DNA of 64,000 nt from Bryobacterales bacterium. GTDB lineage: Bacteria > Acidobacteriota > Terriglobia > Bryobacterales > UBA6623. The stretch is taken from the NCBI GenBank assembly GCA_026713545.1, contig JAPOOG010000115.1, forward strand, positions 45,951 through 109,950, given 5' to 3'. The position numbers were made by a program, and so were the translations under genes. A model generated the notes under the pieces. It saw only the letters and a program-made list of their open reading frames with translations. It did not search any database and was not told where the DNA came from. Positions 1 to 64,000 of the stretch are shown here, piece after piece; within the stretch, counting starts at the first letter, position 1; every line of letters starts with the position of its first letter.

Positions 1-1
1 A

Positions 2-145
2 TACATCCCCGACGACCGCACCCTCGCACGTACCCTGCGCACCGCCCGTGAAGCCCGCCAAGACACTTTCGAGGAGGGCCAGAGCGCCAAGGTGATGCGC
101 ACCCTTCTCTTCTGGCACTATGACATCCAGCCGGGGACGCGCTAG
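2..145 (+). CDS. C-terminal end of an unidentified protein (truncated by window start)
   Basis: Open frame from base 2 ending ...SAKVMRTLLFWHYDIQPGTR*, TAG immediately followed by the ATG of the next gene. Confidence 0.5.
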   Translation, partial: YIPDDRTLARTLRTAREARQDTFEEGQSAKVMRTLLFWHYDIQPGTR

Positions 146-505
146 ATGCTTTTCGGCGGCCTTTCACTGCTGTTCTGGGGACTCGCCGCCCTTCGGCTCT
201 TTCGTCCGAAGTGGTCTCCCGGTTGGGCGCTCGGCCTGTTCGGCGGACTCTCGATTCTCTTCCTGGGCTCGCTCACCGTTGAATCCGCCACGCAGACCTC
301 GCAGCAGGCAGGTGTCCTCATCGCGCCGCAGGTCATCGCCCGCACCGGGGATGGCCAGTCCTACGAACCCTCTTTCAAGAACCCCCTCCACGCCGGCACC
401 GAGTTCGTCCTCCTCGAAGTACGCAACGAGTGGAACCATATCGAACTTCCCGACGGCCGGCAGTGCTGGATTCCCACCGACAGCGCCTCGCTCGTCGCAC
501 TTTAG
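146..505 (+). CDS. BatE-like membrane protein with C-terminal SH3-like domain
   Basis: 119 aa; two hydrophobic helices then GTEFVLLEVRNEWNHIELPDGRQCWIP SH3-like segment; TAG/ATG junction with upstream gene. Confidence 0.5.
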   Translation: MLFGGLSLLFWGLAALRLFRPKWSPGWALGLFGGLSILFLGSLTVESATQTSQQAGVLIAPQVIARTGDGQSYEPSFKNPLHAGTEFVLLEVRNEWNHIELPDGRQCWIPTDSASLVAL

Positions 506-848
506 CAGCCCGTGGCGCAAGTCACGCAGGCGGCGTTACGCGCCTTGAGGCCGAGGGAGTAACGCCTGGGCACTCGAGGAATACGGCGCCGTGCTCTCCG
601 CGCAGCCGAGCCGAAATGGCGCGTAACCCTTTGGGCGACGGACATTTTTTTGTTCCAACGGCGGTTCTGAGCTTGCTGCCCAGCGCGACCACGGAGTCGA
701 CCGTCTAATGCCGTCGGCTTTATCGTTCGCTTTTCCTTCGCGAGGAGGAGATCGACCCGGATCTCCATGCTCCTCACTCCGCGCCGAATGACCGCAGAAG
801 CCCGCCACGCTTTTTCCTTCGTACCACGGGACTTCCACCACGGGCTGC
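505..848. repeat. Dispersed repeat family A, copy A1
   Basis: Inverted ends GCAGCCCGTGGCGCAAGTC (505-523) / GACTTCCACCACGGGCTGC (830-848); shares long blocks with 6264-6492, 10481-10765 and 12087-12370. Confidence 0.85.
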
Positions 849-871
849 AAGCGCTCAGGTAATCTGTACAC

Positions 872-1690
872 ATGCTACGCCTAGCCCTCGCTCTCGTCCT
901 CAGCATCCCCCTGGCCGCCCAGCACAAGGTCTCGACCTATCAAGCCGGGCGCACGCTCGATTCCATCCGGGTCGACGGCAACCTCTCTGAGTTCACCTGG
1001 GCCGGGCTCCCTCGCGTCGGCCGCTTCACCAACATTCGCCAAGCCGACCAAATCAACGCCTCACCCACCGAAGCCGCTGTCGCATGGGACGACCGCAACC
1101 TGTACGTCGCCTTCGCCTGCATCGACCCGACTCCTTGGAGCACCATGTACAAGCGCGACAGCCGGCTCTGGGAACAGGAGGTCGTAGAGGTCTTCCTCGA
1201 TCCTGACGGCGATGGCAAGAACTACCCCGAGATCGAGGTCAGTCCTCATAATGTCGTCGTCGACCTGTTGATCCCCCAACGCGGCGTCTCGGCCAACGAC
1301 GCCATCGAATGGGACATCGAAGGCCTCCGCACGGCCGTCGGCAAGCACGCCGCAGGCTGGACGGTCGAGATCGCCATTCCGTGGACATCGCTGCGAGAAG
1401 CGGGCGTGCAGCGCAGGCCCAACGTCGGCGACAAATGGCGCGCCGGACTTTACCGCATCGAGCGGCCGGGAGGCGCTCCCGTCGGCAGGGAGGTCGCCGC
1501 CCTCCGGAGGAAACTCACTGCATCCGGAGAGGCAGAGAAGAAGACCATCCAGGCCGAAATCGAAAAGCTCACCGAAGGACGGCAGTGGCTGGCGTGGTCA
1601 CCCACCCGTGTCGAGTACGGCTTCCATGACCCCGAGCGTTTCGGGAATATCGAGTTCGTCCTCAAGCCCCACACCAAGAACGCCCGCTGA
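872..1690 (+). CDS. Secreted carbohydrate-binding family 9-like protein
   Basis: Signal peptide MLRLALALVLSIPLAAQ; CBM9-like pattern AAVAWDDRNLYVAFACIDPTPW...EEVVEVFLDPDGDGKNYPEIEVSPHN. Confidence 0.75.
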   Translation: MLRLALALVLSIPLAAQHKVSTYQAGRTLDSIRVDGNLSEFTWAGLPRVGRFTNIRQADQINASPTEAAVAWDDRNLYVAFACIDPTPWSTMYKRDSRLWEQEVVEVFLDPDGDGKNYPEIEVSPHNVVVDLLIPQRGVSANDAIEWDIEGLRTAVGKHAAGWTVEIAIPWTSLREAGVQRRPNVGDKWRAGLYRIERPGGAPVGREVAALRRKLTASGEAEKKTIQAEIEKLTEGRQWLAWSPTRVEYGFHDPERFGNIEFVLKPHTKNAR

Positions 1691-1812
1691 CCTACAGTTC
1701 TTTCTACCTGAAGAGGCACCGTCCGCAGGGAACGCATCGAGGAGTTCGAAGCTGCTTAGCAAAGAGACGGGAGTGGGTGAGGTTCGAACCGGCCGAGCGC
1801 GGGCCAGCCAAG

Positions 1813-3126
1813 TCACGCCTCTTCGTAGAACCATTTCAAAGGCAGAATGTGCAGCCGCCGGGGGAGCGAACTCAGCAGATGCCCAGTAGACGTTCGTCGG
1901 CTTCGGTCTTTCGTAAGATGCTTCCACTTGTCGGGCACCCGATACGTTCCCCACGGATCGACACGATACCAATAGTCATGCTCGATGAACACTTCTTCAC
2001 CGAAGATCCAGAAGTTCGGATACGAAGCGCGTAGACGTCCTCCGATCGGGTTGTCGGGGATCGGGTCGTAGGGCTTGATCGCCGAACCCGGCCGCACGAA
2101 CTGCGGTGGTTCCGGATCGGAAACGCGCGGTGACTCGTCCATTCCGGGACTGACGTGAATGTTGCGGAAATTCGTCCAGGTACGGCCGCCGTTCGTCGAA
2201 ATCGCGGCGGACAACCGGCAGCGTCCCCAAGCCTCGCGGTGTTCCTGGGCTGTCACCTGATTCCACACCACCATCAAATCGCCGGTTGAAGGAATTCGTC
2301 TCACGCGGATAGGCGCGTTCGCCGAGTTGAGCTCGCTCAACTCCGGGAGCGTCCAGTGCACACCGCCGTCGTCAGAGAAGGTCTGGACGGCGCGCACCTG
2401 CGCGCAGCGGGCCAGGCACAGGATGCGGCCGTCTTTCGTCTCAGCGGCAGTCGGTTCATGCATCGAGTCGAGGTTGCCGTAACCCTGGTCGATCCACAGC
2501 ATCAGATCGCCGTCGCTCGCCTGCCACGTTTGGCCTTCATCGTCGGAGTAGAAGAACTTGGTCGGTGAAACGTTCTCCGGGCTCCAGAGATGACCGATGC
2601 CCCGCTCCTGCCCTTCAACCAGAGGCTTGGGATGCAACTCCGCCACGCGGCTACTTCCGTAAGATGGCCAGAGCAGGCGGCCGCTGCTGAGCTGAATCAT
2701 CGTGTCATTCAGCGCGTACCAGTTGACGATGCCGGGAGCCGAGACGAGCACTTCGGGCGTCCATGTCTCGCCCTCGTCATACGACTTCCGAAAGAAAAGC
2801 CCGCGTTGAGATTGTTGAAGAAGACGGCGGGTTGTTGCCCGGCCCCGGTCCGGCAACTCATCCGCGCGGACAGGGCGGTAACTCGTGACGCCGATCGCGC
2901 CCGATTGCAGCCGCAGCACGCCTACCGGATCGGATTCAGCGATGATCTGCTCGCCATTGTCGAGCACGGGCTCCGGCTCACTCCAGGTGATGCCACGGTC
3001 CTCGGAATAGAACTTCAGCATCCCCCGGATGATGCCCATCAAGCGGCCATCCTTCAGCTCGACAAGACCACCCTTTTGCGGTGGGTATTCGAGGAAGCGC
3101 TCAGTGCGGGGTTCGATCATCCCCAT
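1813..3126 (-). CDS. Sialidase/BNR-repeat family protein
   Basis: Asp-box-like motifs SEDRGITW, SYDEGETW, SDDEGQTW, SDDGGVHW, STNGGRTW. Confidence 0.75.
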   Translation of the reverse strand: MGMIEPRTERFLEYPPQKGGLVELKDGRLMGIIRGMLKFYSEDRGITWSEPEPVLDNGEQIIAESDPVGVLRLQSGAIGVTSYRPVRADELPDRGRATTRRLLQQSQRGLFFRKSYDEGETWTPEVLVSAPGIVNWYALNDTMIQLSSGRLLWPSYGSSRVAELHPKPLVEGQERGIGHLWSPENVSPTKFFYSDDEGQTWQASDGDLMLWIDQGYGNLDSMHEPTAAETKDGRILCLARCAQVRAVQTFSDDGGVHWTLPELSELNSANAPIRVRRIPSTGDLMVVWNQVTAQEHREAWGRCRLSAAISTNGGRTWTNFRNIHVSPGMDESPRVSDPEPPQFVRPGSAIKPYDPIPDNPIGGRLRASYPNFWIFGEEVFIEHDYWYRVDPWGTYRVPDKWKHLTKDRSRRTSTGHLLSSLPRRLHILPLKWFYEEA

Positions 3127-3328
3127 GACGCCTCCGTCAAGAATTCCGGCGCTCCTTCAGACGATCCGATGTTCAAAATAAACCGGTTCAATCGAGTTCC
3201 ACACGGCTCGGAGACTGGCTTTTTCGTCGGTCGTGCAGCTCGGGCCGCTACGAACAAGAACGCAACCCTCAGCCACAGGGAAGCCCGTTGCAGCAGCGCG
3301 CCGCACTTCTCAAGAAGGGTCATGTCGT

Positions 3329-4558
3329 TCACGAATAGAGCCAGTCCACCGGCAGCACGTGCAGCTTCTGATACACATCCCGCTTCTCGCTCGACCACAA
3401 GTTCGGCCGGAACCAATGGTCGTGGTCAATGTAGACCTTATCCCCAAAAAAGTGCACGTTCGGATACGATGCCCGGATGTATCCCTTGATCGGGTTGTTA
3501 GGCACCGTGCCGGGCGATGTGTCCGACCCTGTGCGCACGAAACGAGGCGGATCCGTGTCTTCAACGCGGCGGCTGTCATCCATGCCGGGCGAAAGCTCGA
3601 GAGTCTTGAAGTACCGCCACGACCGGCCCGAGTCTTGCGAGATCGCGGTCGACAGGCGGCTGCGTCCGTAGCCGTCGCGGTGCTCCTTGGCCGTCACCTG
3701 ATTCCACACGATCAACAGATCACCCGTCGACGGAATCCGCGCCAAGCGAACGGGTGCATTCGAGTTGTTGAGGTCGGTCATCTCGACCAGCGTCCACCTT
3801 GCGCCGCCATCGCTCGAATAACTCCGCAACACGCGCATGTTGGTCGAGCGAGCCAGCATGATCAGACGCCCGTCAGCCGTTTCTGCAACACAAGCCTCAC
3901 CGCAAGGCGCCGAACCGCCGTGGCCCAAGTCTTTCCAGTGGAAGAGCGCACCCGTCGCATTCCACGTCTCGCCCTCATCGTCGGAATAGAGCATGTGCGT
4001 GGCGTAGTACTCCGGCAGCCACGTATGCCCAATTCCCTTTGGCCGCCCTACATAGTTGTGCGAAAAGCTCGTGTACGCAGGTAGGATCAGTCGGCCGTCC
4101 GAAAGCTGCGTCAAGCTGCCATGAAAAGCGTAGAGGTCGTCGCCAGGCAGCGGCGTCACGCAGGTCTCGGCCGACCAACTGCGTCCCTCGTCCACTGATG
4201 TCCGGAAGAAGATCTCCTGGCGGCGGTCGTTGTTGACCGGCTGCCAGCGTCCGTAGCAGAGCCCCACCCTGCCCGACCGCAAGCGAAGCAAACCGAGCAC
4301 GTGGGAGTTGCTTTTGACGGGCCGGCCTTTGCCAGGAATTGACGAGTCCAACACCTCGCGGGTCTGTGACCAGCGCTGTGCCCCGTCATCAGAGACCGAA
4401 TAAACCAAGCCGCGCCCGGCCAGAACGAGCCGGCCGTCGTCACGCTGGAACATGTCCCCTTTGAACGGAATTTTCAGTGGCTTGCTCTCGTTCGCTGCGA
4501 GCAGGCCGGACCCGGCCAACACGAGAGTCCCAGTCCGTAGAAAGTCACGCCGGTTCAT
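3329..4558 (-). CDS. Sialidase/BNR-repeat family protein with TAT-like signal
   Basis: MNRRDFLRTGTLVLAGSG leader; Asp-boxes SVDEGRSW, SDDEGETW, SSDGGARW, SQDSGRSW; paralogue of 1813-3126. Confidence 0.78.
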   Translation of the reverse strand: MNRRDFLRTGTLVLAGSGLLAANESKPLKIPFKGDMFQRDDGRLVLAGRGLVYSVSDDGAQRWSQTREVLDSSIPGKGRPVKSNSHVLGLLRLRSGRVGLCYGRWQPVNNDRRQEIFFRTSVDEGRSWSAETCVTPLPGDDLYAFHGSLTQLSDGRLILPAYTSFSHNYVGRPKGIGHTWLPEYYATHMLYSDDEGETWNATGALFHWKDLGHGGSAPCGEACVAETADGRLIMLARSTNMRVLRSYSSDGGARWTLVEMTDLNNSNAPVRLARIPSTGDLLIVWNQVTAKEHRDGYGRSRLSTAISQDSGRSWRYFKTLELSPGMDDSRRVEDTDPPRFVRTGSDTSPGTVPNNPIKGYIRASYPNVHFFGDKVYIDHDHWFRPNLWSSEKRDVYQKLHVLPVDWLYS

Positions 4559-4654
4559 TGAGATGCCTCTATTCTAATGGGCAACGCGCTAATGCGCATG
4601 GAGAGGATCGCACCTATCAACGCTATACAGAAAGTTCCCCTGTTCGTGCAATCC

Positions 4655-5020
4655 AGAACGTTCTCCTTTCTCAGCATGGGTTCATTTGGCGTTCGCCGCG
4701 GCGGAACGAGCCCGGAGGGGGGCGGGAGCGGCGGCGAACGGCGCTCGTCGTGAGGCCGACCGAGAACGGCGGACGGAACGGGAACACCGGCTCAGGAGCA
4801 ATGTGCCGCCCATTCCGCGCCATAGCCGCAACAAAGCAAGCAGGAAAGCAGTGACTGGGCGGCGGGCGGGCGGTCTGGGCGGGGGATTTCTGGTTGCGCG
4901 GCCCCTTCGCATGCACGGCGAACCGAACGACCATAAAGGCCGTGATTCGTGTCTCGTGATTGGTGACCCACACGGACTGCACCTCGTCACTTGGTGATAA
5001 AGGCAGGACAGGATTCCCGC
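4655..5020 (-). repeat. Dispersed repeat family B, copy B1
   Basis: CTCAGCATGGGTTCATTTGGCGTTCGCCGC...GAACGAGCCCGGAGG...GGCGAACGGCGCTCGTC shared with 14111 and 56258 regions. Confidence 0.75.
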
Positions 5021-5073
5021 CGCGTGTCGAGACAAAATCCGCGTAACGGTGTCTGATACACTCCTGTCGCGCG

Positions 5074-6264
5074 ATGAAAATTCGTAATGTCCGAGTAACA
5101 GCACTGCGGTTTGTGTATCCCGAGGACGAGGCATTCCATTTTGCGGGCGGGCGGTGCACGGGACGGCTGACCTGTCTTGTTCGCGTCGAGTGCGATACCG
5201 GCGACGTTGGCCTCGGTTCGGTTTACTCTCACCCGGACCTGGTACGGGCCATCATAGAAGACCAACTCAGCGACTTCCTCATCGGAGAAGATCCGCTAGA
5301 GGTCGAAAAACTCTGGCAGCGCATGTACGGAGTAACGCGCTGGTATGGCAGAAAAGGGGCAGCGGTCTCGGCGTTGGGCGGAATCGACATGGCCCTCTGG
5401 GATCTGCGCGGCAAAGCGGAAGGCAAACCCCTCTATCAAATGCTCGGAGCGCAACGGGATTCGGTTCGCGCTTATGCAAGCGGACTGCTTTGGAAGTACG
5501 ATCCCAGAGATCTCGGTGACGAAGCCGAGCGACATCTCGCTAACGGTTTTCGTGCCATGAAGACGCGTCTCGGGCGCAACTACGAGTACGACTCAGAAGC
5601 ATTGCACATCTTCCGCAAAGTACTTTCAGGCAAAGCGCGCTTGCATGTCGATGGCAACGGGCGCTATTCACTCGAGCAGGCGCAACGCATGATCCCCGAG
5701 TTCAAAGAAACCGATGTCTTCTGGCTGGAAGAGCCGTTCCCGCCGGATGACGTAGACAACTACCTGGCGCTGAAGCCCGCAATGGGCACTATTCCCTTGG
5801 CGGCCGGCGAGAACGAATTCGGACTCCAGGGCTTTCGCGAGCTCATCGATCGCGGCATGGTGCATATCGTTCAGCCGGATTGCTGCCGCGCCGGAGGAAT
5901 CAGCGAGTCACGACGAATCGGTGAACTGGCCGTCAAGGCGGGATTGCGTGTCGCACCGCACACCTGGAGCGACGCGGTCGCGCTGGTGGGCAACATGCAT
6001 GTCGTGGCCTCGCTGCCGAACGCGATTTGCGTCGAAGTCGACCAGACGGGAAATCCGTTCATCGACAAACTGCTCGTCAACCAGCTCGTCGTTGTCGACG
6101 GCGAGATCGCCATGCCCCAGGGACCCGGGCTCGGGATCGAGCTGGATGAGGATGTTGTCGAACGTTACGCCCTACCGCCGGGCGAGCCGGTTCCCGAAGG
6201 CAACTATTCGGATATGGTGTTCGGGAGACGACACCACTCGCCGGCAGGTCCTTACGAGACATAG
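5074..6264 (+). CDS. Mandelate racemase/muconate lactonizing enzyme family protein (probable sugar-acid dehydratase)
   Basis: Enolase-superfamily motifs MKTRLG, VDGNGRY, LEEPFPPDD, AAGENEFG, QPDCCRAGGISESRRI, APHTWSD. Confidence 0.88.
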   Translation: MKIRNVRVTALRFVYPEDEAFHFAGGRCTGRLTCLVRVECDTGDVGLGSVYSHPDLVRAIIEDQLSDFLIGEDPLEVEKLWQRMYGVTRWYGRKGAAVSALGGIDMALWDLRGKAEGKPLYQMLGAQRDSVRAYASGLLWKYDPRDLGDEAERHLANGFRAMKTRLGRNYEYDSEALHIFRKVLSGKARLHVDGNGRYSLEQAQRMIPEFKETDVFWLEEPFPPDDVDNYLALKPAMGTIPLAAGENEFGLQGFRELIDRGMVHIVQPDCCRAGGISESRRIGELAVKAGLRVAPHTWSDAVALVGNMHVVASLPNAICVEVDQTGNPFIDKLLVNQLVVVDGEIAMPQGPGLGIELDEDVVERYALPPGEPVPEGNYSDMVFGRRHHSPAGPYET

Positions 6265-6492
6265 CAGCCCGTAATGCAAGTCACGCGTGCGGCGTTACGC
6301 GCCGGAGGCCGATTGCGTAACGCCTAGCCGTTCCAGGAACGCAGTGCCGCACTCTCCGCGCTTTTTCCTTCGCTTTTTCCTTCGCAAGGAGGAGATCGAC
6401 CCGGATCGCCATTCTCCTCACTCCGCGCCGAGCGACCACAGAAGCCCGCCGCGCTTTTTCCTTCGTACCACGGGACTTCCACCACGGGCTGC
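6264..6492. repeat. Dispersed repeat family A, copy A2
   Basis: Inverted ends GCAGCCCGTAATGCAAGTC / GACTTCCACCACGGGCTGC; internal GGCGTTAC...GTAACGCC hairpin as in A1. Confidence 0.85.
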
Positions 6493-6509
6493 CCGCCGCT
6501 ACCGGCGGC

Positions 6510-8120
6510 TTATCGTTGCGCGATGAGGCGCCCGGATGACTCGAGCAGTTCCTTCGCTTCGGGTAACAGATCGAGAGCTTTCTGGACATCCGGATCAAGC
6601 GTGTGCTTGACGTACTCGCCTTCGTGGAGGTCGTAGGCCGATACGTAAACCTCGCGCTTGAGCGTGCGTTTGATATAGTCGGCGTTCTCAGAAAAGTCCG
6701 CTTCGGAGAACTCGACCTTCTCGCGGTAGAGAAATTGCCGGAACTCTTCGAGAACCGCGTCCGTAGGTTCCCAGTTCGGTTCGAGTTTGGGACGCTGGAG
6801 CGTGTATTCCTGCGCGAATGTCTGCAGTGAGTACGAACGCCAGAGCGTGACCTGAAACTCGTTGAGTTTGGTTTCCGCGATCCGCACGTCGGGAGCAATC
6901 CCGCCGCCGCCGTAGACGCGGCGGCCCTGTTCGGTCAACTTGACCTCGTCCGTCCTGGGCTCATACTTGTCGCTGCACGGATCGGAATAGTACTTCCACA
7001 GCGACACGTCATCATAGCTACGTTGAATCAACCGGCCGCTCGGGGTGTAGTATCGCGCGGTCGTAAGAGCGAGTCCGGCTGTTTTCCCCATCGGATATAC
7101 CGTTTGGACGAGGCCCTTGCCAAATGTCGGCGTCCCTACGATCAGAGCCCGGTCATGGTCCTGCAGAGCACCTGCGACGATCTCCGACGCGGAGGCGGAA
7201 TCACAATCAACCATCACCACCATGGGGAACACCTCGCCCCCATTGCCGCGCTTGGCTTTGTATTTCCGCTCGGGGGAGGATCGTCCGTAGTGGGAGACAA
7301 TCGTTTTACCCCGCTCCAAGAACTTATCGGAAACGTAGACGCCCTCGCTCAGCAAGCCGCCGCGATTTTTTCGAAGGTCGAGAACCAACCCGTTCAAGCC
7401 TTTCTCTCGGAAATCAGCAAGGGCTTTATCGAGTTCCTTGCCAGTGGTTTCATTGAAGCGGTCGATCCGGATAAAACCGATTCCCGGCTTGATGAAAAAC
7501 GATGAGGAGATGCTGGGGTAGGGGATCGATGCACGCGTAACCTCGAAGTTCAACATGTCGTCGACACCCCGCCGAACGACGCCGATCTTCACTTGCGTTC
7601 CCGCTGGACCGCGCAACCGCCTTGCCACTTCGCCGACGTTCAGGCCGTCCATCGCCTCCCCGTCGACCTCGGCGATCACGTCTCCTGGCCGCAGACCCGC
7701 CTTGTAAGCCGGTGTCTTCGGAAACGGAGCGACAACAACCGTATTTCCGTTTCGGGGCGCGATCTGCATCCCAACACCCGCGTACTGTCCCTTTTGCTCG
7801 TCGCGCAACTGCCGGAATGAATCCGGATCGAAGAACTGCGAGTGCGGGTCCAGAGTGTGGAGCAGATTGGGAATCGCCCCGCTGAAAATCGCCCTCTCCG
7901 AATCGATCTGGTCGGCGTAGTTCCGTTCGACGACGGCGAGCACGTCCGTAAAACGTTTGATCGAATCAGCGACCGCACCCTCGGAAGCGGCAGAAGCCAC
8001 TACCACATGCGAGCCGAAGACACCTCCCAGCAGCGAACAGCACAGAATGGCGGCCGGCAAAGTCAGCAGCAGCCTACGCTTCTCAGGATTCATACGGATA
8101 ATGCTCGACAAGAGGAGCAC
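6510..8120 (-). CDS. S41 family C-terminal processing peptidase (PDZ-containing)
   Basis: PDZ segment GVGMQIAPRNGNTVVVAPFPKTPAYKAGLRPGDVIAEVDG; catalytic region DCDSASASEIVAGALQDHDRALIVGTPTFGKGLVQT. Confidence 0.92.
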   Translation of the reverse strand: MLLLSSIIRMNPEKRRLLLTLPAAILCCSLLGGVFGSHVVVASAASEGAVADSIKRFTDVLAVVERNYADQIDSERAIFSGAIPNLLHTLDPHSQFFDPDSFRQLRDEQKGQYAGVGMQIAPRNGNTVVVAPFPKTPAYKAGLRPGDVIAEVDGEAMDGLNVGEVARRLRGPAGTQVKIGVVRRGVDDMLNFEVTRASIPYPSISSSFFIKPGIGFIRIDRFNETTGKELDKALADFREKGLNGLVLDLRKNRGGLLSEGVYVSDKFLERGKTIVSHYGRSSPERKYKAKRGNGGEVFPMVVMVDCDSASASEIVAGALQDHDRALIVGTPTFGKGLVQTVYPMGKTAGLALTTARYYTPSGRLIQRSYDDVSLWKYYSDPCSDKYEPRTDEVKLTEQGRRVYGGGGIAPDVRIAETKLNEFQVTLWRSYSLQTFAQEYTLQRPKLEPNWEPTDAVLEEFRQFLYREKVEFSEADFSENADYIKRTLKREVYVSAYDLHEGEYVKHTLDPDVQKALDLLPEAKELLESSGRLIAQR

Positions 8121-8326
8121 GAACGGGCAACCACAAGTATATCAAGCCCTGCTCCGTGTCGAATCGGCGCCGCGCCTGCCGGCGCCTCTCGATGCCGCCA
8201 TGGAAGCAAATGTTGTGCACAGAGGGACAGTGGATCGAGTCAATATCAAGCTGGCCTTAAGAACTTCGGGGGCTTTTCCGGCCTTGCCGAACTCATGGTC
8301 AACCGCTTTGTCCCCACCCTGTTGGA

Positions 8327-10462
8327 CTAGCTTGAGACGGTCTGCATGGAGTCACGGCTCACAAGCTGTTTCTTCAGTTCTTCCGGATCCGTTGCCGGTT
8401 GCCGGCAAACGTAGTTGCGGCAGACGTAGGCAGTCGGCCTCGCGTCGATCTGGGCGCGGGCAGCCAACAGCGGGACGCGTTCGGATGTCTCGGCATCGGC
8501 GGGGTCAAGCCGGGCGACAATCTTGTTCGGCAGGTAAGCGCCATAGACAGCGTTCAGCAGTGCTCGTGTCCGCGGGTCGCCGGGAGCACCGACCACAGCG
8601 ATCTCCTGAAAACCATCGTGCCACGCCGCGATGCCGGTCAAGAGGCGCTCGTGCTGGAAGGGTTGGCGATCCGGACCAGCGCCGAACACCTCGAGCATCG
8701 CCGCCGCTCTCTCGCGGTAGTCCTTCCGATCGTGCAGGATGGCGAGTTTCTGGAGATTCAGAAGCATCACTGAATTCCCCGAGGGGATCGCGCCGTCATG
8801 GGCTGTCTTGCTGCGGACCAAGAGGTCCTCATGATCCGAGGCAGTGAAGAAAAAACCCCCGGCCTGCTTGTCCCAGTAGAACTCGATCAGGAAATCGGTC
8901 AACGACTCGGCTTCATCCAGCCAACGAACTTCGCCACTCCACTCGTACAGGCCCAGCAGCCCTTCGACAAGAAACGCATAGTCCGTGCTGTACGCCTTGA
9001 GGCGAGCCTTGCCCTTACCGTATGCGGCGAACAGACGTCCGCCGTCGCGCATTTCATGCAGTACGAACTCGGCCGCCGCCGCCGCCGCTTCGCCGTAGCG
9101 CGCCTCTTCGAGCACGGCCGCTCCTTTGGCGAGCGCGGTGATCATCAGTCCGTTCCAACCGGCCAGAATCTTATCGTCGAGGCCGGGTCGGACGCGCTGT
9201 TCCCTCACTGCGAGCAGCTTTGACCGGCCTACATCAATGACACGAGCGACCTCCTCGATGCTGAGATTCTCGGCCTTGGCGATGACTTCGATCGGGCGGC
9301 TCACGTGCAAGATATTCTTCGGGCCGTACGGAACATGCTGGTCGCCGGGATGATTCCAATTGCCGACCGTGGTAGCCCCGTAGTGCGAAGCGAAGATGTG
9401 GCCGTGCCGCTCGCCGAGAATTTCCTCGATCTGCTCCAAGGTCCAGATGAAAAACTTGCCTTCGAGACCTTCGCTGTCGGCGTCCTCACTCGAGTAGAAC
9501 GCGCCTTCCGGGCTACGCAGGTCGCGCAGCACGTACTCGAAGATGCCGCGCGCTTTCCGCTCGCACAGCTTCCGCAACTCAGGATGACCGGTCGCCTGCA
9601 GCCCATCCAGATAGATCGAGCTCACCAGCCCCTGGTCATAGAGCATCTTCTCGAAGTGCGGGACAAGCCATTTCGGGTCCGTCGAGTAGCGATGGATGCC
9701 GCCGCCGAGCTGATCGTAGATGCCGCCGTTCCCCATCTGCTGCAGTGTCAGTTCCACCTCTCTCAGGTAGGCGTGATGACCCGTGTGAGCGTATTGGCGA
9801 AGCAGCAGGTCCATCGACTGGCTTGGCGGAAACTTGTTTGTGCCGCTGGCAACGCCCCCGAGTTGGTGGTCATAGGCTTGCAGGATGCGGTCCGCGGCCG
9901 TGCTGACTTGCTCACGGTTCGGGATGCCGCTTGCTCCACCGCTCGCATGCAACTGCCGCACGGCCTGAACAACTCGTTCGCTATCCCTCGAAAGTTCCTC
10001 TCCCTTGTCTCTCCAGGACTGAGCGATATAGGCCACGATCGTCTTGAAGCCCGGACGTCCATAGGCGTTGTTCCTGGGGAAATAGGTTCCGGCGTAAACC
10101 GGCTTGAGGTCAGGCGTGAGGAAGACACTCATCGGCCAGCCACCGTGACCGCCGGTGTAAAGCATCGTGGCGCTCATATAGATTTCGTCGAGGTCCGGGC
10201 GCTCTTCGCGATCCACCTTGATCGATATGTAGTCACGGTTGAGGATCGCCGCCACCTCCTCGTCCTCGAAACTCTCGTGCTCCATGACGTGGCACCAGTG
10301 GCACGCGGCGTACCCGATGCTGAGGAAGATCAGACGGTTCTCTTGGCGCGCCCTGGCGAGTGCTTCCCCTCCCCACGGATACCAGTTCACGGGGTTGTGA
10401 GCATGCTGCAGCAGATACGGGCTGGCTTCGTTAACGAGCGCGTTGGTGTGTTGTGAGGGCAT
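8327..10462 (-). CDS. Thioredoxin domain-containing protein, DUF255/YyaL family
   Basis: [45 protein letters not shown] and six-hairpin-like C-terminal region. Confidence 0.93.
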
Positions 10463-10480
10463 GGCCTAAAGGGGATCTTA

Positions 10481-10765
10481 GCAGCGCGTGCAAAAAATCA
10501 CTTGGGCGTCGTTACGCGCCTCGGGGCCGATTGCGTGACGCATGGCCGTTCCAGCAATGCGGCGCTGCCCTTTCCGCGCAGCCGAGCGGAAGCGGCGCGC
10601 AACCCTTTGAGCGACGGACTTTTTTGTTCCAACGGCGGTTCCGAGCATGCCGCCCAGCGTGACCATGGAGCCGACCGCCTAAGGTCGTCGGCTTTGCCGT
10701 TCGCTTTTTCCTTCGCAAGGAGGAGATCACCCGGATCGAAGGTCCTCCTCACTTCGGCCTGCGGG
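10481..10765. repeat. Dispersed repeat family A, copy A3 (right end truncated)
   Basis: GCAGCGCGTG left end and internal blocks TTACGCGCC..., TTTTTTGTTCCAACGGCGGTTC, AAGGAGGAGATCACCCGGATCG; no recognisable right inverted end. Confidence 0.75.
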
Positions 10766-10779
10766 TCTTGACGGCGGCG

Positions 10780-11997
10780 CTACCAGTCAACGACCGAGCC
10801 GTCATCCGGGTCGAACCGCGGCCGGTACTCTCTGGGCTCGCCCACCTGCGCCATCAGCTTTTCTTCGTCGATCGTGATCCCGAGGCCCGGATCAGTCAGC
10901 AGAGGCCGGTGGCCGTTGCGAACCGGAGGCATCGGCTTGGCGAGCAGATCCATGTACTCGTTGTCGCCGCGTTCCTGAATGAGGAAATTCGGAATGGATG
11001 CCGCCACCTGAAAACTCGCCGCCAGCGAACACGGCCCTTGCGGGTTGTGAGGCGCCAGAGGCGAGTAGTATGCCTCGGCCATACCCGCTATGATCTTCAG
11101 CTCCGTGATGCCGCCCGCGTAGCAGACATCCGGTTGAAGAAAGGTCGCCGCCCGCTTTTCAAGGATCTCCTTGAAACCCCATTTCGTGAAGATCCTCTCA
11201 CCGGTGGCGATCGGGATGTGCGTCTTGCGCGCCAGCTCCGCCATGATGTCGACGTTGAGAGCTTGGATGATCTCTTCGTAGAACCACGGGTTGCAGGGCT
11301 CGAGCGCCTTCATCAGAAGGAGCGCCGTCGGCGGCTGGACGGCGCCGTGGAAGTCCAGACCGATATCCACCTCGTCACCGTACTTGTCACGGAGAGCCTT
11401 GAAGCGTTCAACCACCTCGTCGACGAACTTCTGACCCTCGATGTACTTGATGGCCTGCCGTTCTTCGCCTCGCGGACCGGTCTTCATGGCAGTGACGCCG
11501 GTTTCTTCGCTGACGCGGCCGTACACTCGGACCCGGTCACGCGTCGGCCCGCCGAGAAGCTTGTAGACCGGGACACCGTAAACCTTCCCCTTGATATCCC
11601 ACAGCGCCTGATCGATCCCGCTCGTGATCGCTGTCTTGATCGGACCTCCGCGGTAGAACGCTCCACGGTGAATTGCCTGCCAGTGGTGAACGACACGGCA
11701 AGGGTCCTGCCCGATGAGATAGTCGCCCACTTCCAACGCTCCGGCGGCGCAGGCCTTGGCGTCGTCCTTGAGCATTTCCCCCCATCCGACAATTCCGGCG
11801 TCTGTCGAGATCTTCACGAAGACCCACGAGTTCTTCAAGACGAAGGCGTCAATCCTGGTGACCTTGATACTGTCGTTCGGGCCCACCGCAGCCGCATCGG
11901 TTCGCTCGGCGGTGAACAGGGCGTCGAGACCGACCAGCGCTCCTGCGCCCGCCAGACAGCGAAGCCAGGAACGACGGTTCATGCGAAAACGTGACAT
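10780..11997 (-). CDS. Mandelate racemase/enolase family protein with TAT-like signal (galactonate dehydratase-like)
   Basis: MSRFRMNRRSWLRCLAGAGALVG leader; IGLDFHGAV, EEIIQ, ATGERIF, QPDVCYAGGITELKII, APHNPQGP. Track ORF extends to 12039. Confidence 0.85.
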   Translation of the reverse strand: MSRFRMNRRSWLRCLAGAGALVGLDALFTAERTDAAAVGPNDSIKVTRIDAFVLKNSWVFVKISTDAGIVGWGEMLKDDAKACAAGALEVGDYLIGQDPCRVVHHWQAIHRGAFYRGGPIKTAITSGIDQALWDIKGKVYGVPVYKLLGGPTRDRVRVYGRVSEETGVTAMKTGPRGEERQAIKYIEGQKFVDEVVERFKALRDKYGDEVDIGLDFHGAVQPPTALLLMKALEPCNPWFYEEIIQALNVDIMAELARKTHIPIATGERIFTKWGFKEILEKRAATFLQPDVCYAGGITELKIIAGMAEAYYSPLAPHNPQGPCSLAASFQVAASIPNFLIQERGDNEYMDLLAKPMPPVRNGHRPLLTDPGLGITIDEEKLMAQVGEPREYRPRFDPDDGSVVDW

Positions 11998-12086
11998 CGG
12001 ACATACCCTCCTGAATGCGTTATCCCCCGCCGGGGTCATCCCAGCTTACGGCACTTCGGCCGGCCGCCACCACATCCCTGCCCTAT

Positions 12087-12370
12087 CAGCCCGTGGTAAA
12101 AGTCACGCAGGCGGCGTTACGCGCCCCTGGACCGATTGCGTACTGCCCAGCCGCTTCAGGAAGGCGGCGCCTCGCTCTGCGCGTTTTTTCTTCGAAGCCG
12201 AGCGGAAGCGGCGCGTAACTCTTTGGGCGACGGACATTTGCGGTCGTCGGCTTTGTCGTTCGCTTTTCCTTCGCGAGGAGGAGATCACCCGGATCGCCAT
12301 CCTCCTCACTCCGCGCCGAGCGACCACAGGAGCCCGCCGCGCCTTCCACGGGACCTTTACCACGGACTGC
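12087..12370. repeat. Dispersed repeat family A, copy A4
   Basis: CAGCCCGTGGTAAAAGTC / GACCTTTACCACGGACTG inverted ends; internal blocks shared with A1-A3. Confidence 0.85.
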
Positions 12371-12507
12371 TATGCTGCCAACCCGGCCCGAATGGGGGAG
12401 CCTGCGCCGACACCTAGTTTTTTTCTTCGCTGCCAAGGTTCACATTCGAGTCAAGTTGACGCGGCGATCCGTTGACCTGCTTGTCGGTCTGAGGACTTCC
12501 TCGCTAG

Positions 12508-13923
12508 CTATGAAATCAAAAGCTTCCGTACAGCGGTCGTCAGCAGCTCGTCGACCTTCGGGTCACACCAGGCGACGCTCACTTCGTAGCCGCCTTGGGG
12601 ATAGGATTCTTTCGTGGGGATGTACCAAGGGCCGTCATCACCATAAGCCGCGGTCGCGACAAACCGCTCGGGTCGCATCTCTTGCGCCCGCAACTGGTAT
12701 TCGACGAAACATTCCCCAGGCAGGTGCAGCATGGAAACGTCGTTGACTTGAAGGCCGCTGACGACGATGGGGTCCCCGCGGGCGAACCGGCGCAGGTAAG
12801 CCAGGGTGTACGAGGGACGATTGCGCTCTACGACGCTGCGGGACGGGTCGGCAATCCGCGCGGCAAGCTCACCGGCATCGAAACGGGGATGCGGTTCCGG
12901 CAGGAACGGCACCGTGCGCCAGTCGACCGACTCGATAGGCTCCGGCCGGAGGTTCGCTTCCGAGAGGGTGATCGCCTGGTACATGCGTTCGGTCAAGACG
13001 CGGCGCATGGGCTTCGAACCGTCGTTATACTTGCCTGCCCCGACATTGCCCCCACAGCCATTGAAATAGAGGTGCAGACATTCCGGCTCTTCGCGCTGCC
13101 GCTGCCGGCGCGCCAAGCCACAGAAGTCGGCGCTGACGCGGCCGTCGCCGTAGTAACTCATCGGATGGCAGGCATAGTAGTGGCATGCGGCAACCTTCTT
13201 GCCGTTGTCGTAGAACGCCACGGTCTTCAGCCAAGGATCGATCACTCCCTCCGGCAAGCGATGATGCTCAGGGTTGCGTGAACTGCTGCCCCGCTGCGAG
13301 CCGACCTTGCCGTCCGCACCCACAATCCGACGATTGGACGCGACCTTCCCGACACGGGCTTGCCCGTGGGCGACGGCGGTGACCTGCCGCGGTTGCGTCA
13401 AGGCCTTGCTGACCGCGTCCCGGGTCCTCTCCAGGCAGCTTTGGAAGAATGCGAGGTCGAGCGTCGGCGGCAGCTCCGGGTACTGTGCGACGATCTGCTG
13501 AGCGTCCAGGCATGCAAAAGGAGCATTGTGCGGGTGCACGCTGTGAAGAGCGACCCGCTCGGGCGTCGTACCCGCCGCCTCGGCCAGCGCTTGACGCCAA
13601 GCGATGTGAGCGGCGTTCAGAATACCGGTCCAATCGACGACGCAGATCACGATGGGCTTGTCGAGACCCAACAACACGAACCCTATCGCCTCCAGAGGAT
13701 CGTCCACTCCGACAACGGGCTGAATCCATCCGCCACACAGGGAATGGCCAAGCGGCGGCGTGACGTCGAATCGGAATGGACATAGGCGCAGTGTTTTCAT
13801 AGCCGTGTCCGAGCAACGAGAGGCCACCAGGCCCGTTCCGGCCAACGTTGTCTGGAGGAATGTTCGCCGATCGACGGCGGTCGATGCAATTTCTTTTACG
13901 TAGTTGTCTCTGACTGGCTCCAT
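12508..13923 (-). CDS. Neutral/alkaline ceramidase-like (N-terminal domain) protein with TAT-like signal
   Basis: VDRRTFLQTTLAGTGLVAS leader; RFDVTPPLG...HSVHPHNAP...ACHYYACHPMSYYGDGRVSADF...LYFNGCGGNVG pattern. Confidence 0.6.
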   Translation of the reverse strand: MEPVRDNYVKEIASTAVDRRTFLQTTLAGTGLVASRCSDTAMKTLRLCPFRFDVTPPLGHSLCGGWIQPVVGVDDPLEAIGFVLLGLDKPIVICVVDWTGILNAAHIAWRQALAEAAGTTPERVALHSVHPHNAPFACLDAQQIVAQYPELPPTLDLAFFQSCLERTRDAVSKALTQPRQVTAVAHGQARVGKVASNRRIVGADGKVGSQRGSSSRNPEHHRLPEGVIDPWLKTVAFYDNGKKVAACHYYACHPMSYYGDGRVSADFCGLARRQRQREEPECLHLYFNGCGGNVGAGKYNDGSKPMRRVLTERMYQAITLSEANLRPEPIESVDWRTVPFLPEPHPRFDAGELAARIADPSRSVVERNRPSYTLAYLRRFARGDPIVVSGLQVNDVSMLHLPGECFVEYQLRAQEMRPERFVATAAYGDDGPWYIPTKESYPQGGYEVSVAWCDPKVDELLTTAVRKLLIS

Positions 13924-14110
13924 GATGACGGATACTCCAACTGATCGAACTCCGGGACGCGCACTTAGCCTGCGGGTGCGCGGAGGTCGGATCGACTTCG
14001 CTTGACAGTTTTACGTGTCGTTCCACATGTCACTTTACACGGCCGGCTTCCACATGCTGCATCCATTGGTTCAGAAACTCCCCAGGTGCTCTTCAAGTCA
14101 ACGCAATATC

Positions 14111-14470
14111 GAACGTCCTCCTTTCTCAGCATGGGTTCATTTTGCGTTCGCCACAGAAGAACGAGCCCTGAGGGCGACGTGATCTGCGGCGAACGGCGCT
14201 TGTCTTGAGGCCGAATGAGAACGGCTGACGATGTGCTGACCCTGGTTGATGGGCAAATTGTTTGCCGGGAAATGGCGGGAATTGATGGGAAGGGAAGCCG
14301 TGACTTGTCGGCCGGCACGGCTGTCGGGACGGCGGGTTCTGGTTGAGCAACCCTTACGCACTCTAGGCGACCGAACGGCCGCAAAAGCCGTGACTCGTGT
14401 CTCATGATTCGTGACCCACTCGGACTTCGCTTCGCCACTTGATGAGCAATGCAGGCTGGGATTCCCGCCT
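14111..14470 (-). repeat. Dispersed repeat family B, copy B2
   Basis: GAACGTCCTCCTTTCTCAGCATGGGTTCATTTTGCGTTCGCC...GGCGAACGGCGCTTGTCTTGAGGCCGA shared with B1/B3. Confidence 0.75.
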
Positions 14471-14940
14471 GCCTGTCATCATGCTAGACAGGCCGGGGAG
14501 TCTAAAACAAGACTGAAGGGCTTCAGTACCAAAAGGCATTAAAAAGCCGTGTTTCGTGTTTCGTGTCTCGTGTCTCGTGTTTCGTGAAAACCGTTGGTCG
14601 AAACCTCGTTCGCTCCAGAAAGAAATGTCTGCCGGCCGTTGAACCGTAAAGGCCGTGTCTCGTGTCTCGTGTTTCGTGAAAACCGTTGGTCGAGGCCTCG
14701 TTCACTCCAGAAGAAATGTCTGACGGCCGTTGAACCGTAAAGGCTGTTTCTCGTGTCTCGTGTCTCGTGAAAAACATAAAAGCCGTGTTGCTGACGCGGG
14801 CGGCTCGCCTCTCGCCCTGCCGGCCCTTTCACGCACTTCGCCTCGCCAAGTGGGAAAAAATGCAGGGCAGGATTCCCGCTTTGCTGTCGTCATGCCAAGC
14901 AGGCCGGGGCAGAAAAAAAGACTGAAGGGCTTCAGTACCT
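14471..14940. repeat. Composite repeat: terminator-like module (family D) plus heptanucleotide arrays and family C-type modules
   Basis: Repeated GTGTCTCGTG/GTGTTTCGTG arrays, two copies of AAAACCGTTGGTCGA..CTCGTTC.CTCCAGAA.GAAATGTCTG.CGGCCGTTGAACCGTAAAGG, two copies of GACTGAAGGGCTTCAGTACC. Confidence 0.8.
14913..14938 (-). terminator. Terminator-like hairpin with U-tract on minus strand (family D)
   Basis: Minus strand GGTACTGAAGCCCTTCAGTCTTTTTTTCT: ACTGAA/TTCAGT stem, GCCC loop, T7. Confidence 0.5.
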
Positions 14941-15184
14941 TTTTCGCCGAGGGGGATTTTTTCCTTCGACATCTGCTTGGCGCACCGGGTGAACTTCTCG
15001 CATTGCTTCGACACTCAGTCACTCTTCACTGACAGTCCCAACAGCGAGCGGTTAGAATCGGAGGTCCTTTTCGGGTTTGCCTGCTTGCACGTTCAGGAAG
15101 CCCCTGCACCGGGGATCGAAGACGTTTGCCGCGAGAGAGAATCAGATGCCGATTTCAGTTGCTTTCGTGGCCGCTCGCTCCCAT

Positions 15185-15920
15185 GGAGGACTTTCGCAAG
15201 CCGATGCAGGCTTTGCCGCTGCGAGAAGGCGCCAAGCGGACAAGATACCCTTTCCGCCTGTTGCGCTACTGGTGGGTGTATCAGGGGATCCTCGATGAGG
15301 CCCGCCGCCTGGGCCGCGGTCCGACCATTGTGGACGTCGGCTCCGAAGCCGGATTACTGAGGAGCCTTGCGCCGAACGTAGCCGGCGCTCACTGGATCGG
15401 ACTGGACCGCAACGTCGCCAATCAGCACGTCGTGGTCGCCGGGTATGACGCACTTCACGAGTGCAATCTCGAGCAGTCCATACCGCTCGCCGACGATTCG
15501 GCTGACATCATCGTTTGCTCACACATCCTCGAGCACCTCAGGAACCCGGAAAACGCACTCGGCGAAGCCATCCGTGTTCTGAAGCCCGGCGGAGTCCTGC
15601 TGGTGGGCTCTCCCGTGCTGTGGAGGCCGGTGGCGGCGTACTATCAGCGTCGATACAACCGTGAACTGCAAACGGGGAAACGGCAGCTTGGGCAACACGT
15701 CACCGCCTTCCATCCGAAAATGTGGAAGCGGCTGGCCGTCCGGCTCGGGCTCGAAGTGGAGATTTTCGCCGGCTCGCACATCCTTCGCTGGACCGGCAGC
15801 CGCCTGGAAAACCACCAGGCCTGGGTCCGCCTCAATCAGTTTCTGGCGGCCATCTTCCCGGCATTCGGCAACGAAGTCTGCATTCAGCTTCGCGCGCCGT
15901 CCGGCGAGGAGACACGTTAG
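15185..15920 (+). CDS. Class I SAM-dependent methyltransferase
   Basis: TIVDVGSEAGLLRSLAP...LADDSADIIVCSHILEHLRNPENALGEAIRVLKPGGVLLVGSP. Confidence 0.85.
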
Positions 15921-16034
15921 CTCGCAGCGCTCTGTTTGAACAGGCCGCGGTCGGTCCCGTTTTTCTTCTTCGAAGTCTTCTACGGAACGTGAAGCCGGCA
16001 GTGCTACGCCGTGGCGCGACGAGAGAATTGAAAG

Positions 16035-17936
16035 CTACCCGGAGGCGAAATCGAGATTCTCCGTTATACGAATGCCCTCCGAGGAGAATCGTTCCAGAAA
16101 GCCGCGGGTCCGTTGCCGAGCTGTCGGTTCCTGCTCGACGCCCAGGTTGACGTTGAGCAAGTCGACCATCCAGGGCGCCTTCCGGGCGAATTGCACGTAA
16201 GCATCCACCACCACTCTCGAGACCGGGAGCGTCGTGATTTTGGAGTCGTCGTGGACATCCACGTTCCTGGCCCGCTGAAGCTTCGCGTATTCTTCGGAGA
16301 GGAGCCGCGAGAACATCTCTTCGGTAAACGGATCGCCTTCTCGTGCGCCGGTTTCCGCATCCGGCGCCGTGAGCACGGCCGTCTTGTGGAGCCACTCCCA
16401 AAGGATGCTGAGCCGGATCTCGCCGGTCGCCATGTCTTCCATGAGGTAGAGAACGTCGTCGTCGCCGAAGAAGTCCGCAGGTTTGAGGGCAGCCGCCTGG
16501 AAGCCCTGTTCGAAGGCGTTGCCGTACTGGACGGCCACGCTGATCAGGTCCCTGGCCCCGCGGATCGTCCGGGGAGCTGGTTCGAGAAGCACCAAACCGT
16601 CGGCATCGGCATCCGTGTAGGACAGAGGCGGGAACGACCGGCCGGCCTGATTCGCCTGGCCGGCCTTCTCCCAAACCGGGCGGATGATATGCACCATCTT
16701 CCAGTGGGCCACCCATTTGCCGCTGGCCCCCTCTCTCTGTTCCCGTTCGGCGCCCAGAACCGCCCTCTTCATGCTCTCGGAGACGCCCGCTTCGGATCCG
16801 ACCGGGATATTGGGCTCCATGCCGCCTTGCCAGAGCGCGCATTGCCCCTTGTTGTCGGGAGTGTTGGTCGACCGCCGGACCCGGTCTTCGTAATTCCGCA
16901 TGTAACCGTAGGTCATGACGACCGCATCGATGTTCGGGTGGATGAAATCCCGATCCCAGGCCATGGCATCCGCGACGCTGTTGATGTAATCCCAGCGGCC
17001 GGTATTGAATCCGACAAACCGGTTCCCCAAGGCCGCACGAATCTCCATCAACTGGAACGAGGCCTCGAGTTGCTCGATCAGAACGTATGTCTTGACCGCT
17101 CCGCTCGACAACCCCAGGCAGGCCTCCACGCCGCTGAGAATGTCATGCCACAGCGCGGCTTCCTCGGCCGTCTGAATCTTCGGCAGGTAGAGAACGAGGC
17201 TGGCGCCCTGTTGCAGCAATGACTCGTGGTTGCCGACGACGTAGAGGACCGCGTCGACCATCGACGCGGAAAACCCGCTGCCGCCGGCGTTGCGAATGTG
17301 ACGATCATCCAGATGCAGGCCGCGCGCTCGAAAGATTCTGGTGGTGAAGTCAAGCTGCCGGCGCCAGTCCTCAATCATCTTCCGTCCGAAGAAGCCTTCC
17401 GCCCAGGCGTTCATTTCCGCCGCCACAGCCTCGGCCGCCTGTAAGAAGACCGGGGCCTTCGCGAATGCCAGACGAAGGTTCCGCTGGTTGTCTAGAGACA
17501 TCGTCTCGATCTGACCCAGGGCGTCCTCGCCATCGAACATCCAGCCGTCAGCCCCGGAGAGCAAGGCATAGGCAACATTGCGAATGCTCCTCGCCAACGG
17601 CGCGCGCGGTTTGGCGCCGGGACCGGTCCCTTGCACCCACTGGCGCTTCAGGTCTTCGGGGATCGCGGAACCGGTGAACCGCCCGGCGCGAGCGTCGGCG
17701 ACCTTGATCCCGGCCCGGGGGATTGTGGATTCAGGGTCCAGAAAACGGATCCTTTCACCCTGCCGAGCCCGCCTCCGCCGGCGTTCCAATCGGGCCTGCA
17801 TCAGAGCCTTGCGATCGCTGTCAAGCCTGGCCAACTCGGCCAGAACCGAAAGCGCTCTCGGCGTCACCACGTCGGCGTACCGTTCTTGCACTCCCGCCCT
17901 GATCTCGAACACATCGGATATCGTCTTCATCATCAT
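16035..17936 (-). CDS. Malate synthase family protein
   Basis: GWMFDGEDALGQ, VLIEQLEASFQLMEIRAALGNRFVGFNTGRWDYINS, GKWVAHWKMVHI; start placed at MMMKTISDVFEIRAG because the track ORF N-terminus overlaps the sulfatase. Confidence 0.85.
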   Translation of the reverse strand: MMMKTISDVFEIRAGVQERYADVVTPRALSVLAELARLDSDRKALMQARLERRRRRARQGERIRFLDPESTIPRAGIKVADARAGRFTGSAIPEDLKRQWVQGTGPGAKPRAPLARSIRNVAYALLSGADGWMFDGEDALGQIETMSLDNQRNLRLAFAKAPVFLQAAEAVAAEMNAWAEGFFGRKMIEDWRRQLDFTTRIFRARGLHLDDRHIRNAGGSGFSASMVDAVLYVVGNHESLLQQGASLVLYLPKIQTAEEAALWHDILSGVEACLGLSSGAVKTYVLIEQLEASFQLMEIRAALGNRFVGFNTGRWDYINSVADAMAWDRDFIHPNIDAVVMTYGYMRNYEDRVRRSTNTPDNKGQCALWQGGMEPNIPVGSEAGVSESMKRAVLGAEREQREGASGKWVAHWKMVHIIRPVWEKAGQANQAGRSFPPLSYTDADADGLVLLEPAPRTIRGARDLISVAVQYGNAFEQGFQAAALKPADFFGDDDVLYLMEDMATGEIRLSILWEWLHKTAVLTAPDAETGAREGDPFTEEMFSRLLSEEYAKLQRARNVDVHDDSKITTLPVSRVVVDAYVQFARKAPWMVDLLNVNLGVEQEPTARQRTRGFLERFSSEGIRITENLDFASG

Positions 17937-18015
17937 CAGACTACGAAAAACTCCGTCCGGCTGCTGATCGGCTACGCCTCCGGCGGTGTTTTTGGAAACT
18001 CGCGGGGTCTCGGAA

Positions 18016-19383
18016 TCAAAGTGTTCCGACAGGCCGCACGTTTGCGCCCTTGCGGCCTGTGGCGGCGTCGCCGAGGTCTTCTCGGGCGCGCTCGGCGAGC
18101 GCCTGCAGACGCTCGACAACGCCGGGGTAGCCGGCCGCAACGTCGTTCTGCTCGCCGATGTCGTTGCCGAGATGGAAGAGCAACGGCTTGCGGTTCCCGG
18201 CGGAGTCTTTCCACTCGGGCCGGTAGAGATGCAGTTTCCATGGGCCGCTGCGGACGGCTTGCAGGCGCTCGTCCCGGTAGAAGTAGAAGGCTTGGTGGGG
18301 CGTCTTCGCACCGTCCTGGCCTGACATCAGCGGCCAAATATCCTTGCCGTCGAGGATTCGGTCCTGCGGCGGCCGGGCACCGGCGAGCCTGGCGACGGTG
18401 GGCAGTATGTCCATCGCCGTAGCCAGCTCATCTTGCACCAACCCCTCCGGAATCCTGCCGGGCCAGCGCATGATACCGGGGACGCGCATGCCGCCTTCCC
18501 AGGTCGTGTTCTTTCCCGCGCGCAGCGGGCCGTTCGAGCCCGGCCGATAGCCTCTGCGTTGCCAGGGACGCAAGGACGCGCCATTGTCCGAGCTGAAGAT
18601 GACGAGAGTGCGGCGGTCGATACCAAGCTCCTCGAGCGCGTTGAGGATCTCGCCAGCGGACCAGTCGATTTCTTCGATCGCGTCGCCGTAGATGCCGAGC
18701 TCCGATCGGCCGGCGAAACGAGCCGAGGCCGCCAGAGGCCAGTGCGGCATGCTGTGAGCCAGATAGAGGAAGAAGGGGCGGTCTTTGTTGCCGCGAATGA
18801 ACCGCAGAGCCTCTTCGGTGTAGCGACGCGTGAGCAGATTTTGATCCGGCTGCTGCTCGATGAGCCGCTCATCCCGAAAAATGGGCGTCGGAGGCGACAT
18901 GAAGTTTTCGCGGGCGTACCAATGGTTGCCCATGTCGTTGCTGTAGGGAATGCCGAAGTAGGAATCGAAGCCTTGCCGCGTCGGCAGGAACTTCCTGTGG
19001 TGTCCGAGATGCCACTTGCCTACGATGGCGGTAGCGTAGCCCTGCTCCTTGAGCAGTTCGGCGAGCGTAATTTCGCCCGGATGCAAACCCGTGTTCGAGT
19101 ACGGAAACAGGACGCGGCGCCCGAGACCCACCCGCACGGGATGGCTCCCCGTGAGGAGCGCCGCCCGCGACGGAGTGCAGACCGGCGCGGCGACGTAGAA
19201 ATTCGTGAATCGCGCTCCTTGACGGGCCATGCGGTCGAGGTGAGGCGTACGGAACTTCGCCGCCCCGTAGACACCGACATCGCCATAGCCTTGATCGTCG
19301 GTAAAGATGATGATGACGTTGGGCGGCGGCGCGGCGCTCGCCGTCAGTACGAACCCAAGAAGAACTGCCATCCGTATGAGCAT
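18016..19383 (-). CDS. Sulfatase (arylsulfatase/N-acetylgalactosamine-6-sulfatase-like)
   Basis: NVIIIFTDDQGYGDVG; CTPSRAALLTG formylglycine motif; GKWHLGH; signal peptide. Confidence 0.93.
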   Translation of the reverse strand: MLIRMAVLLGFVLTASAAPPPNVIIIFTDDQGYGDVGVYGAAKFRTPHLDRMARQGARFTNFYVAAPVCTPSRAALLTGSHPVRVGLGRRVLFPYSNTGLHPGEITLAELLKEQGYATAIVGKWHLGHHRKFLPTRQGFDSYFGIPYSNDMGNHWYARENFMSPPTPIFRDERLIEQQPDQNLLTRRYTEEALRFIRGNKDRPFFLYLAHSMPHWPLAASARFAGRSELGIYGDAIEEIDWSAGEILNALEELGIDRRTLVIFSSDNGASLRPWQRRGYRPGSNGPLRAGKNTTWEGGMRVPGIMRWPGRIPEGLVQDELATAMDILPTVARLAGARPPQDRILDGKDIWPLMSGQDGAKTPHQAFYFYRDERLQAVRSGPWKLHLYRPEWKDSAGNRKPLLFHLGNDIGEQNDVAAGYPGVVERLQALAERAREDLGDAATGRKGANVRPVGTL

Positions 19384-19443
19384 GATTCTTTCTCAAGACG
19401 ATACCATTGAAAACCAAAGCTGATTCAGCAACACTAGGACCAC

Positions 19444-20217
19444 GTGAAACTCTCAGGGAAAACAGCAGTCATCACCGGAGGCGCGCGGGGCATCGGCAAA
19501 GCGTCCGCCTTGGCGCTGGCGAAAGAAGGCGCAGACATCGCCTTTGCGGATCTTCTGGAGCGTGAAGCCGCCGAGACCGTTTCGGAGGTCGAAGCGCTCG
19601 GCCGCCGCGCCGTCTTCACCCACGCGGACGTAGGCAAGCGGGCTGATTGCGAACGCCTGTTCGCCGATACCATCGGCACGCTCGGCCGAGTCGACATCCT
19701 GTTGAACAACGCGGCGGCCTCGGTCCGCAAGCTGCTGATCGACTTGGAAGTCGAGGACGTCGAGAAGACCTGGGGGCCGACGCTCTGGTCGGTCATTCAC
19801 TGTTCGCAGTTGGCGGCCCGGCAGATGATTGCTCAGGGCGACGGCGGCAGCATCATTTCGATCAGCTCCGTGCAAGGCGTCAGGCCGTACGCGCTGTCGA
19901 CGGCTTACAACGGCGCCAAAGCGGCCGTGATTCACATGTCGCGAACATGGGCGGTGGAGCTCGCGCAGCACGGCATCCGCGTCAACACCATCGAGCCCGG
20001 CTGGATCGATACGCCAGGCGAGCGGAATCACGCCGACGAAGACGAAATCCGAACCCTGGGGGCGAAACTCCCATTCAAGAGACTGGGGAAGCCGGATGAG
20101 ATAGCCGGCCTAGTCGTCTTTCTCGCGTCGGACGAAGACGCCGGCTACGTCACGGGAAGTTCACTGCGCATGGATGGAGGCTTCATCCTGCCGCGCATGA
20201 CGAAGCTCGAATACTGA
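19444..20217 (+). CDS. SDR family oxidoreductase
   Basis: GGARGIGKASALAL, DILLNNAA, SISSVQGV..YALSTAYNGAKAA (YxxxK), RVNTIEPGWIDTP. Confidence 0.92.
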   Translation: MKLSGKTAVITGGARGIGKASALALAKEGADIAFADLLEREAAETVSEVEALGRRAVFTHADVGKRADCERLFADTIGTLGRVDILLNNAAASVRKLLIDLEVEDVEKTWGPTLWSVIHCSQLAARQMIAQGDGGSIISISSVQGVRPYALSTAYNGAKAAVIHMSRTWAVELAQHGIRVNTIEPGWIDTPGERNHADEDEIRTLGAKLPFKRLGKPDEIAGLVVFLASDEDAGYVTGSSLRMDGGFILPRMTKLEY

Positions 20218-20451
20218 ACTGCCGCAGGCGTGCAGGCCGGTCTCGTTGCTGAAACGTCGACTGCCGGGCGCACATCGGGGCGCAATCAGCCACGAGCCTC
20301 TACCCTGCCGGCTCGACGAGTTCTCTCAACGGAGCGCCGCTTCGGTAGGAGGCTGGCGGCACCGGCGCCCAAAACGCTGAAACCGCCGGAGCCGGCCTGA
20401 TCCCGGCCGCGGAAAGCACCGTCCATCATCAGCCAGCGTCGAGACGGAGTT

Positions 20452-22188
20452 TCAGGGCAGCCTTCCTGCATCGAAAGCGCCGGGGGCTTCGCCCTCGGGA
20501 AGTCTCTCCAGGAAGCGGAAGTCACACCCTTCGTGCGCTTGGGTGACTTCGCGAAGAAAGAGCCGACCGTAACCGCGGCGATAAGGAGCCGGGGGCGGTT
20601 GGTAGGCGGCGAGGCGTCTGAGAATCTCGTTGTCCTCGACCAGGAGCTGAATGCGCCGAGCCGGGACGTCGAGCTCGATCACGTCGCCCGTCCGGACGGC
20701 GGCGAGCGGGCCGCCCACCGCGGCTTCCGGCGAAACATGCAGGACGTCCGTCCCGAAGCTCGTACCGCTCATGCGGGCATCGCTGATGCGAACGATGTCG
20801 TCAATCCCCTGCTTGAGCAGCCTGGCGGGAATCGGCAGATGGCCCCACTCGGGAAAGCCCGGCCCGCCGGTGGGGCCGGCATGCTTCAGCACGAGGACGG
20901 AGTTTTCGTCGATCTCCAAGTCATCGTCGTCGATGCGCGCCCGCAACTCTTCGTAGCGATCGAAGACGACTGCTTTGCCGCGGTGTTGGAGCAAGTGCGG
21001 CGAGGCAGCCGTCTGTTTGATGACAGCGCCGTCGGGAGCGAGATTGCCGTAAAGAATCGCGGTGCCCCCTTCGTCGTTGAGAGGCAGGTCGAGGGGACGG
21101 ATCACGTCGGTGTTCGAACACGCCGCATCCGCTACGTTTTCGGCGATGGTCCGGCCGTTTGCCGTCAATGACGAGCCGTCCAGCAAAGGCAGGATCTCTT
21201 TCATGACTACGGGCAGACCGCCGGCGTAATAGAAGTCCTCCATGAGATAGCGGCCGGACGGCTTGATGTTGGCCAGGAAGGGCGTCTCGCGGGAAAGGCG
21301 GTCGAAGTCGCTCAGGCGCAGGTCGACCCCGGCGCGGCCCGCGATGGCGAGCAGGTGGACGACGGCATTGGTCGAGCCGCCGATCGCCATGTCGGTCCGA
21401 ACAGCGTTCTCGAATGCGGCGCGGGTAAGAATCTTCGAGGGCCGCAGGTCTTCCCAAACCATGTCCACGATGCGCCGGCCGGCGTCCTCGGCGAGCTGGA
21501 AGCGGCGCGCATCGGCGGCGGGAATCGCGGCGGCTCCCGGCAGCGTGAGGCCCAGGGATTCCGCCATCGACGCCATGGTCGAAGCGGTTCCCATGACCAT
21601 GCAATGACCATTGCTTCGCGCGATGCAGCCTTCGACTTCGGCGAGCTGTTCGTCGGTCAGCCGGCCGGCCCGATACTCCTGAAAGAGCAGCCGGCCGTCG
21701 GTACCCGAACCGATCTCCTTCCGCCCCCAATGACCGCTGAGCTGCGGTCCGCCGGTGACCATGACGGCGGGCAGGTCGGCGCTGGCGGCGCCCATCAGTT
21801 GGGCGGGCGTGGTCTTGTCGCAACCGCTGAGCAACACGACGCCGTCGATGGGGTTGGCGGTGATGCACTCCTCGACGTCCATCGCCATGAGGTTGCGGAA
21901 GAGCATCGTCGTGGGCTTCATGAAGAGTTCGCCGAGCGAGATGGTCGGGAACTCGAGAGGCACCCCGCCAGCCGCCCAGACACCGCGCTTGACCGCTTCG
22001 GCGACACGCCTGAGATGCACGTTGCAGTGCGTGAGCTCGCTCCAGGAGTTGCAGATGCCGATGACCGGCTTGCCCTCGAACCCGGCCGGCCCCAAGCCCT
22101 CGGAACGAAGGGCGGCGCGGCGAACGAGGGCTTCATATTCCGGTCCGCCGAACCAGCGGGCACTGCGAAGTTTTTGGGGATCGCGCAT
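20452..22188 (-). CDS. IlvD/Edd family dehydratase (sugar-acid or dihydroxy-acid dehydratase)
   Basis: GICNSWSELTHCNVHLRRVAEAVKRGV, DGVVLLSGCDKTTPAQLMGA, NGHCMVMGTASTMASMAESLGLTLPG, DIAIGGSTNAVVHLLAIA-type segment. Confidence 0.92.
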   Translation of the reverse strand: MRDPQKLRSARWFGGPEYEALVRRAALRSEGLGPAGFEGKPVIGICNSWSELTHCNVHLRRVAEAVKRGVWAAGGVPLEFPTISLGELFMKPTTMLFRNLMAMDVEECITANPIDGVVLLSGCDKTTPAQLMGAASADLPAVMVTGGPQLSGHWGRKEIGSGTDGRLLFQEYRAGRLTDEQLAEVEGCIARSNGHCMVMGTASTMASMAESLGLTLPGAAAIPAADARRFQLAEDAGRRIVDMVWEDLRPSKILTRAAFENAVRTDMAIGGSTNAVVHLLAIAGRAGVDLRLSDFDRLSRETPFLANIKPSGRYLMEDFYYAGGLPVVMKEILPLLDGSSLTANGRTIAENVADAACSNTDVIRPLDLPLNDEGGTAILYGNLAPDGAVIKQTAASPHLLQHRGKAVVFDRYEELRARIDDDDLEIDENSVLVLKHAGPTGGPGFPEWGHLPIPARLLKQGIDDIVRISDARMSGTSFGTDVLHVSPEAAVGGPLAAVRTGDVIELDVPARRIQLLVEDNEILRRLAAYQPPPAPYRRGYGRLFLREVTQAHEGCDFRFLERLPEGEAPGAFDAGRLP

Positions 22189-22326
22189 GCCGCATACGAT
22201 AACAAGCCACTGGCGGCGGAGACGTGAAGGTTGGCCGGGAGACGCCGCGACGCCGATCAATGCGCCGAGTCGTGGTCAGGGCCTCTCCTGAAGACTTCCG
22301 GCATTCGAGATTCGGGGCTCGCCGTT

Positions 22327-22809
22327 TCAGGTGACCTTGCCATGGGGACGCCGGGGCAGCCAACGGCCGACCTGAGAAATGTAAGCTGCATAGTCGCTGC
22401 CGAACTCGCGCTCAAGACGCGGCTCCTCGTAGAGTCGTATGAACAGGGAGAAAAACACGAACAGCAGCGCCGCGTAGGCCACAAGGATGAAAGCTCCGAA
22501 GAAGGCGGCCCACCCGACGACCACCGTCAGCGACGCTACGTACATCGGGTTTCGCGTGTAGCGGTAGAACCCCCGCGTCACGAGCCGCTTGGGGGCGTCG
22601 ATCGGCGCGGGTGTTCCGCTCCCAAAGGCGGCGAAGTCCCACGCCGAGCGCAGATACAAGACGATGCCGAACGCGAAGAGAGACAGGGCCAACCCCAGCG
22701 CCGCGCCGCCGGCGGCCGTTTGATCTCCCGCAATCAAGATTGGAAGGAGAACCGCAAACGTACCGGGCATCACCACCGTGAACAGCGCTGTCTTCAGGAA
22801 GAGCTTCAT
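22327..22809 (-). CDS. Isoprenylcysteine carboxylmethyltransferase/PEMT-like membrane methyltransferase
   Basis: TRGFYRYTRNPMYVASLTVVVGWAAFFG...EEPRLEREFGSDYAAYISQVGRWLPR. Confidence 0.8.
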   Translation of the reverse strand: MKLFLKTALFTVVMPGTFAVLLPILIAGDQTAAGGAALGLALSLFAFGIVLYLRSAWDFAAFGSGTPAPIDAPKRLVTRGFYRYTRNPMYVASLTVVVGWAAFFGAFILVAYAALLFVFFSLFIRLYEEPRLEREFGSDYAAYISQVGRWLPRRPHGKVT

Positions 22810-23153
22810 GTTTCGTCATCTTACACGGTCAAGAATCGAGCATCTCTGAACCATCTGTGGAGGCAGGACCTGGCGGGTTCCTCAAGGCCAGCCACGCGGT
22901 GCATGCAAATCAGTGGGAGATACGGAACGGCTATGGGCGGAGCATGCCGCGATGACGACCGCCGATCAGCTTGGCATCAGGCACGAGCTGCAGGCGCCGA
23001 TGAGCAACGGGTCTCCGCCAGGCTGACGGCGCCTGAACGCGTGCGGAGCCTGTACGACGAGCCGACTGAACACGAGCGGCAGGACGCGAGCGTCCGCCGA
23101 GCACTGCCGCATGACAAACCCGGGTGCAACCGTATTCGCGAAACAAACTGTTC

Positions 23154-23333
23154 AGCCTGCCTTTCTCACCACGTGACGGCCGAAGCACGCGATAAGACCG
23201 CCATGACTTCGTTGCGCTTGCTCGCCGTGCTCAATGTACAGCCAAGTACACCTGCGCGCGCCAAGCGGCGCGCGCCTCGTCTTGACGGCCCTCTCACCCA
23301 CTTCGCCTCGCCACGTGGTGAGAAAGGCAGGCT
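23154..23333. repeat. Dispersed repeat family C, copy with perfect 22-bp inverted ends
   Basis: AGCCTGCCTTTCTCACCACGTG (23154-23175) and its exact reverse complement (23312-23333). Confidence 0.9.
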
Positions 23334-24520
23334 CAGCGGTTGAACGGCGCTTCGTTGATCCAGTGGAAGCCGCGGTTGATCAGCCGGAACTCGCTTTCGT
23401 CGACACGGCGCATCGTGACGCTGAGGGCGCGGCCGTTATAGCTGCCATCCAGTCGTAGTGTTTCCGGTGTGGGCATTCTGTAGGCAAACTCACTATCCAA
23501 GAACAGCTTCTTGGCAGCAGGGTCCAGGTCCAGAGAGTAGCCGCGGCGCTTACCGTCCATGCGTTCAAGGAATGCAAACTGTTCGGAATGGCCGATGATC
23601 AATCTCCGCCAGCGAACGTTGTCAGGACCCTGAGGCGGGCGGGCCTCGCCGTCCAGGTCATATTCGTCTACCTCCCAGATTCCATACAGCGGAGACTTTG
23701 GCGACATCGCTTGCCGTCTCGAATGGGATTGGTAGAGAGTCGAAACCGTAACCCCGGCCAGCAGGAGCAGCTTCAACACGAATGCAGCGCGCAGAAAAGC
23801 GGGCCGCCGCAACACGGTCTCCGCCGAAGCGGGGTCGGCAGTGCGGTTCAAGACGAACAGGTTGAGCAGCCTCCTGGCGTCCGGGGCCGCCAGAAAGATC
23901 GCCAGCGCCAGAAGGTGCAAGGAGAATAACTTCACCGGCACGTCGTAGCAGAAATTGAGAACCACGACATGGCTCATGACTCCGATCGAGACAAGCGCTC
24001 CGAGTGTGGTGGTGCGGGGAAAAAAGAGCAGCAGTCCCGCCAGCATCTCCACAGCGCCGCTGAATACGGTGTAAGGGGCGGACGCACCCATGAAGGACCA
24101 TAACAGTCCCATGGGAGAGGCGTCGCCGAACGGCTGCACCAGCCGGTGCAGCGCCAACGGGGGAAACTGCGATGGAATCACCTTCGCCGCTCCATAACCG
24201 ATCAGCGCCATGCCGAGCGACAGGCGGACCAGCACACGGAGCCCCAGGTACAGGCGGTGATAGTGGGCGCGTTTGTAGTCAGCGAGAGACCAGACGAGCG
24301 CGGCGGCCAGAGCCGTCAGGACGAAGCAGAGGACCTGGACGTAGTGAAAGGTCGTGTCTCCGCTGCCGTTGAATCGCCAAGTAGTATCGACACCGAGAAT
24401 GTTGCCCATCCAGGGTACGAACCGGTTCCAGAGCCAATCAGGCGGCAGTTGAATGCAATACAGCATCAGATAGGCGAACAACCACCGAAAGGCGATCTTC
24501 TTGAGATGAGGCCATTGCAT
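23333..24520 (-). CDS. DoxX-like integral membrane protein
   Basis: Multiple TM helices; LVRLSLGMALIGYGAAKVIPSQFP...MGASAPYTVFSGAVEMLAGLLLFFPRTTTLGALV. Confidence 0.6.
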   Translation of the reverse strand: MQWPHLKKIAFRWLFAYLMLYCIQLPPDWLWNRFVPWMGNILGVDTTWRFNGSGDTTFHYVQVLCFVLTALAAALVWSLADYKRAHYHRLYLGLRVLVRLSLGMALIGYGAAKVIPSQFPPLALHRLVQPFGDASPMGLLWSFMGASAPYTVFSGAVEMLAGLLLFFPRTTTLGALVSIGVMSHVVVLNFCYDVPVKLFSLHLLALAIFLAAPDARRLLNLFVLNRTADPASAETVLRRPAFLRAAFVLKLLLLAGVTVSTLYQSHSRRQAMSPKSPLYGIWEVDEYDLDGEARPPQGPDNVRWRRLIIGHSEQFAFLERMDGKRRGYSLDLDPAAKKLFLDSEFAYRMPTPETLRLDGSYNGRALSVTMRRVDESEFRLINRGFHWINEAPFNR

Positions 24521-25092
24521 GGGGCTTCACTGTATCTCAAAGGCCGAATCCGGCTGGACTATTCGAGGAAATGGAAGAATGTAGAGGCAGCCTTGCCAAG
24601 CCTCGGCTATTTGACGGGCAATGAACTGCCGATCCTCTCGCCCTCTAAGCCCGCCTTGTCCCGACGCGAAAGCTTCAGCTCGTGGAATAGCCTTACTATG
24701 TCCTGGATTTCCTGAGGTTTCTACAGTGTGTGATTGGCTCCAGGGGCCGACGACCTATCCAGCAGACCTACCGCTAAGCTTTTTGGAATCAATCATTCAC
24801 CATATAATCCTCAATCCTGCCATCGGATTCCAAGAACTTCTTCCCCGCCTGAGCCCCGTATACAGGCTGGAACACTTGATCGCGACGCGTGCTTCAACCA
24901 CTGATCCAGGGCAGAGGTCATCGTCGCCGCCGTGTCAATCGCGCGGAGCAAGGCGAGGGCATCCCGGCGCCAATGCCGCTTCCGGCACTGAGCCATGACC
25001 TTCCCAGTAGCGATGTCTGGTCGGTCACCTGGACAGGCACCTCTGCTGGCGAGTGGACCCGGCATTCCCGAAATGCTAGTCTCATCACCGCT

Positions 25093-26679
25093 ATGGGATC
25101 TACCGAGGGCTACACCAAAAATCGCTTCCTGCGAGCCAGCTTCGCGCTGGTCTGCGCATCGCTGCTTGCGCCTGTCGCTTCAGCTCAGCTACCGAGCAGG
25201 GAACAACTCAAGAACCAAGCGATGGAAGGTGTCGAAGCCCGCAGAAAGCTGGTTCAGGAGATCACCGACTCATTGTTCAGTTTCTCGGAGTTGGGCTACC
25301 ACGAAGTCGAATCGGCGAAATACGTCACGGATCTGCTCAAGAAAGACGGCTTCCATGTCAAGCTCGGCGTAGCGGGCATGCCGACGGCGTTCGTTGCGGA
25401 ATGGGGTTCGGGCAAACCGGTCATCGGGTTCATGGCGGATATCGACGGGCTGCCAGAAACATCACAAACTCCCGGCGTGGCCTATCACCGACCCTTGATC
25501 GAAGGCGGTCCCGGCCATGGCGAAGGACACAACGGCGGCCAAGCCGTGAACGTGACGGCGGCTCTCGCGGTCAAGGAACTCCTCGAAAAACACAACATGC
25601 AGGGAACGATCCGCGTCTATCCCGGCATTGCCGAAGAGTTGCTCGGGAGCCGTACCTACATGGCCCGCGAGGGGTTGTTCAACGAACTCGACGTGATGCT
25701 CTGCGCGCACGTGTCGACGAGATTCTCGACGAACTATGGGATTCGCGGCCTGGCGCTCGTCTCGACCCAGTACACTTTTCGAGGCCGCAGCGCGCATGGC
25801 GCCGGATCACCCTGGATGGGCCGCAGCGCGCTTGACGCCGTCGAGTTGATGAACACGGGCTGGAACTACCGCCGCGAGCACCTGCGGCTCCAGCAGCGGT
25901 CGCACTACGTCATCACGCACGGAGGAGACCAGCCGAACGTCGTCCCACCGGTGGCGACCGTGTGGTACTTCTTTCGCGAACTCGACTATCCGAACGTGAA
26001 GCAGTTGCATGCTCTCGGCACCAGAATCGCCACAGGCGCGGCGATGATGACCGACACGACGGTCAGCGAACGAGTTCTGGGGGCTACGTGGCAAGGACAT
26101 TTCAACAAGCCGGTGGCCGAGTTGCTCCACGCCAACATCAAGAAAGTGGGCATGCCGCGCTGGAGCGAAGCGGACTTGACGCTCGCCCGGGCCGTGCAAA
26201 AGGAACTCGACGCCGAGGTGACGGGACTCGAGACGGAAGTGTCAGAACTGCAAGGCTCTTTAGCCGCTTCAACGGGGTCCGACGACATCGCCGAAGTCAG
26301 TTGGAACGTGCCCACTGTCGTCTTGCGTTACCCATCGAACATACCCAACCTGATCGGGCATCACTGGTCCCGAGCGATTTCGATGGCCACGCCGCTCGCG
26401 CACAAGGGAGCCACCGCCGGCGCGAAAGCACAGGCGATGACAGCGATCGAGATGTTCGCCGATCCTGAACTCGTCGCCCGGGCCTGGGAGTACTTCCGTG
26501 AGCAGACCAAGGACACCACGTGGGAATCGTTGATTCCGGCCGACGTGCAACCGCCGATCCATCTCAATGCCGACAAGATGAAGCGCTTTCGGCCTGAACT
26601 CGAAAAACTTCGCTACGACCCCAGCCGTTACGAAACCTACCTCGAACAGTTGGGAATCGAGTACCCCACCGTGCGCTGA
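25093..26679 (+). CDS. Secreted M20-family amidohydrolase (AbgB-like)
   Basis: Signal peptide ...FALVCASLLAPVASAQ; SELGYHEVESAKYVTDLLKKDGF, GFMADIDGLPETSQ, GPGHGEGHNGGQAVNVTAALAVKELLEKHN; start downstream of the track ORF start. Confidence 0.85.
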   Translation: MGSTEGYTKNRFLRASFALVCASLLAPVASAQLPSREQLKNQAMEGVEARRKLVQEITDSLFSFSELGYHEVESAKYVTDLLKKDGFHVKLGVAGMPTAFVAEWGSGKPVIGFMADIDGLPETSQTPGVAYHRPLIEGGPGHGEGHNGGQAVNVTAALAVKELLEKHNMQGTIRVYPGIAEELLGSRTYMAREGLFNELDVMLCAHVSTRFSTNYGIRGLALVSTQYTFRGRSAHGAGSPWMGRSALDAVELMNTGWNYRREHLRLQQRSHYVITHGGDQPNVVPPVATVWYFFRELDYPNVKQLHALGTRIATGAAMMTDTTVSERVLGATWQGHFNKPVAELLHANIKKVGMPRWSEADLTLARAVQKELDAEVTGLETEVSELQGSLAASTGSDDIAEVSWNVPTVVLRYPSNIPNLIGHHWSRAISMATPLAHKGATAGAKAQAMTAIEMFADPELVARAWEYFREQTKDTTWESLIPADVQPPIHLNADKMKRFRPELEKLRYDPSRYETYLEQLGIEYPTVR

Positions 26680-26901
26680 CCCGCATTTCTCACCACATGA
26701 CGGCCAGAGCACGCGATAAAAAGGCCGTGATTCGTGGTTAGTTATTAGTGAAAACCATTGGCGGGCTTGGTTCGCTCTCGAACGAAATCTCTGACGGCCG
26801 GTGAACCGTAAAGGCCGTGTTTTGCGCGCCAAGCGGCTCGCGCCTCGTCCTGACGCCTCTGTCAAGAACTTCGCCTCGCCACCTGGTGAGAAAAGCAGGT
26901 C
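26680..26901. repeat. Dispersed repeat family C copy
   Basis: CCCGCATTTCTCACCACATGACGGCC...CTGGTGAGAAAAGCAGG; shared internal GGTTCGCTC..GAACGAAATCTCTGACGGCCGGTGAACCGTAAAGGCCGTG. Confidence 0.8.
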
Positions 26902-26968
26902 GGCAGCCCGGCGCAGGCCGGCCTCCGTCAATCGGTTCGGCCAGGACCCTGTGCTATGATCGGCGGCG

Positions 26969-28174
26969 ATGAGTGCCGATAGATTCAGCCGAAGAGAGTA
27001 CTTTCGGCGCGCCGGCGCGATGGCGATGAGCGCCGCCTCCTACTCGCGAGTGGCGGGAGCGGCAAACCGGGTGCGGCTCGGCCTAATCGGCTGCGGAGGC
27101 CGCGGGCTCAGCGTCATGCGCTCCTTCCAGAAAAACGCTACGGTTGACGTGACCGCGGTCTGCGACGTCTACAGTGCCCGCATCGACCGGGCTCAGGAGC
27201 AAGCCCCGCACGCCAAGGGTTTTTCCGATCACCGCGAATTGCTCGACCAACAGAACGTCGACGCCGTGATTGTCGCGACGCCCGATCACTGGCACTCCGA
27301 CATCGTGATCGATGCCGCCCGCGCCGGCAAGGACATTTATGTCGAGAAGCCCCTGACCCTCCATATCGAGGAGGGTCCGAAGATCGTCAAGGAAGTTCGT
27401 GTCCATGAACGGGTCTGCCAGGTGGGCATGCAGCAGCGTTCCGCACGCCATTACCAGCGGGCCAAAGAGGAGTATTTCGACAGCGGCCGAATCGGCAAGG
27501 TCACGCTGGCGCGCACCTGGTGGCACGGCAATTCCGCACATCTCCGACTGGCGCCAGACACGCTCAAAACGCAGCCGTCGAATCTCGACTGGGCGCGCTA
27601 TCTGGGCCCCGTCAAGTGGCGGGAATACGATCCTCAGCAGTACTTCAATTTCCGCGCCTACCTCGATTTCGGCGGCGGCCAGATCACCGACCTGTTCACG
27701 CACTGGATCGATGCCGTCCACATGCTGCTCGAAGAGGACGATCCGATTTCCGCGGTGGCGGCCGGAGGCGTTTACCACTACAAGGACGGACGGACCGCCC
27801 CCGACACCATCAGCACCCTGCTGGAATACAGGAGCGAGTGGACCGCGACGTTCGACGCGACTCTAGCTCCCGGCAAGAGCGGCGCGGGCGTCGAGATCAT
27901 CGGCACCGAGGGGCGATTGTTCATCGACCGCAGCAAGTACGAGTTTCATCCGCCGGGCCGCGATGCGAAGCCGACCGTTGTCGAGGCCGAAGGCAACATG
28001 ACCGTCGCCCACGTCAACAACTTCCTGGACTGCGTCCGGACTCGCAAGCGACCCAACGGCGACGTGTGGGTCGGGCATCGCTCGGCCCAGGCTTCGCACC
28101 TGGGCAATATCGCTTACCTTCAAAAGCGCCGGCTGAAGTTCGACCCGGATCGTGAAGAGATTTTGCCGCTCTAA
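26969..28174 (+). CDS. Gfo/Idh/MocA family oxidoreductase with TAT-like signal
   Basis: SRREYFRRAGAMAMSAAS leader; VRLGLIGCGGRGLSVM; VATPDHWHSDIVIDAARAGKDIYVEKPLTLHIEEG. Confidence 0.9.
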   Translation: MSADRFSRREYFRRAGAMAMSAASYSRVAGAANRVRLGLIGCGGRGLSVMRSFQKNATVDVTAVCDVYSARIDRAQEQAPHAKGFSDHRELLDQQNVDAVIVATPDHWHSDIVIDAARAGKDIYVEKPLTLHIEEGPKIVKEVRVHERVCQVGMQQRSARHYQRAKEEYFDSGRIGKVTLARTWWHGNSAHLRLAPDTLKTQPSNLDWARYLGPVKWREYDPQQYFNFRAYLDFGGGQITDLFTHWIDAVHMLLEEDDPISAVAAGGVYHYKDGRTAPDTISTLLEYRSEWTATFDATLAPGKSGAGVEIIGTEGRLFIDRSKYEFHPPGRDAKPTVVEAEGNMTVAHVNNFLDCVRTRKRPNGDVWVGHRSAQASHLGNIAYLQKRRLKFDPDREEILPL

Positions 28175-28207
28175 CCTGCATTTCTGAGCCACCCGATCCG
28201 GTTCGCT

Positions 28208-28330
28208 TCATGCGTTTTGAACCAAGGCTGCGAGATCGGCAGCACCGATCACTTCGATGCCTTCCGCGATAGGATAGCGGTCCTCACCGGAACACACGAT
28301 ATAAGCGCGGGTTGGATGTAGACAGAAAAC
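28208..28330 (-). pseudogene. Possible remnant of DUF4143-type AAA ATPase C-terminus
   Basis: Minus strand encodes VFCLHPTRAYIVCSGEDRYPIAEGIEVIGAADLAALVQNA* with no start or upstream domain. Confidence 0.35.
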
Positions 28331-28403
28331 AGAGATCCAACAATAGTGCCCGCCTTGGGCGAACCTCACAGGGGGGCGCGCCTGCCGGGTCTTTTGCCGG
28401 AGA

Positions 28404-29339
28404 TCAGAATTCGGTGCCCGTGTACATCTCGGCCACGAACTCCTCGTAGCCGTTGTAGGGCAGCGTCGGGACGAGCGTCATGTGGGGAATCAGCTTTTCC
28501 CGAGCCTGTGACCAGCGCGGATGGGGTTTTGCCGGATTTACATTGGAGTACCATCCGTACTCCATACCGGCGACTTCATTCCACAACGTCGGCGGGCGTT
28601 TGGCGGTGAACTCGATCTTGACGATCGACTTGATCGACTTCAAACCGTACTTCCACGGCGTGATCAGGCGGATCGGGGCGCCGTTCTGCTTCGGCAGCGG
28701 CTTGCCGTAGATGCCGGTTACGAACAAGGACAGCTCGTTCATCGCTTCATCCAGGCGCAAAGCCTCGAAGTAGGGCCAGGGATAGTGAGGCTGGCTCCGG
28801 ATCCCAGGCATCTCGCGAGGCCGGTAGGCCGTCACCATTCGAATGAACCTGGCCTTCGGCTTGGGATCGACCTCTTTGATCAAGGCCGAGATCGGGAAAC
28901 CCGTCCACGGCACCGCCATCGCCCAAGCTTCGACGCAACGGAATCGATAGAGCCTCTCCTCGAGGGGAAACCTCCGGACCAGATCGTCGAAATCGTATTT
29001 CTTCGGGTTGTTGACCAAGCCCTTGACCTCGATGGTCCAGGGGTCGATCCTGAAGCCGCCAACCTTGTCCTTGACCCGTTGTTTATCAAGGGTGAACTCG
29101 TAGAAGTTGTTGATGCCGATGGCCGCTGCTTCCGGCGTCAGCTCGCGGTCGAGGATGTACTTCGTGTTCCGCTTGGCGGGATACAGCCCGGTATTCGCGG
29201 ATAACGGTTTACGGGCAAGCAGTCCTGTCAGACCAGTAAAGCCAAGTCCTTGCAGCACTTCACGTCGACGCAAGTAGACCGACTCCGGGGCCGCTTCCCG
29301 CTCCGGAATCTCCCATCCACGCGGAACCTTGATCAACAT
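28404..29339 (-). CDS. msrP: Protein-methionine-sulfoxide reductase catalytic subunit MsrP
   Basis: MLIKVPRGWEIPEREAAPESVYLRRREVLQGLGFTG TAT leader; YRFRCVEAWAMAVPWTGFPI, PYVEALRLDEA-type segment; full-length molybdopterin-enzyme pattern. Confidence 0.92.
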   Translation of the reverse strand: MLIKVPRGWEIPEREAAPESVYLRRREVLQGLGFTGLTGLLARKPLSANTGLYPAKRNTKYILDRELTPEAAAIGINNFYEFTLDKQRVKDKVGGFRIDPWTIEVKGLVNNPKKYDFDDLVRRFPLEERLYRFRCVEAWAMAVPWTGFPISALIKEVDPKPKARFIRMVTAYRPREMPGIRSQPHYPWPYFEALRLDEAMNELSLFVTGIYGKPLPKQNGAPIRLITPWKYGLKSIKSIVKIEFTAKRPPTLWNEVAGMEYGWYSNVNPAKPHPRWSQAREKLIPHMTLVPTLPYNGYEEFVAEMYTGTEF

Positions 29340-29682
29340 GATCCCAACCTCCGACCCTGCCGATTTCACAGCCAGCATATCATAGACATGCAGCTCTTTC
29401 GGGCCGCAGACGGATCGGTCAGCCGATCATGATCGCGCTTGCTTTCAAGCGGCGCCCGATAGCCGGAAACAACCTCTCGACCGTGCCGAGTGTTCAGCGC
29501 TCCTCGTCCGGAGCGGCAGCCGTAATCCGCCGATCGACAAATTGAAATCCAACGGAAATATCTGATAAGGTTTGTTGGCGGGAATGAAGCCGCTCAAGAG
29601 TTCAAGCCGGGTTGCTGATGCCGGTCCGCGCTGTCAGGTTCAACCGCTGAGCAATGCGATCCCACGACATAGGAGCCATGCC

Positions 29683-29916
29683 ATGGAAACAGTTCCGCCA
29701 GAGGACATATCTGCTCGTCTGATGGAGAGCAACGAAGAGTATCGGACACTCGCGCGGAAGCACTCGAACTACGATCGTCGACTTGAAGAGCTTAGCGCAC
29801 GACGGTTCCCCTCCACGGACGAGCAGGTTGAAGAACAGCGTTTGAAGAAACTGAAACTACAACTTAAAGACCGCATGCACGCCATCCTGCGGGAACATCA
29901 GGCCCGCGCGAGCTAA
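29683..29916 (+). CDS. DUF465 (YdcH-like) family small protein
   Basis: RLMESNEEYRTLARKHSNYDRRLEELSARRFPSTDEQVEEQRLKKLKLQLKDRMHAIL. Confidence 0.75.
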   Translation: METVPPEDISARLMESNEEYRTLARKHSNYDRRLEELSARRFPSTDEQVEEQRLKKLKLQLKDRMHAILREHQARAS

Positions 29917-30197
29917 CCTGCATTACTCACCTCATGACGGCCGGAGCACGCGATAAAAGGCCGTGATTCGTGTTTCGTATCTCGTGATTCGTGAAAACAA
30001 TGGGAGGGGACTTGGTTCGCTCCAGAAGAAATGTCTGACGGCCAGTGAACCGGAAAGGCCGTGTTTCTTGACCCGAGGGGTGAAGGAGGCGATTTGGCAA
30101 GTACGCCTGCGCGTGCCTTTTTCCTCCGCCCGGCTCGCGCCTCGTCCTGACAGCCCTCTCACGCACTTCGCCTCGCCACATGGTGAGACATGCAGGC
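29917..30197. repeat. Dispersed repeat family C copy
   Basis: TAA|CCTGCATTACTCACCTCATGACGGCC...CATGGTGAGACATGCAGGC|TA; contains heptanucleotide array. Confidence 0.85.
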
Positions 30198-30254
30198 TAA
30201 CGGACTCCGTGCTCCGGCTGCACGCCAAACGACTGATATGATGGAGCTTCGGTT

Positions 30255-30881
30255 ATGCTCTCTCTCGCAGCAAAGGACGGTCTTTACTACGCACTCGCCT
30301 TTTCCGCGGCCGGGGTGCTGGTCGGTTTGTCGTTTTCCCTTGTTTGGTCCCTTCCGCTGTTTCTGGCCACAGCGTTCTGCCTGTACTTCTTCCGGGACCC
30401 CGAGAGGGCTATCCCCGACGGACCCGTTGCCGTATCGCCCGCCGACGGCCGGGTGGTGCAGGTTCGAACCTATGTTGATGAGACACGCCGAGTGAGCATC
30501 TTCCTCAACATTTTCGATGTCCACGTGAACCGTAGTCCCATTGAGGGCACGGTCACGGAGAGGGAGTACCGGGCCGGGCGCTTCATGATGGCGCATCGAG
30601 ACGAAGCTTCGTTGGAAAACGAGCAGAACACGTTGGCGATCGAAGGCCAGGGCAGCCGAGTGATCGTGAGACAGATCGCGGGCCTCGTCGCGCGCCGCAT
30701 CGTGTGCAACAAGCAAATCGGCGATCCCGTCGGAAAAGGCGAGCGCTTCGGCTTGATCAAGTTCGGTTCACGAACGGATGTCTTTCTGGGGCCGGAGTGG
30801 GAACTCAGCGTGCGGGAAGGTGATCGTGTACGCGGCGGCAGCTCGATCCTTGCGCGGAGGCGGCCGGAGCAAACTGCATGA
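30255..30881 (+). CDS. psd: Phosphatidylserine decarboxylase family protein
   Basis: LYFFRDPERAIPDGPVAVSPADGRVV, FLNIFDVHVNRSPIEG, GLIKFGSRTDVFLG. Confidence 0.93.
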   Translation: MLSLAAKDGLYYALAFSAAGVLVGLSFSLVWSLPLFLATAFCLYFFRDPERAIPDGPVAVSPADGRVVQVRTYVDETRRVSIFLNIFDVHVNRSPIEGTVTEREYRAGRFMMAHRDEASLENEQNTLAIEGQGSRVIVRQIAGLVARRIVCNKQIGDPVGKGERFGLIKFGSRTDVFLGPEWELSVREGDRVRGGSSILARRRPEQTA

Positions 30882-31756
30882 AGGGAAAAAAGGGGCTTCC
30901 GGGGCGACGCACCTATGCTCTGCCCACGATCTTCACCGTGGGCACATTGTTCTGCGGCTACTACTGCCTCATGAAGACCCTGCAGGCACTGTCGTTGCCG
31001 ACGGACCGCTTGGATGAAGCAGCGCGTCTCTACAACCACGCAGCTATTGCGATCGGCGTGGGCATGTTCACGGACGGCATGGACGGCCGCATCGCGAGAC
31101 TGACCAATGCCGTCAGCGAGTTCGGACGCGAGATCGACTCTCTCGCCGATGTGATCACCTTTGGAGTGGCTCCCGCCATGTTGGCCGTAGCCTGGGGCAT
31201 CCGAACGCCGGAGTTGACAGGCCACCCGTTTTTTGCCAACATCCTGCCGGCGGTGGGCTATCTCGTCACGTTCCTCTACGTGACCTGCGGAGCGGCCCGT
31301 CTGGCGCGTTTCAACGTTCAGAAGAATCCCCGCCCGAAGAATCCCGGACTTCCCGGACGCAAGTATTTTGTCGGTCTGCCGATACCTCCCGCCGCCGGTA
31401 TGCTCGCCGCCGTTGTGCACTTCAACGGCGGCTACCCCCTCGTGAGTTGGTGGCCGGAGGGCATTCTCTGGCTTCTGCTCATCGGCTTCCTGGCGTTTCT
31501 GATGGTGTCGACCTGGCGCTATGCGAGTCTGAAGGATGTCAGCGTCTTTCGGCTCCCTTCGCTGGTGATGGTGATCTTCTTCGCGACCTTGATCTTCCTG
31601 ATCTGGAACTTCTCCGAGCCGGTTCTGCTGGCGATGGCGACTACGTTCGTCGCAAGCGGCTTTGTTACGCGCATTGCAGGCCTTTGGCGCCGCCGTACTT
31701 TGCTGCCGGAAGAAAACACACCACAGCCGGAAGAGTCACCGTCGAGCGGGCTCTAA
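30878..31756 (+). CDS. pssA: CDP-diacylglycerol--serine O-phosphatidyltransferase
   Basis: DGMDGRIARLTNAVSEFGREIDSLADVITFGVAPA; ATGA overlap with psd. Confidence 0.93.
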   Translation: MKGKKGLPGRRTYALPTIFTVGTLFCGYYCLMKTLQALSLPTDRLDEAARLYNHAAIAIGVGMFTDGMDGRIARLTNAVSEFGREIDSLADVITFGVAPAMLAVAWGIRTPELTGHPFFANILPAVGYLVTFLYVTCGAARLARFNVQKNPRPKNPGLPGRKYFVGLPIPPAAGMLAAVVHFNGGYPLVSWWPEGILWLLLIGFLAFLMVSTWRYASLKDVSVFRLPSLVMVIFFATLIFLIWNFSEPVLLAMATTFVASGFVTRIAGLWRRRTLLPEENTPQPEESPSSGL

Positions 31757-31768
31757 CCAAACCTCGCC

Positions 31769-32308
31769 ATGGGCCCTTGCCGCCGCAGCCGTGCTTCGGC
31801 TGCAGTCACTCTGCTCGTCCTTCTGTCAACGTGCACCTCTTGCGGCTACCGGCTTGCGGGAAAGGCTGACACCTTGCCGGACACCATCGGGGTCATCGCA
31901 ATCCCCCCGTTTCAAAACCAGACCGTAGAGTTCAAGATCGAGCAACACCTCACCCGTGCGGTCACTCGCGAGTTCATCAGCCGTACACGCTATGACGTTG
32001 TAACCAACGAAGCCCTCGCCGATGCCGTCCTCACAGGCACGGTGGTGAACGTACTGGTATTCCCACTTGTCATCGATCCCAGACTGGGGCGCGCCACGAG
32101 CGTCGGGACCATCACGCAGATCCGTATCTCGCTGCGAGACCGAAAGACGGGCACAGTGCTATATGACAACCCGAATCTCGAACATCGCGAGCGCTACGAA
32201 GTCAGCACGGATCCGGACGCGTATTTGGAAGAGCGGGAGCTCGCCTTGATGCGCACCAGCGAGGCAACGGCTCGCAGCATCGTGTCGGCGGTGCTCGAAA
32301 GGTTCTAA
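31769..32308 (+). CDS. lptE: LptE-like LPS assembly lipoprotein
   Basis: Lipoprotein-type signal LLSTCTSCGYRLAGKADTLPDTIGVIAIPPFQNQT; position immediately before holA. Confidence 0.8.
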   Translation: MGPCRRSRASAAVTLLVLLSTCTSCGYRLAGKADTLPDTIGVIAIPPFQNQTVEFKIEQHLTRAVTREFISRTRYDVVTNEALADAVLTGTVVNVLVFPLVIDPRLGRATSVGTITQIRISLRDRKTGTVLYDNPNLEHRERYEVSTDPDAYLEERELALMRTSEATARSIVSAVLERF

Positions 32309-32488
32309 AGCCTGAATGGCTCACCACCCGATGGCCTCAGCATGCGATACGACCGCCATGACTTCATTGCGCTTGCTTGACGTGCTCGATGTGATTTCAA
32401 GTACACCTACGCGCGCCAAGAGGCTCGCGCCTCGTCCCGGAGGCCTTTTCAGGCACTTCTTCTCTCCACGTGACGAGACATGCAGGCT
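32309..32488. repeat. Dispersed repeat family C copy between lptE and holA
   Basis: AGCCTGAATGGCTCACCACCCGATGGCC...CACGTGACGAGACATGCAGGCT; CGCGCGCCAAGAGGCTCGCGCCTCGTCC core. Confidence 0.8.
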
Positions 32489-32494
32489 ATACCG

Positions 32495-33541
32495 ATGAAG
32501 CCGCGGCAAGCACTACAAGCCTTGAGGAAGTCAACGCCGGCCGAGGGCTACCTTTTCCTGGGCAACGAACAGTACTACCGCGACCGTTGCCGCCAGGCGC
32601 TCCACGAAGCGGTTCTCGGCGATGCGGGCGCGGAAAGTGACGGCGCGACGGAGTTCGATTTGAATGAGCGGACCATCGAAGAGTTGATCGACGACGCCCG
32701 CACCTTGACTCTGTTCGGCGGCAATCGCTTGATCATCGGGTGGAATGCCGAGGGGGCCTTGCCTCGCCGCACGGGAGCCAAGGCTGTGGGGCCAGCGGTA
32801 CTCGAAAGCTACTTCGAGAACCCGACCCACGGGGTGACGATACTGCTCGAAGCAGGCCGCTACGACTGGTCGACCCGCGACGACAAACCAAAAATCGAGC
32901 GCGTGGCGCAGTTCTTTGCAGCCGTGCCTGTTCGAATCGATTTCGAGCAGCCGTCGTCGGGAGAAGCGCTGTCGGAGGCGCAAAGCATAGCCAGAGGCCT
33001 CGGGCTTGCAATTGCGCCAGACACGCTGGCGGAACTCGTCGAGATCCTGGGAAACGACCTTGCCCGCATCGCCAATGACCTCGAGAAGCTCTCGCTCTAC
33101 GCCGGTCAGCAACAGGAAGTCGGACACGAGGATATCGAGCTGCTCGTTCCCGAAGCGCGCCGCCGCGGAATATACGAGTTCTCCGACGCACTGGCCCGTA
33201 AGGATCGGGGCCGGGCGCTCGAAGTGCTCGACACTCTTGTCCAGAGCGGCGAGTACTGGCCGATGCAGATCAACATGCTCGCCGGATTGTTTCGGCAAGC
33301 TCTGATCGTGAAAGAGGGCGAGCTCAGGAATCCGAATCAGATCAGCGGCTTTTTTCAACAACGGGGTTTACGCATCTGGCCTGCACGCGCCCGCCAGATC
33401 CTCGGAGTGGCGAGACAGTTCAGCCTCGCCGAGTTGGAGAGGGCTCTTGTTGCGCTCTTTCAGGCAGACTGCGACCTGCGCCGCGAGCGGCCGGACGATC
33501 GTATCATCGTCGAACAACTCGTACTCCGGCTCACGAACTGA
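32495..33541 (+). CDS. holA: DNA polymerase III subunit delta
   Basis: EGYLFLGNEQYYRDRCRQAL...LARIANDLEKLSLYAG...IYEFSDALARKDRGRALEVLDTLVQSGEYW; track start at 32480 lies in the repeat end. Confidence 0.88.
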   Translation: MKPRQALQALRKSTPAEGYLFLGNEQYYRDRCRQALHEAVLGDAGAESDGATEFDLNERTIEELIDDARTLTLFGGNRLIIGWNAEGALPRRTGAKAVGPAVLESYFENPTHGVTILLEAGRYDWSTRDDKPKIERVAQFFAAVPVRIDFEQPSSGEALSEAQSIARGLGLAIAPDTLAELVEILGNDLARIANDLEKLSLYAGQQQEVGHEDIELLVPEARRRGIYEFSDALARKDRGRALEVLDTLVQSGEYWPMQINMLAGLFRQALIVKEGELRNPNQISGFFQQRGLRIWPARARQILGVARQFSLAELERALVALFQADCDLRRERPDDRIIVEQLVLRLTN

Positions 33542-33576
33542 AACCGGGTTACAGGACAGCGGACAGGAGAAGCGAA

Positions 33577-33864
33577 CTACTCGGAGGACTCTGAGGCGGC
33601 CTTCGAGAGAAGGTTGACCTTACGCGTCAGCCGAGACTTCATTCGGGATGCCTTGTTCTTCTTGATAACGCCCTTCTGCACAGCGCGGTCGATGCTGCTG
33701 ACCGTCGCAGGCAGTACATTCTGCGCGTTCTCGCCGTTGCTGCCGGCGATGGTTTCAGTGAGTTTCTTGACTTGCGTACGAAGGCGTGCCCGGTTGCGGC
33801 GGTTGACGTTGGTCTGCCGCTTGGTCTGGCGAATACGCTTGATCGCGGATTTGATGTTGGCCAT
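33577..33864 (-). CDS. rpsT: 30S ribosomal protein S20
   Basis: MANIKSAIKRIRQTKRQTNVNRRNRARLRTQVKKL...LPATVSSIDRAVQKGVIKKNKASRMKSRLTRKVN. Confidence 0.96.
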   Translation of the reverse strand: MANIKSAIKRIRQTKRQTNVNRRNRARLRTQVKKLTETIAGSNGENAQNVLPATVSSIDRAVQKGVIKKNKASRMKSRLTRKVNLLSKAASESSE

Positions 33865-33964
33865 GGGGAGAAGGACAAAAGAGCACACGCTCCCTAGGGC
33901 GCGCACTCTCTATTCAGCATAATGACCGCACCAATGGCTGTCAACGAACGCGGCTGGCAGCGGG

Positions 33965-34834
33965 CTAGCGGAGACTCGTTGTATCCGCGCCGGGAAAATC
34001 TTTCGGGACGGCTTGCGTGACGTTTCCAGTGGCCGCCCATTCGGCGCCGCGCTGCAGCGTCGTGATGAAACCGACGCACTGCATCGCCAGAGTGTGATGG
34101 CCCAGCGTGGTATGGAAGACACGTCCCTTGCCGTACTGAACCGTCATCAAAATCGGCTCGTGCTCTCCCGTGCCGCGAGTCGATGGATCAGAATACGCGG
34201 TAGCGAGAACCGTCAAATTCTCGGCCGGGCCCCGGAGACGGTCGTAGAGTTCATCTTCCGCATGCATCCATTTCAAAGGGAGTCCCTGCGTGATGGGATG
34301 CTCGGTGTCGCGTACGATGATCTGGAACGCGTGCCTCGTTCCGTGGCTGCCGCCGCGTCCCGGCTTGGCGTCCTGTACGATCTCCCCGTCGCGATAGCGC
34401 ACATAGGGTCCCCAGGCTTCGTTGCGCCCGCCCCAGCCGCCCAGACCGATCATGCGGTTGTATTCCTTCCATTCGGGGAAAGTGTTGTTGGCGGCGTGGA
34501 CGGAAACGAATCCACCGCCCCCGCGGACATAGGCCTCCAAGGCGGCCTTGGCCTCGCGCGGCCAGGGTTCGCCGTTGTAATTCGAGACAACTACCTCGTA
34601 GGCGTCGAAGTCAGGCTCGAAGGCGCTCAGGTCCTCGCCCTGCGGGGGTGAAGTGACGATCTCAACGGCAAATAGCCCGCTGAGTTCCAGAGCCTGCTTG
34701 ATGCGGGGCGAGGTTTCCCGCCATTGGTGATTGTTCTGGCCGTCGATTAACAGAGCCTTGTGCTGGGCGAGGCCGGCCGGCGAGGAAACGAGCAACGCGA
34801 GAGCGATCCAGAAGCCTGATGAAACGTTGCGCAC
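33965..34834 (-). CDS. Secreted ThuA domain-containing protein
   Basis: ALLIDGQNNHQWRETSPRIKQALELSGLFAVEIVTSP...LEAYVRGGGGFVSVHAANNTFPEWKEYNRMIGLGGW. Confidence 0.9.
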   Translation of the reverse strand: MRNVSSGFWIALALLVSSPAGLAQHKALLIDGQNNHQWRETSPRIKQALELSGLFAVEIVTSPPQGEDLSAFEPDFDAYEVVVSNYNGEPWPREAKAALEAYVRGGGGFVSVHAANNTFPEWKEYNRMIGLGGWGGRNEAWGPYVRYRDGEIVQDAKPGRGGSHGTRHAFQIIVRDTEHPITQGLPLKWMHAEDELYDRLRGPAENLTVLATAYSDPSTRGTGEHEPILMTVQYGKGRVFHTTLGHHTLAMQCVGFITTLQRGAEWAATGNVTQAVPKDFPGADTTSLR

Positions 34835-34966
34835 GGCCGTATTCTATCGCGGCGTGTCCTCTAGTTTGGGAACCATGGCTCCCGTCGAACGCTTCAGACA
34901 GGAAGATAGCTGTCTTGACTCAGCAGCGGCTGTCGGCATGCTAGCATTGCGGGGCATATCAATACC

Positions 34967-36043
34967 ATGAAGATCGAGACCTACAGCAGCCAAGTTGTGA
35001 GCTTTCCGCGCGCAGTCGGCGCTCTGGACGAGGCGCCCGTGCAGGTCTCGGTCGATTTCGTCACTCTACGGCTCAAGACGGATGAGGGGGCCGAGGGCAT
35101 CGGGTACGCAGGCTTTGCGGCTCCTGTAATGACGAAAGCGCTCAAGGAAGCGGTGGACGCGCTGGCGGAGCAAGTCATCGGCGATGACCCAATGCGCACG
35201 GAGGCAATCGCCGAGAAGCTACTCGAGATCGGCGGCCGCGGCGCCGCCGCCGGCCTGGTGACACGAGCGGTGTCGGCGATCGACGTCGCTCTGTGGGATC
35301 TCAAAGGCAAGATTCTGGGGCAACCGGTCTGGAAGCTGCTCGGCGGCTTCCGCAACCGAGTTCCCGCTTATTCCAGCGGCCACCTCTGGCGGACCTACGA
35401 TGCCGACGCGCTGGCCCGCAAAGGAGCGGAACTCGTCGAGCAGGGCTTCCGTGCGATGAAATTCCGCATGGGCGCCGAGCCTTCGAACAGCGCCGAGATG
35501 GAACGCATGCATGCTCTGTGCGACGCGGTCGGCGACGAGATCGACATCATGGTCGACATCAACCAGGGCTGGGATGTCAACCGCTCGATCACCATGGGGC
35601 GCGAGATGGAGATCTGCGGCCTTTATTGGTTGGAGGATCCGGTCAACTACCAGGATTTCGACGGCTTGGCCCGCATCGCCGATGCCCTCGACACTCCAAT
35701 CGCCGCGGGCGAGTATTTGTGGGGCGTCGAACCGTTCCGGTCGTTCCTCGAGCGTCACTCGGTCGACATCGTGATGGTCGACATCATGCGCGTCGGCGGG
35801 TTGACGCAGTGGATGAAGGTGGCCCACATGGCGCAGGCCTGGAATCTGCCGATCGTGAGCCACTTGGCACCGGACATCCTCGCGCCGGCGGTGGCCGCCG
35901 TCCCTAACGGCCTGTTCGTCGAGCATATGCCCTGGTCACTGCCCCTGTTCCGCGAAGAGTTACGGTTGGAAAACGGCGAGATCGTACTCGACGACGCGCC
36001 GGGGTTGGGACTGGAGTTCGATGAGCGTTGGCTGACTTCTTGA
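34967..36043 (+). CDS. Mandelate racemase/muconate lactonizing enzyme family protein (no signal)
   Basis: MKFRMGAEP, MVDINQGWD, WLEDPVNYQD, AAGEYLWG, SHLAPD. Confidence 0.9.
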   Translation: MKIETYSSQVVSFPRAVGALDEAPVQVSVDFVTLRLKTDEGAEGIGYAGFAAPVMTKALKEAVDALAEQVIGDDPMRTEAIAEKLLEIGGRGAAAGLVTRAVSAIDVALWDLKGKILGQPVWKLLGGFRNRVPAYSSGHLWRTYDADALARKGAELVEQGFRAMKFRMGAEPSNSAEMERMHALCDAVGDEIDIMVDINQGWDVNRSITMGREMEICGLYWLEDPVNYQDFDGLARIADALDTPIAAGEYLWGVEPFRSFLERHSVDIVMVDIMRVGGLTQWMKVAHMAQAWNLPIVSHLAPDILAPAVAAVPNGLFVEHMPWSLPLFREELRLENGEIVLDDAPGLGLEFDERWLTS

Positions 36044-36076
36044 CCTGATCCCCTCCGCTGCGTTACAACGCTCGCC

Positions 36077-37324
36077 ATGAAACGCAGACAGCTTTTCAAG
36101 ACACTCGGCTTGGGCGCCGCGGCAGCACTGTTGCCGCCGGATCTGAGGTCTTCTCCACCGGAGACCGATCTAAAAATTACTTCGGTTCGCGTCGTGAGGG
36201 TGAGGCCGAAGCGTCCGGTGCCGCGATATGAGCCCGCGCCGGGTTCTTGGTCGACAGGCCGGGTGGAGGTGGCGAACCCTGTCTCGATCTATCCCGAGTA
36301 CAAGCCGATGCGGAGCCTGTTCATGCCTGACCCGGGCGGCGTGTCAAGCTTCTGGGTCGAAATCGGAACGAACAAGGGTCTCACCGGCCTTGGCCGGGGA
36401 GGCCCCGGCGGCGGACCGATCATCGAGGGCCATCTGACCAAACTTCTACTCGGTGAGAACGCACTCAATATCGAGCGCATCTGGGACCTGCTCTGGCGGG
36501 CCACAATGTACTACGGCCGCAAGGGTATCGTGCCGAATGCGCTCAGCGGCATTGACCTGGCGCTCTGGGATATCGCCGGCAAGGCCTGGGGGCTTCCCGT
36601 CTATCGCCTGCTCGGCGGCGAAACGAAGCCACGTATCCCTTCCTACTGCACCGGCAACGACATCGAGCAGCACGTCGAGTTCGGCTACGCGAAACTGAAG
36701 CTCGCGCTGCCGCACGGCCCGGCCGACGGACGCGAAGGCATTCGCAAGAACGTGGCGCTCGTCAAACGCGCTCGCAAAGCCGTGGGGAAAGACGGCATTG
36801 TGGCCATGGATTGCTGGATGGCTCTGACCGAACGGTATACGATCGAACTGTGCGAGGCCTTCGAACCCTACCGCGTGTACTGGATGGAAGAGTGCCTCCC
36901 ACCTGACGACTATGAGGGCTTCGGGCGGCTTCGGGAACAAATCAAGTCAACCCGTATCGTGACCGGCGAACACGTCTACACCCGCTACGGGTTCCGGCAG
37001 TTGCTTCGAACGAACGGCGCGGAGATCTGGCAGCCGGACATCCACTGGTGCGGAGGCTTGACGGAGATCCGGCGCATCGGCGCTTTGGCAGCGGCCTATG
37101 ATATTCCGGTGATTCCGCACGGCGGCGGTCAGCGCGACGCGATCCACTATGTGATGGCGACGCCGAACAGTCCCTGGGCAGAAATGTTCATGCCAGCGCC
37201 CGGCGGCCCCGATGAGGTCTACGAACGCTACGAACAAGACAACAACCTGACCCGCGGACCTGAGGGCATCTACACGCGCCCGTCGGACGAGCCGGGGTTC
37301 GGATGGGATGTCGAAGTGGTTTGA
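36077..37324 (+). CDS. Mandelate racemase/enolase family protein with TAT-like signal
   Basis: MKRRQLFKTLGLGAAAALLPP leader; AKLKLALPHG, VAMDCWMAL, WMEECLPPDD, VTGEHVYT, QPDIHWCGGLTEIRRI, IPHGGG. Confidence 0.9.
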   Translation: MKRRQLFKTLGLGAAAALLPPDLRSSPPETDLKITSVRVVRVRPKRPVPRYEPAPGSWSTGRVEVANPVSIYPEYKPMRSLFMPDPGGVSSFWVEIGTNKGLTGLGRGGPGGGPIIEGHLTKLLLGENALNIERIWDLLWRATMYYGRKGIVPNALSGIDLALWDIAGKAWGLPVYRLLGGETKPRIPSYCTGNDIEQHVEFGYAKLKLALPHGPADGREGIRKNVALVKRARKAVGKDGIVAMDCWMALTERYTIELCEAFEPYRVYWMEECLPPDDYEGFGRLREQIKSTRIVTGEHVYTRYGFRQLLRTNGAEIWQPDIHWCGGLTEIRRIGALAAAYDIPVIPHGGGQRDAIHYVMATPNSPWAEMFMPAPGGPDEVYERYEQDNNLTRGPEGIYTRPSDEPGFGWDVEVV

Positions 37325-37340
37325 ATACGGCCGGCGTGCT

Positions 37341-37476
37341 AGCCTGCATTTCTCACCACCCGACGGCCGCCGAAGCACGCGAAAAAAGGCCGTGTTGTGC
37401 GCGTCAAGCGGCTCGCGCCTCGTACTGACGGCCCTCTCACGCACATCGCCTCGCCACGTGGTGAGACATGCAGGCT
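37341..37476. repeat. Dispersed repeat family C, minimal copy
   Basis: TAGCCTGCATTTCTCACCACCCGACGGCC...CACGTGGTGAGACATGCAGGCTA; lacks the internal heptad/GTGAACCGTAAAGG modules. Confidence 0.88.
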
Positions 37477-37936
37477 AATCCCGTACTTCGGCGAAGACGC
37501 TTAACTGCACTGCGGCGTTCAGCGGCATGTCGCGGATGCCGAGCGCGGTGCGCGTATGCTTGCCTCGTTCCTCGAAGACCTCGACGAACAGGTCGGATGC
37601 ACCGTTGAGAACCTGAGGATGCTCGGAGAAACCTTCGTCGCAGAACACGTTGCCTTCGAGCCGAACCAGGTTTGCGATCTTCTCGAGGTCTCCTGCGGCG
37701 TCTTTGAGTTGGGCGATGGCATTGATGGCGGCGAGGCGCGCCGCCGCATAGCCTTGTTCCGTCAAGAGATCGCGGCCCAACCGGCCCGCGTACTTCATCA
37801 CCGAACCTTCCCACGGCAACTGGCCGGATGTCATCACGAGCGAGCCGGTGCGAATCCACGGCACGTACTTGCCGACCGCCTGCGGCGGTGAAGGCAAGAC
37901 GATGCCAAGTCGTTTCAAGTTCTCTTCAGCGGTCAT
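37475..37936 (-). CDS. RidA/YjgF family protein
   Basis: MTAEENLKRLGIVLPSPPQAVGKYVPWIRTGSLVMTSGQLPWEG...NLVRLEGNVFCDEGF; start trimmed from track ORF. Confidence 0.9.
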   Translation of the reverse strand: MTAEENLKRLGIVLPSPPQAVGKYVPWIRTGSLVMTSGQLPWEGSVMKYAGRLGRDLLTEQGYAAARLAAINAIAQLKDAAGDLEKIANLVRLEGNVFCDEGFSEHPQVLNGASDLFVEVFEERGKHTRTALGIRDMPLNAAVQLSVFAEVRD

Positions 37937-38102
37937 TGCAGAGTCGCTCCCAGGAATTTCGTCACTGAGATCGTACCCTAGTTCTGCCGGGAACGCACCT
38001 GTATCGGAGAGCTCCGTAACTGGTTCCGATATTGTTGTTGATCCGGCAAACACCCTTCAGCGGGCTGATCAGAGACATGTTACGCCCGCTGTCGGTCGCT
38101 CT

Positions 38103-39434
38103 TCAGAACGACACGTCCCACTGGAGCCGCACCTGGGTGTCCAGCAGGTCGTCCGCTCCGTGCCGGGCGAGAGAATAGCGCGACGTGTCAAACGTCAGCT
38201 TGTTCGCGTGGCCGTAGAAGAACCAGTTGACGACGAATGCCAACTCCTTCTGCAGATCGTCCGGTCTTACACGGTTCGGGTCCACCAGAGCGTAGCGGGC
38301 ACCAAGCTCGAGCTGCTTGGGGATGCGCGGGAACAAATAGTAAAAAAAGTATCCCGCCTGGACGTAGCTGCCCCGCATGAAGGTCGTTTGAACATTCACG
38401 TTGTCCTGGATGCGTTTCCAGTGCAGCTCGTGTTGCAGAGAGAAGCCGCGGTACTTCAGCGCCGTCTCCTCCATGAACTGGCGAAGCGAATACTGCCCCA
38501 GCAGGCCGGTTTCGAAACCGTCAAGCCAGCCACCGCCAGAGGACGAAAAACGTGTGTAGCGGCTTCGATTGCGAGCCGCCCCAAACGACAGGGCAGCCGC
38601 CGGTTTCTCATGATATTTCAGGTCGCTTTGGGAATATCCGACATCGCGACCCAGAAAGTTCCACTGGTAGCGCGCCACTACCATCGGCGAGCCATCGCCG
38701 TGATCGAGTTCGGGCTTGCCCGGCACCGTGCGAAACCCTCGCCCATTGCCGGTGAATACGCCGACATAATAGCGCGAATCACCCAGCGTCCCGTTCATGA
38801 CTCGGCCCAATACCGCCGCACCCTTCTGCCGATCCACAGTGAAAGCCCTGTTCACGATCGACCGGTCGGCGAACTGCTGCTTGCCCGACGAGTCCGATCG
38901 CTCGCGGCTGTAATCAACCTTCCACTGTCCGAAGCGAAACTGCAGCCACTCCCATTTCTCGACGGTCACAAACGCGTTCAGATTGCGCGTGTCAACCAGG
39001 TCATACTCGTAGTTGTATTTGATCCAACGAGTGAAGGCGTGACCACTGATCTTGAAGCGCGCCCTTCTGAAACGGAGATCGTTCTCATCGGCGCCTGTGA
39101 AATGACTCTCCTTCCGCGGTGCACTCTTAAACGGCGAAGAGAAGCGCTTCTGCGAACGGATGTTGACCTTCCCGCTAAACCGCCCCTCGCTTTTCTCACC
39201 GATCTGCAGTCCCTTGCGGGTGTACCGGAAGAAGCTCCTTTTCTTCTTTGACTCCTTGAACTCTCGTTCCTGCAAGCTCTCGCTGATGGGGTTCACCGCT
39301 ATCGGCCGAGTCGCCGACGCCGAGCTGCCGGAAGCAGAGACGCCAGAGGCGAGAACCTCGCCGTTCTCGTCCGCTGCGAACGCCGTTCGCAAGACGATCA
39401 AAAAGACGGGGACTGCGAAAAACCGCCGAAACAT
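38103..39434 (-). CDS. Phosphate-selective porin O/P-like outer membrane porin
   Basis: Signal MFRRFFAVPVFLIVLRTAFA; FRRARFKISGHAFTRWIKYNYEYDLVDTRNLNAFVTVEKWEWLQFRFGQWKVDYSRER; aromatic beta-strand C-terminus ending in F. Confidence 0.8.
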   Translation of the reverse strand: MFRRFFAVPVFLIVLRTAFAADENGEVLASGVSASGSSASATRPIAVNPISESLQEREFKESKKKRSFFRYTRKGLQIGEKSEGRFSGKVNIRSQKRFSSPFKSAPRKESHFTGADENDLRFRRARFKISGHAFTRWIKYNYEYDLVDTRNLNAFVTVEKWEWLQFRFGQWKVDYSRERSDSSGKQQFADRSIVNRAFTVDRQKGAAVLGRVMNGTLGDSRYYVGVFTGNGRGFRTVPGKPELDHGDGSPMVVARYQWNFLGRDVGYSQSDLKYHEKPAAALSFGAARNRSRYTRFSSSGGGWLDGFETGLLGQYSLRQFMEETALKYRGFSLQHELHWKRIQDNVNVQTTFMRGSYVQAGYFFYYLFPRIPKQLELGARYALVDPNRVRPDDLQKELAFVVNWFFYGHANKLTFDTSRYSLARHGADDLLDTQVRLQWDVSF

Positions 39435-39494
39435 GATTGACTTCAAATGGTTCAGAAAACCGATGTGGAAGGTCAAGCATAGCGACTCGGGCGC

Positions 39495-39579
39495 AGTATA
39501 AAGTCATATAAGAGTTACAGTTCAGTGAATGTCTTGTTAATCTATTGTTAATATTACGTTTCAGTAAATTACTGGTTAA
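39495..39579 (-). promoter_or_regulatory. PHO-box-like 11-bp-periodic operator plus -10 upstream of porin gene
   Basis: Minus strand TTAACCA-GTAA-TTTACTG-AAAC-GTAATAT and TTAACAA-TAGA-TTAACAA-GACA-TTCACTG-AACT-GTAACTC, then 11 bp, then TATACT. Confidence 0.5.
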
Positions 39580-39934
39580 TATTGTCGCGATCTGCCCCGC
39601 TGCGCTAAACCAGACTGGCCTTCAGGAGGCAACGGCCTTCTGACCTACGAGAAAGACGCAGACAACCGCTGCCGAAGGCCACGCAACGCGCCAGCGGCTG
39701 TCAAGGAGCGGGTCCCGGGCCATTCCCCGCGGGCCTCAAAATGAGATCCACCGCTGTGGGGTTACCGGCCAAAGACCGGAATGAGTGTCTACTTGAGTGA
39801 ATCATCATCTCGACTCGGCAAACCGCAAACTCTGAACCATGAAACCGCGTATCGAACTGGTTCCCTGTTCCTTACACGGGTAGACTATGCGGTTGTGGAT
39901 GCCATTGATCTTATAGTTCTGCTGGGAGGGTTTC

Positions 39935-40780
39935 ATGAAACTTGCCTTGGTGCAGATGGAAAGCCGCATAGGCGAGATCGAGTCCAACGTGGCCACAGCC
40001 TGTGCCTACATCGATCAGGGGGCCCAGGGCGGCGCGGACTGCATCGTCCTGCCGGAGTTTTTCAGCACCGGCTACTTTCCGGTTTATCGCGACTACGACT
40101 ACTACGACCTCGCGTCGAACGAGTCCGGCCACGCGATCAGCTCCGTCAAAGCCAAAGCGCGCGAGCATGGCGTTCACATCATCGCCACATACTACGAGCA
40201 GGACGGCAGCGATCTCTACTACAACACCAGCATGCTCATCGACTCCGGCGGAGAGGTAGTCGGCAAATACCGAAAAGTGCAGATTCCCGCCTTTCGCGGG
40301 ATCGAGAAACTGTTCTTCCGTCCCGGATCGAAATTTCCCGTCTTCCCAATGAACGGTTGGAGCGCCGGCATCATGCTCTGCTACGACACCTTCTTCCCCG
40401 AGTCGGCCCGCTGTCTGGCGCTGGGCGGCGCCGAACTGATTCTGATTCCGTTCGGAGCCTCCGACACAGAGAAGTCCGTCTGGCGCGAGATGATGGTCAC
40501 CCGAGCCTTCGAGAACTGCGCGTACGTGGTGGCCTGCAACAGCGTCGGCGCCGTGCCGATGACTGACGGGGACACCTTCGTCATGGGCGGCCGGAGCGTG
40601 ATCGTCGACCCGCTCGGCCAAGTCGTGAGTGAGGCCGGACGCACCGAGAGCGAAATCGTCTATGGCGAGATCGACCGCAGCCAAGTCGAAGCTGCCCGAA
40701 AACGCTACTTCATGTTCCGCGACCGGCGCCCCGAAGCGTATGGCATCATCAGCACCCAGACCGAAGACATCGCACGCTGA
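39935..40780 (+). CDS. Carbon-nitrogen (nitrilase superfamily) hydrolase
   Basis: IVLPEFFSTGYFP (Glu), GKYRKVQIPAFRG (Lys), GIMLCYDTFFPESAR (Cys). Confidence 0.93.
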   Translation: MKLALVQMESRIGEIESNVATACAYIDQGAQGGADCIVLPEFFSTGYFPVYRDYDYYDLASNESGHAISSVKAKAREHGVHIIATYYEQDGSDLYYNTSMLIDSGGEVVGKYRKVQIPAFRGIEKLFFRPGSKFPVFPMNGWSAGIMLCYDTFFPESARCLALGGAELILIPFGASDTEKSVWREMMVTRAFENCAYVVACNSVGAVPMTDGDTFVMGGRSVIVDPLGQVVSEAGRTESEIVYGEIDRSQVEAARKRYFMFRDRRPEAYGIISTQTEDIAR

Positions 40781-40914
40781 AACAGTATCGGCCGAGTGCC
40801 GGTTCCGTTGGGCCAGCCGGGAATGACCTCGAAGACACCGCCGGCTGCGCAGAGAAGCGCAGGACCCTTACCCCACAGGTTGCCTGCCAGGCCGGAACTG
40901 CCCGTCAGGCTCCG

Positions 40915-42153
40915 CTAAATGAAAGCGATCGAGCCGTCGGCCCGGTAACCAGTACCGCGCTTCCAGGGTCTCGGCGGCATGCTGGGGAAGGCCTCTTCGT
41001 TCAACTCGACGCCCCAGCCGGGTTTGGTGGGGATGTCGACATAGCCGTCCTTTACCATGATCGGCTCTTTAAGAACGTCTTTTGACGCTCCGGAAACGGG
41101 CGCGCGGTATTCCAGAATCAGGAAGTTCGGCGTGGACGCGGCGAAATGGACGTTCACGGCAGTGGCGAGCGGGCTCATGGGGTTGTGCGGCGCGACCATG
41201 ATGTATTGGGCCTCGGCCATGGCAGCGATCTTTTTCATCTCCATGATGCCGCCGCAGACACAGATGTCGGGCTGCACAATGTCGAGCGCCTGGATGTTGA
41301 TCAAATCGCGGAATTCGTACTTGGTGTAGTTGCACTCGCCGCTTGCCAACGGGATGTTGACATGGTCGGCTAGCTTCTTCATCGCATCGAAGTTCTCGGG
41401 GCGGATGGGTTCTTCGAGCCAGAACGGGTAGAAGGGCTCGATTTCCTTCGCGACGCGAATCGCTCTCTGGACCTCGAAATAGCGGGCGTGGATATCAACT
41501 CCAATATCCACATCCGGGCCCACGGCCTCACGCACGGCGCCGACCCTTTGACCGGCAATGCGCGTGACCATGTTGTACGGCATCTGATTATCGCCGCGAT
41601 TGTGAGGTGACATCTTCACGGCGGTGTAGCCGTGCTGCTCGATCAAACGCTCGGCGTTTTCAGCGGCCTCCTGCGGACTGCTGCCGCCGATACTCTGATA
41701 AACACGGACTTTCTGGCGGACACGCCCGCCGAGAAGAGCCCAGCAGGGCAGCCCCGCCGCCTTGGCCGTGATGTCCCAGAGCGCGTGCTCGATGCCGCTG
41801 AGGGCCGAGTTGACGACAGAGCCGCCAGGGAAGCGCGTGGTGTTGTACATCAGGTCCCACAGGTATTGGATGTTTCGAGGGTCCTGGCCAACCAACCAGA
41901 GCTTGTAATCTTCGATGACTTTGACAGTTGCTTCATCAGGGCCGCAGGAATAAGCCTCGCCGATGCCTTCGATTCCCTGGTCGGTGAGCACCTTGACGTA
42001 GATCCAGTTTCGGCCGCCGTTCCAGACCATGAACGTCTTGATGTCGGTGATCTTGATCGCAGGCTTGTCGCCCATCGGAGCGGGCGCCTGGAAAGGCGCC
42101 GCCGCCAGTGGAGCCGCTACGGCGGCATTGCCGAGAAACTGTCTTCGCCTCAT
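40915..42153 (-). CDS. Mandelate racemase/enolase family protein with TAT-like signal (galactonate dehydratase-like)
   Basis: MRRRQFLGNAAVAAPLAAAP leader; VGVDIHARY, WLEEPIRPENF, ASGECNYTKYEFR, QPDICVCGGIMEMKKI, APHNPMSP. Confidence 0.9.
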   Translation of the reverse strand: MRRRQFLGNAAVAAPLAAAPFQAPAPMGDKPAIKITDIKTFMVWNGGRNWIYVKVLTDQGIEGIGEAYSCGPDEATVKVIEDYKLWLVGQDPRNIQYLWDLMYNTTRFPGGSVVNSALSGIEHALWDITAKAAGLPCWALLGGRVRQKVRVYQSIGGSSPQEAAENAERLIEQHGYTAVKMSPHNRGDNQMPYNMVTRIAGQRVGAVREAVGPDVDIGVDIHARYFEVQRAIRVAKEIEPFYPFWLEEPIRPENFDAMKKLADHVNIPLASGECNYTKYEFRDLINIQALDIVQPDICVCGGIMEMKKIAAMAEAQYIMVAPHNPMSPLATAVNVHFAASTPNFLILEYRAPVSGASKDVLKEPIMVKDGYVDIPTKPGWGVELNEEAFPSMPPRPWKRGTGYRADGSIAFI

Positions 42154-42188
42154 GACTCTTAACTTCCTTCAAGTGGGACGCTGTGGAT

Positions 42189-43352
42189 CTACAGCATGTG
42201 CAGCATGTGCTTGCGTTGGGACAGGGGCAAATCAATCCGTGCAGCGGCCTTTTGCGAAGCATACACGGACGTGATCATCTCGACCGTCCAGCGGCCGTCG
42301 TGCTCACTGCAAACGGGTTTGCGGTCTTTTTCGACGGCCTGGAACAAATCGTCGACGAGCAGCGCGTTAGCCATCATGCGGCCCTCAGCATGAAAGTCGC
42401 CGCCGACGGGACTGGTCAGCTTGATGGCCTCCCAATCACTCCCCGTACCCGGCGCCCAACCGGGTGACCGCAGAATATACGGCTGGCCGTTGGGATAAAT
42501 CTGGTTCGGCAAATAGATCACACCCTTGTTTCCATATATCGTCGTTCCAAAGCGCCGGGGGTGTGTCTGGTCGCTGGCTTTCGATCCGAAATAGCTATGG
42601 ACACCGTTGTCGAACGCGAACATCGCCGCAATCTGATTGCCGGCGATGGGTCCGATCGGCTCACTCGGGGTCCGCACATCGGCAGCTCCGATCTCACGGC
42701 CGTCATGCGTGACATGCGCAAACACCCACTTGGGATCGCCCAAGTAGTAGCGCATCATGTCACAGATGTGCGATCCGAGAACGACAAGGTCTTCGCCTCC
42801 GGCGCGGCGGTCTTCCTTGCCGCGCCCGCGGACTTCCTGGATCGTCCCAATCTCGCCCGCCTCAATCATGTCGCGTACCCGCTCGACGAACGGAGACTTA
42901 CGCATCTGGTGCGCCATTTGTACTTTGACGCCATTATGCTCGATCGCTGCGACCATCTTGTCGGCGTCGGCAAGGTCTTGGGCAAAGGGTTTTTCCAAGA
43001 AGATGTGACACCCGGCGTTCGCGGCGGCTGTGACCATCGCGACTCGCTGGTCAAGCCAACGAGGCCCGATGGCCACGAAGTCCGGTTTCTCTTTCTCGAG
43101 CATCTCGTGGTAGTCGGCGTAGGCCTTGCGGGCTCCTGTGCGTTCGACGGCCTTGGCCCGGCCTGCCGCGTCCGCATCGGAGACCGCCGCGACTTCCACG
43201 AAATCAAATGCCTGCCAGACGGTATCGAGCCCGTGTCCATAGTTGCCATGACCGGTGTGACCGATGATGCCGACGCGATACTTTTTCGGCTTGGCGGCGG
43301 CGGTAGCCGCTAATCCCGCGAGACTACCGTGAAGGAAGGATCGTCTGTTCAC
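42189..43352 (-). CDS. Gfo/Idh/MocA family oxidoreductase with TAT-like signal (GTG start)
   Basis: VNRRSFLHGSLAGLAATAAA leader; YRVGIIGHTGHGNYGHG; FLEKPFAQDLADADKMV. Confidence 0.88.
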   Translation of the reverse strand: MNRRSFLHGSLAGLAATAAAKPKKYRVGIIGHTGHGNYGHGLDTVWQAFDFVEVAAVSDADAAGRAKAVERTGARKAYADYHEMLEKEKPDFVAIGPRWLDQRVAMVTAAANAGCHIFLEKPFAQDLADADKMVAAIEHNGVKVQMAHQMRKSPFVERVRDMIEAGEIGTIQEVRGRGKEDRRAGGEDLVVLGSHICDMMRYYLGDPKWVFAHVTHDGREIGAADVRTPSEPIGPIAGNQIAAMFAFDNGVHSYFGSKASDQTHPRRFGTTIYGNKGVIYLPNQIYPNGQPYILRSPGWAPGTGSDWEAIKLTSPVGGDFHAEGRMMANALLVDDLFQAVEKDRKPVCSEHDGRWTVEMITSVYASQKAAARIDLPLSQRKHMLHML

Positions 43353-43470
43353 AGCGCAACTCCTGGAACCGCTGGTCACCGGGCAGAGTCTCAACTCCGA
43401 CCCGAAGCTGCCAGTAGATTCTAGCAGCATGCGGCGTGGGTCAAAATGCGGGCATCGAGGAAGCTCCTGG

Positions 43471-44382
43471 TCAGCGCCCTCGCACGGCGCGCAATCGACT
43501 CTCGAGAATCATTCCCGAATCGAAACATCGAATCAGCAGGTCCTTCGTGTCGGCGGGACCGAGAGCACTTTGGGGCACAAGACCGATAATCTCGCTCTCG
43601 ACGACATCAACACCCAGCGACGCCGCTTCCCGCCGCACGGCTTCGAAGGCGGCTCGCGGCGGGGTGCGCTCGAAGTCAACAAGGTTCATCGAAACTTGCG
43701 TCAATCCTCGCCCCGCGAGTGAAAGGCCCAACGCTTTCACCGCCGGCAAACCACCCGACGACTCTCGCACACGCCGTGCGACTTCCCGGGCGATCGTCCG
43801 GTCCGTCGTATCCAGATTCACGTTGAAAGCAATCAATAACGGTCGAACACCAAGCGCTGTTGCGCCGGCTGTCTCATGCAAGAAGGGTCCGCCTACATCA
43901 GGCCGACGTTTCTCATCGGCGGAAAGCGCAATTCGCAAGCCTTCGAACTGTCCCCGGCGCACGTTTTCGAGGGGCTTTCGCTGCTCATGTCGAGCCGCGG
44001 CCCCGTAAAAGTAGATCGGGATTCGCAGCTCAGTCCACAGACGCTCGCCCAAGCGGTGCGCTGCAGCGACGCATTCGTTCACTCCGACACCTTCGAGCGG
44101 AATGAGCGGGACCACGTCCAGGGCGCCCATGCGGGGGTGCATGCCCTGATGTCGGCGCAGGTCGACCGAACTGACCACTACCGCAGCCAGCCTAACAACG
44201 GCCTCCGTCACTGCCGCCAGACGGCCGGCGAATGTGAACACGGACCGGTGGTGATCGGCATCAGCAGAATCATCAAGGAGATAGACTCCCGGCGCGCGCT
44301 CGATCGCCGAGCGCATCCGGGCCAGCACGTTCGTATCCCGGCCCTCGGATACATTAGGAACGCACTCGATCCATTTGTCCAT
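43471..44382 (-). CDS. ftcD: Glutamate formimidoyltransferase
   Basis: IECVPNVSEGRDTNVLARMRSAIE...DSADADHHRSVFTFAG...HQGMHPRMGALDVVPLIPLEGV. Confidence 0.93.
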   Translation of the reverse strand: MDKWIECVPNVSEGRDTNVLARMRSAIERAPGVYLLDDSADADHHRSVFTFAGRLAAVTEAVVRLAAVVVSSVDLRRHQGMHPRMGALDVVPLIPLEGVGVNECVAAAHRLGERLWTELRIPIYFYGAAARHEQRKPLENVRRGQFEGLRIALSADEKRRPDVGGPFLHETAGATALGVRPLLIAFNVNLDTTDRTIAREVARRVRESSGGLPAVKALGLSLAGRGLTQVSMNLVDFERTPPRAAFEAVRREAASLGVDVVESEIIGLVPQSALGPADTKDLLIRCFDSGMILESRLRAVRGR

Positions 44383-44574
44383 GAGGGGTTCTCCACCCGA
44401 GCCCGCCGGGCTACTTGTTCGCAGACCGCGAGGGCCTAAGGCGCTCGGGGTCCAGCGAATCGCTGTCGGTCAGGGTGCCTGTAGATCCGGCCGGCTGTAT
44501 CGGCGCTGCGACGATCCCGAACGAATGTCCGGCCTGGAGAACTCTCTCCTTCTTGACTGCGAGCGCGCAAGGTT

Positions 44575-44748
44575 AGCCTGCATTTCCATTTCTCACCGCC
44601 AGAGCGCCGAAGCACGCGATACGACCGCCCTGACTTCGATGCGCTTGCTTGCCGAGATCGAAGTAAGGTCAATCACCAAGCGGCTCGCGCCTCGTCCTGA
44701 CGGCCCTCTCATGCATTTCACCTCGTCAAGTGGTGTGAAATGCAGGCT
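44575..44748. repeat. Dispersed repeat family C copy
   Basis: TAGCCTGCATTTCCATTTCTCACCGCC...AAGTGGTGTGAAATGCAGGCTA; core ACCAAGCGGCTCGCGCCTCGTCCTGACGGCCCTCTCA. Confidence 0.85.
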
Positions 44749-44838
44749 AGGGATTATATCCCAAAGCGACCAAATCCCCTGACATCCTTTGGCATTCTCC
44801 CCTTTGGTCAAGTCGGCAGCATCGCCTGTAAACGAGCG

Positions 44839-44847
44839 TGCTATAAT
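44839..44847 (+). promoter_or_regulatory. Extended -10 promoter element upstream of RRM gene
   Basis: TGCTATAAT, about 95 bp before the RRM ATG. Confidence 0.4.
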
Positions 44848-44942
44848 CCCTTGGTTTCAGTCTGTCCCTTCCCCATGCGTGGCTCTGCTGCCTGCAGATG
44901 AGCTCGCAAATAAACCAAAAGGCAGGAAAGATTCTCAGTAGA

Positions 44943-45368
44943 ATGGCTCATAACATTTATCTCGGCAATCTCCCCGAGTGGGTAACCGCCGCCGACATCA
45001 AGTCTTGGCTGGACAGCAGCGATCTGGTGTGCGATTCGGTACGCGTGATTCGAGATTTCGAAACACAGGAATCGAAGGGCTACGCCTTCGTAGAAGCTCC
45101 GAATCAGGAGGAGATGGAGGCCATCATTCAACGCTTCAATCGTGCACCGATTGACGGCAAGCTGTTGCGCGCAAAGACTGCCCATCCCAAGGGCGACCGC
45201 CCGGCCCAGAACCGCTCCCTCCGCAAGAGGCGGCGCAGGCGGGAAGCAGGCGACGACCAAGCGTTGCCGAGCGAGTCGAAATCGATGCAAGCCGGTTCCG
45301 AAGACAAGAAGGCCCTCCAGGACGAATCGGTGGGCACACTCGGCGAAGCGTTGCAGAAAGCTCTCTAA
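44943..45368 (+). CDS. RNA recognition motif (RRM) protein with basic tail
   Basis: MAHNIYLGNLPEWVTAADIKSWL...SKGYAFVEAPNQEEMEAIIQRFNRAPIDGKLLRAKTA; RNP1/RNP2-like motifs. Confidence 0.85.
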   Translation: MAHNIYLGNLPEWVTAADIKSWLDSSDLVCDSVRVIRDFETQESKGYAFVEAPNQEEMEAIIQRFNRAPIDGKLLRAKTAHPKGDRPAQNRSLRKRRRRREAGDDQALPSESKSMQAGSEDKKALQDESVGTLGEALQKAL

Positions 45369-45399
45369 AGAGCAAGCGCCCTCTTCAGCTCAGCCTTGG

Positions 45400-46476
45400 T
45401 CAGTTACGTTGCTCGGGAACGTTCGTGACCCAGTCCAGGATGCGGTCCATCGGTTGAGCTTGTTCTGTAATCCCGGTGGCTATCTTGACCGGTGCGGCCC
45501 GGCTGTCGTCGGTTCGGATTCTGCCTTCTTCGGCGCCGGTCGTCACTACACGAAGTGACTTCTTTTCGAACCGCAGGCCCTCGGGATGCAATAGGGCCAG
45601 AACCGACGCCCCATCCCAGAGGTAATAGCGGCCGGTTTGGATCAGATGCTCGACCGCCCCGAGGATTCCTGCGGCCAGACGAGCTCCGTGAGAACGGTTA
45701 CGCTTCAAGCGGTCCAACCACGCTTGATTCAAGGGCAGTTCATTCGTTACGTCCAACGGCACGATCGTGATGTCGAGCCCTTGAGCGGCCATCGCGATCA
45801 CCCGGTCCGCTCCGACCGGGTCCACAAAGAAGTTGTACTCGGCGGTCGCCAGCACTTCGGGTATCTCTGGGTCCCGCACGTTTCCCGGTACTCGCAACGC
45901 CCCGCCCATCACGACAAGCCGCTGGACGTTGCCGAGCAGATCCGGGCGCCGATCAAAAACAGCCGAGATGTTCGTCAACGGTCCCGTCGCCAGGACCGTT
46001 ACCGGTTGCTCGGCGTTCTCGAGCAAATCTACCAGCAACGCAACGGCGGCGCGGCGATCCGATCGCACATCCAGACCGTGGAGCATGGGAAGAGCCCTTA
46101 TGTAACTGCTCGTATCCCGCCATGTCTCGGGGAAGCTGTTCCGTCCGCGCAAGGCAGGATCGTGCCCCGCCACGGGCACATCGAATCCCATGGCCTCCAA
46201 CAACAGGCCGGACGTTTCGACAGCGCTGTCGCGGTATCCCAGCCCGTAGCTGACTGTCACGCCACGCAAGTCACAACAGCGTGAACCCGCCAGCATCAGC
46301 AGCGCGATGTAGTCGTCCGGCGCCCCGTCGTGGTCCAGGATGAGCGGAATCAAACCACGCTCGTCAACGCAGCTATTGAGCATCAGGACGACTGTCACGA
46401 GCGCACTTACAAGCCACGTTCGAGGTCTCATTCCCTTTGCAACAACCTTGGCGAACTGTAGACGGTGGCGGACCAC
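45400..46476 (-). CDS. Nucleoside hydrolase, probable lipoprotein
   Basis: MRPRTWLVSALVTVVLMLNSC lipobox; LILDHDGAPDDYIALLML; VLATGPLTNISAVF; ATAEYNFFVDPVGADRVI. Start could be 46431. Confidence 0.88.
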   Translation of the reverse strand: MVRHRLQFAKVVAKGMRPRTWLVSALVTVVLMLNSCVDERGLIPLILDHDGAPDDYIALLMLAGSRCCDLRGVTVSYGLGYRDSAVETSGLLLEAMGFDVPVAGHDPALRGRNSFPETWRDTSSYIRALPMLHGLDVRSDRRAAVALLVDLLENAEQPVTVLATGPLTNISAVFDRRPDLLGNVQRLVVMGGALRVPGNVRDPEIPEVLATAEYNFFVDPVGADRVIAMAAQGLDITIVPLDVTNELPLNQAWLDRLKRNRSHGARLAAGILGAVEHLIQTGRYYLWDGASVLALLHPEGLRFEKKSLRVVTTGAEEGRIRTDDSRAAPVKIATGITEQAQPMDRILDWVTNVPEQRN

Positions 46477-47672
46477 TAGGCGCTCTGCGTCATGATCTCA
46501 GCGAGCCGCGAGGCTACGATTTGGTCTTCCCCTTCCCGCAGCATCCAGACGCCCAACTCGATCCGGTCGGGAGGGCTTGACCGTACTTCGATCGACGGCG
46601 TGCCCATGCGCAGTTGCTCCTTGACCTCGGCCGCCGTGAACCCCAGCTTTGCCTCGTCCCAAAGAATCCGAAGGTGGGGGACATGGTAGTGGAGCGGAGG
46701 CGCAAACATCTCCGTCTTGATGCCGTCGATCTTTGAGACTTCGTCCGCGATGAATTTTACACGGCGCTCCCACTCCTGCCAGTCGGCGTCGTGGTCACGC
46801 TGCAGGTAGACCTCGACAGCAACGAGCATCGCAAGTAACGTCTCTTTACTCACCTTCATCCCACGGCCGATGCCACGGCTGTTCGGTGGAGCATTCACTC
46901 GGGCCGCCTTGATGAGATCCTTGCGACCCAGCAGGAGGCCGGCGTTCTGCGGGCCACAAATTCCCTTCCCTCCCGAGACGGTTACCAAGTCGAACCCCAT
47001 GTTCAGGTATTCCCAAAGATGCTCTTTCGGCGGTACGTCCGCGGCGCAATCGTCGAATGTCGGCACATTGTGTTTCTTGCCCAGTTCCGCGAACTCGGCG
47101 ACCTTGATCCGGCCATCCGGATCGTTAGTGTTGTTGAACAGCATCATGGCCGTGTTCTCGTTGATCGCGCCTTCGAGTTCTTCGCGTGTTTCAACCTCCA
47201 CGAACCGAACACCGCAATTCAGCACCGCCCGTTCATATCCGTAGCGGTGCGCTTTCTGGATAATCACTTCGTTCTTCAGACCTGTGGTATCCGGTAGTTG
47301 CTGAACGGCCTTGGACTCACCACGGGTAACGCACGCGGCCGTGCCCAGCGTCAGTCCTGACGCGGCGCCCGCCGTGACCATCGCCGCTTCGCAACCGGTC
47401 ATCTCCGCCAGCTTCTTGCCGACGGCATCGTGCAGGTCGTTGAGACGGACATAACGTGATGAAGCATAGACGTAGGCCTCGACGGCCTCGCGAGGCATCA
47501 GCGCCCCGGTGAGCATCGTGTACGGTTCTGCCGCGTTGATGAACTCGGTCAGTCCCAACTCGGCGAAATAATCGCGTGAGGCCGCCTTGGGAGGCGACAA
47601 CGTACATCCCGAACCACCCACGCCCAGCAGCGCGCCCGAGACACCGCATAAAAACCCTCTACGATTCGTCAT
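46476..47672 (-). CDS. SelA-like PLP-dependent enzyme with TAT-like signal
   Basis: MTNRRGFLCGVSGALLGVG leader; VTVSGGKGICGPQNAGLLLGRKDLIKAARVNAPPNSRGIGRGMKVSKE. Confidence 0.85.
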   Translation of the reverse strand: MTNRRGFLCGVSGALLGVGGSGCTLSPPKAASRDYFAELGLTEFINAAEPYTMLTGALMPREAVEAYVYASSRYVRLNDLHDAVGKKLAEMTGCEAAMVTAGAASGLTLGTAACVTRGESKAVQQLPDTTGLKNEVIIQKAHRYGYERAVLNCGVRFVEVETREELEGAINENTAMMLFNNTNDPDGRIKVAEFAELGKKHNVPTFDDCAADVPPKEHLWEYLNMGFDLVTVSGGKGICGPQNAGLLLGRKDLIKAARVNAPPNSRGIGRGMKVSKETLLAMLVAVEVYLQRDHDADWQEWERRVKFIADEVSKIDGIKTEMFAPPLHYHVPHLRILWDEAKLGFTAAEVKEQLRMGTPSIEVRSSPPDRIELGVWMLREGEDQIVASRLAEIMTQSA

Positions 47673-47729
47673 GGAAATCTCCTGTAGGAAGAAACTCAAT
47701 GGGCGCAGCAGGCGGGCGCCGCCACCAGA

Positions 47730-49220
47730 CTAAGGAGCGTCGACCCGTACATAGACTTGCGCAATCGCTTTCTCGCCACGCTCATTCGAGCGCTCGACAC
47801 GAGCGATGTAGTCGCCCGGCTTCTCATAGACGTGGGTTGTCACGGCGTAGCCGTCCTTGGCGTGCTTGTTGACGTTGCCGTCGGATTGCACCGTCACCGG
47901 CGGGCTGCCGTCACCGAAGCTCCACGTTTCCTTGCCGTGCGTAGTGCGGAACGCTCGGACCTTGAACGTCACCGTGTCGCCGGCTTTCAACCCCATCGTG
48001 GGGGAGTAGACCGCATGCAAGGTGGGCGGCACTTTCTCATCGCCCGGTGCGTCTGACGTCTTCGCTACGACTTGCACGATCCCGAAGTCATAGTCGGTGT
48101 TCCCCTGGCCGTCAGTAACTTTGAGAACCTCGCTGTAGACGCCCGGTTCTTGATAAGTGCGTTCGACCCTGGGTCCGGCGGCATCGGACCCATCGGTAAA
48201 CCGCCACGAAAAGCTCGCGATCCTTCCGCTCTTGGCCCAAGACTTGCTGCCGTCCAAAGCGACACTCTCTCCGGCCACAACAAAATGATGAGGCCGGGCT
48301 ACGGCGATCACCGACGGCTTGTGCTCCCAATGGTAGGCATTCCAAAGAAATGCGTATCCCTCCTGCGTGCCCCACTTGCCCGAAGGCTGCTTGCTCTTGA
48401 TTTCAAAATGCAAGTGCGACCAACCGCCGCTGCCGCCTTCCTTGCCCAGTAAGCCCAGCCGCTGACCAAGCCTGACACGCTTCCCCAATTCGACTTCTTC
48501 ATCAAACGAGTGCAGATGGCTGTAACGGTAGTACCAGCCGCGGCGATCACGGATGTAGATCACGTCATAGCGCGGCTGAACAGGCGTGCCTTCGTCCTGC
48601 CCGGAGAGCACTTCGTCGCCTAGCGAGACGACGAGACCGTCCGTCGCCGCGACAACCTCGATCCTCTCCTCTGCCCCACCGATATCCAGTCCACTGTGGT
48701 AATAGATCGCTCGGCTCGACGGCCTCTCCCCACCGTCCACAAAGACCGGCTCGTTCGACATCTGCGTATCGCTCGCGAACCAACGTTGCTTCACGGGATA
48801 GGCGAACGTACCCGGCTTGATGTAGGGATACCCCTTGGGCCAAAAGCGCAGCCGCGCATCCTTTTCGAGACCCCAGGGCCCGCCCTGGCGATGGCTGTTC
48901 GAACGATAGCCGCCCGTCACCGGGCAATCGACCTCGACCGTGCCTACCACCACCGGCAACTGATAGTTGCCGCAGTTCAGTGTGGTTCGGATGCCATCGA
49001 TCCGGACATCCACTTCGGCTTTTCGGATTGCGTCGCGGATGGGGTCCCCTATCTCGTTGACGCCAAGCAGCTTCACGGTCGTCGTGAAGCGATTGCTCAA
49101 CTCGACTTCCTGCGTCTCACCGACATCCAGGTCCGCCACACGGACCAGTTCGTAGATTACGCTGCGTTGACCAAATGCGGGGAGCGACAGCGCAAGGAGC
49201 AGCGGCACAAGACACTGCAT
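47730..49220 (-). CDS. M23 family metallopeptidase with PKD-like domains
   Basis: YHSGLDIGGAEERIEVVAATDGLVVSLG...GWSHLHFEIKS; PKD-like ALDGSKSWAKSGRIASFSWRFTDGS. Confidence 0.85.
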   Translation of the reverse strand: MQCLVPLLLALSLPAFGQRSVIYELVRVADLDVGETQEVELSNRFTTTVKLLGVNEIGDPIRDAIRKAEVDVRIDGIRTTLNCGNYQLPVVVGTVEVDCPVTGGYRSNSHRQGGPWGLEKDARLRFWPKGYPYIKPGTFAYPVKQRWFASDTQMSNEPVFVDGGERPSSRAIYYHSGLDIGGAEERIEVVAATDGLVVSLGDEVLSGQDEGTPVQPRYDVIYIRDRRGWYYRYSHLHSFDEEVELGKRVRLGQRLGLLGKEGGSGGWSHLHFEIKSKQPSGKWGTQEGYAFLWNAYHWEHKPSVIAVARPHHFVVAGESVALDGSKSWAKSGRIASFSWRFTDGSDAAGPRVERTYQEPGVYSEVLKVTDGQGNTDYDFGIVQVVAKTSDAPGDEKVPPTLHAVYSPTMGLKAGDTVTFKVRAFRTTHGKETWSFGDGSPPVTVQSDGNVNKHAKDGYAVTTHVYEKPGDYIARVERSNERGEKAIAQVYVRVDAP

Positions 49221-49499
49221 CCGCGGGAGCTTCAGCACCCTAGCTGCAAAGCACTGTGTTGGCATACCTCAGATCCGAATGTTGCAGACGCAGCCAGAAA
49301 TGCGGACAGGAGTCACTGCTATGGGAACAACTCGAGGCCAATATTCCCTCCTGTCCGGCCACCGACGCTGAGCATCGGAACCAGCCGCCCCAAGCGATGA
49401 AATTATAGCGATTTCAATCGCTAAAACCTATCGACCAAAACAAGACAGACAAAGTTTGCATGCAAAGTTCCGCAAACAAGTTCCCCGCGCAAGCCCGCA

Positions 49500-49889
49500 T
49501 TAAACCAGGATCGGCAACTCGATCAACAGCTCGTCCTGCGCGGCAAAATGTGCGCCGCAGTGCGGGCAGTTGAGGAACGGATAGAGCGTCGGTTGTTCGT
49601 ATTCGCCGCCGCACTCTCCGCACTGGATTTCGTCGTTGCCGCAGCGCACATGTTGAATGATCTTGCGCGACTCGTCGATGCGGGGTTCACGTCCCCGAAT
49701 CGAGAGAGAGCACCACGGGCAGAAATCGTACGCCTCGTACTCCCCTTCGGGATAGGGGAGCAGACAACGACGGCAGCACGGCGTGTTGCCAGTCGTGCGG
49801 CCGAGGTGCGCCAGCATCTCGTCACGCAGGCGGATCAGAGTCCGGCGGGCGTTGGGCTGTAGCTCGTCGAAATCCAACAATTTCGTCAC
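49500..49889 (-). CDS. Small zinc-ribbon-rich hypothetical protein
   Basis: Paired Cys motifs CCRRC, CPWC, CGNDEIQCGEC, CPHC in 129 aa. Confidence 0.65.
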   Translation of the reverse strand: MTKLLDFDELQPNARRTLIRLRDEMLAHLGRTTGNTPCCRRCLLPYPEGEYEAYDFCPWCSLSIRGREPRIDESRKIIQHVRCGNDEIQCGECGGEYEQPTLYPFLNCPHCGAHFAAQDELLIELPILV

Positions 49890-49943
49890 TCACCCGCCCC
49901 CGCTGTTGGACAGCCGTAGAGCCGCCCACGCTACAGCGTCAAC

Positions 49944-51212
49944 TCAGGCGAGCCGATTCTTCAAGTCCGTTACACCGGCGATGGCGCGCTCGACGTGCTC
50001 CATCGTGTTGTAGAGGTGCGGGCAGAGCCGCAACCCTCCGGTCGCAGATCCCGCAATGCCGTATTTGTCATACATCGCGTTGACCAAGTCTCTGCGATTC
50101 TGATCAGGCACCTCGACGATGCACACGCCGCCGCTGACCTTCTCATCCATCGGCGTCACGAGCTTCGCGCCGACATCCCGCAAACCCTTCTTGAGAGTCT
50201 GGACCAGGGCGTAGAGGCGACCTTCGACCGCGGCAGGGCCGAGCATGGCGTGCATGTCGGCCATGGTGCCGACCGCGGCTAATCGTGAGTCGTCCCTCTG
50301 GCCGAAAGACTCGAACTTCCGTGCTCCCTGGAGAGCGGTTTCGGCTTTTTTCCCCCAACTGGGAGCCACAATGTTCGGCCACACTTCGCCGATGCGGTCT
50401 TTCTTGATGTACAGCAGTCCTACTTCGCGTGGGCCGCAAAACCACTTGTGCGAGCTGGCCGTGTAGGAATCGCAACCTATGTCATGGACATCGAGCGCTA
50501 CCGCGCCCCAGGACTGAGCGCCGTCGAGGTGATAGTAGATGCCTCGCCGCTTCGCCACAGCTCCGATCGCCATGACGGGGAGCCGGATCCCGCTGACGTT
50601 CGAGATGTGGGTGATCGACAGCAGCCGCGTGCGATCGGAGAGCTCGGCCTCGATGGCGTCGACGAGCGCTTGCTCGTTTTCAGGCTGTTTCGGGACAGCG
50701 ATACGCCTGACCGAGAAGCCTCGACGCGCGGATCGGACATCCCAAGCGACGTTGTTGGTGGGATGGTTCTGTTCCCAGATGACGACTTCATCTCCCTTGC
50801 CGAGCGAGAGGCCATTGTTGATGACGTTGTTGGCCTCGCTTGTGTTGCGGACCAGGGCAACCTCGTCCGGGTCGGCTCCGATGCCTTCGGCGACCTTGCG
50901 GCGCGACTCTTCCAGCAGCTTGCCGAACTTGCCGCGGTTGTTGAACGAGCAGTCATGATCGATGTCCCGCGTGAAGCGGACCACCTGTTCGGTCACGACC
51001 CGCGGCGAAGGACAGAGGTTCGCGGCGTTCATCGGCACCTTGGAGTCGTCGAACGGAAACTGCTGACGCACGAGCTCCCAACGCGACTCGATGCCGGCGG
51101 TAGCCGCGAGAGCGGGGCGGAGTTCCGCAAGGGAGGCAACGGCGGAGGGCAAGAACGCGGTGCTGCCAGCCAAGCTCTGCAAGAACGAACGGCGGGACGG
51201 GACGGTGGGCAT
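49944..51212 (-). CDS. Aminotransferase class V-fold PLP enzyme with TAT-like signal
   Basis: SRRSFLQSLAGSTAFLPSAVA leader; ALVRNTSEANNVINNGL; YHLDGAQSWGAVALDVHDIGCDSYTASSHKWFCGPREVGLLY. Confidence 0.92.
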   Translation of the reverse strand: MPTVPSRRSFLQSLAGSTAFLPSAVASLAELRPALAATAGIESRWELVRQQFPFDDSKVPMNAANLCPSPRVVTEQVVRFTRDIDHDCSFNNRGKFGKLLEESRRKVAEGIGADPDEVALVRNTSEANNVINNGLSLGKGDEVVIWEQNHPTNNVAWDVRSARRGFSVRRIAVPKQPENEQALVDAIEAELSDRTRLLSITHISNVSGIRLPVMAIGAVAKRRGIYYHLDGAQSWGAVALDVHDIGCDSYTASSHKWFCGPREVGLLYIKKDRIGEVWPNIVAPSWGKKAETALQGARKFESFGQRDDSRLAAVGTMADMHAMLGPAAVEGRLYALVQTLKKGLRDVGAKLVTPMDEKVSGGVCIVEVPDQNRRDLVNAMYDKYGIAGSATGGLRLCPHLYNTMEHVERAIAGVTDLKNRLA

Positions 51213-51344
51213 GACTACTCCTTTGGCGCGGCTATTGTGGCTGCTGTTGCTGCCAATGATAACGCGTCGCGGGCGTTGCCGGGGAGATCGGCCCCGGGGA
51301 GGTAGAGGGCTCAAGATGCCGCACCCTGCGCTTCATCGTGAAAT

Positions 51345-52172
51345 TCAGGCGTGTGCTTCCACCTGCCGGCCACGGCGGGCGAAGACGAGGTAGGCGCCGG
51401 CGAGAATCAGCACAACCGCGACCCACTGCGTTGTGCTGAGAGGTCCGTCGAAGGGAAAGGCGCGGACGGAGGCGTCCCGGAAGAACTCGACGACGAGCCG
51501 GAAGGTGGAATACAACATCAGATACCAGCCGAGCACGGTTCCGGGCCGGTGCGGGCGTTCGAGCAGCCGCCAAAGGATGAGACCTACCGCCAGGGCGCCC
51601 GCCGCCTCGTAAAGCTGGGTCGGGTGCAAGTGAACGTTCAGCGGCACACCGACCAATCGGTGGGCATTCGGGTCGGTGAAGGCCAGTCCCCAGGGGACGT
51701 CCGTCGGCTTGCCCCAGCAGCAACCCGCAGCGAAGCAGCCCAAGCGGCCGACGGAATGTCCGATGGCTACGGCTGGGGCGAACAGGTCGGCGGTGGCCAG
51801 GCCGGGCAGTCCTTCTCGGCGCGCATACCAGAACGCGGTCGCCATGGCGGCGAGAAGTCCTCCGTAGAAGATGCCTCCCGCTTGCAGCGCGCTCAACGAG
51901 AACAGACGGCTGGGGTCATTCAAATAGATGTCAATGTCCACCAGCATCATGAACAGCTTGGCCCCGACAATCGCCGCCAAGGCGACGTAGACGCCGAGGT
52001 TCATCATCTTGTCGGCGTCGAAGCCGTGCCGCTTCGCCAGCCGCGCGAGCAGGTAGAGTCCGACGAGGAAGCCTGAGGCAACAAGCACGCCGTAGGTCGG
52101 CAGTGAAAACGGACCTATTTCTCCCAGTAACGGAAGGGACAGCGGCCCGAGCGTGAAGAGTGTGGGACACAT
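51345..52172 (-). CDS. lgt: Prolipoprotein diacylglyceryl transferase
   Basis: GGIFYGGLLAAMATAFWYAR...VGRLGCFAAGCCWGKPTDVPWGLAF...HPTQLYEA. Confidence 0.95.
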   Translation of the reverse strand: MCPTLFTLGPLSLPLLGEIGPFSLPTYGVLVASGFLVGLYLLARLAKRHGFDADKMMNLGVYVALAAIVGAKLFMMLVDIDIYLNDPSRLFSLSALQAGGIFYGGLLAAMATAFWYARREGLPGLATADLFAPAVAIGHSVGRLGCFAAGCCWGKPTDVPWGLAFTDPNAHRLVGVPLNVHLHPTQLYEAAGALAVGLILWRLLERPHRPGTVLGWYLMLYSTFRLVVEFFRDASVRAFPFDGPLSTTQWVAVVLILAGAYLVFARRGRQVEAHA

Positions 52173-52178
52173 GGCGGG

Positions 52179-52685
52179 TTAAGCCGATTCGGGTTCTTGA
52201 CCGGGCCGTTGTCGGGGACGGAAGGATTCAAGCAATAAGAGTCCGGCGCCGACGGTGATGCAGCTATCGGCCACATTGAATGCCGGCCAGTGGTACGCAC
52301 CTACATAGAAATCCAGAAAGTCGACCACGTAGCCGTATGCGAAGCGGTCATAGAGATTGCCGGCCGCGCCGGCCAGTATCATCGTCAAGCCGAGGGTCGT
52401 CCGCAGGCCGGCGGACTCGGTCTTCGAGAAGATGTAGACAATAAACACCAGGGCGGCGATTGAGAACAGGGGAATGACGTAGTCCTTCACGAATGGTTGA
52501 GCGTCAGCAAAAAGACTGAACGCGATGCCGGTATTCCGCGTGTGGACCAAGTTGAAGAAACTGTCGATGACGGGCTTGCTGTCGTAGAGGAGCATTTTCT
52601 CGGCGACAGCGAGTTTGGTGATACGGTCGAGGGCAATGAGAAACGCCGCCAGCAGGACATAAGGCATTCGCGACCGAATTGTCAT
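52179..52685 (-). CDS. lspA: Lipoprotein signal peptidase (signal peptidase II)
   Basis: LDRITKLAV; LVHTRNTGIAFSLF; GAAGNLYDRFAYGYVVDFLDFYVGAYHWPAFNVADSCITVGAGLLL. Confidence 0.95.
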   Translation of the reverse strand: MTIRSRMPYVLLAAFLIALDRITKLAVAEKMLLYDSKPVIDSFFNLVHTRNTGIAFSLFADAQPFVKDYVIPLFSIAALVFIVYIFSKTESAGLRTTLGLTMILAGAAGNLYDRFAYGYVVDFLDFYVGAYHWPAFNVADSCITVGAGLLLLESFRPRQRPGQEPESA

Positions 52686-53141
52686 GAAAGGCAACGACGG
52701 CTCGTTGCAATCGGACCGCAACGAGCCCTAAGTCTAGCAACGTGCCGAGCCGCGCCGTGAACGTTGCCCGTTCACTGTTAATCCCTGTCGACTGGCCCCG
52801 TCTTGCGTAGATGCGGTTGCAGGACGCATCTGGCCTGGGATCCGTGGGAAACCTTTCTCGACTCAACTGGATCCTGGTCAGCACGGCCGGCGACATCAAT
52901 CTGCGTGAGTACGATATGCTGTTCATCCGCCCCGGTTCATGGTGGGGCCTGGCGGACATCTCCCTGATGGCAACCTCGCCTACGAAGGGATTACCTTTGA
53001 CTGATCTGACCGTGATGCTCCCACCGGTTGCCTGCGAACTTGTTTTTCTGAAGGCTTAACCTGCGGATATGGCGCAATGTCCTCAGAAGCAAACAATAAA
53101 GCAGTGAAACCCTCAGACGTATTCTTGCGTCCAAGCTGCCC

Positions 53142-54038
53142 GTGAGAGGTTACCTGTTCCTCCGGTGGTTCACCGTCAGCGCCATGGCTCTGTCAGCAGG
53201 ATTCCCTCAGGGCCAACCCCGAACCACAACAGAGGAGCGACAGGAGCTGGATCGGGAACAGGATCGGGCCGCCTACGAGTATCGACAAACCGAGCGGGCG
53301 CGGGATCAGTTTTATCAGCGGAATGTGCCGGGCCACGAGCGGAGAGACAGGACTTTTGGCAGACTTTATCGAAAATACTCTCGGGAGACGAAGCCGTCGT
53401 TCGAAAGCATTACAAACCTGGCGGCCCCCAAAGCAGCCCGCAGAGCCTACCAGAAGGCTCTGAGAGCTCTGGACCGCGAGCCGCCCGAATACGTCGGCGC
53501 CATGAACAGCGTCAAGGAAGCGCTCGAACTCTATCGTGACTATGCCGCTGCATGGGTACTGCTTGGGAGAATCCAGTTGCATCGAGGCAATCGGGAAGAA
53601 GCCGTCGCGGGCTTCCAGAGGTCGATCGAGATCGATCCGAAGTATCTGGAACCCTATCCTGATCTTGCTTATCTGACAGTTGCCGAAAAGAAGTGGCCGG
53701 ATGTGATACGGCTCGGCGACGAGATGATCAAGATCAATCCGTATTTCACACTCGGCTACTACTATCGGGGCCTCGGCCTCCTTCAGCGGGATCAACTCAA
53801 AACGGCCGAAAAGGCCTTCCTCGTTGCCCTGGCCACCCCCGACATCGCCTTGTTTCCCGACGTGCACTACATGTTGGGAGAGGTCTACCGGCAGCAAGGA
53901 AGCTATCGTCTGGCGGCCCGGGAGTACCGCCTTTATCTAGCCGCTATGCCCGGAGGCTTCTGGTCAGGGTCAGCGACTCGCCGGCTCTACGAATGGGAAA
54001 CCCTCGGCGTCATCCGTACAAGAAGCGCGAACAGATAG
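53142..54038 (+). CDS. Tetratricopeptide repeat protein with signal peptide
   Basis: AWVLLGRIQLHRGNREEAVAGFQRSIEIDPKYLEPYPDLAYLTVAEKKWPDVIRLGDEMIKINPYFTLGYYYRGLGLL. Confidence 0.8.
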   Translation: MRGYLFLRWFTVSAMALSAGFPQGQPRTTTEERQELDREQDRAAYEYRQTERARDQFYQRNVPGHERRDRTFGRLYRKYSRETKPSFESITNLAAPKAARRAYQKALRALDREPPEYVGAMNSVKEALELYRDYAAAWVLLGRIQLHRGNREEAVAGFQRSIEIDPKYLEPYPDLAYLTVAEKKWPDVIRLGDEMIKINPYFTLGYYYRGLGLLQRDQLKTAEKAFLVALATPDIALFPDVHYMLGEVYRQQGSYRLAAREYRLYLAAMPGGFWSGSATRRLYEWETLGVIRTRSANR

Positions 54039-54277
54039 AGGAGAACCGCCCTATTTGCTGCGGGGCAGGTCGGCCTCAAGCCCGTATCCGCGTAGAGTTC
54101 GCCGCTGCGTCCGAACGCTGACTTCTGCCGGTCATGGGTGTCCCAGTCATTTCCCTCTCTATCTCACGTCATAGCTTTCTCATTTAAATTCTTTTTTATA
54201 AGTCATATCAGAATAAAATCTCAGGTAATAGTTCAGGAATTGCCGGCGCGGCTTCGCATGCTGCATCAACACAACGT

Positions 54278-56155
54278 CTACCGTTTGATCATCCAGCCGC
54301 GATCCCAGGGATGTGCGAGGGTCGGCTGATTGGCATAACGCTTCATCTTGAACACCATCTGCGCGCCGGAGCCGGGCTCCAAGCGGACATTCAAGATCGG
54401 CGAATCGATTTCCGTGGTCTTGCCGTTGATCGTCGCCGAAAGAAACTGGTGCTCTCCATAGCCGCCGGCCTGAACGGTGACGGGCCGTGCTTCGGTCTGG
54501 CTCACGTTGACCAGAGTGAGCGTGAGCGAGTCGTCGGTCATCTTCTCGACCAGCGACGCCACGTCCTCGGGAGGGCCGGCCCGGCGATTCGCGGGGTCGA
54601 AGTAGCGGACGCGGCTATGCAGGGTCCAGAGCTTACCCGCAAAATAGCCGCCGAGCATCAGGTTCGTCAACGTATCCGTCTGCGCGGGCGAGAAACCGAG
54701 CAGATAGTCGGCCAGCCGCGTGTCGGGGGAGGTATCGTCCTCATCAATCCGCCGGATCTGCCTCCGGATCGTTTCGAAGTCACGTTGGAGCGCCTGTTCC
54801 GGGTAATCGGGATTCTTGCCCTCCAGAAATCCGACCCAGCCGTCCATCGGGACATGCTCCAGATCGTCGCGGTCCATCGACCACAGGTACACCTCCGTGG
54901 CGCGGCCAAGGTGCGGCTTGCCGCCGAAGCGGTACCACTCGGGCTTGCCGTTCTTGGTGTGATGGCGCGGATCGCCGTACATCGAAGGATAGACTTCCTT
55001 GCCATCGACGATCTTCTTCTGGGCATAGACAAGATCAAGCTGCTTGCGGAGAACGCCGACGTAGGCCTGATCGCCGGTCAGCAGGAATGCATTGCTGAAT
55101 CCAGGCCAACTCCCGGACGTTACGGTGTTGCGGTGCGCGATCCGGTCGATTTCACCGTCGTAGATCGTGAAGTTCCAGCCGTAGGTGCCTTTCCACCACT
55201 GGCCGTCGTACTCGCCGCCGATCTTGCCGTTGAGCCCGATATTGGTCGGTATCATCCCGCCGGCTTCGGCCACCCGGCCTTTCCAGGCGTTGACATACTC
55301 GAGCACCCAGTCGCGGTACTTGTCTTCGTGGGTAAGCATGTAGGCGCGCAGAGCCAGATTCGTAGCCCCGAGATTGAGCGGATGGTCGCCGACGCTGTCG
55401 AGATACTCGGCGCAGTGGGACAGCATCTTGTCATAGACGGACATGAGATCAACGAGCTTGTTGCGTCCATGAGGCCCGTGCAGTATGTGAAACATCCCCG
55501 GGACCGGATCGCCGACCCAATCGTAGGTCGTCGCCTTGTGCATCATCGGTCCCTTGCTGCCGTTCCAAATGCTGCGGATGATCTTGTGCTTGGGATCGTA
55601 GTTGGGTGCGGACGGATCTTCGTTCATGTACAGCCCGGCGAAGCGTTTCATGCGGGTGCGAAACGTCGTGTTCGCAGGTTCGGAGAGGCCCTGGAACATG
55701 ATGCCCCGCATCCCCTCGCCGGTATGGAACCAGTCGGACTGCGTGATGAACTCCTGGTGGTAGGAGCCGTTTTCCGACAGCTTGGTCAGGGTCGTTTTCA
55801 ACTCACCGTACTGCTTGTAGTGGCCTTCGAGCCCTTTCTTGAAAAGCTCCAGGACTTCATCGGAGCCGCCGAGGGCGTGGAGCAGAGTCCAGTTGTAGTA
55901 GGTCTCGATCGCGTCGTCGGGGCCGTCGAGCGTCCCCCAGCGAGGAGTATGCAGCAGATAGCCTCGGTCGTCGATGTAACGGTCACCGAAGTGAAGGACG
56001 GCCCGGGAGTTGGCGTCAAGCAGAGCGCGCTCCATCAGCGCCCAGCCGGGGGGAGGCATGGGAGTGTCGATAACGATGGTATTCTCAGCCACCGCCGGGG
56101 ACAGGGCGACGAGCGCGATGAGCGCGGATGCAAGCAGGGTTCGATAAGACGACAT
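54278..56155 (-). CDS. Secreted hypothetical protein, possible alpha/alpha-barrel enzyme
   Basis: 625 aa, signal MSSYRTLLASALIALVALSPAVA; Trp/Tyr-rich helical core; track ORF N-terminus (to 56578) is repeat-derived. Confidence 0.75.
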   Translation of the reverse strand: MSSYRTLLASALIALVALSPAVAENTIVIDTPMPPPGWALMERALLDANSRAVLHFGDRYIDDRGYLLHTPRWGTLDGPDDAIETYYNWTLLHALGGSDEVLELFKKGLEGHYKQYGELKTTLTKLSENGSYHQEFITQSDWFHTGEGMRGIMFQGLSEPANTTFRTRMKRFAGLYMNEDPSAPNYDPKHKIIRSIWNGSKGPMMHKATTYDWVGDPVPGMFHILHGPHGRNKLVDLMSVYDKMLSHCAEYLDSVGDHPLNLGATNLALRAYMLTHEDKYRDWVLEYVNAWKGRVAEAGGMIPTNIGLNGKIGGEYDGQWWKGTYGWNFTIYDGEIDRIAHRNTVTSGSWPGFSNAFLLTGDQAYVGVLRKQLDLVYAQKKIVDGKEVYPSMYGDPRHHTKNGKPEWYRFGGKPHLGRATEVYLWSMDRDDLEHVPMDGWVGFLEGKNPDYPEQALQRDFETIRRQIRRIDEDDTSPDTRLADYLLGFSPAQTDTLTNLMLGGYFAGKLWTLHSRVRYFDPANRRAGPPEDVASLVEKMTDDSLTLTLVNVSQTEARPVTVQAGGYGEHQFLSATINGKTTEIDSPILNVRLEPGSGAQMVFKMKRYANQPTLAHPWDRGWMIKR

Positions 56156-56257
56156 GGGTGGGATTCTCCGTTTGGACAGCTCTGAAACGTAGGGGTTCAT
56201 CGTGGCACCAGCTTGGAGGGTTGTCAAGGCGCCGTGAAGTTGTGTCCACGGGGTATA

Positions 56258-56360
56258 GAACACCTCCTTTCTCAGCATGGGTTCATTCGGCGTTCGCCGC
56301 AGCCGAACGAGCCCGGAGGGCGGCGGGAGCGGCAGCGGACGGAGCGCGGACAGCGGCTCG
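56258..56360 (-). repeat. Dispersed repeat family B, copy B3
   Basis: GAACACCTCCTTTCTCAGCATGGGTTCATTCGGCGTTCGCCGCAGCCGAACGAGCCCGGAGGGCGGCGGGAGC. Confidence 0.75.
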
Positions 56361-56589
56361 GGGGGTATCCGAAGAATTCCGAAGAATTCCGAAGAATTGT
56401 GGGATATTGACCCGTTAGGATTCGGTAAAAAGTCGTCATCAGGCGGCAAAAACCCGTTCTCACGCGGCAAAGACCCGTTCTCCAGCGGCAATAACCCAGA
56501 ATATCGAGGAATGGCCCCGTCAAGATTCGCAGCGAAGTCGTCAGGGGGCGGCGGGCGCGGGGATCCGGGCGGCGGCAAAGTCCGTAATT

Positions 56590-56995
56590 CGTAAAAAGCA
56601 TAAAGGCCGTGTCTCGTGTCTCGTGTCTCGTGTTTCGTGAAAACCTGAAAAGCGGTGGTTTGTGACTAGTGGCTAGTGAAAGCCTTGATTCGTGACCCGC
56701 ACGGACTGCGCCTCACCAGTTGGTGAGACATGCAGGGCAAGATTTCCGTCTCTCTGTCCTCATGCTACGCAGGCCGGGGCGGAAAAAAAAGACTGAAGGG
56801 CTTCAGTACCCAAAGGTACTGATTCGTCACTCGTGGAAACGTAAAAGCCGTGTTTCGTGTCTCGTGAAAACCATTGGCGGGGGCCTGGTTCGCTCCAGAA
56901 AGAAATGTCTGACGGCCAGTGAACCTTAAAGGCCGTGTTTCGTGATTCGTGACCCGCACGGACTTCGCCTCGCCTCGTGGTGAAAAATGCAGGCT
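56590..56995. repeat. Composite family C/D repeat with heptanucleotide arrays and right inverted end
   Basis: AAAGGCCGTGTCTCGTGTCTCGTGTCTCGTGTTTCGTGAAAACC; GACTGAAGGGCTTCAGTACC; CGCTCCAGAAAGAAATGTCTGACGGCCAGTGAACC; ends TGGTGAAAAATGCAGGCTA. Confidence 0.82.
56782..56810 (-). terminator. Terminator-like hairpin with U-tract on minus strand (family D)
   Basis: Minus strand GGTACTGAAGCCCTTCAGTCTTTTTTTTCC. Confidence 0.5.
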
Positions 56996-57087
56996 AGGGG
57001 TTTGGCGGACTTGCCCCAACCGTTCCGACGGGGGGACAGGCGGCAGGCGCCGGAAGCAGGGCGGCGAATCTCCCTACACTGGAGGGC

Positions 57088-57918
57088 ATGCCGCCCCGCA
57101 AGGCGCGCCCCCCGCTCGGACAGCACTTCCTGCGCGACGCGTCCGTATGCGCCCGGATCGCTGACGCCATCGTTTCGCCGCCGGAGGCTCATGTGATCGA
57201 AGTCGGGCCGGGGCGCGGCGCACTGACCGGACACCTGGCGGCCAAAGGGGTTCCGCTCACGGTCGTCGAGGTTGACGAGGCGCTGGCCGACGGGCTGCGA
57301 CAGAAGTACGAAGGGCAAGCGCGGGTCGAGGTAATTTGCGCGGACATCCTCGATATCGACTTGCCGGACCTGATCGTACAGAGAACAACGGGCCGCGCCG
57401 TCATCGCCGGGAATCTGCCGTACTACATCACGTCGCCCATAGTGCGTACAGTATTCTCGGCCGCGGCCCGAATCGAGCAGTCAGTCTTTCTGATCCAGAA
57501 GGAAGTCGCTCTGCGGCTCGTCGCCCGCAAAGACTCGCGCGACTACGGCTTCCTCTCCGTTCTGTGCCGGCTTCATGCCGAGCCGGAGTTGTTGTTCAGC
57601 GTGCCACCGGAGGCTTTTCAACCCTCACCCGAGGTCACTTCCGCAGTAGTGCGGCTCAGGATACGGCGTGACATACACGCCGCCCCCCGTTTCATCGACT
57701 TTCTCCAACGCTGTTTTGCTCATCCGCGCAAGAAGCTGCTGAACAACCTCTGTGGGATCTATCCGAGGGAAACCCTGCGGCGGAGCCCCGAGACCGAACT
57801 AAGGGCGCAGCAACTCGATCTCGAAGAATTGCGGACGCTTTGGACCACGCTGGAGGAAGCTTCGCCGCCCCGCATCGCGAGGTCGCGACTGCCGCCGCAT
57901 GGTATGATTGACCGCTGA
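57088..57918 (+). CDS. rsmA: 16S rRNA (adenine(1518)-N(6)/adenine(1519)-N(6))-dimethyltransferase
   Basis: PPLGQHFLRDASVCARIADA; VIEVGPGRGALTGHLAAKG; VIAGNLPYYITSPI. Confidence 0.95.
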   Translation: MPPRKARPPLGQHFLRDASVCARIADAIVSPPEAHVIEVGPGRGALTGHLAAKGVPLTVVEVDEALADGLRQKYEGQARVEVICADILDIDLPDLIVQRTTGRAVIAGNLPYYITSPIVRTVFSAAARIEQSVFLIQKEVALRLVARKDSRDYGFLSVLCRLHAEPELLFSVPPEAFQPSPEVTSAVVRLRIRRDIHAAPRFIDFLQRCFAHPRKKLLNNLCGIYPRETLRRSPETELRAQQLDLEELRTLWTTLEEASPPRIARSRLPPHGMIDR

Positions 57919-58001
57919 ATCCCGGCCCCAATACGGCATTGACCAGAGGTCCCTGTCCGTTTCTCGGTGCAAACGAACTACCGGTCCCAATGGAGGGAAA
58001 C

Positions 58002-58964
58002 ATGAAGAGGTTCCTGTTACTCGTTGCTGTCTTCGCCGCCGCCGGCTTAGTCAACTTGTCCATCGTCGAGTCGGCGGCGCCGCCCGCCGACAAGCGGATC
58101 AACCGCGCGATCGAACTGCTTGAGAAAGACCAGCCCATCTACTACACCCAGATCGCGGCGACCGACATCGACTACGAAAAAGGCAAGGAGATGGTGAACA
58201 CCTGGGCCGACTACATCAGCGTCGAGATGGAGCACGGCGCCTACAACATTCCCGGTCTGCGGGCCTTCATGCGGGGCCTGGTCGATGCCGGCCCGACGAA
58301 GAGCGGCCACCGCACGCCCACCGTGATCTGCACGCTCCCCGTGGGCGGCATCAGCGCCGAAGTCATGCGGGCGAACTACTGGATGGTCGAGCAGGTGCTG
58401 GGATCGGGCGTTCATGGCATTCTTCTGTGCCATGCCCGTTCACCCGAGGCCGTTCGGGTGTTGGTGGAATCCTCGCGATTCGTGACCAATAAACGTGCTG
58501 TGGGATCAGGCGGTCTCGGCGAGGGCATGCGAGGCGCCGGCGGACAAGGTTTCGCTTCCCGCATATGGGGCATCAGCGGCGACGAATACACCAGAAAGGC
58601 CGAGCCTTGGCCGCTGGATCCCGAGGGCGAGATTCTGCTCGGCCTGAAGATCGAAGACCGTCATGCTCTGCAGAATGCCGAGGCGAGCGCCGCTGTTCCC
58701 GGCATCGGATTCGCCGAATGGGGTCCGGGTGACATGGGCATGTCCCTGGGCATACCCGGACCGGAGGGCCGCAGCTCACCGATCATGCAGCAGGCCAGGA
58801 AGAAGGTCTTCGATGCGACCAAGAAGGCCAAGATCGCGTTCCTGAACGGCGTCACCCCGGAAAACGTCAAGCAGATGATCGACGAGGGTGTGCGAATCGG
58901 CTCGGGCGGTCAGGAAGCGGCGGAGATCGGCCGCAAGTACACGAAGCGCAAGATGCCCTGGTAG
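58002..58964 (+). CDS. HpcH/HpaI aldolase/citrate lyase family protein with Sec signal
   Basis: MKRFLLLVAVFAAAGLVNLSIVESA leader; YISVEMEHGAYNIPGLRAFMRGL; GVHGILLCHARSPEAVRVLVE; IEDRHALQNAEA. Confidence 0.88.
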   Translation: MKRFLLLVAVFAAAGLVNLSIVESAAPPADKRINRAIELLEKDQPIYYTQIAATDIDYEKGKEMVNTWADYISVEMEHGAYNIPGLRAFMRGLVDAGPTKSGHRTPTVICTLPVGGISAEVMRANYWMVEQVLGSGVHGILLCHARSPEAVRVLVESSRFVTNKRAVGSGGLGEGMRGAGGQGFASRIWGISGDEYTRKAEPWPLDPEGEILLGLKIEDRHALQNAEASAAVPGIGFAEWGPGDMGMSLGIPGPEGRSSPIMQQARKKVFDATKKAKIAFLNGVTPENVKQMIDEGVRIGSGGQEAAEIGRKYTKRKMPW

Positions 58965-58972
58965 CGGCCCGA

Positions 58973-60034
58973 TCAATACAGCCGCACACCCCGCGGACCC
59001 GGCGGCAACTCCATGTGGACCGAGTCGACGAAGCGAACTTTCCGCGACGCCTTCGTCATGACCATCGTCTGACTCCGGCAGCCTTCGCCAAAGAACCGGA
59101 TGCCCTGCAAGATCCCCCCACCGCTGAGGCCGCCCGTCACGCCGGTGGCGGCGAAGATGATCGTCTTGCCGGGGGCAAGGTCTTCCGAGCTGTAGACACG
59201 ATGGGGGTCGGTGATCCCCATGCGCTTGACGCGCTCTTCGAGTTCCGGCGTATCGATCACAAGCCGGCCCAGCATCTCTCCGTGAAGACAGCGCATCGCA
59301 GCCGCCGAGATCACACCTTCCGGCGCGCCGCCAATGCCCATGACCGCATGAACGCCCGTCCCCCGAATGGCGACGGATACACCCGCCGACAGGTCGCCAT
59401 CGCCGATCAGTCGAATGCGGGCGCCCGCCTCGCGAATCTCCCGGATCAGCTTCTCGTGGCGCGGCCGGTTCAGGACGACGATGGCGAGGTCGTCCACGTC
59501 GCGGTCGAGAGCACGGGCGATACGCTTCAGGTTTTCCGACACCGGCAGGTCAAGATCAACCTTGCCGCGGCAGGCCGGGCCGACGATGATCTTTTCCATG
59601 TAGCAGTCGGGGGCGTGCAGGAGACCGCCCTTTTCCGATGCGGCCAAAACGGCGAGCGCGCCCGGTGTGCCCGTGGCGCAAAGGTTCGTCCCTTCAAGGG
59701 GGTCCACCGCGATATCGACTGCGCGGTATTCTCCTTCATTCCCCGAGCCCGGCCCGACCTTCTCCCCGATATAGAGCATCGGCGCTTCGTCGCGCTCGCC
59801 CTCGCCGATGACGATCGTGCCGTCAATCGGGACGTCCTCGAAGGCCGTGCGCATTGCTTCGGTGGCCACGCGGTCGGATTCCTTGCGATCGCCATTGCCC
59901 ATGGTGCGGGCGGCAGCGATGGCCGCTTTTTCGACCACGCGGATGAGTTGCAAGGAGAGTTCTTCTTCCTCCTGCACGGTCATGCTGCCGAACTTGGTTT
60001 CCCCGCCCGGCCAGAGGCCGATTGTGTCATTCAT
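58973..60034 (-). CDS. glpX: Class II fructose-bisphosphatase
   Basis: [69 protein letters not shown]. Confidence 0.95.
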
Positions 60035-60057
60035 GGCGCATCATGCCTTTCTTGTCG

Positions 60058-61563
60058 TCAGCCTCTCTCTTGATACTGTCCCTGGAGGCGCCGCAACTCC
60101 TGCGTCAATTCCGCTTTGAGATCGTCGTGACCGGGCTCGGCATAGAGATTGTTCAGCTCATTCGGATCCGCGTGCAGGTCGAAGAGCTCCCAATAGCCAT
60201 CTTCGTTGTAGTATTCGATCAACTTGTAGCGCTCGGTGCGCACCCCGCGGTGGGGGCTGACGCGGTGGGCCGTGAAGTACCGGAACGAAGGGTCTGTGCG
60301 AGCTTCCGGCGGCAAGTCTTTCATTGCCCAGGAGTTATCGTAGTAGGCATAGAAGATCGATTGGCGCCAATCGTCGGGCGGGCTTCCGCGAAGGAGGGGC
60401 GCCAGACTCTCGCCCTGCATTCGTTCCGGAACATCAATGCCCGCCAGATCGAGAATCGTCGGCGCGATGTCGACATTGAGGACCATGCGATCCTCGACGT
60501 GTCCGTTCAAAGGCAGCCGAGGATAGCGGACCAGGAAAGGAATGCGCAGAGACGGCTCGTACATGAAGCGTTTGTCATACCAGCCATGCTCGCCAAGGAA
60601 GTAGCCGTTGTCGGTGGTATAGATGATGACCGTGTCCTCGGCGAGGCCGCTGTCATCGAGGTACTTCAGGAGCACGCCGAGGTTTTCGTCGACGCCGTAA
60701 ACCGCGCGGTGGTGATCCTTGACGAAACGGTCGAAGATCCAATCCTTTTTCGCGGCGGCGCTGAGACCATTCGGCAGGTCTTCGTAGTCGCCGGCGAGGC
60801 TGATCTCGAACTTCATGTCCTCCGCTTCCCTGGCGAGAGGACGAGTGGCGTAATCATCGTCGTACGTCTCCGGTTTGGGCCACGCGATGTCGTCGTACAG
60901 GTTGGCGTGGCGTGGCGCGGGCGTGAAGGGCCGATGCGGCGCCTTGTGCTGATAGACAAGGCAGAACGGTTCGTCACCGCGCCGCCGCAGGAAATCCAGC
61001 GCGAAATCGGTTGTGAGATCCGTCGCGTAGCCGCGCTCCTGGCGGCGCACGCCGTTCCGGATGAAATCCGGATCGAAGTAGACTCCCTGCCCCGGCAGCA
61101 CCTTCCATTCATCGAAGTCGTTCGGGTCTTGACGGATATGCCACTTCCCGAACAGGCCGGTTCGATAACCGGCCTCGCGAAGCAGCCGGGGGAACGTAGG
61201 GAGGTTGGGATCAAGCGCCTCGACCTCGTCGCGCTTTTCGGAATTGCCACGAATCCCATGAACGTGGGAATAGCAGCCCGTCAGCACCGACGCCCGACCC
61301 GGCGCGCACAGCGAGTTGGTGCAGAAGGCGTTCTCGAACCGTACACCCTCGTTGGCAAGCCGGTCCATGTTGGGCGTCCGGAGGATCGGGTGCCCCGCGC
61401 AGCTCATCTGTTGCGCTTGCTGGTCGTCGGTCATGACGAACAGAATGTTGGGGCGAGGGTAATCGGGTCCGGAGCTGCAGCGCGTCACGAAAGCCGCTCC
61501 GACCGCTCCCAGGCTCTGCAAAGCCTCGCGGCGGGTTGGTCTCAAGGCTCTCGTGTCGGGCAT
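60058..61563 (-). CDS. Sulfatase with TAT-like leader
   Basis: [19 protein letters not shown] leader; [31 protein letters not shown] formylglycine motif. Confidence 0.93.
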
Positions 61564-61727
61564 TACCGAACCAGTGTACCGAATGACACACTGTGCTCCG
61601 TGTTGAACCCAGCTTCAAGACAGCCGCGAGGACACCAGCAACTCACTCAGTGAATGACCGGTCCACACTGGGATGAAGATCACGTCATCCAGACGCCATG
61701 CCCGTATCTGGCCGTGAACTGGGAAGC

Positions 61728-61913
61728 AGCCTGCATTACTCACCACCCGACGGTCGAAGCACGCGAAAAAAGGCGGTGGCTGGTGGATAGTTTTTAGTTG
61801 ATAGTTGTCAGTGAAAAACCTTGCAGGCCGTGCTGCTGGCGCGGGCGGCTCGCGCCTCGTCCTGGCGGCCCTCTCACGCACTTCACCTCGCCGCGTGGCG
61901 AAAAATGCAGGTC
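61728..61913. repeat. Dispersed repeat family C copy with alternative heptad core
   Basis: AGCCTGCATTACTCACCACCCGACGG...GGCGAAAAATGCAGGT; core GGTGGATAGTTTTTAGTTGATAGTTGTCAGTG replaces TCTCGTG heptads. Confidence 0.8.
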
Positions 61914-61933
61914 AGAACGTTCTCCAGGGTTGG

Positions 61934-63820
61934 TCAACGCCCGGCATCAGCGATCCGGCCGGCGACCACCTCGGCTACATCGGCCACAACGAAGTCCTCG
62001 CGCCCGGCGTGACGGGCAGCGTCGTTGAGCATGATCGGACAGTACGGGCAGGCCACGGCAACCTTGGACACGCCGGTCGCGCTTACCTCGGCAAAGCGCC
62101 TATGATTGATGCGCCCCTTGGGCGGGTCCGCCTTGTCATCGGCAATGAAGAGCTGGGCGCCGCCGGCTCCGCAGCAGAACGTCCGGGAACGGCTGCGTTT
62201 CATCTCGACCACCTCGACACCAGCAGCCGCAAGCGCATGACGAGGTTCGTTGACGACTCCCCGCCCTCGGGCCAAATAGCAAGGGTCGTGGAATGTGATC
62301 GTTTCACTCCTCTTCTGAAGTTTTCCCTCAAGCCGGGGGAGCAGCTCTGCGAGCAACTCCGTATGGTGCACAACCGTTATGCCCAACTCTTGATAGGCAG
62401 GGTTCTGACGATAGTCCATATCGAGCATCCGCGTGCAGTGCGGGCAGCAGGTCACGAGCTTCCTGACGCTTGCGGCTCGAAACGAATCGATGACCTTTTC
62501 GGAAAGGTCGAAATAGAGATATTCGTTGCCCGCGCGGCGCGCCGGCTCACCGCAACAGGTCTCCCGCTCGAGGACACCCCACTCGACGCCCGCCTCATCG
62601 AGAACCTTTCTCATCGCTCGAGCTACGTCCTGGCCGTGCGGATCGTAACTCACGCCGCAACCCAACCAGAAAAGCCACTCCTGACTACCATCGAAAATGG
62701 GAAAGCCTTCGGTTTGTATGAGCTTTCGCCGCGTTTCGTGCGCCACGCCCCAGGGGTTGTGCGGCGAACGCTCCATGGTTGTAAACAGCGCGTTCAACTT
62801 GTCGTTGTTGGTGCGGCCTTCGCTGACGAGCCCCCGGCGCATGTCCAGGATCTTGGGGCCTACATGCTCGATGCCTACCGGGCAGGCATCTTCGCAAGCG
62901 CCGCACGAAAGGCACTGGAACAAGTCGACTTCGCTGATCCAGCACTCGCCGGCCTGGACCTGGCGGGGCGTTCCCGCGACGGCCCGGCCCCCGGCCAGCA
63001 GGCCACGCTGCAGTTGCAGAACGATCTCTTTGGGGTCGAGACTCTGACCGACGGTATTCGCAGGGCAGACATCCGTGCAGCGTCCGCATTCCACGCAGGA
63101 GTTGACATCGAGGATGTCCTTGGCGGACAACCGGTTGAATTGCCAGAGCCCGAAATCTTCATCGTCGTCCTCTCGCAAAGCCCGCATGCCGCTCGTCGTC
63201 TCGGACCGAAAGAAGACCGCGACCGGCCCCAGCATCAAGTGGAGATGTTTCGAGTTCGGAATCACCCAGAGCATGCCGAGAAGCGACAGGGTGTGCACCC
63301 ACCAGTTCAGCCGCCAAGCAGCGCTGCCCGCTTCCAAGGCCCGCCATCCAAGCAGATAGGTGATCATCAGCGCCGCGATCAGCACCGCAACGATCCCCGA
63401 GGAGAGCGACGGCTCACCCAGCACTTGCGGCCGCAAGACAAAACGCCTGATGCTGAGCCCAACGATCCCAACGAGCACGGCCACGGCCCAGGCGGCTGCG
63501 AACCAGCCATACCAACTGCGATCCGGACGCGCGCCGTCGAGCCCTTGAAAGCCCTGCATCATGTGCTCCAAACTGACCCAAGCGAAGGCAAAAAAACCCC
63601 ACATCACGAGCGCATGGAGCATGCCGGCAACGGGACGGGCGCGGATCACTTTCGTCTGCAGCACGACTTCGAGAAATACACGACGCAGCCGCCGAGCAAC
63701 GCCGTCCCAGGGCAGCGGTTGCCGCGGCGACTCTCCGAGCTTCAGCCGATTCCTCACGACAAACAGGAAATAGCCGCAACTGGCCAACGTCAGAAGCGTC
63801 AGAACGAGGGAAGTCAGCAT
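61934..63820 (-). CDS. Membrane-anchored (Fe-S)-binding heterodisulfide-reductase-like protein
   Basis: CVECGRCTDVCPANTVG, CLSCGACEDACPVGIEH; CCG-type motifs ETCCGEPARRAG and RTFCCGAGGAQLF; N-terminal TM helices. Confidence 0.92.
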   Translation of the reverse strand: MLTSLVLTLLTLASCGYFLFVVRNRLKLGESPRQPLPWDGVARRLRRVFLEVVLQTKVIRARPVAGMLHALVMWGFFAFAWVSLEHMMQGFQGLDGARPDRSWYGWFAAAWAVAVLVGIVGLSIRRFVLRPQVLGEPSLSSGIVAVLIAALMITYLLGWRALEAGSAAWRLNWWVHTLSLLGMLWVIPNSKHLHLMLGPVAVFFRSETTSGMRALREDDDEDFGLWQFNRLSAKDILDVNSCVECGRCTDVCPANTVGQSLDPKEIVLQLQRGLLAGGRAVAGTPRQVQAGECWISEVDLFQCLSCGACEDACPVGIEHVGPKILDMRRGLVSEGRTNNDKLNALFTTMERSPHNPWGVAHETRRKLIQTEGFPIFDGSQEWLFWLGCGVSYDPHGQDVARAMRKVLDEAGVEWGVLERETCCGEPARRAGNEYLYFDLSEKVIDSFRAASVRKLVTCCPHCTRMLDMDYRQNPAYQELGITVVHHTELLAELLPRLEGKLQKRSETITFHDPCYLARGRGVVNEPRHALAAAGVEVVEMKRSRSRTFCCGAGGAQLFIADDKADPPKGRINHRRFAEVSATGVSKVAVACPYCPIMLNDAARHAGREDFVVADVAEVVAGRIADAGR

Positions 63821-64000
63821 GGAGAAAGCCCAAAGACAAGTAAACCTAACAGCCCGTGTCAAAAGCCCCGCTGCATTCAAGCGGCGATGCATCCCGGCTG
63901 AACTGCGTTGCTCCTCGGTCGAATATGTCCAATATGCTCCCTCGTCGCGCCTTGTCAGCCAGGCGCCTCGCCGCTCTCGGTGCTACGCGGGGTTTCAACA

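Follow-up and report, generated by a model that had tools for sequence, protein, structure and literature searches.

The window analysed here is a stretch of Bryobacterales DNA of 64,000 nucleotides (64 kb), in which a porin gene on the minus strand is preceded by an array of short direct repeats. The features concerned are listed below with their positions in the window.

38103–39434, minus strand: outer-membrane porin gene of the Porin_O_P family (OprO/OprP-like; PF07396), the predicted target of the array.
37475–38053, minus strand: YjgF/RidA-family gene (PF14588), 49 bp after the porin gene on the same strand.
39935–40780, plus strand: carbon-nitrogen hydrolase gene (PF00795), divergent from the porin gene.
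39514–39551, minus strand: downstream block of four KTMAY words (TTAAC, TTAAC, TTCAC, GTAAC) at 11-bp spacing; above all shuffles and conserved before porin orthologues.
39553–39579, minus strand: upstream block of three words (TTAAC, TTTAC, GTAAT), offset by 6 bp from the phase of the downstream block; the sister species has four perfect words here.
39495–39500, minus strand: TATACT, 13 nt from the last word, probably not the −10 element.
39476–39481, minus strand: TATGCT, candidate −10 element, 32 nt from the last word.

The downstream gene had been called O/P-porin-like in an earlier sequence-only reading, and it is indeed a true member of the Porin_O_P family, scoring 45.6 bits against PF07396 (gathering cut-off, 20.9). 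It is the sole member of that family in its own genome and is 91% identical to the porin of Bryobacterales bacterium isolate RHO3_bin_12. Orthologues were found in 13 of the 61 genomes searched, the own genome counted, and are common among genomes of the same family but seldom found in others. No sequence match was found between the porin and any chain of the solved OprP/OprO structures; Porin_O_P is a broad family, and phosphate selectivity of the channel is predicted from its genomic context, namely the PhoU and Na/Pi cotransporter genes beside it in relatives. In one genus (G007 and G009–G013; L016–L021) the porin is apparently fused to an N-terminal domain in open frames of 593–756 aa, and the array lies several hundred bp before these frames; as read from the open frame alone, this domain looks like the carboxypeptidase-regulatory-like start of TonB receptors. 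The YjgF/RidA-family gene, which is not a known Pho gene, is possibly co-transcribed with the porin, and there is no evidence that the divergent hydrolase gene is a target of the array. Three genes of the mandelate racemase/enolase superfamily (34967–36043, 36077–37324 and 40915–42153) cluster around the porin locus.

On the minus strand, the upstream block reads TTAACCA, TTTACTG and GTAATAT, starting at 39579, 39568 and 39557, and the downstream block reads TTAACAA, TTAACAA, TTCACTG and GTAACTC, starting at 39551, 39540, 39529 and 39518; the successive spacings are 11, 11, 6, 11, 11 and 11 bp. Every letter and coordinate given for the array in the earlier reading was confirmed, including TATACT at 39500–39495. 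The description of 7-mers recurring every 11 bp holds within each block but fails at the 6-bp step between them: the array is not a single run but consists of two internally in-phase blocks, of three and four words, that are offset from each other by about half a helical turn. The number of half-sites had been thought unusual, and seven does exceed the four words usual in this lineage, although the seven are split between the two separate blocks.

The array was scored by counting matches to a KTMAY word every 11 bp over four words (maximum, 20). The block at 39551–39514 scores 20/20, which is unique within the window and was reached by 0/300 dinucleotide shuffles of the window and 0/20,000 local shuffles, figures that are optimistic when taken alone because KTMAY was defined after the site had been viewed. 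Genome-wide statements on the own genome (5.6-Mb assembly, 99% complete) are based on pattern and family searches, and the pattern search returned this block as the sole perfect four-word match. When up to two mismatches were allowed, 13 matches at about 10 distinct places were obtained, compared with 1 for the reversed control pattern. Most of the weak two-mismatch places lie inside open reading frames (L034, L036, L038, L039, L040 and L042), and they were not counted as extra members of the regulon.

Arrays of KTMAY words at 11-bp spacing were observed upstream of porin orthologues in eleven related genomes. Four-word arrays that are perfect or carry one mismatch were retrieved by the pattern search in G001, G002, G005, G007, G009, G011, G012 and G013, and those of G004, G008 and G055 are readable by eye. 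The sister species G001, whose porin is 92% identical to that of the window, has two perfect four-word blocks, the upstream one lying at G001:C20:49261–49298 with 0 mismatches. Within the upstream block the two species differ in length by exactly 11 bp, or one unit (window 39570–39590 against L013), suggesting that units of the array are gained or lost whole and that the phase is kept. In G002 and G004 the porin gene has both a PhoU-domain and a Na/Pi cotransporter gene as neighbours, and in G005 a PhoU-domain gene; as judged from gene order, these neighbours connect the porin with phosphate without recourse to the array.

The same array occurs at other Pho genes. On contig C102 of the own genome, an array (L027:13728–13765) lies directly before a PhoB-like regulator gene (L027:13802–14515), and the order is a first PhoB-like regulator (10908–11600), a PnpS/PhoR-like kinase (11597–13372), the array and this second PhoB-like regulator. 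The pair of array and second regulator was found in eleven relatives (G002, G007, G008, G009, G010, G012, G014, G019, G022, G024 and G025), and in G019 the order is pstS-pstC-pstA-pstB-phoU-phoR-array-regulator. In G002, which belongs to the genus of the window, a pstSCAB-phoU operon has an array about 160 bp before the start of pstS. The array also recurs before a TonB receptor gene, which stands by itself or is accompanied by small genes (G002, G006, G007, G008, G009 and G012), and the own genome has a three-word array before a TonB receptor gene on contig C2. The neighbourhood of the latter (L026:124–14204) contains genes for a DUF4956 protein, an EF-hand/PPDK-type protein and, as read by eye, a SulP-like transporter, together with one for an exported protein of 594 aa without a Pfam match. 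Within the own genome, no array was seen by eye in the 425 bp preceding the first PhoB-like gene, and none scoring at least 18/20 was found before the Na/Pi cotransporter gene.

A matrix trained on the porin, regulator and TonB-receptor sites only, with the pstS sites excluded, was applied to 23 pstS upstream regions of the order. It exceeded the 95th percentile of the shuffles in 17 of the 23 (p = 4e-11), and there was no enrichment on the opposite strand (p = 0.41). Across 23 genomes, 52 four-word matches with at most one mismatch were counted, whereas the control pattern gave 4; since many of the relatives are closely related, the array sites are not all independent. Absence of the motif from other Pho genes had been named as a refutation of the earlier reading; the motif is present at both pstS and PhoB-like regulator genes, and the reading was not refuted.

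A four-word array was also seen immediately upstream of, and pointing away from, a gene for a predicted secreted protein in two genera (G000:C102:154159–154196, which is L027:8160–8197, and G006:C1:3773104, which is L134:3105–3142). The predicted secreted proteins beside these two arrays share the motif GRALARVAAHEVRH, and the orientation of the arrays is ambiguous because TTAA words read both ways.

For both C102 regulators the best NCBIfam match is the PhoB model (TIGR02154), at 252 bits for the first and 233 bits for the second; both scores are below the NCBIfam PhoB equivalog cut-off of 296, and the regulators also score well against the MtrA, CreB and BaeR models. The closest PDB entries to the DNA-binding domain of the first regulator are those of E. 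coli PhoB (3T72, 1QQI and 1GXP), and it keeps the VDVHxRRLR and TVRG of that protein; the second regulator has VDVCVLRLR and SVRG instead. Elsewhere in the own genome (L028:7500–7749; G000:C88), GTAAA-N6-GTAAA repeats lie between an OmpR-family regulator/kinase pair and a gene for a small exported protein, in an arrangement that resembles the CpxR type.

The lineage consensus from 32 sites is TTMAC-N6-TTAAC-N6-KTMAC-N6-KTAAC. Of the 31 sites that have flanks, 26 show a TANNNT element beginning 10 or 11 nt beyond the last word, against a background of 0.3% per position, and the sites had been picked without regard to the −10. In E. coli, the PhoB box lies 10 bp upstream of TAN3T/A (PMC1906773), and the lineage spacing agrees with that rule. 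The porin promoter of the window has no TANNNT-type element at 10–11 nt. TATACT had been read as a −10 matched to the array, but its distance of 13 nt departs from the lineage spacing and it is not conserved in congeners, making that assignment doubtful. On the other hand, all three species of the genus have TANNNT exactly 32 nt from the last word (TATGCT, TATGAT and TATTCT), and in the G005 porin promoter it lies at 22 nt, one turn beyond the usual distance. These positions suggest that the porin −10 is TATGCT (39481–39476) rather than TATACT, and that the porin array may act about two helical turns further upstream than is usual (32 nt instead of 10–11). The possibility that the upstream block serves a further promoter was also considered and set aside, as no TANNNT could be read 10–11 nt from the last word of that block.

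We consider it very probable that the array is a Pho box of the PhoB type, and phosphate control of the porin, as the sequence-only reading had proposed, is well supported by the arrays at pstS in the same genus, at the regulator gene following phoR and before porin orthologues, as well as by the PhoU and Na/Pi cotransporter genes beside the porin in relatives. In the full explanation, to which we assign a probability of roughly 0.87, the array is the operator and activator site that drives the porin under phosphate limitation. When phosphate is limiting, the PhoR/PnpS-like kinase of C102 would phosphorylate a PhoB-like response regulator, units of which would bind head-to-tail along the 11-bp repeats, one per word and on the same face of the helix. 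The bound regulator would then recruit sigma-70 RNA polymerase to a porin promoter that has no good −35 element, so that the porin, predicted to be phosphate-selective, would be produced during phosphate scarcity. This operator would also drive the second PhoB-like regulator, as feedback, the TonB receptor and, where it is still present, pstS. The computation shows the array and its conservation, its sharing among Pho genes, its fixed distance to a −10 in most promoters and a PhoB-like DNA-binding domain encoded in the genome; binding, activation rather than repression, low phosphate as the signal and the choice between the two PhoB-like proteins are the steps that we infer. Against the explanation stand the sub-cut-off scores of both PhoB-like proteins, the departure of the porin promoter of this genus from the lineage geometry, the missing PstS, PstC, PhoU and Pit of the own genome, the lack of a strong array at its Na/Pi cotransporter gene, and the breadth of the Porin_O_P family. 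A search of open-access literature turned up no definition of a Pho box for Acidobacteriota, although one may exist. The consensus offers a lineage-specific Pho box with a fixed promoter geometry for Bryobacterales, by which the Pho regulon of these uncultured bacteria becomes readable from DNA alone.

Unexpectedly, the usual signal input of such a regulon was largely missing. Profile searches of the own genome (99% complete) found no PstS, no PhoU, no PstC above the cut-off and no Pit/PHO4, and one Na/Pi cotransporter gene (PF02690; L121:3508–4653). These absences, with the cotransporter gene present, recur in the single-contig genome G008 and, apart from a sub-threshold PHO4 fragment, in the sister G001. 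The absences are based on profile searches of draft genomes; their recurrence in G001 and in the single contig of G008 indicates a trait of the lineage rather than a gap in one assembly. The own genome does not fit canonical Pst-PhoU-PhoR-PhoB signalling, for which PstSCAB and PhoU are needed, and the usual Pho input seems to have disappeared from a lineage that retains PhoBR and the Pho boxes. In Caulobacter, PhoB responds to Pst-PhoR and not to cytoplasmic phosphate (PMC11208175), and the survival of the array without Pst and PhoU raises the question of how a PhoR deprived of its customary partners perceives phosphate. We tentatively propose, at somewhat short of even odds, that in this family of Bryobacterales a Pho regulon of PhoBR, Pho boxes, phosphate porin and TonB receptor still works although PstSCAB, PhoU and Pit have been lost, with PhoR reading phosphate in another way and with a porin promoter whose array is two-block, phase-shifted and about two turns further upstream. 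The alternative route to PhoR would perhaps be the Na+/Pi cotransporter or the sensor domains of the kinase itself.

Members of the OmpR/PhoB family generally bind direct repeats of about 10–11 bp, and so the array could in principle serve another member of that family (CpxR, BaeR, WalR or MtrA-like) that answers to envelope stress or some other signal and has no role in phosphate. Envelope regulators commonly target porins, and the good scores of the C102 regulators against the MtrA, CreB and BaeR models would fit such an assignment. We regard it as quite improbable, since the array stands at pstS in the same genus, is enriched at the 23 pstS genes and in G019 precedes the regulator that follows pstSCAB-phoU-phoR, and since both regulators match the PhoB model best and E. 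coli PhoB is the top PDB hit for the DNA-binding domain. Chance, or low-complexity repeats in AT-rich intergenic DNA, is scarcely credible. In its favour are the AT-richness of the stretch and the post hoc definition of the words, but the local shuffles, the excess over control matches, the fixed −10 spacing and the enrichment at pstS all speak against it, and for the array as a class it is refuted by the conservation before porin orthologues and the use of the array by pst genes.

A further reading is that the second PhoB-like regulator has become a separate regulator with a signal of its own, for example in the outer-membrane uptake of another anion or nutrient, and that the porin and the TonB receptor obey it rather than the phosphate regulator. 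The array is in fact most constantly found at the second regulator, the TonB receptor and the porin, even in genomes without Pst, and the recognition helix VDVCVLRLR of the second regulator differs both from the VDVHVRRLR of the first and from E. coli PhoB. However, the second regulator lies beside phoR and in G019 ends the pst-phoU-phoR cluster, pstS carries the motif in G002 and elsewhere in the order, and in relatives the porin has PhoU and Na/Pi cotransporter genes as neighbours. We therefore judge a separate regulator to be unlikely and favour a PhoB-type Pho box under phosphate control.

Among the known systems, the Bacillus subtilis PhoP box consists of TTAACA repeats, and the array in the window carries TTAACA-type words at 11-bp spacing. 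The likeness to that box drawn in the sequence-only reading appears to be superficial, a resemblance of letters only; KTMAY covers both the GTCAT of E. coli and the TTAAC of cyanobacteria, and the best model for the regulator is PhoB, with a DNA-binding domain nearest that of E. coli PhoB. The Pseudomonas phosphate porins OprO and OprP are under PhoB, and the locus shares with them a target gene in PF07396 and, in relatives, a phosphate-linked porin neighbourhood; unlike them, the window porin has no detectable match to a solved OprP/OprO chain and its ion selectivity is a prediction only.

The cyanobacterial SphR Pho box, which consists of at least three CTTAACCT repeats with 3-bp linkers (PMC1906773), offers the nearest word (TTAAC) together with an 11-bp period and three or more tandem repeats, but it belongs to another phylum and another regulator, and its published description includes no two-block phase-shifted layout. 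The E. coli PhoB Pho box of the pstS and phoA promoters shares with the Bryobacterales array the 11-bp direct repeats, a word (GTCAT) that is a case of KTMAY, the regulator family, with PhoB as the nearest solved DNA-binding domain, and the distance from the last word to the −10, which is 10 bp before TAN3T/A in E. coli (PMC1906773) and 10–11 nt in most of the Bryobacterales sites. It differs in that the Bryobacterales words are mostly TTAAC, TTCAC or GTAAC and usually four in number, and in that the porin promoter of the window has two blocks and a −10 that appears to be displaced by about two turns.
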